Source: Ktedonobacterales bacterium (GTDB taxonomy: Bacteria > Chloroflexota > Ktedonobacteria > Ktedonobacterales > JADMIN01). From it: DNA of 33,867 nt. The stretch spans positions 1 to 33,867 of the forward strand of contig JAICVS010000036.1 in NCBI GenBank assembly GCA_025935195.1. The letters are read 5' to 3'. Position numbers and translations under genes: made by a program. The notes beneath the pieces were generated by a model. The model saw only the letters and a list, made by a program, of their open reading frames with translations. It did not search any database and was not told where the DNA came from. Position 1 is the stretch's first letter. Every line of letters starts with the position of its first letter. This document shows positions 1-33,867 of this stretch, piece by piece.

Positions 1-2774
1 GAGATGACGCCGTCGGAGGCCTGAGTATCGAACTGCACGTGGTGAATATGGATGTTCACCTTGGCGAACGGCAGCTCGTTGCCGCCGTCGTGCTCCTCGC
101 TCACCAGTGTGTTGAACAGGCAGTCGCCGATGTTGGCGCGCAGCGCCAGCGGCTCGGACGGCAGCGTGTGGTTGAGCACCGCGTCGTGGTTCTGCGCCAG
201 CACGAAGAGCGCGCCGTTGGGATCGGTCACACCATTGGCCGTGTTCTGGATCGGCAGCGGCAGACCGATGATGTTGTTGTGGCGGATCTGCGCGCCGTCC
301 ACACCGTTGGCGGTGGTGGAGGGGCAGATGCCGTCGGCGCGATTCGCCCAGGGGTCCGGAACGCCAGCGGGCGTGGTGGACGCCTGATCGCCAAGCTCAC
401 CGAGCCACGGGGCGCCGGAGTGCCCGTTGGGCGAGAACGGCGGGCGGTCACCAATGTGCGGGCGCAGCAGCGGGAACGCCGGGCGTCCGTTCACCGGATC
501 GAAGAGAATCTCCGGGCGTGTGGAATCCGAGGTGAGGAACTGATCCACCGCCAGCGAGCCGGGGTGGCCCTGGATGATACGTGGCAGATCAGGCCAGTTG
601 CTCGTGTCTTCCTTCTCACCGAGGTAGACAGGCTGGCCGGTGCTGGTGTCTATCACCCAGTCCATCACTGAGGCGTCCTGCGAGAAGCCGGTCTTGGGGT
701 CGCGGAACTTGACGCCGGCGGGCGGGAGCTGCGGCTCGACCCACTGGGCCAGGTTCTGCGCCGTCAGCGTCACGCCGTTGAACGTCCGCCCGATCAGGCC
801 CGCCGAGTTGACGGCCTGCGGCAGCGCGACGCGATCCGGCAGCTTCGCCAGGTCCGGCTGCAGCGTGTCATAGACGCGCCAGAAGCTCCACATGCCGGAG
901 AAGTAGTGCTCGGCGATGTGGCAGTGGAAGAGGAACTCGCCCGCACCCTGCTGCACGCCGCCGGCGCCGCCCTCGATCTCGAGGTTGTACGACTCACCAG
1001 GGCCGATGGCCTGCGAGTCGAGCCGCAGGGACTCCGACATCTGCGCCTTGGGCGCCTTGTTCAGGCCGGTGTCGAAGTAGTGGAACGTCGGGTCGGCCTT
1101 AGGGTTGAAACGCCAGCGGATGCCGCCGCCATGCAGGTGGTGGATGTGGAACACCTCGCTGCCGGCGTGCAGGATGCGCTGCTTGGTCGGGTCAGCCTGG
1201 TAGCCGCGCGGCATCGGCGTGGCCGGATCGCCGAAGGCGTAGGAGCCGTAGACGACCGACTTCTGCTCGTCGTTCAGCGCCAGGCGGTCCATGAACGGCT
1301 CGGAGCGATAGTTGAGCGCGCGCGAGCCCGGCCGGTACGAATGCGTGAACGGATCGTTGATCGGCAGCGGGCTGTTGTTGACGTCGAGCACCTGCTCCGA
1401 CTCATTGCCGATCTCGTGATAGATGATCACGTTCTCGCGGAAGGACGGCGCGTTGCCCGGCGCGATGACCGCCTCCCAGCCGGAGGCCAGAGGCACCAGC
1501 GGGCTGGCCGGGTTCGTGTTGTTGTCGTAGTATGCCGAGTTGGGCGGCTCGACCACCAGCGTGCCGAAGAGGCCGTGGTTGACCGCCGCGCGGTTGCTGG
1601 CTCCGGGGTGTAGGTAGTGCGCGCCCTCGAGGTTCGGGTCGTTCGGGATGTAGTAGGTATAGCTCGCCGTGCCGCCCTGCGCCACCTGCGAGGATGCGTT
1701 GTTGCCGACGGCGTCGCCCGACGAGCCGCTGGCGAACGTCAGGCCGTCAATGTGGATGCCATAACTGCCGCCAGAGGCGTTGTTGGTGAAGTTGATGGTG
1801 ACGCAGTCACCCTCGTTGGCGCGGATGACCAGCGGCTGGATCGCGTCGCCACCGTGCAGGCCGATCGAGACCCGGTTCTTGTAGTCCGGATTGTTCGCCT
1901 GCGCGATCACATCCCCAATGCGGTTGTTCAGGACGAACATCTTGCCCTTGGGGTCATGGTCGCCAAAGCGGTTCAGCGGGATGTTGACGTCCATCGCCGT
2001 CACGTCGAAGCTCTTGACGGCGACGTTCGCCGGGCAGGGATTGCTGCCGCTGGCCGCGTGGGCATTGTTCAGCCCGACAGCGGCGTTGGTCCCCGACACG
2101 GCGGCGGCCAGCGCCAACGCGCCGGCCAGCGCGATGCGGGCCTTCTGTTGATCGCGGGTGCGCCCGCGCACGGCCCGCACCCAGCCACCAGTGGGGGCCG
2201 TCGGCGTCGTGGCGGCTGGCGCCGCCTGTGCTGGCCGTGGCTCCTGCCAAAGCTGGCGGCGCAGCACATACGCGATCACCAGCGCGAGGGGGAAGCTCAC
2301 CGTCGAGGCGAGCATGCCGTCAGAGAGCATCTGCACAGGCAAGGCTGGCAGGCCGCGCACCTGAATGGCGGGCGCGAAGACGTGGCTGAGCAGCGGATAG
2401 ACCACCGCGAAGACCACGCTGGCCGAGAGCGCCACCAGCGCCGCCAGCACCGCGCCTTCGGTCATCTCAGAAACATCCTGGCCGGAGCGGCCCAGGAAAC
2501 GCGCCGTGAAGTAGGTGGCTGCCCAGACCGAGAGCAGCACCAACGGCAGCGAGAGCGAAGCGTCACGCAGCCAGCTCGTCAGAACCGGCTGCGCGCCCGC
2601 GCCCGTTGCTACGGCATCACCGATGCCACTGAAGACGTGCATCAACTGCAGCCAGAGGCCAGCGCCGTAAGCGATGGCAACCGCCAGCAGCGTCGCCGTC
2701 AACGGACGCACATGGCGTGAGTGTGGCCCGGGCCACACGCCCCGTTGCGCCGTCACCTCGTGATCGTGCGACAT
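1..2774 (-). CDS. Membrane-anchored multicopper oxidase, C-terminus cut by window edge
   Basis: Seen: an open minus-strand frame from ATG at 2774 to the left edge (about 924 codons, no stop), absent from the ORF track because it runs off the window. A GGGGAG ribosome site lies just upstream. Four hydrophobic segments occupy about residues 27-49, 74-96, 108-131 and 155-171, then a fifth export-like segment (213-240) precedes the outside domain. Copper motifs: GAHYLHPG (about 390), HIHHLHGG (about 546) and HCHIAEHYFSGM (about 618), the last matching the type 1/type 3 ligand signature HCHxxxHxxxM. A further cupredoxin-like stretch with HIHH lies near 910. Known: such proteins oxidise phenols, metals or nitrogen compounds with O2. 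Inferred: an outward-facing large oxidase, perhaps of the manganese-oxidase-like multi-cupredoxin kind. The substrate cannot be read from the sequence. Its neighbours are other envelope redox proteins. Confidence 0.85.
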   Translation of the reverse strand, partial: MSHDHEVTAQRGVWPGPHSRHVRPLTATLLAVAIAYGAGLWLQLMHVFSGIGDAVATGAGAQPVLTSWLRDASLSLPLVLLSVWAATYFTARFLGRSGQDVSEMTEGAVLAALVALSASVVFAVVYPLLSHVFAPAIQVRGLPALPVQMLSDGMLASTVSFPLALVIAYVLRRQLWQEPRPAQAAPAATTPTAPTGGWVRAVRGRTRDQQKARIALAGALALAAAVSGTNAAVGLNNAHAASGSNPCPANVAVKSFDVTAMDVNIPLNRFGDHDPKGKMFVLNNRIGDVIAQANNPDYKNRVSIGLHGGDAIQPLVIRANEGDCVTINFTNNASGGSYGIHIDGLTFASGSSGDAVGNNASSQVAQGGTASYTYYIPNDPNLEGAHYLHPGASNRAAVNHGLFGTLVVEPPNSAYYDNNTNPASPLVPLASGWEAVIAPGNAPSFRENVIIYHEIGNESEQVLDVNNSPLPINDPFTHSYRPGSRALNYRSEPFMDRLALNDEQKSVVYGSYAFGDPATPMPRGYQADPTKQRILHAGSEVFHIHHLHGGGIRWRFNPKADPTFHYFDTGLNKAPKAQMSESLRLDSQAIGPGESYNLEIEGGAGGVQQGAGEFLFHCHIAEHYFSGMWSFWRVYDTLQPDLAKLPDRVALPQAVNSAGLIGRTFNGVTLTAQNLAQWVEPQLPPAGVKFRDPKTGFSQDASVMDWVIDTSTGQPVYLGEKEDTSNWPDLPRIIQGHPGSLAVDQFLTSDSTRPEILFDPVNGRPAFPLLRPHIGDRPPFSPNGHSGAPWLGELGDQASTTPAGVPDPWANRADGICPSTTANGVDGAQIRHNNIIGLPLPIQNTANGVTDPNGALFVLAQNHDAVLNHTLPSEPLALRANIGDCLFNTLVSEEHDGGNELPFAKVNIHIHHVQFDTQASDGVI

Positions 2775-2930
2775 AGTCTCCCCGTTCCTTTACCGCTACC
2801 GCGCGCAGCCACGGTCCGCCCCAGACCTTCAGGCCGCGCCCGGCTCACCTTCAGCATACAAACACTCTTGGGTCACTCGTGTTTCGCGTATCCGCACTAG
2901 ATGAAGATCGCCCGGCTCCTTTCCCCCCAC

Positions 2931-2966
2931 AAGGCACGATGCTTGGGGCTATGAGCGCCGTGCCTT
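2931..2966. repeat. Inverted repeat between oxidase and DUF4352-like gene
   Basis: AAGGCACG and CGTGCCTT are perfect 8-bp arms separated by 20 nt. It lies downstream of the minus-strand DUF4352-like gene and upstream of the oxidase. There is no T-run, so it could be a weak terminator or an operator. The rest of the 283-bp gap shows only a short GATAGCGATT doublet next to the stop codon at 3058. Confidence 0.35.
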
Positions 2967-3057
2967 TACGACAGCCCAGAAAACGACATTCAGCGGATGA
3001 ACGCTGACGGGATGGGTAGCGTGATAGCTCTTGGCTGTTGATAGCGATTGATAGCGA

Positions 3058-3828
3058 TTATCGGGTGACGCCGACCGTGACCTTGCCGAGATCAATGACA
3101 ACGGCCTGATGCTGGCCGGGATCGTCGAAACGGAGCAGCAGCTTTTTCGCCCCCAGTGGGGCGATGAACGACAGGGTGCCTTCGACTTGCGCCTGCGGTT
3201 GCAAGGTGTCGGATTCGAAGTCTGAGAACGTCGGCGCGACCGCCGCCGCGCCGTTATCGCTGATCAGCGCGAACATCTCCGGGGTAAAGACCACGGGAGC
3301 AGTGATGGAGTTCTTAATGGTCAGGCTGACCTGGACCTCCATCTGGTCCGGGTTCACCAGGCCCTGAATGCCGTGATTCTGGCCGCTGAGCTGCGCCGAG
3401 GTCAGACCTTGGCTCGCATCCACACTCTCCACCTGGAGCAAGCCGAAGCTGGTGGTCACTTGCTCCGTCCGCGTGAATGGGTCGCCCGGCGTCCGGCTCG
3501 GCGGCTGGCCGCGGCCGATACCCATCATGCCGGCGGCGAGCACTCCACCCGCGATCGCGATGAGTGCCGCCAGCACGATAGCCGCGCGCAGCGGCGTCAC
3601 ATGCGCACGCTCCATCATGCCGCGCGCGGATGCCCGCCGGCCGAACCAGCGTCTTCCCGCCCGCACAAGGCGGCGGGCGCGCGACTTTCCGCTGCTCCCC
3701 CGCCCATGGATGCGATGCGATGGCGCGACATAGGCAGCGCGGCCGACCGATCGCCTCGTGCCGCGCGCCGGCCCAGGGCTCGTCCGCGCTGGCGTGTGGT
3801 CTTCGACCGGCTTCTTCAGCATGTGCAT
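3058..3828 (-). CDS. Membrane-anchored DUF4352-like protein
   Basis: The track ORF starts at 3894, but ATG at 3828 is preceded by GAAAGGA nine bases away and is preferred (256 aa). Seen: a basic, Arg-rich, proline-containing N-terminus of about 70 residues, one membrane segment (AAIVLAALIAIAGGVLAAGMM), then an outside domain of about 150 residues with alternating beta-type hydrophobics (VQVSLTIKNS, ESDTLQPQAQVEGTLSF, KKLLLRFDD). Known: this resembles the DUF4352/telokin-like immunoglobulin fold of Gram-positive-type exported proteins, whose role is usually undefined. It sits on the same strand as the multicopper oxidase, 283 bp upstream of it. Whether they share a transcript is unclear because an inverted repeat lies between them. 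No enzymatic motif is visible. Confidence 0.7.
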   Translation of the reverse strand: MHMLKKPVEDHTPARTSPGPARGTRRSVGRAAYVAPSHRIHGRGSSGKSRARRLVRAGRRWFGRRASARGMMERAHVTPLRAAIVLAALIAIAGGVLAAGMMGIGRGQPPSRTPGDPFTRTEQVTTSFGLLQVESVDASQGLTSAQLSGQNHGIQGLVNPDQMEVQVSLTIKNSITAPVVFTPEMFALISDNGAAAVAPTFSDFESDTLQPQAQVEGTLSFIAPLGAKKLLLRFDDPGQHQAVVIDLGKVTVGVTR

Positions 3829-4364
3829 CTCGTGCGTCCTTTCGTCTCGGCCGAATGGGTAGAACCGTGAGGAACGCAAGCCGACCACACACAACCGGCG
3901 GCGCGGCGAAGAGCGCGCACAGCCGGGGACGCATCAGCCTGCTAGTGGCGGTAAGTGTATCGCCCGGCATTTTTGCCTACACCTGCCAGGTAGCCATATT
4001 TCGATAAGCCACATGGCATATTTGTGCGCCTGGCCGATTGCGTGGATCGCGCCCATCCATAACCTCCCCACCACAGCAGAATGCCTCTCCGTGAGCCTCT
4101 GTGAGCCTCCGTTCCTCCGTGTTGGTGCTCGTCTCTCTGCGCGGAAGGAGAGGGCTCGGCGGGATGCGGATTCTCACCCAAGCAAGGTGTACCAGCCCAT
4201 GCGCGTGCGCGCATCTGCCATTCGACCGGACGGAATATATCCGAGTGGCATATGTACGCGCACCGGCGACGGGCGTATGCTCGCGTGGGCATGGCGTGCG
4301 CGCGACACGACGACGCCCGCCAACGCCTGCCCGCACCGCAATGGAGCCTATGGAGACGCCAGCT
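3829..4364. other. Intergenic region between divergent DUF4352-like and cupredoxin genes
   Basis: No convincing gene: ORFs here overlap on both strands and lack family resemblance. It contains a CTCCGTG-type repeat (annotated separately), two GGCATAT-containing stretches near 4014 and 4247, and a small GCCAT...ATGGC inverted repeat near 3992-4016. These could be operators for the divergent pair, but nothing decisive is visible. Confidence 0.5.
4087..4140. repeat. CTCCGTG-type interspersed repeat, copy 1
   Basis: Degenerate tandem CTCCGTG/CTCTGTG heptamers at about 10-bp spacing (4087, 4097, 4107, 4115) end in the 13-mer CTCGTCTCTCTGC (4128-4140). The same heptamer plus the identical 13-mer recurs at 27572-27626 on the same strand. 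Confidence 0.6.
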
Positions 4365-5129
4365 ATGTCCACATCCCGTCGTTCGACGAAGCGCCCATCC
4401 ACCCAGGCCAAGCCGCACGCTCAACCGGGGACGCAGCGCCAGACGACCGCGCGATCCACAAACGTGCGTCAGACGGCAGCGCGGCCCACGACTGCGCAGC
4501 GCCCTTCGCCGCACGGCCAGACACGCGGGCAGGCGCAGGCGCGGAAGCGCACAGACAATGCGACCAGCGCGCCGCTCCCGCCCATCACCCGCGCCTCACG
4601 AGCACGGCGTCGCTGGTGGCGTGAGCCGCGCATGCTCGGCGGCATAGTGGCGGCGGCCCTCATCGTGGTCGGTCTCGTCGCCCTGCTCGTCCATCAACAG
4701 GCAGCGAGCGCGTCCGGCGCGACAGCGCGCGGCGCGGCGCCCACCGCCACCGCACATGCGGCCGCCAGTCCCGCGGCCACTGTCAAGGCCGGAGCCACGA
4801 CCAATCCCGTCGCCGGCAGCACCGGCTCGCCCTGCGGCAGCACCGTCGCGATGGACGACGACAGCTTCTTCTTCCGCTCCTGCACCATCAAGCGCGGCGC
4901 GACGCTCACCTTCCAGAACCAGAGCACCACCGAGACACACGTCCTCTGCTCCGGCTTCTTCCAGGTCTGCCATCCCGCCCTCGACGCGCCCGCCGAGCTG
5001 AATGGCGCCGCGCCCTTGGTGCTTGCGCCGGGCGCGCGCCACAGCTTCACCTTCACCCACGCCGGCGTCTTCAACATCACCTGCCTCGCCCACGGCGGCA
5101 TGGACATCACCGTCACCGTGACCGATTGA
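4365..5129 (+). CDS. Membrane-anchored cupredoxin (plastocyanin-like blue copper protein)
   Basis: The track ORF begins at 4101, but its first 88 codons cross a repeat element and look non-coding. ATG at 4365 has GGAG nine bases upstream (254 aa); ATG at 4341 or 4350 are alternatives. Seen: a basic Gln/Thr/Arg-rich N-terminus, one membrane segment (about 91-109), an Ala/Thr-rich linker, then a beta domain of about 100 residues. Putative type 1 copper ligands are H192 (TETHVL), C240, H243 and M246 in TCLAHGGM, the usual C-x2-H-x2-M arrangement. Known: such domains carry single electrons outside the membrane. Inferred: an anchored electron carrier, plausibly a partner of the nearby multicopper oxidase. 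Extra cysteines (C157, C173, C195, C202) may form disulfides. Confidence 0.8.
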   Translation: MSTSRRSTKRPSTQAKPHAQPGTQRQTTARSTNVRQTAARPTTAQRPSPHGQTRGQAQARKRTDNATSAPLPPITRASRARRRWWREPRMLGGIVAAALIVVGLVALLVHQQAASASGATARGAAPTATAHAAASPAATVKAGATTNPVAGSTGSPCGSTVAMDDDSFFFRSCTIKRGATLTFQNQSTTETHVLCSGFFQVCHPALDAPAELNGAAPLVLAPGARHSFTFTHAGVFNITCLAHGGMDITVTVTD

Positions 5130-5150
5130 GTTGTGCGCGCGACACACACG

Positions 5151-5180
5151 TGCCGGGCCACCCATGTAGGCGGCCCGGCA
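5151..5180. terminator. Bidirectional hairpin between convergent genes
   Basis: TGCCGGGCC and GGCCCGGCA form a perfect 9-bp stem with a 12-nt loop, midway between the convergent cupredoxin and COG4315 lipoprotein genes. No T-tract is present on either side, so termination is inferred from position and stem strength. Confidence 0.55.
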
Positions 5181-5236
5181 TGCGCGATCCAACCATCAGT
5201 TCTGGTGCGACAACCGCACCGCGTGAGGCGCCGAGA

Positions 5237-6079
5237 TTACTGGAGCGGAGCGACGTCGAGGGTCGCGGCGAACCAGACCTTGCCAACATTCTCGCCAACT
5301 ACGTCGCCCGGCTTCTTGTCCTTGATATAGGTGTAGAGTGGATGGCTGTTGTACGTCAGCATAGTGCCGCCGGCCGGATTGGCGATGGTGCCCAGCGCGC
5401 CGGGAACCGGATTCGCGCTGGCGAGCGTGCCGGAGGGCGCGGCCAGCGGCGGCCAATTCTTCGCGCAGCCACCGGTGCAGGCGACCTTGCTCGCTGTGTC
5501 GGGCTTGTACCAGTAGAGCGTCATGCCCTTGCTGTTGGTCAGCACCCAGGCTGGCTTGCCGGCCAGCGTCACCTTGCGCGCATGCACCGCGGCGCTGCTC
5601 GCGGCGCCGAGGCTTTGCAGCTTGGGCGTCGCTACAAACCACACACCGTTGACGCCCTCACCGTTAGCGTCGCCCGCCTTCTTGTCGTTGGCGTAGAAGT
5701 ACAGCGGCACACCGTTGTACGTCACCTGCTTGGCGCCGCCGTCTCCGGTGACGATACCGAATCTGCCCGGCGTCGCGGCGTCGCCCACCGGCGTGGTGGA
5801 GCTGGCCTTGAGCGGCGGCCATGCCTTCGCGCAACCGCCTGTGCAGTTCACCTTGCCCGCGTTGTCGGGCGCGAAGATGTAGAGCGTCCTGCCCGTGTTG
5901 GCGTCCACCAGCACCGTTTTGCTCGCGCCCTTGACCGAGACTGACGCCGTCTTGACGTCGGCCTTGGCCGTCGTCGTGCTGGCCCCGCCGCTCGCCGAGC
6001 CGCCGCAGCCCGCGAGCAGCACCGCGGCAAGCAGCCCGAAGCTGGCGAGAAAGAGAGATGTTCGTCGTTGCGGTTGCAT
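5237..6079 (-). CDS. COG4315-type secreted repeat lipoprotein
   Basis: Start set at ATG 6079, because the reading from there gives a clean lipoprotein signal peptide (MQPQRRTSLF... LLAGC, lipidated Cys25); the longer track start would bury it. About 280 aa. After a Ser/Thr-Ala linker there are two tandem units of about 110-120 residues, each with TLY(I/W)(F/Y)..D, CTGGCAK.WPPL, and a closing PLY.Y..D...GD. This is the two-unit architecture of the Lipoprotein_15/COG4315 family. Known: extracellular lipoproteins of unknown biochemical role, often near electron-transfer or stress genes. The Cys pairs and Trp-Pro-Pro cores are conserved in both units. It is divergent from the response regulator and shares a promoter region rich in 11-bp-spaced direct repeats, so regulation by that regulator is likely. 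Confidence 0.85.
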   Translation of the reverse strand: MQPQRRTSLFLASFGLLAAVLLAGCGGSASGGASTTTAKADVKTASVSVKGASKTVLVDANTGRTLYIFAPDNAGKVNCTGGCAKAWPPLKASSTTPVGDAATPGRFGIVTGDGGAKQVTYNGVPLYFYANDKKAGDANGEGVNGVWFVATPKLQSLGAASSAAVHARKVTLAGKPAWVLTNSKGMTLYWYKPDTASKVACTGGCAKNWPPLAAPSGTLASANPVPGALGTIANPAGGTMLTYNSHPLYTYIKDKKPGDVVGENVGKVWFAATLDVAPLQ

Positions 6080-6205
6080 ATGCGTCTCTGTCGCCTCCAA
6101 TGTCACTGATCTCACCTGTGAATAGGTCAACGGGAGTGGGTCGCGCTCCATGCCGGTGCGCTGCCCTGGGACATCGCGAACCCGTCACAAAGATAGGCGG
6201 CAAAT

Positions 6206-6296
6206 CTGAAGGGACGACGACACCTGGCTGAAAGAATGCTGAAGATCGCACCCGTCTCTGCCCGCCACGCCGCCCGCTTTCAGCGAATTTTCAGCC
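6206..6296. promoter_or_regulatory. Predicted OmpR-type regulator binding sites in divergent promoter
   Basis: Three CTGAAG/A half-sites start at 6206, 6228 and 6239 (22 and 11 bp apart), and two TTTCAG half-sites start at 6278 and 6289 (11 bp apart) in the opposite orientation. An 11-bp direct-repeat period is what OmpR/PhoB-family dimers bind. The sites sit between the COG4315 lipoprotein and the response regulator, with a TATTCT -10-like box near 6328 upstream of the regulator. Autoregulation is inferred. Confidence 0.6.
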
Positions 6297-6379
6297 GTGA
6301 GAGGTAGCGTTATCCCGCGGCGTACCTATTCTTGTCTAATCCGGGTGACGCAAGCGAAGGCGACGAGGTGGAGGCGCAT

Positions 6380-7108
6380 ATGACGCAGGCGATGGCGCGG
6401 CCCTGGCAGCAGCAGCCTGCCCGTGGCGGGGAGAGTGCGCGGCACCCGCGTGTGCTAATCGTGGATGACGAGCCGCACATTGTGGACTTCCTGCGCATGG
6501 GCTTCGAATACGAGGGATTCGAGACCGCCGTCGCCACCAGCGGCGACGAGGCCCTGCGCGCCGTGAAGGCAACCTGCCCGGATATCGTCATCCTTGACAT
6601 CATGCTGCCCGGCCTCAACGGCCTCGACGTGGCCCGGCTGCTCCGGCGCGGCGACGACACTGGCATCATCATGCTGACAGCGCGCGAGGCCGTGGAAGAT
6701 CGTGTCGCCGGCCTGGATGTCGGCGCCGATGATTATCTCACCAAACCGTTCGCGTTTAAGGAGCTGATGGCGCGCGTGCGCGCGGTGCTGCGCCGGCGCG
6801 GCCGCAACCTTGAGCACATGCTCGCCTTCCAGGATGTCACGCTGGACCGTGAGACACGCGCGGTCATGCGCGGCGAGCGCCCGATCGAGCTGACCCCGCG
6901 CGAGTTCGAGCTGCTCACGCTCTTCCTGATGCACCCGCGCCAGGTGCTCACGCGCGACGTGATCCTCGCGCACGTCTGGGGCTACGATTACGAGGGCGAC
7001 GACAATGTCATCGAGGTCTACGTGCGCCACCTGCGCGAGAAACTGGACGACAACCCGCCGAAGCTGTTACGGACGGTGCGCGGCGTCGGCTATGTTCTGC
7101 GTGGTTGA
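6380..7108 (+). CDS. OmpR-family response regulator
   Basis: The track start is TTG at 6332; ATG at 6380 follows GGTGGAGG at ideal spacing and is preferred (242 aa). Receiver domain (about 23-137): acidic pocket DDE at 29-31, phospho-acceptor D73 in VILDIMLPG, T100 and K122 in YLTKPF. A C-terminal winged-helix DNA-binding domain (about 150-240) has ELTPREFELL and the usual VRGVGYVLRG ending. Known: phosphorylation by a partner kinase drives dimerisation on 11-bp direct repeats. The kinase gene follows 47 bp downstream, so they form one operon. Inferred targets: its own operon and the divergent COG4315 lipoprotein. The physiological signal is unknown; copper or redox stress is a guess from the neighbours. 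Confidence 0.95.
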   Translation: MTQAMARPWQQQPARGGESARHPRVLIVDDEPHIVDFLRMGFEYEGFETAVATSGDEALRAVKATCPDIVILDIMLPGLNGLDVARLLRRGDDTGIIMLTAREAVEDRVAGLDVGADDYLTKPFAFKELMARVRAVLRRRGRNLEHMLAFQDVTLDRETRAVMRGERPIELTPREFELLTLFLMHPRQVLTRDVILAHVWGYDYEGDDNVIEVYVRHLREKLDDNPPKLLRTVRGVGYVLRG

Positions 7109-7155
7109 GCCGCGGACGTGGACAAACGTGGAAATGGAAATACGGGAGCGAGAGC

Positions 7156-8796
7156 ATGCGACGTGCGGATAAGGCGCTCGGCACGCCGGGCGCACGCCTA
7201 CCGATCCGCTGGCGGCTGGCGCTGATGTCGTTCGGCCTACTGGCGCTGCTGCTCGGCGCGCTGGGCGCCGTCGTCTCCGTCACCGAGGAGAACGCTCTGC
7301 TCGCCAACCGTGCTGTTGAGCTGCACCGCGAGGCCTGGCTGGCCGCCACGCCGATGAATCAGACCGTGTACTCGTTCGCCTATGCCGGCCAGACAGTCTC
7401 GCCGCGCGCCAAGACACCGCCTCCCCAGGCGAAACCCGTCCTCACCGCGCTCGGCCAACGCCTGACCAACCCCGGCACGCGCGTCTGCATCATCTGGATT
7501 GACGGCGCCCAGCAGGTGATCGGCCCCGTCCCCGAACCCGACATGGCCCCAGTCGATCCGCCGGCGCGAGTTACACTCGCTGGCGCCCTCACGAGCCAGG
7601 CCTTCAGGAGCGTGCCCGCGACTGATTGGTACACAGTCGCGCCCGACGCCGAGGGACAAAGCCAGCTCGTCGTGCTGCTGCCAATCGTCGATCAGGCGAA
7701 CCACGACACCATCGCGCTGCTCCAGGTCGGCACCCCCACCGCACCCATGATGGAGGCCGTCACGACGACGCGGCTCGTGCTCGCCGCCGGCATCGCCATC
7801 GCCCTGCTGATCGCCGCCGCCGTCACGTTCCCGCTGATGGGCGCGGGGCTGCGCCCGTTGGTCGAGATGGAGCGCGCCAGTGGGCGCATCGCGGCTGGCG
7901 CGCTCTCGCTCCGCCTGGCGGAGCCGCCCGCGCGCGACGAGATTGGTCGCCTGGCTCGTTCGTTCAACTCCATGGTGGCGCAACTGGAAGACGCCTTTAC
8001 GCGCCAGAAGCGTTTCGTGGCCGATGTCTCACACGAGCTGCGCACTCCACTCACCGCGCTGGGCGGCGGGCTGGAGATGCTGCTGCTCGGCGCGGACCGT
8101 GGCGACACCGAGGCGGCGCGGCGGCTCACTCGCGGCATGTATGCTGAAGTGGACCGCATGCGCCGGCTGGTGGAGGATCTGCTGACGCTGACACGCCTGG
8201 ACGACGGCCAGGCCGGGCTGCGCGCGGATCTGGTCGCTGTCGCGTCCATCGTCGCCGAAGTCTGTGAGCAGGCGCAGCGCCTCGCCAGGGGTCAGACCGT
8301 CCGCTGCGACGTGGAGGCTGGGCTGCTGCCCATTCGCGCCGATGCCGATCGGCTGCGGCAGGTGCTGCTCAACCTGCTCGATAACGCGCTCAAGCACACT
8401 CCCACGACTGGCACGATCACCATCATCGCACGGCGCGAGGGCGCCACGACCGTCGCGCTGGCGGTCAGAGACACGGGCCGGGGCATCCCCGCCGAGGCAC
8501 TGCCACACGTCTTCGACCGCTTCTACCGCACCGACCCTGCGCGAGCGCGCAGCGGCGAGCGCACCGGCGGCGCGGGCCTCGGCCTCTCCATCGCGCGTGG
8601 CCTGGTGGAAGCGCAGGGCGGCCAGATCGCCATCGAAAGCGCGACCGGCCGTGGCACCACCGTCACCCTCCGCTTCCCCATCGCCGCTGCCGGCACAGAG
8701 CAATCGGCGCAGCCAGTGCCCGTCCTCTCCGCTACAACCGCGCCGCTCACCGGCAACGTCCCATCCCCGGCCGAGCCACCTGTCCCCGTCGAGTGA
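7156..8796 (+). CDS. Sensor histidine kinase
   Basis: ATG at 7156 has GGGAG eight bases upstream and is preferred over the TTG at 7105 that overlaps the regulator stop codon (546 aa). Membrane segment 1 (about 20-42), an outside sensor region of about 165 residues without a recognisable fold, membrane segment 2 (about 206-228), HAMP (229-280), HisKA with H293 in FVADVSHELRTPL, and HATPase with N-box LLNLLDNALKH, G1 VRDTGRGIP, F-box FDRFYR and G2 GAGLGLSI. All catalytic boxes are intact. A Pro/Ala/Thr-rich tail of about 40 residues follows the ATPase domain. It pairs with the upstream OmpR-type regulator. The sensor domain has one Cys and no His/Met cluster, so direct metal sensing is not evident. 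Confidence 0.95.
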   Translation: MRRADKALGTPGARLPIRWRLALMSFGLLALLLGALGAVVSVTEENALLANRAVELHREAWLAATPMNQTVYSFAYAGQTVSPRAKTPPPQAKPVLTALGQRLTNPGTRVCIIWIDGAQQVIGPVPEPDMAPVDPPARVTLAGALTSQAFRSVPATDWYTVAPDAEGQSQLVVLLPIVDQANHDTIALLQVGTPTAPMMEAVTTTRLVLAAGIAIALLIAAAVTFPLMGAGLRPLVEMERASGRIAAGALSLRLAEPPARDEIGRLARSFNSMVAQLEDAFTRQKRFVADVSHELRTPLTALGGGLEMLLLGADRGDTEAARRLTRGMYAEVDRMRRLVEDLLTLTRLDDGQAGLRADLVAVASIVAEVCEQAQRLARGQTVRCDVEAGLLPIRADADRLRQVLLNLLDNALKHTPTTGTITIIARREGATTVALAVRDTGRGIPAEALPHVFDRFYRTDPARARSGERTGGAGLGLSIARGLVEAQGGQIAIESATGRGTTVTLRFPIAAAGTEQSAQPVPVLSATTAPLTGNVPSPAEPPVPVE

Positions 8797-8810
8797 GTGA
8801 TGCCGACCCA

Positions 8811-8825
8811 GCCTGGGGCCCAGGC
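8811..8825. terminator. Short palindrome between convergent kinase and P450 genes
   Basis: GCCTGGGGCCCAGGC lies in the 39-bp convergent gap. It can form a 6-bp stem with a 3-nt loop on either strand. No T-run is present, so the assignment rests on position. Confidence 0.35.
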
Positions 8826-8835
8826 GCACGCGATC

Positions 8836-10242
8836 TCAATCGCGCCGCGCCACCACCCGCACGGCGAAGCGCGCCTCCGGCTCCGGGAAGGGGTTGACCA
8901 CGCGCCGCAGCTCGTAGTCTGGCGGATCCAGTGCCAGTTCCACATGACGCAGCGTCGCCGCCACCGTCGTCATCATCAGCGCATCCACCAATCCGGCGCC
9001 CACGCACGAATGCGACCCCAGCCCGAAGCGCACCAGCATCCCCGCCTGCCGGTGCTCGTTGCGCGGCTCGCTGTAGCGATCAAGGTCAAACGCATACGGC
9101 TCCGCAAAGACCTCCGGCAGGAAGTGGCAGACCGAGACGGCCCACAGCGTCACCGTACCCGCTGCCAGTTCATAGCCCGCGAACTCGAACGGCTCCGCCA
9201 CTACGCGCGGTGTCGCCAGCGCGATGGGGTACAGGCGCATAGACTCTAGCGCCGCCGCCCGCAGCAGCTTCGCGTGGAAGAGCGCCCGCGCATCCGCTGT
9301 GCTGCTGGCAAAGAGTGCGTCTACCTCCGGCCGCACCCGCGCCAACGCCTCTGGGTGGCGCAGCAGCCCATACAGCAGGAAGGCACAGGCCGGAGCGCCG
9401 TAGAGCAGGCTGTTGCTATAGACCATCTGCGCGTTGGCGATCACGTCCTCGTCCGCGAACGGGCGGCCCTCGGCATCCGTCGCCGCCAGCAGCAGGTCCA
9501 CGAAGTCGGCATCGCGCCCCGCGCCCGGCAGCTCCGCCCGGTGCGCCGCCACGACCTCACGCATGAAGGCCAACATGCGCCGCTTGGCGAGCAGATAGTG
9601 CGGGAATCGGGCCATCACGGCCGGATACGCGCCCAGCCCCGCGCCCACCGAATAGCGCGCGAACGTCACCGCGTCGCCCAGCAGCTCACCCAGCGGCCGG
9701 TTCGCCATCGCCAGGCCGAGCTGCTCACCCACCAGCCGGTGCATCGTCTCCAGCACGCGCAGCCGCTGCCCCGGCCGCCACTCGCGCGCGATATGGTCCG
9801 CCGTTGCCAGCATGCGCGGTGCGTAGCTGGCCAGCGCCTCGTGCGTGAAGCCGGCCTTGATCGTGCGGCGCAGATGCGTATGACGCGCGCCGTCCGTCGC
9901 GATCGGATAGTTCGCCGACGCAAGCTGGCCGGCCAGCCGCGCGTAGATCGGCTTGTTGTCGAGATACCGCTCGCCCTCATGCGGCAGGAAGCGGTTCGCC
10001 TCCGGCCCGGCCAGCACCGTATAGCCGCGCCCTGGCCCCGCCGTGCGGAAGACCGGCCCCAACTCGTGATACGAGCGCACGAAGAACGCCAGCGGGTTGA
10101 CGAGCAGATCGACCGCGTTGGCGATCAGCGGCAGGCCCGGCGCCATCGGCACAACCGCGCGGCTCACTGGGCGGACGCGCGAACGCATACGGAAACGGGA
10201 ATCGGCTGGGGCAAGGGGACGGGTCGCGATGGTCTGAAGCAT
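8836..10242 (-). CDS. Cytochrome P450 with atypical I-helix
   Basis: ATG at 10242 has GGAGAG eight bases upstream; the 85 extra residues of the track ORF include a 12-bp DNA repeat and are rejected. 468 aa with no membrane anchor evident. Seen: the K-helix ExxR motif (E333-R336, ALESMRLYP), heme loop FGLGSHSCVG with proximal C413, and the N-terminal FFVRSYHELGPVFR. Where the family usually has AGxET/DT on the I-helix, this one reads NSLLYGAPAC, so neither the acid nor the threonine of the oxygen-activating pair is present. Known: loss of that Thr occurs in peroxide-using, isomerase-like or other non-standard P450s. Inferred: an unusual mechanism or substrate-assisted proton delivery. No ferredoxin or reductase gene is adjacent. 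Divergent from the MOSC gene. Confidence 0.9.
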   Translation of the reverse strand: MLQTIATRPLAPADSRFRMRSRVRPVSRAVVPMAPGLPLIANAVDLLVNPLAFFVRSYHELGPVFRTAGPGRGYTVLAGPEANRFLPHEGERYLDNKPIYARLAGQLASANYPIATDGARHTHLRRTIKAGFTHEALASYAPRMLATADHIAREWRPGQRLRVLETMHRLVGEQLGLAMANRPLGELLGDAVTFARYSVGAGLGAYPAVMARFPHYLLAKRRMLAFMREVVAAHRAELPGAGRDADFVDLLLAATDAEGRPFADEDVIANAQMVYSNSLLYGAPACAFLLYGLLRHPEALARVRPEVDALFASSTADARALFHAKLLRAAALESMRLYPIALATPRVVAEPFEFAGYELAAGTVTLWAVSVCHFLPEVFAEPYAFDLDRYSEPRNEHRQAGMLVRFGLGSHSCVGAGLVDALMMTTVAATLRHVELALDPPDYELRRVVNPFPEPEARFAVRVVARRD

Positions 10243-10585
10243 CGTCGGGCTCTCCTCTGCGTGGGCGGCCGCCTCGCATGCCTGCTCACATGCTTGATCG
10301 CATGCCTGGAGGCGTGCTCGCTGTCCTGCACTCGATGGTATGAACAGTAGACGATAGGAATTCGCAATAACACAAGAGCGCAAGAGCGCAACCGGGCAAT
10401 TTCGCCGGCCATGCTGATTCTTCACAGTCCGCCATTGCGGACTGGGCGGCCGCGGGGCCATCCCGGCGCGATTGCCATCGCCGGCCGGAGCGGGCAAGCG
10501 AGTGCGAAATGGTAGAATAGGCGCGGACGCGCATCAGATTTGGCTGGCGCGAAACAGTGGAAGACGGCGCGGGGAGGAGCGGGAC
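10243..10585. other. Divergent intergenic region upstream of P450 and MOSC genes
   Basis: No gene supported. It contains the 12-bp tandem repeat annotated at 10276-10323, an A+T-richer stretch (10337-10377) with a GCAAGAGC doublet, and a TAGAAT -10-like box at 10514 upstream of the MOSC gene without a good -35 partner. Confidence 0.5.
10276..10323. repeat. Four 12-bp tandem units with CATGC core
   Basis: Units start at 10276, 10288, 10300 and 10312: GCATGCCTGCTC, ACATGCTTGATC, GCATGCCTGGAG and GCGTGCTCGCTG. They lie 34 bp upstream of the P450 start codon, in its likely leader or promoter. The spacing is close to one helical turn and GCATGC is itself a palindrome, so an operator array is possible. 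Confidence 0.6.
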
Positions 10586-11350
10586 ATGGTGGACGGCGCG
10601 CTACCGGTGGTCGGCCAGATGGTTGGCGTGGTGCGGGCAATCTATCGCTATCCGGTCAAGTCCATGCGCGGCGAGGCGCTTGATGCGGCGCGCATTGGCT
10701 GGCACGGCATACCGGGTGACCGCCGCTACGCCTTCGTGCGGGCCGAGAATCGCTCCGCTTTCCCCTGGCTGACGGCGCGACAGGTGCCCGAGCTGCTGCT
10801 CTACACGCCCGCGCTGGATGATCCCGCCCACCCGGCCGGCTCGCCGGTCCGTGTGCGTACACCGGAGGGAGCGGAATATGCCGCCGGCAGCGAGGAGCTG
10901 CATGCCGACATCGCCCGCCGCTACCCGCGCCCGTTCCACCTGCTGCGCCTGGGCATCGGTGCCTTCGACAACGCCCCACTCTCGCTGATCACCACCGGCA
11001 CGCTCGGCGCGCTGGGCGACGCGCTCGGCATGGAGCTGCTGCCGCCGCGCTTCCGCCCCAATCTCGTGATCGAGACGCCGGACGGCGAGCAATTCCCAGA
11101 GGAACGCTGGGTTGGGCACGTGCTGGACGTCGGCGATGGCGCGGAGGGCGCCCGGCTGCGTGTCACCGAGCATGACACGCGCTGCAAGATGATCACGCTC
11201 GACCCTGAGACGGCGCGGGCCGAGCCGCGCGTGTTAGAGGAGGTGGTGCGCTCGCGCGACGAGTGCGCCGGCGTCTACTGCCTGCCTGCGCGGCTGGGCG
11301 TGATCCGCGTCGGCCAGCCCGTGCGCCTCATCTCCGACGCCGATGTGTGA
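10586..11350 (+). CDS. MOSC domain protein
   Basis: ATG at 10586 follows GGGGAGGAGCGGGAC and is preferred to the track start at 10472 (254 aa). Seen: an N-terminal beta-barrel MOSC_N-like segment (IYRYPVKSMRGEAL, about 19-32) and a C-terminal MOSC domain with C200 in DTRCKMITLDPET, the cysteine proposed in this family to handle sulfur from the molybdenum cofactor sulfurase chemistry. RFRPNLVIE and YCLPARLGVIRVGQPVRL are further family hallmarks. Known: MOSC proteins carry sulfur or act as molybdenum-cofactor reductases (YcbX/mARC type). Inferred: a small oxidoreductase or detoxification role. No other molybdenum gene is nearby. Alone on its strand and divergent from the P450. Confidence 0.88.
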   Translation: MVDGALPVVGQMVGVVRAIYRYPVKSMRGEALDAARIGWHGIPGDRRYAFVRAENRSAFPWLTARQVPELLLYTPALDDPAHPAGSPVRVRTPEGAEYAAGSEELHADIARRYPRPFHLLRLGIGAFDNAPLSLITTGTLGALGDALGMELLPPRFRPNLVIETPDGEQFPEERWVGHVLDVGDGAEGARLRVTEHDTRCKMITLDPETARAEPRVLEEVVRSRDECAGVYCLPARLGVIRVGQPVRLISDADV

Positions 11351-11469
11351 GCGACATGACCATCTATCCAACGCCAGTGGCAGTGGTAGCGTGCCGCCGC
11401 TGCGCCGTCCGCGATTGTAGCACGCACGGCATGCGGCGCGGCTGGATGCGGCGCTTGCTCTAGGGAAGT

Positions 11470-11691
11470 TCACTCATGATGCGGACGAAGAATGAGCGGG
11501 CGACCATCCACATTCGGGACGACGATCCGGCCCGCGTCGTAACGTGCAATGATTGCCTGTATGACTAGGAAGAGGCTGGAGCCGAAGAGGCGATGAGAGT
11601 CTTCCATGCGCAACTCTTCCATAATCGCTACTAGCAAAATGTCCCTGAAACGCATGGTCGGGGACGTTTTGCTAACTTTGTGCTGGCTCAT
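11470..11691 (-). CDS. 73-aa protein translationally coupled to upstream peptide gene
   Basis: Not recognised. Its ATG overlaps the stop codon of the 53-aa gene (ATGA, 4 nt), the classic layout of translational coupling, which is the main reason to accept it. Seen: a basic start (MSQHKVSKTSP), a possible amphipathic helix (RFRDILLVAIMEELRMEDSH) and a hydrophobic run (LFGSSLFLVIQAIIARYD). No Cys and no catalytic motif. It could be an immunity-type, regulatory or accessory protein for the preceding peptide, but this is only inference. The region is of lower G+C than most of the window, consistent with acquired DNA. It lies convergent with the MOSC gene across a 119-bp gap. Confidence 0.5.
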   Translation of the reverse strand: MSQHKVSKTSPTMRFRDILLVAIMEELRMEDSHRLFGSSLFLVIQAIIARYDAGRIVVPNVDGRPLILRPHHE

Positions 11692-11849
11692 TTACAGAAC
11701 GGACATCCCTCTCCTGTCTGTGAGATGGCAAGGGCAATCGTCGCTGCCAGCAGCATTATCAGCACCATGGTAGCATACCAGATGCGCGGGTTCACGGTAT
11801 CAATGGATCGGTTCATAGCATACCAGATGTGCCGTATGCTCCGCTTCAC
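11688..11849 (-). CDS. 53-aa single-pass membrane peptide ending in CPFCK
   Basis: Too short for the ORF track. GTG at 11849 is preceded by AAAGGAG with six bases between, an excellent ribosome site. Seen: a basic N-terminus, a partial 15-residue internal repeat (RSI...IWYA twice), one membrane segment (about 27-44, MVLIMLLAATIALAI) and a short polar tail ending GEGCPFCK, a CxxC pair exactly as in thioredoxin-fold redox motifs but without that fold. A promoter-like pair (TTGACC-N17-TATCCT) lies just upstream. Not recognised as a known family. Options: a secreted signalling or toxin-like peptide precursor, a small membrane redox or metal-binding peptide, or a regulator of the neighbouring peptidase. 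The start, coupling and repeat are seen; the role is unknown. Confidence 0.6.
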   Translation of the reverse strand: MKRSIRHIWYAMNRSIDTVNPRIWYATMVLIMLLAATIALAISQTGEGCPFCK

Positions 11850-11873
11850 CAGTCGCTCCTTTCGAGATGAGGA

Positions 11874-11907
11874 AAGCCCTACCCTTGTCGTTACTAGGAT
11901 AGGGCTT
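11874..11907 (-). terminator. Hairpin after glutamic peptidase gene
   Basis: On the minus strand, AAGCCCTATCC pairs with GGGTAGGGCTT (11 bp with one G-U pair) around a 12-nt loop and is followed by TTTCC. It lies 27 bp after the peptidase stop codon. The -10 box proposed for the small-ORF cassette falls inside it, so a transcript starting there would not form the hairpin. Confidence 0.6.
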
Positions 11908-11924
11908 CGATGTGCTCAGGTCAA
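11896..11924 (-). promoter_or_regulatory. Candidate promoter for the small-ORF cassette
   Basis: TTGACC (11924-11919), 17 bp, TATCCT (11901-11896) on the minus strand. The predicted transcript start is about 40 nt upstream of the GTG of the 53-aa gene. It matches sigma70 consensus 5/6 and 4/6. Confidence 0.45.
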
Positions 11925-11934
11925 GCTATCGCAG

Positions 11935-13164
11935 CTACCAGTAGATACAACTCGGAATACCCTCGTTGTACTGGATATTAAAGCTGCTGTTGGGATAAGT
12001 TGGCGGGCCTTCGGTGGTGAAGTCATAAACCGTATTGCACCCGCTGGAGTTGTAGTAGTTCACCGGCCAAATGCCGGGAATGCTCCCGATCCCGTAGAGC
12101 GTGCCAGCCACGATGGCCCGGCAAAACTCCCACAGGATCATCCCAAAGTCGGATTGCCCACTCAGGCTGCCGTTTGGATACTCTGCGATACACTCAGCAG
12201 AGTTCTGGTATGGCCCTGGCGAGTCTGCTGAGGTAAAGTAGTCGCCAGTGGTCTGATCGCTGATGGACGTGCCAGACTGCCAAGCGATGACATCAAGCAG
12301 ATTGCCCGCGAGCGGGGCAAACACAAGGCCATTCTTAGTGAACTTCTGCTGGGTGCAGGACGGCCACACGGACCCCGTATTCTCGTGGAATAGGAACGCC
12401 AAGCCCACGTCTAGTGAGCCAGTAATGGCGACACCTGCTTGTATCAACCCCGGCCCTGAGAGGGGGTGGAGGAAGTCACAGTTCTTTGTGCCATTGCCGC
12501 CACCCACACCGGCCCAGATGTCCGCTTCGTGGTTATCGCCCGGATGGAGATTGGTTGGGACATGGACGTACCCCGTGCCCTCAGTCACGGTGCCGCAGTA
12601 GTTGTACTGAATGCATGGCTCGCAGAACTGACCGATTCCGCAGGGCATGTCATTGCTCTGCACGTCTGTACCCCATCCAGTCCACTTATTTTGGATGACT
12701 GGACCGACGTATGCGCTACCCACTGCGTTCGCGCCCGCGACAACTGGCTGACCATTGTGGTAGTGGTAGACGCTCTCACAGTAGTGGTGCTTCATGTTAT
12801 GCACCACTGTCGCCCATTCCCGCACGCTGCCGAACTGCGCAGGCATCGGCAGACCGAAATGCGCAAGCTCTGCCGGGCTGAACGTTGCCGGGTCGCGTCC
12901 TACTGCCTCATCAGCGGGGCTAAAGCAGTTGGCCTCTCGATGCACAGGCCCATCCGCATCACCCTTCATCGGAATATGTGCGCCGGCATCAGGACCGATA
13001 TTGATGGTCTCTGTCCCATCCGCATTCGGTGTCGCAAATGAAGGTGGTGTGATGGGAGGAGCTGCCTGAACGGGTGATCTCCCACGATACATACCGACTC
13101 CAAGGACGACGAGCAGTAAACGCGCCACTACGATAAGCCGCGATCCTCTGCCAAGCCGTTGCAT
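11935..13164 (-). CDS. Secreted glutamic peptidase (G1/eqolisin family)
   Basis: 409 aa; ATG at 13164 gives a signal peptide (RLIVVARLLLVVLGVGM, cleavage near VQAAP). A propeptide-like region follows, then a domain matching the eqolisin pattern: WAGVGG (217-222), LIQAGV with Q242 at the catalytic Gln position, and SAECIAEYP (322-330) followed by DFG, mirroring the family's SAEWIAEAP...ADFG block, with E324 as the likely catalytic Glu. Known: G1 peptidases use a Gln/Glu dyad at acidic pH and are mostly fungal, with scattered bacterial members. Odd: the usual Asp after WVGI is Gly here, and a Cys-rich insert (CGIGQFCEPCIQYNYC) is present. The gene is visibly lower in G+C than its surroundings, suggesting transfer. 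It has its own strong promoter and a terminator. Confidence 0.72.
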   Translation of the reverse strand: MQRLGRGSRLIVVARLLLVVLGVGMYRGRSPVQAAPPITPPSFATPNADGTETINIGPDAGAHIPMKGDADGPVHREANCFSPADEAVGRDPATFSPAELAHFGLPMPAQFGSVREWATVVHNMKHHYCESVYHYHNGQPVVAGANAVGSAYVGPVIQNKWTGWGTDVQSNDMPCGIGQFCEPCIQYNYCGTVTEGTGYVHVPTNLHPGDNHEADIWAGVGGGNGTKNCDFLHPLSGPGLIQAGVAITGSLDVGLAFLFHENTGSVWPSCTQQKFTKNGLVFAPLAGNLLDVIAWQSGTSISDQTTGDYFTSADSPGPYQNSAECIAEYPNGSLSGQSDFGMILWEFCRAIVAGTLYGIGSIPGIWPVNYYNSSGCNTVYDFTTEGPPTYPNSSFNIQYNEGIPSCIYW

Positions 13165-13216
13165 AGGTATGAGCGCCTTTCACTTCGCCGCCGAACTCTG
13201 CTGTAGCAGTGCGGCA

Positions 13217-13245
13217 AGTATACTCTGCCATTGGAAAGATCGCAA
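13217..13245 (-). promoter_or_regulatory. Promoter of glutamic peptidase gene
   Basis: TTGCGA (13245-13240), 17 bp spacer, TATACT (13222-13217) on the minus strand, ending about 52 bp upstream of the ATG at 13164. Confidence 0.65.
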
Positions 13246-13333
13246 TATACTTCCTGTGGATGGAGTGCCTGTTTTGAGAGAGATGGGAGCGGTGTCATCG
13301 AGCCGCGTAATGCCGCGTGAGGAGATGGTCAGA

Positions 13334-13339
13334 TATAAT
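13334..13339 (+). promoter_or_regulatory. -10 box upstream of acyl-CoA synthetase
   Basis: Perfect TATAAT 74 bp upstream of the ATG at 13414. The hexamer at the -35 position (TGCCGC) is poor, so an activator or an alternative -35 would be needed. Confidence 0.45.
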
Positions 13340-13413
13340 GCCGATACCAAAGGCAGTGACCATGAACAACTGAACAGGCGGAGCGGCACGATGCGCTCCG
13401 GGGAGGCGCGGCC

Positions 13414-15162
13414 ATGACGCGAACCGAGATCGAGCGGACGACACGGGTGACGGATCGCGCGGCAATCCAGGGGAGCTACGTGAGCGGGACGAGCGACACG
13501 CCGCTGCTGGGCATGACCATCGGCGACGCCTTCGACGCCACCGTGGCGCGCTTTGCCGACCGCGAGGCGCTGGTCTCGCGCCAGCAGAATCTGCGCTACA
13601 CCTGGTCCGAGCTACGCGCCGAGGTGGACCGTTGCGCGCGTGGACTGCTGGCGCTGGGCATCCGCAAGGGCGACCGTGTGGGCATCTGGGCGCCGAATCG
13701 CGCCGAGTGGGCGATCACGCAGTTCGCCACCGCCAAGATCGGCGCCATCCTCGTCAACATCAACCCGGCCTACCGGCTGCACGAGCTGGAGTACGCGCTG
13801 AACCAGTCCGGCTGCTCGGCGCTGGTGACGGCGCCCAACTTCCGCACGACGAGCTACCTGGAGATGCTGGCGGCGCTCTGCCCGGAGTTGGAGCGATCCG
13901 CGCCGGGCCACCTCGATGCGCACCGTGTCCCGCACCTGCGCCACGTCATCCGCCTGGGCGACGAGCGCACGCGGGGTATGTGGGTCTGGGGCGAGGTGAT
14001 GGAGCGCGCCAAGGAGGTCGCGCCGGAGGAGCTGGCCGCGCGGCAGGCGGAGCAGGAGTTCGACGATCCGATCAACATCCAGTACACCAGCGGCACCACC
14101 GGCAACCCCAAGGGCGCGACGCTCAGCCACCACAACATCCTCAACAATGGCTACTTTGTGGCGCGGCTGCAAGGCTTCACCGAGCGCGACCGGCTCTGCA
14201 TCCCGGTCCCCCTCTACCATTGCTTCGGCATGGTGATGGGCAATCTCGGCTGCATGACGCACGGCGCGGCGATGGTCTACCCGGCGGAGGCGTTCGAGCC
14301 GGTGGCCGTGCTCGAGACGGTGCAGGCGGAGCGCTGCACGGCGCTCTACGGCGTACCGACGATGTTCATCGCCGAGCTGAACGTGCCGGACTTCGACCGC
14401 TACGACCTGACCTCGCTGCGCACCGGCGTGATGGCCGGCTCGCCCTGCCCCGTCGAGGTGATGCGCCAGGTGATTGACAAGATGCACATGGGCGAGGTCG
14501 AGATCTGCTACGGCATGACCGAGACCAGCCCGGTCTCCTTCCAATCACGCCTGAACGATCCGCTGCAAAAGCGCGTGGCGACGGTGGGGCAGATTCACCC
14601 GCATGTCGAGGTGAAGGTCGTGGACGCGGCGACGGGGCAGGTGGTGCCGCGCGGCGAGCCGGGCGAGCTGCTGACGCGCGGCTACTCGGTGATGCTGGGC
14701 TACTGGGCCAACGAGGAGGCCACACGCGCGGCCATAGACGCAGCGCGCTGGATGCACACCGGCGATCTGGCGACAATGGACGAGGACGGCTACGTCAACA
14801 TCGTTGGCCGGCTCAAGGACATGGTGATCCGCGGCGGCGAGAACGTCTACCCGCGCGAGGTGGAGGAGTTCCTGTACTCGCACCCGAAGGTGGCGGACGT
14901 GCAGGTGATCGGCTTGCCGGATGCGAAGTACGGCGAGGAGCTGATGGCCTGGGTCAAGCTGAAGGAGGGGCAGACGGCGACGGCCGAGGAGATGCAAGCG
15001 TTCTGCCGCGGCCAGATCGCCACCTTCAAGATTCCGCGCTACTGGAAGTTCGTGGATGCCTACCCGATGACGGTGACGGGCAAGATCCAAAAGTTCCTGA
15101 TGCGGCAGACGTCCATTGACGAGCTGGGCCTGCACGGCGCGGCGAACGCGCCGACGGCATAG
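13414..15162 (+). CDS. Acyl-CoA synthetase (AMP-forming, FadD-like)
   Basis: 582 aa from ATG with GGGGAGG seven bases upstream. Seen, in order: P-loop [18 protein letters not shown] (about 225), VPLYHCFGM, the adenylate-binding YGMTETSP (about 369), [13 protein letters not shown] (about 449), the hinge [21 protein letters not shown] (about 469), and the C-terminal lysine in TGKIQKF. All ANL-superfamily core motifs are intact. Known: it activates a carboxylic acid to acyl-AMP and then acyl-CoA; this subtype resembles medium/long-chain fatty acyl-CoA ligases (ACSF2/FadD-like). The exact chain length cannot be read from the sequence. The next gene starts nine bases after the stop, so the two are co-transcribed. 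No beta-oxidation genes are in the window. Confidence 0.95.
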
Positions 15163-15171
15163 GGCATTGCG

Positions 15172-16554
15172 ATGTGGCGCGCAACCCATCTCGTCCGTGG
15201 CATGTGGCGCCGGCGCTGGGGCGCCGCTCTAGCTGCCGGAGCGGCGCTCTCTGCGCTGGCGCTGCCGCCGCGCGTCGCCTTCGTGCCACGCCCCGCGCTG
15301 GCGCTGGCGTTGGCCGCGCTGGGTGGCGCGGCGCTGCTCTGGCCGTGGCGCAGCCGGGTCCGCGTCGTCGCGCATGGTCTCGGCGCGGCGCTGCTCTGGG
15401 GCGTGATCGCGTGGTGCGCGCTCAGCCAGCCTGCGCCGCTCACCCGCCCCGTGGCCTTCTCCTGGAGCCTGCGCGCCCTACCCGTCGCCCTGCTGGCCGG
15501 CGCGTGGCTGCTGATGCGGCTGCCGCGACGCTGGCAGCGCGGCGCCGTCGCCGCGCTCGCCTTACCCACTGTGAGCGGGCTGGGGCTGGTGGCCTGGGCC
15601 AGCCCGCCGCAGCCACCCGACTTCATGCCCTACTACGTCGCGGTGGATTCGCGGGGCGTCGTCTACGCCAGTGACCAGCAGGCGCCGGTCATCCGCGTCT
15701 TCGGCCCGGATGGGGCGCTGCGGGCGAAGATTCGTCCCGGCCTCGCCAGCCTGCGCGACACGCCGAATGCCGGACTCTATCCACCCGGACCGTACAACGA
15801 TCCCGACCAGATCGGCGTGCCGCGCGCCGCCACGGGGACGGGCGCTGTCTCCGGCCGGCTCCAGCCGTGGGCGCCAGGAACGGACGACTTCTGGTTCTGC
15901 GGCCTCGCCGTCGGCCCCGGTGATCGCCTGTACGTGGTGGACTGGATGCGCGGCCGGCTGCTGCGCTTCGCGCCGGATGGGCGGCTGGAGCTGCGCGTTC
16001 CCCTGCCCGCGTCGTACCACCCCTCGCTGGGCTGTGTCACCACCGGCGGCGGGCGGCTCTATCTCGGCGACGAGTCCGGCGCCATCCTCGTGTTCGATGA
16101 TACGGGCGGCGTAACAGGGCGCATCGCGCTGCCGGAGGCGATTGTCGGCGGCGTCAGCCTCACGCCAGATGGGCGGACGCTCTATGCCCTGGCGCGCACT
16201 CGCGTCTACGCCGTGGCGACGGCGAGCGGGCGCGTCACGTCCTGGCCGCTGCCCGCGCCGTCTGGCGCGCTCGGCCAGCCCTACCAGGCGATCCTCGCGC
16301 TCGGCAACCGCGTGCTGATCGCCAATCTCCAGGCGCGGCGCGTGGACGCCTATACGCCGACGGGCGCGGTGCTGCCGGCCATTGGCTTACCCGGCGTGCT
16401 GCCGGGGCAGTTCGGTCAGGTCGGCGGGCTGGCGCGCGACGCTGCCGGCCAGGTCTACGTCGCCGACGTGGACCACCGCGCGCTCCAGCGCTTCGACTCC
16501 GCGGGCGCGGTCAACGCGCTGATCTGGAGCCCCGACGACGACGAGATTGACTGA
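15172..16554 (+). CDS. Membrane-anchored NHL-type beta-propeller protein
   Basis: 460 aa; starts nine bases after the acyl-CoA synthetase stop with only a weak ribosome site, suggesting coupling. Seen: four to five hydrophobic segments in the first 145 residues (ALAAGAALSALAL, ALALAALGGAALLW, GLGAALLWGVIAWCAL, ALPVALLAGAWLLM, AAVAALALPTVSGLGLVAW), then repeated beta-blades with the NHL/SMP-30 look: YYVAVDSRGVVYASDQ, LAVGPGDRLYVVDWMRGRLLRF, VSLTPDGRTLYALAR, GGLARDAAGQVYVADVDHRALQRFDS. About six blades fit the length. Known: such propellers bind ligands or partners and some hydrolyse lactones; no catalytic residues stand out. Inferred: an outward-facing binding or sensor domain. Its tie to fatty acid activation rests only on operon context. 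Confidence 0.8.
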   Translation: MWRATHLVRGMWRRRWGAALAAGAALSALALPPRVAFVPRPALALALAALGGAALLWPWRSRVRVVAHGLGAALLWGVIAWCALSQPAPLTRPVAFSWSLRALPVALLAGAWLLMRLPRRWQRGAVAALALPTVSGLGLVAWASPPQPPDFMPYYVAVDSRGVVYASDQQAPVIRVFGPDGALRAKIRPGLASLRDTPNAGLYPPGPYNDPDQIGVPRAATGTGAVSGRLQPWAPGTDDFWFCGLAVGPGDRLYVVDWMRGRLLRFAPDGRLELRVPLPASYHPSLGCVTTGGGRLYLGDESGAILVFDDTGGVTGRIALPEAIVGGVSLTPDGRTLYALARTRVYAVATASGRVTSWPLPAPSGALGQPYQAILALGNRVLIANLQARRVDAYTPTGAVLPAIGLPGVLPGQFGQVGGLARDAAGQVYVADVDHRALQRFDSAGAVNALIWSPDDDEID

Positions 16555-16559
16555 GCGGC

Positions 16560-16874
16560 TCAACTCGCGTTCGCGTCCGCGTCTTCGTCCTCGTCGTCCG
16601 AGCCTTCGAGCGGCTCGATCTTCTTCACCCGCACGGTGTAGCCGCTGGCGGCGCTCTTGATGCCCGCCGCCAGCACCCGATTCACCACGTCCGCACCGGT
16701 CTTCGAGAAGTCGTGAGCCGGCGCGTCCATGCCCTCGATGTAGAGCTTGACGCGCATGGTGATGCCCTTTTTGATCGCGCTCACCTGCTCGTCGTCGGAC
16801 GCGGACGCCTGTTCCGGCGCCGCAGCCGGCGGCGTCTGTCCCTTATCGGGAGTCGATGCTTGTCCACTGTCCAT
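16560..16874 (-). CDS. Small acidic protein of unknown function
   Basis: 104 aa, not recognised. ATG at 16874 with GAGGTGA seven bases upstream; the start overlaps the end of the upstream lipoprotein gene by 32 nt, pointing to translational coupling. Seen: a Ser/Ala/Pro/Gln-rich first 30 residues, a possible folded core (MRVKLYIEGMDAPAHDF...GYTVRVKKIE) and a strongly acidic tail (SDDEDEDADA). No signal peptide or membrane segment, so probably cytoplasmic even though its partner is exported. Its stop is only five bases from the convergent stop of the beta-propeller gene. An alternative start is the internal ATG before RVKLY. The coding call rests on the ribosome site and the compositional pattern. 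Confidence 0.6.
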   Translation of the reverse strand: MDSGQASTPDKGQTPPAAAPEQASASDDEQVSAIKKGITMRVKLYIEGMDAPAHDFSKTGADVVNRVLAAGIKSAASGYTVRVKKIEPLEGSDDEDEDADANAS

Positions 16875-17559
16875 TTTGTCTCACCTCGATGTGTATGATG
16901 GGGTGAATTTCCCACAGCGTCGCGCGCGTCTGATTCAGTTGCTCCGGGTGCTCCTGATCCATCATCAGCCATCCGCTGATGCGCACCTGCTTGCCTTTGA
17001 GCGCCGAGAGCGCGCTACTTGTCCACCCCGCGCGGATGGCGTCCACGCGCGGCGTCACCTCGATCACCATCGCATGGCTCTTCGCGTCGCCGGGATTCGC
17101 CGCCAGCCACACATGGTAGTCGCGGAAGTCTACCGCGTGGCAGTTGGGCGACTCAGTGCCCTCGTGGCGCAGATCGAGAATGTAGCCCGTGGTGCGGACG
17201 GCGATGCCCTCATCCTGTGCCACCGCGGCGCGATCGGCGGACGACCAGTTGACACGCTGCTTTCGCTCGATCCCTTGCGGCCAGGTCAGACCAAGCAGCG
17301 TGCTGAGTGTCACGTCGTGATACGCGCCGCCCTCGCCGTCGTCTATGCGGTTCTTGCGCGTGTTGAGCTGCGCGTCGCCGCCGTCGCCGGTGGGCGGGCA
17401 GCCCTGGAAGGTCTTGTCCACCGGCGCGGGATGCGCCGCGCCCGTCGGAAAGCCGCCCGACGTCGAGGTCTGCTGCCCGCTCGTCCCGCCGCCACAGGCC
17501 GCCAACACGACCACGACTAACAGCGCCAGCGAGACGGAGAAACGCTGCACTCGCCACAT
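16843..17559 (-). CDS. Secreted lipoprotein with OB-like domain, unknown function
   Basis: ATG at 17559 has GGAAGGAC eight bases upstream and gives a clean lipoprotein signal (WRVQRFSVSLALLVVVVLAAC, lipidated Cys near 22); the longer track start is rejected. About 238 aa. After a Gly/Ser/Thr linker comes a domain with VRTTGYILDLRHEGTESPNCHAVDFRDYHVWL, MVIEVTPR and GKQVRISGWLMMD..H......RATLWEIHP, a pattern seen in exported bacterial proteins thought to have an OB-type barrel. The conserved Cys, the His-containing DYH and the WEIHP His could form a ligand site. Function unknown. It has its own promoter (TTGCGC-N18-TATGCT) and overlaps the downstream 104-aa gene by 32 nt. Confidence 0.75.
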   Translation of the reverse strand: MWRVQRFSVSLALLVVVVLAACGGGTSGQQTSTSGGFPTGAAHPAPVDKTFQGCPPTGDGGDAQLNTRKNRIDDGEGGAYHDVTLSTLLGLTWPQGIERKQRVNWSSADRAAVAQDEGIAVRTTGYILDLRHEGTESPNCHAVDFRDYHVWLAANPGDAKSHAMVIEVTPRVDAIRAGWTSSALSALKGKQVRISGWLMMDQEHPEQLNQTRATLWEIHPIIHIEVRQNGQWTSIDSR

Positions 17560-17646
17560 CCGCGTCCGTCCTTCCCATATCGCCCGCCCGCATCGCACGC
17601 TCGATGGTATGCTCGCACATCTTTACTCGGCGTCGAGCGCGGGTAC

Positions 17647-17676
17647 AGCATAGCGCGTACTGGGCGCGCGGCGCAA
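17647..17676 (-). promoter_or_regulatory. Promoter of OB-like lipoprotein gene
   Basis: TTGCGC (17676-17671), 18 bp spacer, TATGCT (17652-17647) on the minus strand, 87 bp upstream of the ATG at 17559. Confidence 0.5.
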
Positions 17677-17689
17677 GGCAGGATATGAC

Positions 17690-17727
17690 CGGCAATGTTG
17701 ACCGCGGCAGTCAACATTGCCGTTTTT
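17690..17727 (+). terminator. 13-bp perfect hairpin followed by T-run
   Basis: CGGCAATGTTGAC and GTCAACATTGCCG enclose a 7-nt loop and are followed on the plus strand by TTTTTGCCGCTTTTT. It has the form of a strong rho-independent terminator for plus-strand transcription, yet no plus-strand gene ends here. The right arm overlaps one copy of the GGCAAAAACGGCAA repeat (minus orientation). Confidence 0.6.
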
Positions 17728-17900
17728 GCCGCTTTTTGGCCATGTGTCAGGGGCTCCCTCCTCGCGGATGCCGAATTCAAGCCCTGTGCCGGGGATCAGC
17801 AACGTGACGTTTGGTGTTCTGGGTGGCAAAAACGGCAACGTCGCGGCAAGAAACGGCAAGAAACGGCAAGAAGTGGCACGGTGGGCGGCAAAAACGGCAA
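17717..17900. repeat. Inverted and tandem GGCAAAAACGGCAA / CGGCAAGAAA repeats
   Basis: The 14-mer GGCAAAAACGGCAA occurs at 17825-17838 and 17887-17900 on the plus strand and at 17717-17730 on the minus strand. Between the two plus copies lies a 10-bp tandem repeat CGGCAAGAA(A/G) at 17844, 17854 and 17864. The opposing copies can pair over 14 bp in either transcript. Confidence 0.75.
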
Positions 17901-18032
17901 GGATGGGTGGGGATGCGGCCACATCCAGAGTGCCGTGCCGGCCGTTGCATGCGGGTGAGGTCAGGCTGTTCCGCACTGAGATGTGGTTGTTCAGGTGCTG
18001 GCGGCGCCGGTTGGCGCCGTGGTGATAGAACT

Positions 18033-18061
18033 AAATTACCACAAGAAACGCGGGGCGTCAA
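18033..18061 (-). promoter_or_regulatory. Promoter-like pair with no obvious gene
   Basis: TTGACG (18061-18056), 17 bp, TAATTT (18038-18033) on the minus strand, about 470 bp upstream of the OB-like lipoprotein gene. It would transcribe the repeat and hairpin region first, so it could drive a non-coding RNA or a long leader. Confidence 0.4.
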
Positions 18062-18107
18062 GGATGATGGTCGTTGGCGCTCACGGCCATGCCGCGACCG
18101 GCAATGC

Positions 18108-18998
18108 TCAGGATTTCGCGGCGCCGTTGCCACTGTTTGCGCCGTTGCCGCTGGGTGCGCCGGCCGCCGGCCACAATTCGAGGTGATCGCCCGCCAGGTG
18201 GACGCGCGCCCGCCCGCTGAAGCGCACCGCGTCGAGCAGCGCCTTCGGGATCTGTAGCCGGCCGACGCTGTCAATGATCGCCGTCTCCTCGGCCCGCTCC
18301 TCGGCGTGCAGCACCTCGGTGCTGGTGCGCCCATCGCGGATGGCGACCGAGCGATCCATTGCCTCGGCCACCAGCTTGTCATGCGTCACGATGATGGTCG
18401 TCAGGCCCAGCTCCGCGTTCAGCCCGCGCAGCAGACCCAGCACCTCGCGCGCGGTCACGCTATCCAGCTCGCCGGTCGGCTCGTCCGCCAGCAGCAGCGG
18501 CGGCTCGTTCGCCAGCGCCACCGCCAGCGCGCCGCGCTGTTGCTCGCCGCCAGAGAGCCGGTCGGGCCGGTAGCGCATGCGCGGGCCGAGGCCCACCAGC
18601 TCCAGCAGCTCGCGCGCGCGCCGCTTGCGCCGGCGCGCGGGATACCCCGCCAGCACCATCGGCACCATCACGTTATCGAGCAGCGTCAGGTCGCCGAGCA
18701 GATTGCGGCTGGTCTGCTGCCAGACATGCCCCACCACGCGACGCCGGTAGCGCAGCCGGTCGCGCGCGGAGAGATGGGTCAGGTCCACGCCCGCCACCAT
18801 GCACTTGCCCGCGCTCGGCTCGTCCAGCCCACCCAGGATATTGAGCAGCGTGCTCTTGCCCGCGCCCGACGGCCCTACCAGCGCCAGCATCTCGCCGCGT
18901 GGCACATGCAGATCCAGACCCTGCAGCGCCACCACTTCGAGGTCCGCCGCCTTATAGATTTTGACTAGATTGTGGGCTTCCACCAGCGCGTCCACCAC
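18108..18998 (-). CDS. ABC transporter ATPase with AbrB-like C-terminal tail
   Basis: 296 aa, GTG start at 18998 (the ribosome site is not strong, so the start is uncertain by a few codons). Seen: Walker A GPSGAGKST (42-50), signature LSGGEQQRG (148-156), Walker B LLLADEPTGELD (168-179), switch His in IVTHD (203-207). It is of the LolD/MacB type that partners FtsX-like permeases; the permease gene is 166 bp upstream on the same strand. Odd: after residue 240 the chain carries IDSVGRLQIPKALLDAVRFSGRARVHLAGDHLELWP, which has the look of an AbrB/SpoVT swapped-hairpin unit, followed by a Gly/Asn/Ser-rich tail. Known: that fold normally binds DNA as a dimer, but here it may simply dimerise or regulate the ATPase. 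Transport substrate unknown. Confidence 0.9.
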   Translation of the reverse strand: MVDALVEAHNLVKIYKAADLEVVALQGLDLHVPRGEMLALVGPSGAGKSTLLNILGGLDEPSAGKCMVAGVDLTHLSARDRLRYRRRVVGHVWQQTSRNLLGDLTLLDNVMVPMVLAGYPARRRKRRARELLELVGLGPRMRYRPDRLSGGEQQRGALAVALANEPPLLLADEPTGELDSVTAREVLGLLRGLNAELGLTTIIVTHDKLVAEAMDRSVAIRDGRTSTEVLHAEERAEETAIIDSVGRLQIPKALLDAVRFSGRARVHLAGDHLELWPAAGAPSGNGANSGNGAAKS

Positions 18999-19067
18999 GA
19001 TATGTCCGTCGTCCCTTTCCTCACGCTCGCATCACGCTCGCATACAGAAATCGCGTTGGATGGTCAT

Positions 19068-19119
19068 TGGTGGAGCGGACATTCCTGTCCGCGGGCGGGC
19101 GGGAACGCCCGCCCCACCA
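19068..19119. repeat. Clover-shaped palindromic intergenic element
   Basis: Two adjacent perfect hairpins, GCGGACA/TGTCCGC with a TTCC loop (19075-19092) and GGGCGGGCG/CGCCCGCCC with a GGAA loop (19093-19114), are flanked by complementary TGGTGG and CCACCA. The whole can fold into a three-way junction. It lies between the permease and ATPase genes of one operon. A TCACGCTCGCA doublet lies just left of it. Confidence 0.7.
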
Positions 19120-19164
19120 CCACACCGCACACTGGATACGACAACAACGCAGGCAATCTCGACG

Positions 19165-22100
19165 TCAGTCTTCGCCCAGTCGCAGCGTGCTGCCCAGGCC
19201 CAACCGCGTCGCGTAGCGCGCCGCGATTGCCAGCGCGACCGCGAACGCCAGCAGCAGCGCGGCGTAGAACAACGCCGCGTTCGGCGCGTTGAACGCGAGG
19301 ATGTACGGCGGCACGCCCAGCCGGGTCGCATCAATGGATGAGTCACTGAATTGCAGGAAGGGCAGCGTCGCTGTCACCAGGATGACACCCAGGATGGTCC
19401 CGCCCAGCAGGCCGAAGAAGTAGACCACGATCTGCTCGCCCAGCAGCAACCCCGTCAGTTGCCGGCCCGACATGCCGAAGGTGCGCAGCACCGCGAATTG
19501 CCGCGCCCGCTGGCGTGCCGCCAGCAGCGATTGGATGATGCTGCCCAGTACGGCCAGCAGCGCCGCCGTGATAGCGCCGACCAGCAGCAGTCCGCGCATG
19601 CCCGCCGAGATGGGATTCGAGGCGTTTGCCTCCTCCTCATCGGCCAGATTCGCAATCCGCGATGCACCGAACTCTGGCTGCTGCAGCGTTTGGATGAGCG
19701 CGGCGCGCTGGCTCGGGTCGGGTGACGCGCGTACCCAGAACTCGTTCGCGCCGAGCTCGCTGGTGTCGCTGCTCACCAGATTGGCCTTGACGGCGCTGAA
19801 ATAGTCGCTCATATCCACCACGACGAAGCCGCCCACCTCGCGCGTGGGGTAGAGCGTCGGGAACTCGTGGACGACGGCGCCGACGGTGAACGTCACGTTC
19901 TGGAACGGCACCTCAGGCGGCAGCAGGGTGAACGTGTCGCCCGGCCGCACGTGATAGCGCGCGGCGAATGTGTCGCTCACGAGCGCCCAGACGGGCGCGG
20001 CGGCGGTGCCCGCGCTGTCGCCATGCACATGCGCGCGCATACCGCCCAGCAGCCCCGCCAGCGGCACGCTCGCATAGTCGTCGCGCCACGAGACCTGTCC
20101 GGCGGCAATGTCGAAGGTGGCCGGGTCGATGCCCAGCAGATCCAACTGTTCGCCGCCTAGATCGGGCGTCGTGCCGGCCTGCACTCGATACGCGGGCGAG
20201 ACGGCGCGCACCCCTGGCAGCGCGGCGATCCGCGCGGCCAACTTCGCGTCGCTGCCTTCACCCTGCCCCAGCAGCTCGTCCACGCGCACATCCGTGCCGA
20301 TGGTGTAGGTGGCGCGGTCGTGCGCGTCGCGCAGCAGCGACGCGTCGAAGGTGAGCGCGAACAGCCCCAGCCCCACCGCCAGCACCAACAGCAGCGTCAG
20401 CCGCCCGTAGCGGCCCGGATTGCGCTCCACCTGCGCGAGCGCCAAGAGCGGCGTCGCGCCGTTGGCGCGCGCGGCGACGCGCGCGCCCAGGCCCGCGCCC
20501 AGCGGGAAGACACGCAACACCAGCAGCGCCCCCGCCAGCAGCAGCAGCGCCGGCGTCACCAGCAGCAATGGACTGGCCCCGCTGGGCGCGCCACCCGCGT
20601 TGTTCGTAAGCTGCTGCCGCGTCGCCGTCCCACCGAATTGATTCAGATCCAGATAGCCGGCCACGCACAACACTGCCAGCGCGATGTCCAGGTAATAGCG
20701 GCGCCAGAGCGGCACATGCGTGGCGCGGCCCTGCTCACGTCGCGCCGCCAGCACATCCATCCGCGCCGATTGGAACGCCGAGAACGCTACGGCGCCCACG
20801 CCGAGCAGCGCGCCGATAACGGCGGGAACCGCGACCGACGCCGGGCTGGCGACGTGCGCGAGATAGGCCGGCCCCACCCCCGTCCCGCGCAGCACATCGG
20901 TGGGAATGAAGAGCCGCAATAGCGCCAGCGCCAGCGCCGCCGCCAGGAACGGGCCGGCCACCAGCGCGATCACGGCCAGCAGCATGCCTTGCGTGGTGTA
21001 CGCGCCGAGCAACTGCGCGCCGCTGGCGCCGCGACTCTTGAGCGTGGCGATCTCCATGCTCTGCCCTTCGATGAGCAGGCCGGCCATCGCGCTCACGAAC
21101 AACAGCGCCAGCCCCACCACCTGCGCCACGATCACGTAGAGTGGCAGCGCCAGGAGCGCCTGCTGGCGCTGGATGTCCTGAATGGTGGTGTCGAGGTTCG
21201 TCTGCAGCCGGACCTGGGCGATGCCGGGCAGCGCGAGCAGCGTGCCGCTCAGATGCGAGCGCAGGTTGCCGACGTTATCGGCGACCGCCGCTATGTTGTC
21301 CACGGTCAACGCATCTGGGCGCGTGTAATAAATCCAGCGCTGCGTCATGGCGACCGAGTTGAAGCGATTGAGCTGCGCAAAGAACGTGTCGTACGTCACC
21401 AGCACGGGATAGATGAATGGTGGGTTCGGGCTGACGTCGAAGCGCAGCCCGTTCCAGTACGGGTCGTTCACGTCGGTGGGCGCCCAGATGCCGGCGACGC
21501 GCACCGACAGCCGGATGGAATGGTCGCCGAACTGGGTAACGCTCAAGGTGTCGCCGACCTTGACGCCGACCTGATCCGCCATCTGCTTGGTGATCGCGCC
21601 CTCGGGCACGGCTCCGGTAGCGGGGGAGGCTGACGGCGCGGCGCCGGCGACGAAGCGCATGTGCGGCGCGGCGGCGGCCAGGTCGAAGCCCTCGAAGCGC
21701 ACCTGCGGCGCCTGCGAATCGGCGAACGAGAAGGTGTGGGCGCCGGCCCGCGGCAGCAACATGTCGTCGCTGGCGGTGTAATACGTCGGTGTGGCGCCAG
21801 TGAAGCTGGACGCATACTGCCGCGCCAGCCCCGCGACCACCGGGGCGGCGGCGTCGCGCACCGACGCCGTGATCGCCGGGCTATCCACCTGGATTTGCAC
21901 GTTGCGCCCCGACGGCAGCTCGCCCGCGAGCGTGCGCTGGAGCTGGAGATCGGCGACCAGGGCGTCATAGAGCGGCACGGAGCAGATCAGCACGACCGCG
22001 ACCAACATCCCCACCGCGACCGCCAGCAGCACCGTCCATCCGCGCGACAGCCGCATGCCGGCCAGCCATGCGGCCGAGAACGGCCCCGGCCGGCTGGCGC

Positions 22101-22194
22101 GGCGCGGAGTATCCGCCCGCCGCTGCCCCATCTCCGCGCGCTCCGGCCCCGCTTCGTCGTCCCGCGTCTGCCCTTGCGCCAGATCCAACCGCAT
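19165..22194 (-). CDS. FtsX-like ABC transporter permease (two MacB-type halves)
   Basis: ATG at 22194 has AAGGAG upstream; the 66 extra track residues are rejected (1009 aa). Seen: N-terminal membrane segment (WTVLLAVAVGMLVAVVLICSVPLYDAL), a large outside domain (about 70-360), a first block of three membrane segments (QVVGLALLFVSAMAGLLI, LLAVIALVAGPFLAAALALALL, AVPAVIGALLGVGAVAF), further segments in the middle, a second outside domain, and a final block (GLLLVGAITAALLAVLGSII, YFFGLLGGTILGVILV, ALFYAALLLAFAVALAIAA). This is the duplicated FtsX architecture. SMEIATLKSRGAS and QFAVLRTFGMSG are the coupling-helix motifs contacting the ATPase. Known: such systems move lipids, lipoproteins or antibiotics, or transmit force to outside enzymes. 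The ATPase gene follows. Confidence 0.9.
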   Translation of the reverse strand: MRLDLAQGQTRDDEAGPERAEMGQRRADTPRRASRPGPFSAAWLAGMRLSRGWTVLLAVAVGMLVAVVLICSVPLYDALVADLQLQRTLAGELPSGRNVQIQVDSPAITASVRDAAAPVVAGLARQYASSFTGATPTYYTASDDMLLPRAGAHTFSFADSQAPQVRFEGFDLAAAAPHMRFVAGAAPSASPATGAVPEGAITKQMADQVGVKVGDTLSVTQFGDHSIRLSVRVAGIWAPTDVNDPYWNGLRFDVSPNPPFIYPVLVTYDTFFAQLNRFNSVAMTQRWIYYTRPDALTVDNIAAVADNVGNLRSHLSGTLLALPGIAQVRLQTNLDTTIQDIQRQQALLALPLYVIVAQVVGLALLFVSAMAGLLIEGQSMEIATLKSRGASGAQLLGAYTTQGMLLAVIALVAGPFLAAALALALLRLFIPTDVLRGTGVGPAYLAHVASPASVAVPAVIGALLGVGAVAFSAFQSARMDVLAARREQGRATHVPLWRRYYLDIALAVLCVAGYLDLNQFGGTATRQQLTNNAGGAPSGASPLLLVTPALLLLAGALLVLRVFPLGAGLGARVAARANGATPLLALAQVERNPGRYGRLTLLLVLAVGLGLFALTFDASLLRDAHDRATYTIGTDVRVDELLGQGEGSDAKLAARIAALPGVRAVSPAYRVQAGTTPDLGGEQLDLLGIDPATFDIAAGQVSWRDDYASVPLAGLLGGMRAHVHGDSAGTAAAPVWALVSDTFAARYHVRPGDTFTLLPPEVPFQNVTFTVGAVVHEFPTLYPTREVGGFVVVDMSDYFSAVKANLVSSDTSELGANEFWVRASPDPSQRAALIQTLQQPEFGASRIANLADEEEANASNPISAGMRGLLLVGAITAALLAVLGSIIQSLLAARQRARQFAVLRTFGMSGRQLTGLLLGEQIVVYFFGLLGGTILGVILVTATLPFLQFSDSSIDATRLGVPPYILAFNAPNAALFYAALLLAFAVALAIAARYATRLGLGSTLRLGED

Positions 22195-22571
22195 CCCATA
22201 GCTCCTTAACAGAACGTCGCCCGCACGTGTATGCCCCGCCATTCTATCATTCGCGTCACCAGCGCATGCCCGCCCCATGCCCTTCCGGCTGGCAGACGCA
22301 AGCGCCCCGCGCGATAGAATCGCCAGCCCGCTAGATATGACGCGCGAGCGCGGCGTGATTATCTCGCGTGTGCCGCCTGTGCCACACCTCACCGATCACG
22401 CCGACCTCCCAGCTACCTCGGCACGACGACACGACAAACAGCCGCCGCGCCGATGCCATGCCTCGACGTGGCGGCTCTGCTGATCTATGCTGACGGCCCC
22501 CCATACTGGGCGGTCTCGCTCCGCCTCCCCTCTCCTCGCGAGGAGAGGGGACCAGGGAGTGAGGAGCCTCA
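22195..22571. other. Intergenic region between XRE-TPR regulator and permease operon
   Basis: No gene supported. It contains the 24-bp palindrome at 22527-22550, an AGCCGCC...GGCGGCT inverted repeat (22440-22476), a GCGATAGAATCGC palindrome near 22309-22321, and a minus-strand TAGAAT -10-like box near 22241 that could serve the permease, with a poor -35. Confidence 0.45.
22527..22550. repeat. 24-bp perfect palindrome CCCCTCTCCTCG/CGAGGAGAGGGG
   Basis: Perfect 12-bp arms without spacer lie 22 bp after the minus-strand XRE-TPR stop codon. It may act as a terminator hairpin or as a copy of the CCCCTCTCC-type intergenic palindromes common in some high-G+C bacterial genomes. Confidence 0.55.
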
Positions 22572-23963
22572 CTACTGCGCGAGGTTGTGTCGTGCCGCGG
22601 TCTGGAAGGCCTGGCGCAACATCTCCAACGCGCGCCGGCTCTCGCCTTTGCGCTCCAGGAACTCAGAGAATTGGGCGTAGGCCGCGCGCAGGCGCTCCGG
22701 CGCATCTGCCTCTCGCAAGAGCGTGATCGCCTCGTCGAACGTGCGCTGCGCCTCGTCCATCTGCTGCTGCCGCTCCCGCACCTGCGCCCACACTAGCAGC
22801 GTCTCCGCGCGTTCGCGCGTGTCCGGCAGCGCCTCCGCGCGTTCCAGCGCGTCTCGCGCCGCCGCCGCGGCCTCCTCAAGATTGCCCTGCTTCAGGGCGA
22901 GAATGGCCAGTCCCCGTTGCGCCTCCACCACGCCGGAGGCATCCCGCTGCGCCGACGCCAGCGCGTAAGCCGTCTGTAGCTGCTCGCGTGCGTCGTCGAA
23001 GCTGCCGACTTCGGCGTACGCTCGGCCCAGGCGATTGTAGATGCCGGCGATCGCCTGCCGGCTCTCGGCTTCCTGATAGGCGCTGGTGCTCTTCAACGTG
23101 TAATAGCGTGCGGTTGTCGCGTCGCCCTTCTCGCTGAAGGCGCGGCTGAGACTCCAATAGGTCTTGCCAAGCGTTGCCGGATTGGTGACCGACTCGGCCA
23201 CCTTGGCGGCTTGCAGCAGCGTGCGCATCGCCTGATCGTGATCGCCTACCAGCGCGTACTGGTTGCCAAGTTGGGCCAGCGCCTCCAAATGGAAAGCTGG
23301 ATCGGTGCCTCGTCCTGCCTCGATGGCCTCCACACAGCGGCGGAAGGCGTCCAGCGCCAGGGCGTTCGCATGCAGCAGCGCGTGCGCCTTGCCCAGCGCG
23401 AAGCGCAGCCGCGCCGCGCGCGCATCGTCGTGGGCGCGCTCCGCCGCCGCCAAGCCATCTTGCGCCACCCGGCGCGCGTCTTCGCCACGGCGCTGCTGCG
23501 CGTAGCACGGTGACAACTGTATCGCCAGCGCCGCCTGTTCGCGCGCATTGAGCGAGGTCGTCGCGGAGAGCCGCTGCAACATCTCCACAGCCTGCCGCAC
23601 GCTCTGCGGTGTGTCTTGCAGCGCCAGCGCCTGCGCGTCACGCAGTTTGGCGTCCACATCCTCGCGCACGCGCTCCGCGCCTGGATCGCGAGCCTCCACG
23701 GCGGCCGCCCCCGCGCCGAACTTCGCCTCGAAGTCCGTATCGCCGAGCAGGTCCGTGATCGGCACTTGCAGCCGCTCGGCCAGCTTTTCCAGCGCACCAA
23801 GCGAGGGGCGTATTTGGCCACGCTCGACGGCCGACACGTACGACACTGAAAATTGGTTCTTCGCTACCTCACCCTGCGTAAGATTGCGCGTCAGTCGCGC
23901 GCGGCGTAGCCGCTGACCGAGACGTTGAGTTGACTCGTCACGGGTTGCCTGCTGTTGCTCCAT
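22572..23963 (-). CDS. XRE-family regulator with TPR repeats
   Basis: 463 aa, ATG at 23963 with a GGGGGAAG site upstream. N-terminal Cro/C1-type helix-turn-helix (about 15-72): LGQRLRRARLTRNLTQGEVAK...SVSYVSAVERGQIRPSLGALEKLAERL. From about 135 to 450 there are tetratricopeptide-like helical pairs (ALAQLGNQYALVGDHDQAMRTLLQAA, IYNRLGRAYAEVGSFDDAREQLQTAYALA, AQRGLAILALKQGNLEEAAAAARDALE and others). Known: this layout is shared with peptide-responsive or starvation-responsive regulators (RRNPP-like and actinobacterial XRE-TPR types), where TPRs bind a short peptide or a partner protein. Inferred: a regulator controlled by a small ligand. No peptide gene is adjacent, although a 53-aa peptide gene lies 11 kb away. 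Targets unknown; it is divergent from the SUI1 operon across 646 bp. Confidence 0.9.
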   Translation of the reverse strand: MEQQQATRDESTQRLGQRLRRARLTRNLTQGEVAKNQFSVSYVSAVERGQIRPSLGALEKLAERLQVPITDLLGDTDFEAKFGAGAAAVEARDPGAERVREDVDAKLRDAQALALQDTPQSVRQAVEMLQRLSATTSLNAREQAALAIQLSPCYAQQRRGEDARRVAQDGLAAAERAHDDARAARLRFALGKAHALLHANALALDAFRRCVEAIEAGRGTDPAFHLEALAQLGNQYALVGDHDQAMRTLLQAAKVAESVTNPATLGKTYWSLSRAFSEKGDATTARYYTLKSTSAYQEAESRQAIAGIYNRLGRAYAEVGSFDDAREQLQTAYALASAQRDASGVVEAQRGLAILALKQGNLEEAAAAARDALERAEALPDTRERAETLLVWAQVRERQQQMDEAQRTFDEAITLLREADAPERLRAAYAQFSEFLERKGESRRALEMLRQAFQTAARHNLAQ

Positions 23964-24115
23964 AGATCGCCACTTCCCCCTGTCGCCTGAAACGACAATA
24001 GGTAGCGACTTAGCGGTGATCCCATCGCCGCCGCTTCGCTACATCGCATTGTGCCATTGTGACTGCACTGGCGCCTGGTTCGCCGGACCGGTATCTCCGG
24101 ACTCCCACTCCATTA

Positions 24116-24125
24116 ATGATATCAT
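24116..24125. promoter_or_regulatory. Palindrome ATGATATCAT, possible operator
   Basis: A perfect 10-bp palindrome in an A+T-rich patch (CCATTAATGATATCATGAC) 153 bp upstream of the XRE-TPR start. Helix-turn-helix dimers often bind such sites; autoregulation is only a guess. Confidence 0.3.
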
Positions 24126-24293
24126 GACTTCAAAAGAATTGCCGCGTTGCATAGCCCCAATTTCCTTTTCTGACACACAGCCGCTCTACCGAGTGCCACG
24201 CGCGAATCCGACATTCTTGCTGTTGGAGCAGTTCCGCCTCATCCCATTCCCAACCCGTGTGCTTGCCGCTTCCGCATGCACAACCTGGCGATT

Positions 24294-24309
24294 ATGAGCA
24301 TGTGCTCAT
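24294..24309. promoter_or_regulatory. Palindrome ATGAGCA-TG-TGCTCAT, possible operator
   Basis: Perfect 7-bp arms with a 2-bp centre in the middle of the long divergent gap. No associated promoter boxes are convincing. Confidence 0.3.
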
Positions 24310-24529
24310 GGTGCGGCCGATGTGCCATCGCGTCCGCGCACCACCCGCGTGACGCTCCCTAGTCGCTGTTCTCCAGCGCATTTTCATCGAAAGAGGACCC
24401 GCTGACCACGATGGCGCTCGCTTTATGCTGTCATGCTCGATTCGCTTCTCCAACTCACCCCAATCGCCATATGCCGGCCGGCGGGGCCCGCGTCACTGCT
24501 GGGCCAGGGCATGGCATGCGGCGGTGTGG

Positions 24530-24580
24530 TACAGTACGACTGGCGCGACGCGACTAGCAGGGTTGCGCCGCGCCAGTCGT
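24530..24580 (+). promoter_or_regulatory. -10-like box and long hairpin at 5' end of SUI1 mRNA
   Basis: TACAGT (24530-24535) is directly followed by ACGACTGGCGCG (24536-24547), which is perfectly complementary to CGCGCCAGTCGT (24569-24580) over 12 bp with a 21-nt loop. A transcript beginning around 24541 would carry most of this stem at its very 5' end, 29 nt before the GTG start. It could be an mRNA-stabilising or regulatory hairpin, or a DNA operator. Confidence 0.45.
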
Positions 24581-24609
24581 GAGATCAAGCCACTGAAGGA
24601 GCGCACAGC

Positions 24610-24990
24610 GTGGAATCGTCCGCGAATCCGCGGCGGGTGGTGTATGCGAGCGGCATCGGCCGCGTGCGCTATTGCCGTACCTGCGGCCAGCCAGAGACAT
24701 CCTGCGCGTGCGCGAGTCGCAAACAGGCGGGCGCGAGCGCCGCTCCCAATGACGGCTTCGTTCGCGTCGCCTTCGAGCGCAAAGGCCGCCGGGGCAAGCC
24801 TGTCACGCTGCTCACCGGCCTGCCGTCCGACCCCGACGCGCTCGCCGAGCTGGCGCGCTCACTGAAGCAGTTGTGCGGCACGGGCGGCACCGTCGAGAAC
24901 GGCGTCATTCTGCTGCAAGGCGACCAGCGCGACAAAGCCCAGGTCCGCCTTACACAACTGGGCTACAAGGTCAAGAGCGTGGGCGGCTAG
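24610..24990 (+). CDS. yciH: SUI1/YciH-type translation factor
   Basis: 126 aa, GTG start with AAGGAG nine bases upstream. Seen: an N-terminal putative zinc knuckle (RYCRTCGQPETSCAC, about 21-35), then the SUI1/eIF1 fold: VRVAFERKGRRGKPVTLLTGL, LAELARSLKQLCGTGGTVENGVILLQGDQRD and the closing LTQLGYKVKSVGG. It aligns well with bacterial YciH (VYS...G, CG.GG.VK.G.I.IQGD.R). Known: eIF1-like proteins monitor start-codon choice; YciH affects initiation on non-standard starts and under stress in Escherichia coli. The zinc knuckle is more typical of archaeal and some bacterial forms. It is co-transcribed with a DUF402 protein that starts five bases after its stop. A hairpin at the mRNA 5' end may control it. 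Confidence 0.92.
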   Translation: MESSANPRRVVYASGIGRVRYCRTCGQPETSCACASRKQAGASAAPNDGFVRVAFERKGRRGKPVTLLTGLPSDPDALAELARSLKQLCGTGGTVENGVILLQGDQRDKAQVRLTQLGYKVKSVGG

Positions 24991-24995
24991 GCGCT

Positions 24996-25511
24996 ATGGA
25001 TATTGTGAATCCCCCACCGGCGCGCGTGACCGTCCACAAGCTGAACACAGCTGGCGCCAGCGTCGTCACCTACCCCGCCACGCTTGTCAAGCGGCTGCCC
25101 GACGGCGTCCGTCTGGAGGCCGAATGGACCCGGCCCCCGCTCGCGCTCGGCTATACCACGTTCGCGACCGGCGATCGCTTCGTCGAGTGGTTCTACACTG
25201 ACCGCTGGTACAATATCTTCGAGGTGCGTGCGGCGGACGGGCGCCTCAAAGGGTGGTACTGCAACATCGCGGAGCCGGCCGTCATTGCCGAGGCGAATAT
25301 CACCTGCCGCGATCTGCTGCTGGATGTATGGGTGACCCCACATGGCGCATCCCTGCTGCTGGACGAAGACGAGTTCGAGGCGGACGACCAGCTGGACGCC
25401 ACGACACGCGCCCGCGCGCGCCAGGCCGTCACGGACGTGCTGGCGCTGGTTGCCGCCCGGCACCCCCCATTCGATGCCATCGTTAGAATGAAAATCCCGC
25501 ATGCCGAGTAG
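24996..25511 (+). CDS. DUF402 domain protein
   Basis: ATG at 24996, five bases after the SUI1 stop; the longer track ORF from 24873 overlaps SUI1 and is rejected (171 aa). Seen: VTVHKLNTAGASVVTYPATLVKR, GDRFVEWFYTDRWYNIFEVRAADGRLKGWYCNIAEPA and DLLLDVWVTPHGASLLLDEDEFE, which are the DUF402 core, with the acidic residues (D/E of LDVWV, DEDEFE) that hold metal in characterised members. Known: relatives include Ntdp nucleoside di/triphosphate phosphatases and FomD nucleotidyl-phosphonate hydrolase. Inferred: a metal-dependent phosphatase acting on a nucleotide or related ester. The weak ribosome site and tight spacing suggest coupling to SUI1. Confidence 0.88.
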   Translation: MDIVNPPPARVTVHKLNTAGASVVTYPATLVKRLPDGVRLEAEWTRPPLALGYTTFATGDRFVEWFYTDRWYNIFEVRAADGRLKGWYCNIAEPAVIAEANITCRDLLLDVWVTPHGASLLLDEDEFEADDQLDATTRARARQAVTDVLALVAARHPPFDAIVRMKIPHAE

Positions 25512-25518
25512 GATTACT

Positions 25519-25534
25519 CTGGCATGAATGCCAG
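25519..25534. terminator. Small hairpin between convergent DUF402 and PhoU-like genes
   Basis: CTGGCATGAATGCCAG can form a 5-bp stem with a 6-nt loop (or 7 bp with 2 nt) in the 57-bp convergent gap. There is no T-run; the assignment is by position. Confidence 0.35.
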
Positions 25535-25568
25535 TCGGGCAGCTTTCATCTCTCCCTTGCCGTCATGC

Positions 25569-26300
25569 TCATGACCCCACGCCAGGTGGGCTGTAGAGCA
25601 GCGTGCGGCAGATCGAGACGACGCGATTGCCGATGTCTTCCAGATGCACGCCCACCAGCAACAGGCGTTGCAGCCGTGCGGCGCCGCGGGCATTGGCCGC
25701 GATGGCCGTGTCGAGGGCGTGCTTGTACGAGAGAAAGAGCCGATCCAGCTCAGTGTCTTCCACGATCAGGCGCCGCGCCATCGCCGTGTTCCAGGTCGTG
25801 GTCGCGATTACGCATCCCCGCACCTCGACATACGTCTGCCGGATCAGCTCGATCAGATGCAGCGGTGTATCGCCGCCGGCCAGGAGCAGATCGCTCTCCG
25901 CGCTGCCACTGAAGAAGAGCGCCTGCTCAGCGATCTGGCCGCCGTCCGCCGCGATGCGCGCGAAGTCCGCGGCGATCTGCTGCAAGCCGACGATGCGCCG
26001 CGTGACATCTGGTCCTGGCGCATGCCATGCGATGATGCTGAGTCCTTTGAGATGAATGGCAGTGTGCAGCCGGGCGCAGACCCGCGAGGTGTCCAGCCCG
26101 AAAAGCGCCGCCTCGGTACCGCGCTCGTACAGCGCGGCGGCAGCGTTCTTGAAGATGTCCTCGGCGTATACGCCCAGCTCGGTAGTCTCGTCCGCCAGGC
26201 TGCCGATCTCATCGTCCATGCGCTCTGCTCGGTCGAACATCACGTCCACCCCACGATCCGCCACATCCCACCTGGCATCGGCATTGCTCTCCACATCCAT
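25569..26300 (-). CDS. PhoU-like helical protein
   Basis: 243 aa; ATG at 26300 with GGAGG somewhat far upstream, M21 being an alternative start. Almost all-helical with the two-repeat PhoU pattern: DRAERMDDEIGSLADETTELGVYAEDIFKNAAAALYERGTE and, in the second half, VIATTTWNTAMARRLIVEDTELDRLFLSYKHAL...RGAARLQRLLLVGVHLEDIGNRVVSICRTLLY. The E/DxxxD metal-binding motifs (e.g. HLEDIGNRV) are visible. Known: PhoU proteins modulate the phosphate sensor PhoR and the Pst transporter. Here no pst or pho genes are nearby; it follows the thiamine-phosphate kinase gene by 24 bp and is likely co-transcribed. A regulatory role in phosphate balance is inferred from family only. Confidence 0.82.
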   Translation of the reverse strand: MDVESNADARWDVADRGVDVMFDRAERMDDEIGSLADETTELGVYAEDIFKNAAAALYERGTEAALFGLDTSRVCARLHTAIHLKGLSIIAWHAPGPDVTRRIVGLQQIAADFARIAADGGQIAEQALFFSGSAESDLLLAGGDTPLHLIELIRQTYVEVRGCVIATTTWNTAMARRLIVEDTELDRLFLSYKHALDTAIAANARGAARLQRLLLVGVHLEDIGNRVVSICRTLLYSPPGVGS

Positions 26301-26324
26301 CGCCGCTCTTTCGCCTCCATAGCC

Positions 26325-27404
26325 CTACACGCCCAGGTACCGTAGGTGATCCCAGCCGCGCGGCTCGATCCGCCGCCGCTCGCCGCTCGGCGCCTCGCTC
26401 TCTATTCTACCCGCGTCGGCCGTAAGCCGGCCGATGACCCGTGCCGATCCCCCCGCACCGCGCACCGCCTCCACCGCCGCACGCACACCTTCCGGCCGCA
26501 CACTCAGCAGCAGCTCGTAGTCCTCGCCACCATAGAGCGCCAGATCGAGCGGCGCGCGACCGTAGACTGGCGCGACCACCACCGCCGCGGGCGCGATGGG
26601 CAGCGCCGCCTCCTCCACCAGCGCGCCGACCCCACTGGCCGCGCATAGATGGCCCAGATCGGCGGCGAAGCCGTCACTCACATCCAGCATCGCCGTGACG
26701 ACTCCCGATGCCGCCAGCGCCCGCCCCTCGGCCACGCGCGGCTCCGGCGCCGCCATCGCATCATGCGCGCGCTTCGCAAGCTCTGGCGCAATCCCCGCAC
26801 GCGCGGCGCCATGCGATGTCGTACCAGTCGCCAGTAACACTCCCGCCGCCGCCGCCCCCAGCGTTCCCGTCACCAGCAGCGCGTCACTGGGGCGACCGCC
26901 CGCGCGGGTGAGCGCGCGCGGGCGCGCCACCCGCCCCAGCAGGGTGATATCAATCGTCAGCGGTCCCGATGTGCCGGCGATGTTCCCGCCCACAATGGCG
27001 ACGCCGTAGCGCCCGGCCAGCGCCCGCAGCCCCGCATACACGCCATCCAGCGCGGTCACGGACTCCCCGGCCGACAGCAGCAGCGAGACCAGCGCCCAGA
27101 GCGGCTCGCCGCCCATCGCCGCGATGTCGCTCAGGTTCACCGCCAGCGCCTTCCAGCCGATCTCCTCCGGTGTCGCCACGCCGCGCATGAAGTGGCGGCC
27201 CTCCACCTGCGCGTCGCAGGTGGCCGCGAGCAAGACATCTTCCCCGCCGCCCAGATTCAGCAGGGCCGCGTCGTCGCCCGCCGGCAGCACGACATCTACG
27301 CGACCGGGCAGGCCGCGCGTCAGCCGCGCGATCAGCCCGAACTCGCCCAGGTCTTCCAGCCGGTCGCGCTGGTCGGGCGCCCGCTCATCCAATCGCTCTG
27401 CCAT
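26325..27404 (-). CDS. thiL: Thiamine-monophosphate kinase ThiL
   Basis: 359 aa from ATG with AAGGGG upstream. Seen: N-terminal GEFGLIARL, DVVLPAGDDAALL (the usual GDDAA), TCDAQVEGRHF (normally DxxVEGxHF), KALAVNLSDIAAMGG (the family's signature), YGVAIVGGNI, LLVTGTLGAAAAG, MLDVSDGFAADLGHLC, and LYGGEDYELLLSV. This is the full set of AIR-synthase-type ATP/metal motifs. Reaction: thiamine phosphate plus ATP gives thiamine diphosphate, the last step of cofactor synthesis. First gene of an operon with the PhoU-like gene; its promoter is well formed. No other thiamine genes are in the window. Confidence 0.93.
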   Translation of the reverse strand: MAERLDERAPDQRDRLEDLGEFGLIARLTRGLPGRVDVVLPAGDDAALLNLGGGEDVLLAATCDAQVEGRHFMRGVATPEEIGWKALAVNLSDIAAMGGEPLWALVSLLLSAGESVTALDGVYAGLRALAGRYGVAIVGGNIAGTSGPLTIDITLLGRVARPRALTRAGGRPSDALLVTGTLGAAAAGVLLATGTTSHGAARAGIAPELAKRAHDAMAAPEPRVAEGRALAASGVVTAMLDVSDGFAADLGHLCAASGVGALVEEAALPIAPAAVVVAPVYGRAPLDLALYGGEDYELLLSVRPEGVRAAVEAVRGAGGSARVIGRLTADAGRIESEAPSGERRRIEPRGWDHLRYLGV

Positions 27405-27436
27405 CCGCCATCCCCTTGCTTCGTAGGCCGAGTGGC

Positions 27437-27466
27437 ACTATATGCCGCGTTCGCCGACGATGTAAA
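27437..27466 (-). promoter_or_regulatory. Promoter of thiL
   Basis: TTTACA (27466-27461), 18 bp spacer, TATAGT (27442-27437) on the minus strand, 32 bp upstream of the thiL ATG. Confidence 0.6.
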
Positions 27467-27571
27467 GGGCAGCACGCAACCCACACGCAATCCACACGCG
27501 ACGCATATAGACGCATACACATGTCCGCATGCCTGCCGCATCGCGCCGCGCCAAACCCCATCCCAATCATC

Positions 27572-27626
27572 CTCCGTGTTCCTCCCTCCGCCTCCGTGTC
27601 CGCTGTGGCCGTTCTCGTCTCTCTGC
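27572..27626. repeat. CTCCGTG-type interspersed repeat, copy 2
   Basis: CTCCGTG at 27572 and 27592 with intervening CCTCCG motifs, ending in CTCGTCTCTCTGC (27614-27626), identical to the end of the copy at 4128-4140. Confidence 0.6.
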
Positions 27627-27646
27627 CTTCCGCCGGTCCCATCGCC

Positions 27647-27676
27647 TTGTGGCGCACCCCGCGGGTGTGGTAGACT
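27647..27676 (+). promoter_or_regulatory. Promoter of MBL-fold gene
   Basis: TTGTGG (27647-27652), 18 bp, TAGACT (27671-27676), 94 bp upstream of the ATG at 27771. Confidence 0.45.
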
Positions 27677-27770
27677 ATGTGCCAGGGCGGGGTACGGGAG
27701 CGCGAGCGCTGACGCAACCCCGCCCAACGCATTTGTAGGCCACTAGCGGCCATCAGGGGACCACACACGC

Positions 27771-28421
27771 ATGGAACTGACCTGGCTGGGGCATTCCTGC
27801 TTCCGCCTGCGTGGGAAAGATGCCACGCTGCTCACCGACCCTCCCGCTCCCGCCACCGGCTACACGCCCGGTCGCGTTACCGCCGACATCATCACCATCA
27901 GCCACCACCATGCCGGGCATGACTATGTCAAGATCGTCGCCGGCGAGCCCAAGATCGTGGACGGTCCCGGTGAGTACGAAGTGCAACAGATTCTCATCAC
28001 CGGCGTGCAGACCTTCCACGATCAGGAGCGCGGCGCGCTGTTCGGGCGCAATACCGCTTATCTGATCACGATGGACGACGTGCAGTTCTGCCATCTCGGC
28101 GACCTCGGCGCCCCACTGGATGATCGCGCGCAGGAGGCGCTCAACGGCGCCGATGTGCTCTTCGTCCCGGTCGGCGGGGGCAACGCGCTGGATGCCGAGC
28201 GCGCTGCCGAAGTGATCGCGCAGCTCGAGCCGCGTATCGTCGTGCCCATGCACTACGCGACTCCAGCCTACAAGCCGAACGGCGCCGCACTCGACCCAGT
28301 AGACAAGTTCTGCCGCGAGATGGGAGTGGAGGTGAGCGAGCCGCTCGGCAAGGCGGTGATCACCAAATCATCGCTCCCGGTGGAACCGCAGGTGCTTCTC
28401 CTCACGTACCGCGGACAATAA
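27771..28421 (+). CDS. MBL-fold (metallo-beta-lactamase-like) protein with altered metal motif
   Basis: 216 aa, ATG with AGGGGA ten bases upstream. Seen: MELTWLGHSCFRLRGKDATLLTDP (the start of UPF0173/L13-type MBL proteins), TISHHHAGHDYV at the position of the HxHxDH motif, PGEYEV, CHLGDLGAP (third metal His/Asp region), PVGGGNALDAERAAEVIAQLEPRIVVPMHY (final His). In the first motif the metal-bridging Asp is replaced: HHHAGH instead of HxHxDH, although an Asp follows one place later. Known: these proteins are predicted Zn-dependent hydrolases; UPF0173 is mostly uncharacterised. Inferred: a hydrolase with a modified metal site, or a binding protein. It ends at a strong terminator before pyrG. 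Confidence 0.85.
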   Translation: MELTWLGHSCFRLRGKDATLLTDPPAPATGYTPGRVTADIITISHHHAGHDYVKIVAGEPKIVDGPGEYEVQQILITGVQTFHDQERGALFGRNTAYLITMDDVQFCHLGDLGAPLDDRAQEALNGADVLFVPVGGGNALDAERAAEVIAQLEPRIVVPMHYATPAYKPNGAALDPVDKFCREMGVEVSEPLGKAVITKSSLPVEPQVLLLTYRGQ

Positions 28422-28431
28422 AAGACGGAAA

Positions 28432-28475
28432 GGAGGGGCTAGGAACGCATACGGGCTTCCTAGCCCCTCCTCTTT
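28432..28475 (+). terminator. Rho-independent terminator after MBL-fold gene
   Basis: GGAGGGGCTAGGAA (28432-28445) and TTCCTAGCCCCTCC (28457-28470) form a perfect 14-bp stem with an 11-nt loop, followed by TCTTT. It starts 10 bp after the stop codon. Confidence 0.88.
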
Positions 28476-28650
28476 GCGGTCCGGAGCGAATCGGCCCGGC
28501 CGCGAGTGGCAAGCACGGGAAATCTGTTCTCAGGTTCCAGGCGGAGGCATCATGCGGTGAGCGAATGGCATGCGAGCGTGGTAAGCGTGTGCGCGAGCGT
28601 CGTGAAGTCGGTCCAATTCAGCGCAGCGGCGAAGGCGAAGTGAGGGTAGC

Positions 28651-30381
28651 ATGGCGAAATTTCTGTTCGTGACCGGCGGCGTCGCCTCTTCTGTCGGCAA
28701 AGGCATCGCCGTGGCGTCCATCGGCCGGCTGCTCAAGAGTCGCGGCCTCTCGGTCGCCATCATGAAGCTCGATCCCTATATCAATGTGGACCCCGGCACC
28801 ATGTCGCCGTACCAGCACGGCGAGGTTTTCGTCACCGACGATGGCGCCGAGACCGACCTCGACCTCGGCCACTACGAGCGCTTCACCGACGAGGCCGCCA
28901 CCCAGGCCAGCAACGTCACCACTGGCCAGGTCTACGCCGCCGTCATCGGCAAAGAGCGGCGCGGCGAGTACCTGGGCGGCACCATCCAAGTCATCCCTCA
29001 CATCACTAACGAGATCAAAGCGCGCATCCACGCCCACGCGCGCTCCAGCGGCGCCGACGTGGTGATCTGCGAGGTCGGCGGCACCGTCGGCGACATCGAG
29101 GGCGAGCCGTTCCTCGAGGCCATCCGCCAAATGCGCGGCGATGTCGGCCGCGACGACGTGCTCTATCTGCACGTCACGCTGCTGCCCTACATCGGCGCCA
29201 CCAAAGAGCTGAAGACCAAGCCCACCCAGCATAGCGTCAAAGAGCTGCTGCGCGCCGGCATCCAGCCGGACGTCATCCTTTGCCGCTCGGACTACCCCGT
29301 CAGCGACGAGATTCGCGACAAGATCGCCCTCTTCTGCAACATCAACCGCCGGGCCGTCATTCCCCTGACCACCGCCAGCAGCATCTACGAGGTGCCGCTG
29401 ATGCTGGAGTCCGCCGGGCTGGGCGAGTATCTGGTCGAGACGCTGCGGCTCCAACACGCGCACGCACCGGATTTGGGCGAGTGGCGCGAGCTGGTCGGCC
29501 GCATTGCGTCGGAGAAGCCGCGGGTGCGTATCGCGCTGGTCGGCAAGTACGTCGCGCTGCACGACGCCTACCTCTCCGTGGTCGAGGCGTTGCGCCATGC
29601 TGGCTGGGCCAACGGCGTGGATGTCGCCATCGAGTGGGTCAACTCCGAGGCGCTGGAGAGCGACTGGGATGCCTATGAGCCGCTGCTGGCCGCGGCAGAC
29701 GGCATCGTCGTGCCGGGTGGTTTCGGCCATCGCGGCATCGAGGGCAAGGTGAAGGCGGCGCGGCTGGCGCGCGAGCGCGGCATCCCCTATCTCGGCTTGT
29801 GCCTGGGCTTGCAGGTGGCGGTGGTCGAGTTCGCGCGCGACGTGCTCGGCCTGGCCGACGCCAATAGCTCCGAGTTCGACGAGAAGTCCGCCGACAAAGT
29901 GATTGACCTGATGGGCAGCCAGCGCAACATCGCCGACAAGGGCGGCACGATGCGCCTGGGCCAGTGGGTCTGCTGCCTTGCGCCCGGCAGCAAGGCCGAG
30001 GCGGCCTACGGCAAGTCCATCATCTTCGAGCGTCACCGCCACCGCTACGAGTTCAACAACGACTACCGCAAGGCGATGCAAGCCGCGGGCATGGTGTTGA
30101 GCGGCCAGTCCGCCGACGGCAGCCTGGTCGAGATCGTGGAGCTACGCGACCATCCCTGGTTCGTCGGCACGCAGTTCCACCCCGAATTCAAGAGCCGTCC
30201 GACCCGCCCGCACCCGCTCTTCCGCGAGTTCGTCGCCGCCGCTGTGCTTCGCGCCGGGCCGCACACTACTGACAACCGGTCAGCAAACGCTGTCGAGCCT
30301 TCCAGGCTCAATGGCGCGAACGGACACAACGGACACAACGGACACAAGGTGGAGAAAGCCGAGAGCGGCGTTGCGGGATAG
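28651..30381 (+). CDS. pyrG: CTP synthase
   Basis: 576 aa, ATG preceded by GAGGG. N-terminal synthetase domain: [27 protein letters not shown] (P-loop), [52 protein letters not shown]-terminal glutamine amidotransferase: [13 protein letters not shown], nucleophile Cys in YLGLCLGLQ, and the His/Glu pair in [12 protein letters not shown]. All catalytic elements are present. Reaction: UTP plus glutamine plus ATP gives CTP. Length is slightly above the usual 530-550 because of a low-complexity tail that includes three NGH units encoded by a 9-bp tandem repeat. Monocistronic, flanked by terminators on both sides. Confidence 0.98.
30319..30345 (+). repeat. 9-bp tandem repeat (AACGGACAC) x3 in pyrG 3' end
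   Basis: Three exact copies in frame encode NGHNGHNGH in the non-conserved C-terminal tail of CTP synthase. It is prone to length change by slippage without shifting the frame. Confidence 0.85.
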
Positions 30382-30424
30382 CCGTTGACCCGGCTCACCG
30401 CCACCCTGAATTCCCATATTTCTC

Positions 30425-30467
30425 CGGCCCTGACGCTGTGACAGTGCGACACGTCAGGGCCGTCTTT
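30425..30467 (+). terminator. Rho-independent terminator after pyrG
   Basis: CGGCCCTGACG (30425-30435) pairs perfectly with CGTCAGGGCCG (30452-30462), loop 16 nt, followed by TCTTT. It lies 44 bp after the pyrG stop. Confidence 0.8.
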
Positions 30468-30572
30468 ACCCTGGCGAGGATTGCGGGGGATGGGGGTGAG
30501 GACTCCCCTGGTCAGCTTCTTGCGGGATGAGACATACTACAAGGGCTGAGATGCGATTGTGGTCCGTCTTCC

Positions 30573-30703
30573 GTGCGCGACACCGGCTTCCCAGGGGCAG
30601 CGTCCTCCGCTGCGAATCTCCCAAGGGTACGGGCTTTGCCTTCCCGGTGCCGTGCGCTGCTAGGGCGGGTAGCGTGTAGAGCTGCATGCGCGGTGTCCGG
30701 TTC
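30573..30703 (+). ncRNA. Candidate structured leader RNA upstream of sugar ABC ATPase
   Basis: GTGCGCGACACCGG (30573-30586) can pair with CCGGTGCCGTGCGC (30644-30657) over 14 positions with one mismatch and two G-U pairs. Inside lies GCAGCG/CGCTGC with a 5-nt loop (30597-30613). A further GAGCTG...CGGTTC pairing (30679-30703) resembles the base of a group II intron domain V but is too short. It could be a regulatory leader or a decayed intron end; no known riboswitch core was recognised. Confidence 0.3.
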
Positions 30704-30745
30704 GTCCTATCGTCTCGTCCGACGGCGCGAAAGGCAGGGGGAGCT

Positions 30746-31891
<1,146 letters not shown>

Positions 31892-31915
31892 AGAATCCAC
31901 CAGACGGAGCACCCG

Positions 31916-33157
31916 ATGGCGAGCACAGAGATCGAGCTGCACGGCCACATCATAGACTCGCTCGTCCTGCCGCGCGTCTGGGGCGCCATCGAAGACGCCG
32001 GCGCGCGCTTCCGCGTGCGCGAGATGCGCGTGGGGCAGAGCGAGAACGAGACCAGCTACGCCCGCATCGAAGTGATCGCCGACACACAGGCGCGGCTCGA
32101 CGAGCTGATGAGTGAGCTACTGCAACTGGGCGCCACACCCGCCGCCGCGCGCGACGCCGCCACCGCTCCCGTCACCCAGCCGGGCGTGCTGCCCGACGAC
32201 TTCTACTCCACCACCAATCTGCCCACCCAGGTGCGCGTCGCCGGCCGCTGGGTAGATGTCGAGAACATCGAGATGGACGTGGCGATTGCCGTAGACCTGG
32301 CGGCGGGGCGGGCCTATGCCCGGCCGATGCACGAGGCGGCGCTGGGCGAGGAAGTGGTGATCGGCTATACCGGCGTGCGCGTCGAGCCGCTGGAGCGCGC
32401 GCGGGCGCACCGCGAGGCATTCGGCTTCATGCAAAGCCCCGTCTCATCCGAGCGCGCCAAGGCGCTGGCGATCACCGAGGTAGCCGAGACGATGCGCGCC
32501 ACGCGCGCGCGCGGCGGCAAAATCCTCTTCGTGCTGGGGCCGGCGGTAGTTCACACGGCGGCGCGGCAGCACGTCGCCGACCTCATCCGCCGCGGCTACA
32601 TCCAGGTGATCTTCGGTGGCAACGCCATCGTCGCGCACGACGTCGAAGCGGCGATGTTCGGCACCTCGCTGGGCATCAACTTGAAGACGGGCGAGCCGGT
32701 CGAGCACGGCCATCGCAACCACCTGCGCGCCATCAACGCCGTGCGCGCCTGTGGCTCGCTGGATGAGGCGCGCAAACGCGGCCTGCTGGGGGACGGCATT
32801 GTGGCGGCGGCGCTGGAGCATCACGTCGAGCTGGTGCTGGCCGGCTCCATCCGCGATGACGGCCCCATGCCCGGCGTCATCACCGACAGCGTACAGGCGC
32901 AGGGGCGCATGCGCCAGGCGGTGCGCGGCGTCGAAGTGGCCGTGATGGCCGCTTCCATGTTGCACGCCATCGCCACGGGCAACCTGCTGCCGGCGACGGT
33001 GCGCTGTGTCGCCGTAGACATCAACCCTGCGGTTGTCACCAAGATCGCCGATCGCGGCACGGCGCAGGCGATGGGGCTGGTCACGGACGTGGAGCTGTTC
33101 TTGGGGGCGCTGGCCGCCGCCCTCGCCGATGGTGCCGCCAAAGCGGAGAAAGGGTAG
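31916..33157 (+). CDS. TIGR00300 (LOR/SDH-domain) protein, possible ornithine cyclodeaminase
   Basis: 413 aa, ATG with CGGAG seven bases upstream, 24 bp after the ABC ATPase stop. Seen: N-terminal ferredoxin-like LOR/SDH region (IELHGHIIDSLVLPRVWGAIEDAGARFRVREMRVGQSENETSYARIEV), STTNLPTQVRVAGRWVDVENIEMDVAI, then a Rossmann-like half: ILFVLGPAVVHTAA, VIFGGNAIVAHDVEAAMFGTSLGINL, GHRNHLRAINAVRACGSLDEA, VLAGSIRDDGPMPGVITDS. This matches the TIGR00300 conserved protein found in archaea and fused to arginine dihydrolase in cyanobacterial ArgZ/AgrE. Known: relatives convert ornithine to proline and ammonia with NAD. Inferred: the same reaction here; no dihydrolase domain or arginine genes are nearby. 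Confidence 0.82.
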   Translation: MASTEIELHGHIIDSLVLPRVWGAIEDAGARFRVREMRVGQSENETSYARIEVIADTQARLDELMSELLQLGATPAAARDAATAPVTQPGVLPDDFYSTTNLPTQVRVAGRWVDVENIEMDVAIAVDLAAGRAYARPMHEAALGEEVVIGYTGVRVEPLERARAHREAFGFMQSPVSSERAKALAITEVAETMRATRARGGKILFVLGPAVVHTAARQHVADLIRRGYIQVIFGGNAIVAHDVEAAMFGTSLGINLKTGEPVEHGHRNHLRAINAVRACGSLDEARKRGLLGDGIVAAALEHHVELVLAGSIRDDGPMPGVITDSVQAQGRMRQAVRGVEVAVMAASMLHAIATGNLLPATVRCVAVDINPAVVTKIADRGTAQAMGLVTDVELFLGALAAALADGAAKAEKG

Positions 33158-33298
33158 TAGCGGATTCCGTCGCGGCGGTGTAGAATGCGAGCGGCCGATG
33201 CGGTGGCCTGTGCGGCACACCCATGTAAAGCGACTGACCCGCGTGATGGCCCGCGTGATGCGGCAATATAACGGACGATATGGGAAGGAGGCGGAGAC

Positions 33299-33688
33299 GT
33301 GGACTTCCCGCCCCATACGGACCCGGAGACGACCTTCTCCTTCCCCAGCGGCCGAGCGCTCATCTATTGCCACGCCTACACGCTGCACGACATGATCAAC
33401 GGCGCCATGCAGCGGCAGACGAACGCCTGCCGGGCGAAGGCGCGCGAGCTGGGCTACGCCATCGGCAACACCTTGCAGGACATCGGCTTTGATGATCAAC
33501 AGCAGATCCGCCAGGATCTCAACCGGCCCACGCTCGCCTACGCCCTGACCAACCTGCGCGACGGCAGCTACAATGCGCTGATCGTCTTCGCCCCCGACCG
33601 CATCTCGCTCCGTCCCGCCGACGTGATCGCCTTCACTGACGAGTGCCGGCGGATGAGCGTGTTGATCATCGCTGTGCAGCCCTCGTAG
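33299..33688 (+). CDS. Degenerate serine-recombinase N-terminal-like domain protein
   Basis: 129 aa, GTG start with AAGGAGG upstream. The pattern follows the resolvase catalytic domain: RALIYCHAYTLHD (family: xxAIYARVSTxxQ), MQRQTNACRAKARELGYAI (RQxxxCxxxAxxxG), RPTLAYALTNLRDGSYNALIVFAPDRISLRPADVIAFTDECRRMSVLIIAV (RPxLxxLLxxxRxGxxDxLVVxxxDRLSR.....). Odd: the catalytic Ser of ARVST is Tyr here, the Arg before it is His, and the second Arg of DRLSR is Leu, so strand cleavage is not expected. The C-terminal recombinase and zinc-ribbon domains are absent. Inferred: an exapted or decayed resolvase fold, perhaps a binding or regulatory protein. The intact ribosome site and open frame argue for a kept gene. 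A TAGAAT box at 33181 may be its -10. Confidence 0.7.
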   Translation: MDFPPHTDPETTFSFPSGRALIYCHAYTLHDMINGAMQRQTNACRAKARELGYAIGNTLQDIGFDDQQQIRQDLNRPTLAYALTNLRDGSYNALIVFAPDRISLRPADVIAFTDECRRMSVLIIAVQPS

Positions 33689-33707
33689 GCATGGTGGATA
33701 CGTTCGC

Positions 33708-33867
33708 TCACCTGCCCACTGCCACCGCCACCGACGGAGCCCTCCGCACATGCGGATTGAGCGTCGCCGCCAGTGCCAGCAGCGCCAGCACCCCGGCGAA
33801 GACGAGAATGGTCGGCACCGCCCCGAGTCGTTCGAGCAGCGGGCCGGCCAGTGCCAGGCCGAGCGGC
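33708..33867 (-). CDS. C-terminus of a multi-pass transporter (MFS-like), cut by window edge
   Basis: The minus strand is open from the right edge to TGA at 33708-33710 (last 52 residues). It reads a Gly/Leu-rich helix pair (GLALAGPLLERLGAVPTILVFAGVLALLALAATLNPHVR) and a short basic tail. The AGPLLERLGAV turn followed by a final membrane helix is the typical end of a major facilitator superfamily transporter. Too short for substrate assignment. Confidence 0.6.
   Translation of the reverse strand, partial: PLGLALAGPLLERLGAVPTILVFAGVLALLALAATLNPHVRRAPSVAVAVGR

Follow-up and report, generated by a model that had tools for sequence, protein, structure and literature searches.

The window, i.e. 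the whole stretch of 33,867 nucleotides analysed here, is contig C216 of a 4.74-Mb assembly (277 contigs, about 88% complete), whose nearest named relatives are Ktedonobacterales (Chloroflexota), among them Thermogemmatispora and Ktedonobacter robiniae. It contains a gene for a COG4315 lipoprotein, which is divergent from an operon of an OmpR/PhoB-family response regulator and a histidine kinase. The lipoprotein gene (5237-6079, minus strand) encodes a secreted protein with four repeats (Lipoprotein_15, PF03640; Pfam 8.8e-45), in which a MQPQRRTSLFLASFGLLAAVLLAGCGG lipobox can be read from the sequence; its probable start is the ATG at 6079, with an in-frame alternative at 6151. The regulator (6380-7108, plus strand) possesses a receiver domain (Response_reg, 1.5e-30) and a winged-helix domain (Trans_reg_C, 1.3e-28), and the residues of its Asp/Lys phospho-acceptor pocket are invariant across 15 orthologs. 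The open reading frame opens at a TTG at 6332, and the ATG at 6380 is the probable start. The kinase of the same operon (7156-8796, plus strand) is of the HisKA type with an extracytoplasmic sensor domain and a HAMP domain. With a low-confidence model of this kinase, a fold search yielded nothing beyond generic kinase cores and WalK (the best PDB match) and thus gives no identity for the signal.

The intergenic region between regulator and lipoprotein harbours two opposed arrays of the half-site TTCAGC, three half-sites on the minus strand and two on the plus strand. The array facing the lipoprotein begins with TTCAGC at 6238-6243 (GCTGAA on the plus strand), followed at +11 by TTCAGC at 6227-6232 (7-mer TTTCAGC, 6233-6227) and at +33 by TTCAGA at 6205-6210, whose plus-strand reading TCTGAA differs from GCTGAA by one mismatch. 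The array facing the regulator consists of TTCAGC at 6279-6284 and 6290-6295 (7-mers TTTCAGC at 6278-6284 and 6289-6295). The half-sites are thus arranged head-to-tail with 11-bp spacing (7 + 4), as in OmpR/PhoB direct-repeat operators, and they adjoin the gene of a response regulator with the receiver and winged-helix domains of that family. Spacings of 22, 11 and 11 bp had been noted in an earlier reading of this DNA and were found as described there; the arrays themselves likewise were present, the positions given in that reading being one base too high (+1) for the left array and one base too low (-1) for the right. The phasing by multiples of 11 bp holds inside each array only: the arrays are 41 bp apart and therefore have no mutual phase. 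Nor is the layout symmetric, as had been proposed, since three half-sites (0/11/33) on the lipoprotein side stand against two on the regulator side.

Pattern searches of the 4.74-Mb genome gave three exact copies of TTCAGC-N5-TTCAGC, of which two lie in this intergenic region; the background rate of TTCAGC dyads with at most one mismatch is 24 in 4.74 Mb. Dinucleotide shuffling of the intergenic region, repeated 20,000 times, produced two opposed 11-bp direct repeats of any one hexamer only once, and the present case is the only one within the 33.9-kb window. The N5 dyad is not enriched genome-wide over other spacers (N4 1, N5 3 and N6 5 in the window's own genome), so that the argument is one of position and conservation and not of abundance. 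Enrichment of the N5 dyad was dropped as evidence, N6 being equally common or commoner, and the excess of N6 dyads may stem from in-frame coding repeats. Another genome (G007:C211:1530-1579) has TTCAGC five times in perfect tandem with a unit of 11 bp (TTCAGCGTCAT), a stretch that is possibly coding.

Regulator orthologs with 66-72% identity were found in 17 genomes. Absence of the motif from orthologous promoters, named in the original prediction as what would speak against it, was looked for, and a dyad with at most one mismatch is present in the promoter of the regulator operon or in the divergent region in all 17 orthologs of at least 66% identity, these genomes and promoters being related to one another and hence not independent. 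A dyad occupies the same place in Ktedonobacter robiniae and Ktedonobacter sp. SOSP1-85, while in one genome (G036) it lies in the divergent region and is oriented away from the regulator. Altogether the dyad is kept at one place in about ten genera, and at the regulator promoter TTCAGC[GA]AATTTTCAGC is kept unchanged or with one base altered in several of them. In two incomplete MAGs (G035, G027) sites are present and the ortholog was not detected.

The gene beside the regulator, by contrast with the operator, varies: it is a DUF5666-type secreted protein, an acyl-ligase/acyltransferase operon or the COG4315 lipoprotein. The DUF5666-type protein is part of the regulator operon in G008 and G033 (checked with Pfam) and in g14 and Ktedonobacter (read from the sequence). 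A divergent acyl-ligase and acyltransferase operon adjoins the regulator in the Thermogemmatispora-like g12 and also in g15 and g21; the left arrays of g12 and of the window agree in their 22 + 11 spacing, yet they face different genes, and no acyl ligase of the g12 kind was found in the window genome. Inner branches of the regulator tree are mostly weak, and the tree singles out no partner gene as ancestral. In the g12 genomes a conserved neighbourhood (L095/L096) with an acyl ligase, a membrane acyltransferase and a PLP decarboxylase is apparently under the regulator.

Alignment of the promoters yielded a simple rule, according to which the -10 hexamer begins 15 bp past the start of the last half-site. 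Two promoter forms follow it, one with half-sites at 0/11 and the -10 at +26, the other with half-sites at 0/11/33 and the -10 at +48. Among 28 related promoters, 15 have TAnnnT at +48 and 6 have it at +26 (mean 0.6 per offset), and the third half-site at +33 is present in 18 (mean 0.7 per offset), counts that were made largely on the promoters from which the grammar was derived, the genome search described below being the more independent test. A 0/11/22 variant with the hexamer at +37, upstream of a ccdA-like gene (G012), also fits the 15-bp rule. In the window, the lipoprotein promoter has its -10 hexamer TATCTT at 6190-6195 (minus strand), +48 from the first half-site, and is the only match without mismatch to the three-half-site grammar in its own genome. 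On the regulator side the grammar search gave the candidate hexamer TAGCGT at 6305-6310 (plus strand, +26), the only match without mismatch to the two-half-site form (type A) in that genome. This hexamer is weak and has a rival, TATTCT at 6327-6332 (plus strand, +48), which goes with a degenerate third half-site and is a match to the three-half-site form (type B) with two mismatches. A fixed distance to the -10, as in OmpR/PhoB-type operators, is thus found here as well.

We searched 41 genomes with the full 17-base three-half-site grammar, allowing up to two mismatches and taking the reversed pattern as control. This gave 116 matches, compared with 12 for the reversed pattern, which differs from the grammar in dinucleotide content. 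Fifteen matches were exact, where a uniform-base expectation lies far below one, and all 15 fell into eight genomes that hold the ortholog (G000, G002, G005, G008, G010, G019, G029 and G033). With the ortholog held by 18 of the 41 genomes, the hypergeometric probability of this restriction is about 5e-4. Exact matches outside the set from which the rule was derived precede genes for GtrA (G019), HlyD (G008) and an FMN dehydrogenase (G019); in G019 the latter adjoins an acyl ligase.

The theme common to the predicted targets is the cell envelope. The site precedes the acyl-ligase operon where this adjoins the regulator and also where the two are unlinked (G029, G008), and eight paralogous acyl ligases have no site. 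It is also found before an acyltransferase gene (G035), before the gene of an HtrA-like protease (Trypsin_2 and PDZ) and, in g12, g15 and g17, before a MoxR-DUF58-TgpA operon. Within the family to which the window belongs, no examined MoxR gene has a site; the MoxR operon was therefore discarded as a universal target, the site being restricted to some f2 genera and absent from the window genome and the other family members examined. In the window genome itself, a PD40 lipoprotein gene on contig C167 is preceded by CTCAGCGAATTTTCAGC. Of twenty other COG4315 loci inspected, including two in the window genome, none has a site (0/20), which rules COG4315 out as a conserved member of the regulon; the lipoprotein of the window is a lineage-specific partner of the predicted operator. 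The suggestion that the regulator controls both its own operon and the lipoprotein is accordingly supported by the conserved distance to the -10 on both sides, with the predicted control of the lipoprotein confined to this lineage.

By sequence, the closest solved relative of the regulator is PhoP of Mycobacterium tuberculosis (2.5e-64), which binds 7-bp direct repeats with a 4-bp spacer as a tandem dimer; in the complex with DNA, contacts to TCACAGC come from Asn212 and Glu215 at its CAGC end and from Val213, Tyr217 and Tyr220 at its 5' end (PMC4832192). Asn225 and Glu228 of the regulator align with positions 212 and 215 and are invariant in 15 orthologs, so the CAGC end of the half-site and the residues contacting it are common to both systems. 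In contrast, the repeat is TTTCAGC-N4-TTTCAGC here and TCACAGC-N4-TCACAGC in PhoP, and Val229, Arg232 and His233 at positions 216, 219 and 220 replace the base-contacting Ser216 and Tyr220 and the phosphate-contacting Ser219. A half-site with CAGC kept and the 5' half changed to TTT agrees with conserved residues 212 and 215 and altered residues 216 and 220. Neither the TCACAGC half-site nor the same set of base-contacting residues, by which an ortholog of PhoP could be told, is present. Besides DR1 and DR2, PhoP has a third repeat (DR3) at a distance, the gap varying from 13 to 35 bp, and its own autoregulatory site is reported downstream of +1 (PMC3413638), whereas here the gap before the third repeat is constant at 16 bp, as is the register of this repeat with the -10, and the putative autoregulatory site lies upstream of the promoter.

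A similar mixture of agreement and difference emerges from other systems. The pho box of E. coli consists of two 11-nt direct-repeat units, each of 7 well conserved and 4 less conserved nucleotides (PMC4415409), and its spacing to core promoter elements is strict (PMC10294691). Both the 11-nt direct repeats and the strict distance to the core promoter recur here, but the repeat is CTGTCAT in PhoB and TTTCAGC in our sequences, and no phosphate genes were found among the targets examined. The regulator scores below the equivalog cut-offs of PhoB (221.6 against 296.2 bits) and MtrA (230 against 300 bits), as it does for every NCBIfam model listed. The CutR/CssR secretion-stress systems of Streptomyces resemble it in being two-component systems with HtrA-type targets; CutR binds TAWATAAA (PMC12802291), a word unrelated to TTTCAGC, and its site was rejected as the same operator.

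Taken together, the arrays look like real, conserved landing sites, predicted for the adjacent regulator. We consider it probable, at roughly four chances in five, that the region is a bidirectional operator of this PhoP/PhoB-type regulator, which would activate both sides as part of an envelope-stress response. The phosphorylated regulator would bind as head-to-tail dimers on TTTCAGC-N4-TTTCAGC, and with the promoter-nearest half-site 9 bp upstream of the -10 it would, by analogy with PhoB, take the place of a -35 element and recruit RNA polymerase. On the right side, this would produce positive feedback on the regulator-kinase operon, and on the left side the COG4315 lipoprotein would be driven from the three-half-site promoter. 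Envelope stress is the most likely signal because the same grammar precedes envelope genes in relatives.

Other readings of the same arrays have to be weighed against this. The arrays could be bound mainly by a CTCAG-type OmpR-family paralog of the same genome, for which the neighbouring regulator would be only one target. Upstream of their own genes such paralogs (52-58% identity) have CTCAG/TTCAG arrays of the same 11-bp phase, followed by the -10 at +48, and the genome has about 66 regulator-like matches; since the paralogs share the template with CTCAG-type half-sites, cross-talk or cross-binding is possible. The strict TTCAGC form, however, tracks the ortholog, as shown by the distribution of the exact three-half-site matches (15/15) and by its presence at the operon of each ortholog. 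Moreover, CTCAG-type paralogs (L048, L050, L052, L056 and L057) have Gly-Tyr in the recognition helix where the orthologs have Arg-His, a contrast with exceptions, as the paralog on C172 and L054 keep the Arg and L047 keeps both Arg and His. We regard a paralog as the main binder as rather improbable. Repression of the lipoprotein or of the regulator itself, with the -10 register reflecting occlusion, appears about equally unlikely: the sites are close to the -10, and regulators of the PhoB family can act either way depending on the position of the site (PMC10294691), but occlusion requires no fixed register, whereas the distance between the last half-site, which would stand in for a -35, and the -10 is fixed at 9 bp.

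That TTCAGC is conserved at a fixed distance to the -10 would also be expected if it were the -35 element of an alternative sigma factor. We reject this idea as very improbable: a -35/-10 pair needs a longer gap than the 9 bp found here, and the element recurs in two to four copies with 11-bp phase. Least credible of all are chance repeats in a GC-rich intergenic region. The lack of any excess of the N5 dyad over N4 or N6 across the genome would suit them, but they are refuted by the conservation of the dyad in the same place in about ten genera, in addition to the rarity of such an arrangement in shuffled sequence.

The design, a direct-repeat response-regulator operator, is known; neither an earlier description of the regulator, the DNA word and the likely envelope targets nor a described regulon of comparable kind in Ktedonobacterales was found in a limited search of the open-access literature. 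For an uncharacterised two-component system of Ktedonobacterales the analysis provides a predicted binding word together with a promoter grammar and a candidate regulon for envelope stress, and the grammar is precise enough for predicting regulated genes from sequence alone. Natural variation in half-site words, recognition-helix residues and half-site number offers a test case for the choice of DNA by PhoP-type regulators, and an operator that keeps its place while the adjoining genes change is a useful case for study. More tentatively, and with doubt prevailing, one may think of a promoter code throughout this clade of Chloroflexota, in which TTCAGC- and CTCAG-type PhoP-like regulators would share up to four 11-bp slots ending 9 bp before the -10, its members differing only in the slots filled and in the half-site word, and in which whole target genes would be swapped beside a conserved two-way operator. 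If so, the lipoprotein in the window would be one example of such swapping and, in Thermogemmatispora, the acyl-ligase operon another.

Further arrays of related form were encountered. Paralogous OmpR-family regulators of five genomes (L335, L336, L337, L334 and L343 in G027, G038, G013, G035 and G001, respectively) have four-half-site arrays with CTCAG/TTCAG/CACAG/TTCA at 0/11/22/33 and the -10 at +48, which represent a second, related regulon; arrays of this type also precede a TerC-like gene and an apparent site-2 protease gene. In a Thermomicrobiales MAG (L160, 5718-5771) the gene of a 46%-identical regulator is preceded by an array of four TTCA(G/T) half-sites and by TATCAT at +48; this occurrence outside Ktedonobacterales suggests a template older than the order. 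Two opposed four-half-site arrays of the same template, with mixed TTCAG/CTCAG words, are located in the window's own genome (L010; G000 contig C148, around 6847-6900 and just beyond) between the genes of a universal stress protein and a baeRF-family protein. Finally, in the same genome, CTCAGC-N5-CTCAGC occurs on the opposite strand (L115; contig C172, 22199-22215) about 200 bp upstream of a paralogous regulator with 56% identity.

Follow-up and report, generated by a model that had tools for sequence, protein, structure and literature searches.

A candidate small membrane protein gene that may end at a shared terminator, and its doubtful overlapping partner frame, in a low-G+C stretch of a Ktedonobacterales genome

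An A-rich tract before the stem and a T-tract in its distal arm have been described, in a Term-seq study, as the mark of bidirectional intrinsic terminators (PMC12207403). Glutamic peptidases of the G1 type are known to exist in bacteria (PMC3009609). The locus analyzed here can be compared with both of these systems, as well as with the lineage-specific small single-pass membrane proteins of bacteria and with small C2H2-type zinc-finger proteins.

The DNA analyzed is contig C216, a stretch of 33,867 nt (hereafter, the window) from a draft genome of 4.74 Mb. Two small open reading frames, ORF1 and ORF2, are found on its minus strand, between a gene encoding a MOSC-domain protein (10472-11350, plus strand) and a gene encoding a 409-aa secreted protein (13164-11935, minus strand). 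One genome of the same family contains a 59% relative of the MOSC gene, and a synteny test showed that the tested window neighbors are absent beside that relative. The features of the locus are as follows:

11470-11691, minus strand: ORF2, 73 codons, sharing ATGA with the end of ORF1, its first 20 codons lying over a hairpin; probably not a gene
11476-11634, plus strand: reading antisense to ORF2, 52 codons (MMRTKNERATIHIRDDDPARVVTCNDCLYD, stop, EEAGAEEAMRVFHAQLFHNRY, stop), with a C-x2-C...H-x4-H pattern, an in-frame TAG at 11566-11568 and its last TAG at the hairpin base
11632-11674, both strands: 17-pair hairpin (TAGCAAAATGTCCC...GGGGACGTTTTGCTA) with an A-tract and a T-tract; probable bidirectional intrinsic terminator
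11688-11849, minus strand: ORF1, 53 codons, GTG start, Lys/Arg-rich N-terminus, one hydrophobic segment, C-terminal GEGCPFCK
11771-11787 and 11816-11832: 17-nt direct repeat TAGCATACCAGATGYGC, two copies, inside ORF1
11856-11862, minus strand: Shine-Dalgarno site AAAGGAG, 6 nt upstream of the ORF1 GTG
11873-11908, minus strand: terminator-like hairpin of the 409-aa gene, 27 nt past its stop, holding the -10 of a promoter-like pair
11924-11896, minus strand: promoter-like pair TTGACC-17-TATCCT, 9/12 match
11935-13164, minus strand: 409-aa secreted protein, probably glutamic-peptidase (G1/A4)-like, by way of a relative matching PF01828

A preliminary description of this DNA had given the ORF lengths and starts, the AAAGGAG site, the membrane segment, the repeat, the CxxC end and the 4-nt overlap, all of which are correct, with the clarification that both ORFs lie on the minus strand. 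The low-G+C island that it proposed is also real, as the G+C content of the ORF1/ORF2 stretch, which starts near 11470, is 0.52-0.60 compared to 0.65-0.72. Our preferred reading of the locus, to which we give about an even chance, is that ORF1 would be one small membrane-protein gene ending at a shared terminator, and that ORF2 would be an open antisense frame.

Several features of ORF1, which translates (11849->11688) as VKRSIRHIWYAMNRSIDTVNPRIWYATMVLIMLLAATIALAISQTGEGCPFCK, point to a real gene. Its AAGGAG is the only one properly placed ahead of any start codon in 11351-11934, and an AAGGAG at the right distance was found for 14 of 6235 random ORFs of the size of ORF1 (about 0.2%). The hydropathy of its hydrophobic 19-residue segment was matched by about 0.06% of random ORFs; both the Shine-Dalgarno site and the membrane segment exceed chance. 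Codon usage was scored with a model trained on twelve genes of the window and with an alternative model trained on the low-G+C gene of the 409-aa neighbor alone. Under the twelve-gene model, the codon score of ORF1 was reached by about 0.6% of random ORFs, and the minus strand was preferred by 17.1 bits (LLR). Under the neighbor-trained model, the score was not significant (8.7%) and the strand preference was gone (-2.5); the codon statistics of ORF1 are therefore support and not proof.

Homologues were searched in 100 relatives, 47 class members, GTDB contigs, viral contigs, phages and plasmids, and none was found in any of these sets for ORF1 or for ORF2. Joint conservation of the pair was not seen in the 100 relatives, the 47 class members or the GTDB contigs, and the homologues in related genomes that the preliminary description had looked to were found for neither ORF. 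Since homologues of ORF1 were found nowhere searched, its reality rests on one sequence and on composition-based nulls. On the other hand, the nearest relatives searched belong to other genera of the same family, and the missing homologues therefore refute the conservation of ORF1 and ORF2, not their existence. One viral contig (L031) initially listed as carrying a relative of ORF1 was rejected, as it matched only through the hydrophobic LLAATIAL of an unrelated LysM-like protein. The CPFCK tail matched no named family in Pfam, NCBIfam or PHROGs. Taken as a whole, the evidence suggests that ORF1 is a genuine small membrane protein gene, an orphan specific to its lineage. The proposal that the locus encodes real unannotated small proteins is supported for ORF1 by the single-sequence statistics of its ribosome site, membrane segment and codon pattern, and probably does not hold for ORF2.

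The direct repeat inside ORF1 could suggest a different role for this DNA. Its two copies are identical at 16/17 positions and 45 nt apart, which is exactly 15 codons, and this spacing is the reason why IWYA occurs twice in ORF1; the remainder of the 45-nt unit is not duplicated. It seems highly improbable to us that the repeat pair is an operator-like regulatory site and the region mainly regulatory or structured RNA between convergent genes, a reading for which the near-identity of two short copies in an otherwise unduplicated unit and the presence of hairpins on both sides could be cited. Against this reading, the repeat lies inside ORF1 at a spacing of exactly 15 codons, and the 14-mer core of the repeat has no other copy in the 4.7-Mb genome, even allowing 1 mismatch. 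Moreover, a structured RNA is disfavored by the finding that no Rfam family scored above its gathering score in this region; the match to SNORD103 (E 0.0099) is below the gathering score and belongs to a eukaryotic family.

Upstream of ORF1, the preliminary description had assigned a promoter-like pair of its own to the small ORFs. The pair exists, but its occurrence is at chance level (two such pairs found in the scanned region versus 1.2 expected by chance) and its -10 lies inside the hairpin at 11873-11908, which consists of a 13-pair stem followed by TTTCC. ORF1 might instead be transcribed by read-through past this hairpin of its neighbor, or from an unrecognized promoter.

The 409-aa neighbor itself had been called a secreted peptidase. 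No direct match to it was found in Pfam, NCBIfam, PHROGs or the PDB, but its relative in a genome of the same family (G007) matches PF01828 (Peptidase_A4) at 1.2e-8, which makes the peptidase assignment plausible. LIQAG and FHENTG, picked by eye, are candidates for the catalytic Gln and Glu. A structure predicted for the protein folded alone reached a pLDDT of 37 and was not usable. The Peptidase_A4-matching relative (L034:2145-2987, minus strand) is followed by a 250-aa protein that has a hydrophobic segment at its N-terminus. A distant paralogue in the same genome (L033:3419-4863, minus strand, contig C251) is apparently split over two overlapping frames by a frameshift. By inspection of the ORF listing, no ORF1-like gene was found beside either the same-family relative or this paralogue. 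Farther along the window, 15172-16554 encodes an NHL/SMP-30-like protein; two paralogues (46%) were found at other places in the genome, and a search of ten genomes of the same family gave none.

Downstream of ORF1, the hairpin at 11632-11674 has a 17-pair stem on the plus strand (including two G-U pairs), and the minus strand has one A-C mismatch; the folding z is -4.1 on the plus strand and -2.3 on the minus strand. This is the longest plus-strand stem of the window; when the complete sequence was shuffled six times, no stem reached 14 pairs. Read on the minus strand, the hairpin starts 13 nt past the stop of ORF1, and on the plus strand its start coincides with the last TAG of the reading opposite ORF2. 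Other long stems of the window are also found close behind stop codons, i.e., 28431-28471 after 28421 and 11873-11908 after 11935; a G+C-rich hairpin of 16 pairs at 24536-24580 has no T run behind it. At 11632-11674, a T run after the stem is likewise absent, with TTTT located within the 3' arm and the stem followed by ACTTTG on the plus strand and GTAGCG on the minus strand. A terminator scan made no call here, as the loop is above the limit of the scan and the T run is missing. With no T run past the stem, termination at this site is something that we infer, and the hairpin is probably a bidirectional intrinsic terminator. The possibility that it represents the end of an insertion sequence was discarded, since GGGACNTTTTGCT was found in the genome only at the two arms of the hairpin itself.

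The position of this hairpin bears directly on ORF2. The TGA of ORF1 (11690-11688) overlaps the ATG of ORF2 (11691-11689) by 4 nt, forming ATGA at 11688-11691. Among first-order Markov sequences with matching length and composition, 68% have a longest ORF of at least 73 codons and 9% contain a near-abutting or coupled pair with at least 45 codons in each ORF; for this reason, ORF length and the ATGA overlap are weak evidence. No Shine-Dalgarno site precedes ORF2, and over its first 20 codons, which lie across the hairpin, the codon score is -0.07. Inside the end of ORF1, an ATG at 11706 (minus strand) follows an AGGAG and opens a 4-codon frame that closes just before the ORF2 start. While the codon score of ORF2 was above those of all 1886 random ORFs under the twelve-gene model, it was not significant (17.8%) under the neighbor-trained model, and the codon signal is limited to about 11473-11631.

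Moreover, this signal is somewhat better on the opposite strand. Over 11476-11631, the codon score is 0.326 on the plus strand and 0.177 on the minus strand, with the plus frame locked to the codon phase of ORF2. A strand test over this lower coding stretch favors the plus strand by 6.1 bits, and such a test has the wrong sign in 14% of real gene pieces; among 70-codon pieces of real genes, 86% scored higher in the sense frame than in its antisense shadow. An AlphaFold2 single-sequence model of ORF2 (pLDDT 62.9) has two helices and a beta hairpin and matched no PDB entry with an E below 3, and it does not discriminate among the competing readings. Two further candidate relatives were rejected: a match in a viral contig (L030) lies only antisense to a 676-aa gene, and a match to PM0188 (0.003) is below the family cut-off and spans 37 residues. 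ORF2 is probably not a gene.

The coupled operon of ORF1 and ORF2 put forward in the preliminary description is thus unsupported, as ORF2 has no ribosome site, starts in a terminator-like hairpin and has no homologue. A true two-gene operon, in which the ORF1 membrane peptide and ORF2 (helix-helix-beta-hairpin) would be expressed by re-initiation at the ATGA, for example as a genus-specific peptide and its immunity or helper protein, appears unlikely to us. The overlap, the open frame of 73 codons, the twelve-gene codon score and the predicted fold are all consistent with such an operon. Against it stand the frequency of coupled pairs of this size in random sequences, the 17-pair hairpin that separates the ORF1 stop from most of ORF2, the stronger plus-strand codon signal, the score under the neighbor-trained model, and the lack of an ORF2 homologue or fold match. 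As to a toxin-antitoxin or bacteriocin-immunity pair, nothing in Pfam, NCBIfam or PHROGs passed the cut-off, and no conserved pairing was found. We consider it quite improbable that the two ORFs form a genus-restricted coupled pair, composed of a membrane peptide that exposes a CPFC thiol pair and of a small protein serving as its helper or conferring immunity, and that this operon contains the hairpin as a regulated attenuator. As ORF2 lies over a terminator-like hairpin and is probably not a gene, the two-gene operon is most likely wrong and ORF1 is probably monocistronic.

The plus-strand reading opposite ORF2 runs from the ATG at 11476 to the TAG at 11632, with one interruption, and a best codon window as high as its own was found in 0.2% of random 584-nt sequences. 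Its Cys-His pattern has an expectation of about 0.1 in a region of this size when stops are ignored, and is therefore only suggestive. A family search gave nothing above threshold (best match, Lar_restr_allev, E 0.096), and searches of relatives, GTDB contigs, viral contigs, phages and plasmids yielded no homologue; the top small-frame match in the phylum (L041, 53% over 30 residues) is antisense to a 576-aa gene and was rejected. It is possible that this reading represents a decayed small zinc-finger-like gene, or that its interruption is a sequence error. The stop in this reading also fits the view that the whole region is non-coding or decayed foreign DNA of lower G+C content, carried along with the peptidase-like gene, and that both ORFs are chance frames. 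The complete lack of homologues, the low G+C content, the frequency of ORFs of at least 73 codons in comparable random sequences and the chance-level promoter all agree with this view, but it is improbable that ORF1 would combine its ribosome site, its membrane segment and its codon pattern by chance, and we regard this view as rather unlikely.

Under our preferred reading, ORF1 would be translated from its own strong ribosome site into a peptide with one membrane pass, its Lys/Arg-rich N-terminus probably inside and its short CPFCK tail probably outside, where its two cysteines could be disulfide-bonded or bind a metal. The ORF1 message would end at the 17-pair hairpin, 13 nt beyond the stop, and this terminator would be shared with plus-strand transcription running towards it. 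ORF2 would then be an open frame covering the terminator and lying antisense to a short stretch of plus-strand coding DNA that has probably decayed. The points against this reading include the missing homologues of ORF1, its result under the neighbor-trained model, the missing T run of the hairpin, the rate of wrong signs in the strand test, the uninterrupted 73 codons of ORF2 and the stop within the plus-strand reading. Should ORF1 be translated, this bacterial lineage, which is sparsely sampled, would gain a further small membrane protein that annotation had missed. The locus also illustrates that a 4-nt overlap can mislead, as the second frame starts in a terminator-like hairpin, and the opposite strand accounts for its codon signal at least equally well.

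In comparison with known systems, ORF1 resembles lineage-specific bacterial small single-pass membrane proteins (under about 60 aa) in its size, single hydrophobic segment, charged N-terminus, strong ribosome site and lack of homologues outside the lineage; it differs in being known here from sequence alone and in a CPFCK tail that belongs to no named family. The plus-strand reading shares with small C2H2-type zinc-finger proteins the C-x2-C-x16-H-x4-H spacing and a 52-codon frame, but carries an in-frame TAG and has no significant family match or homologue. The 409-aa neighbor is similar to glutamic peptidases (MEROPS G1 / Pfam PF01828) in being secreted and in its kinship to a PF01828-matching protein of the same family of bacteria, although it lacks a direct family match and its Gln/Glu candidates were chosen by eye only. 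Finally, while the hairpin at 11632-11674 differs in the size of its loop (9 or more), in a 3' arm with just four T and in lacking a long T run afterwards, it resembles a bidirectional intrinsic terminator between convergent genes in its palindrome of A-tract, GC stem and T-tract, located where the minus-strand and plus-strand units meet and near stops on both sides.
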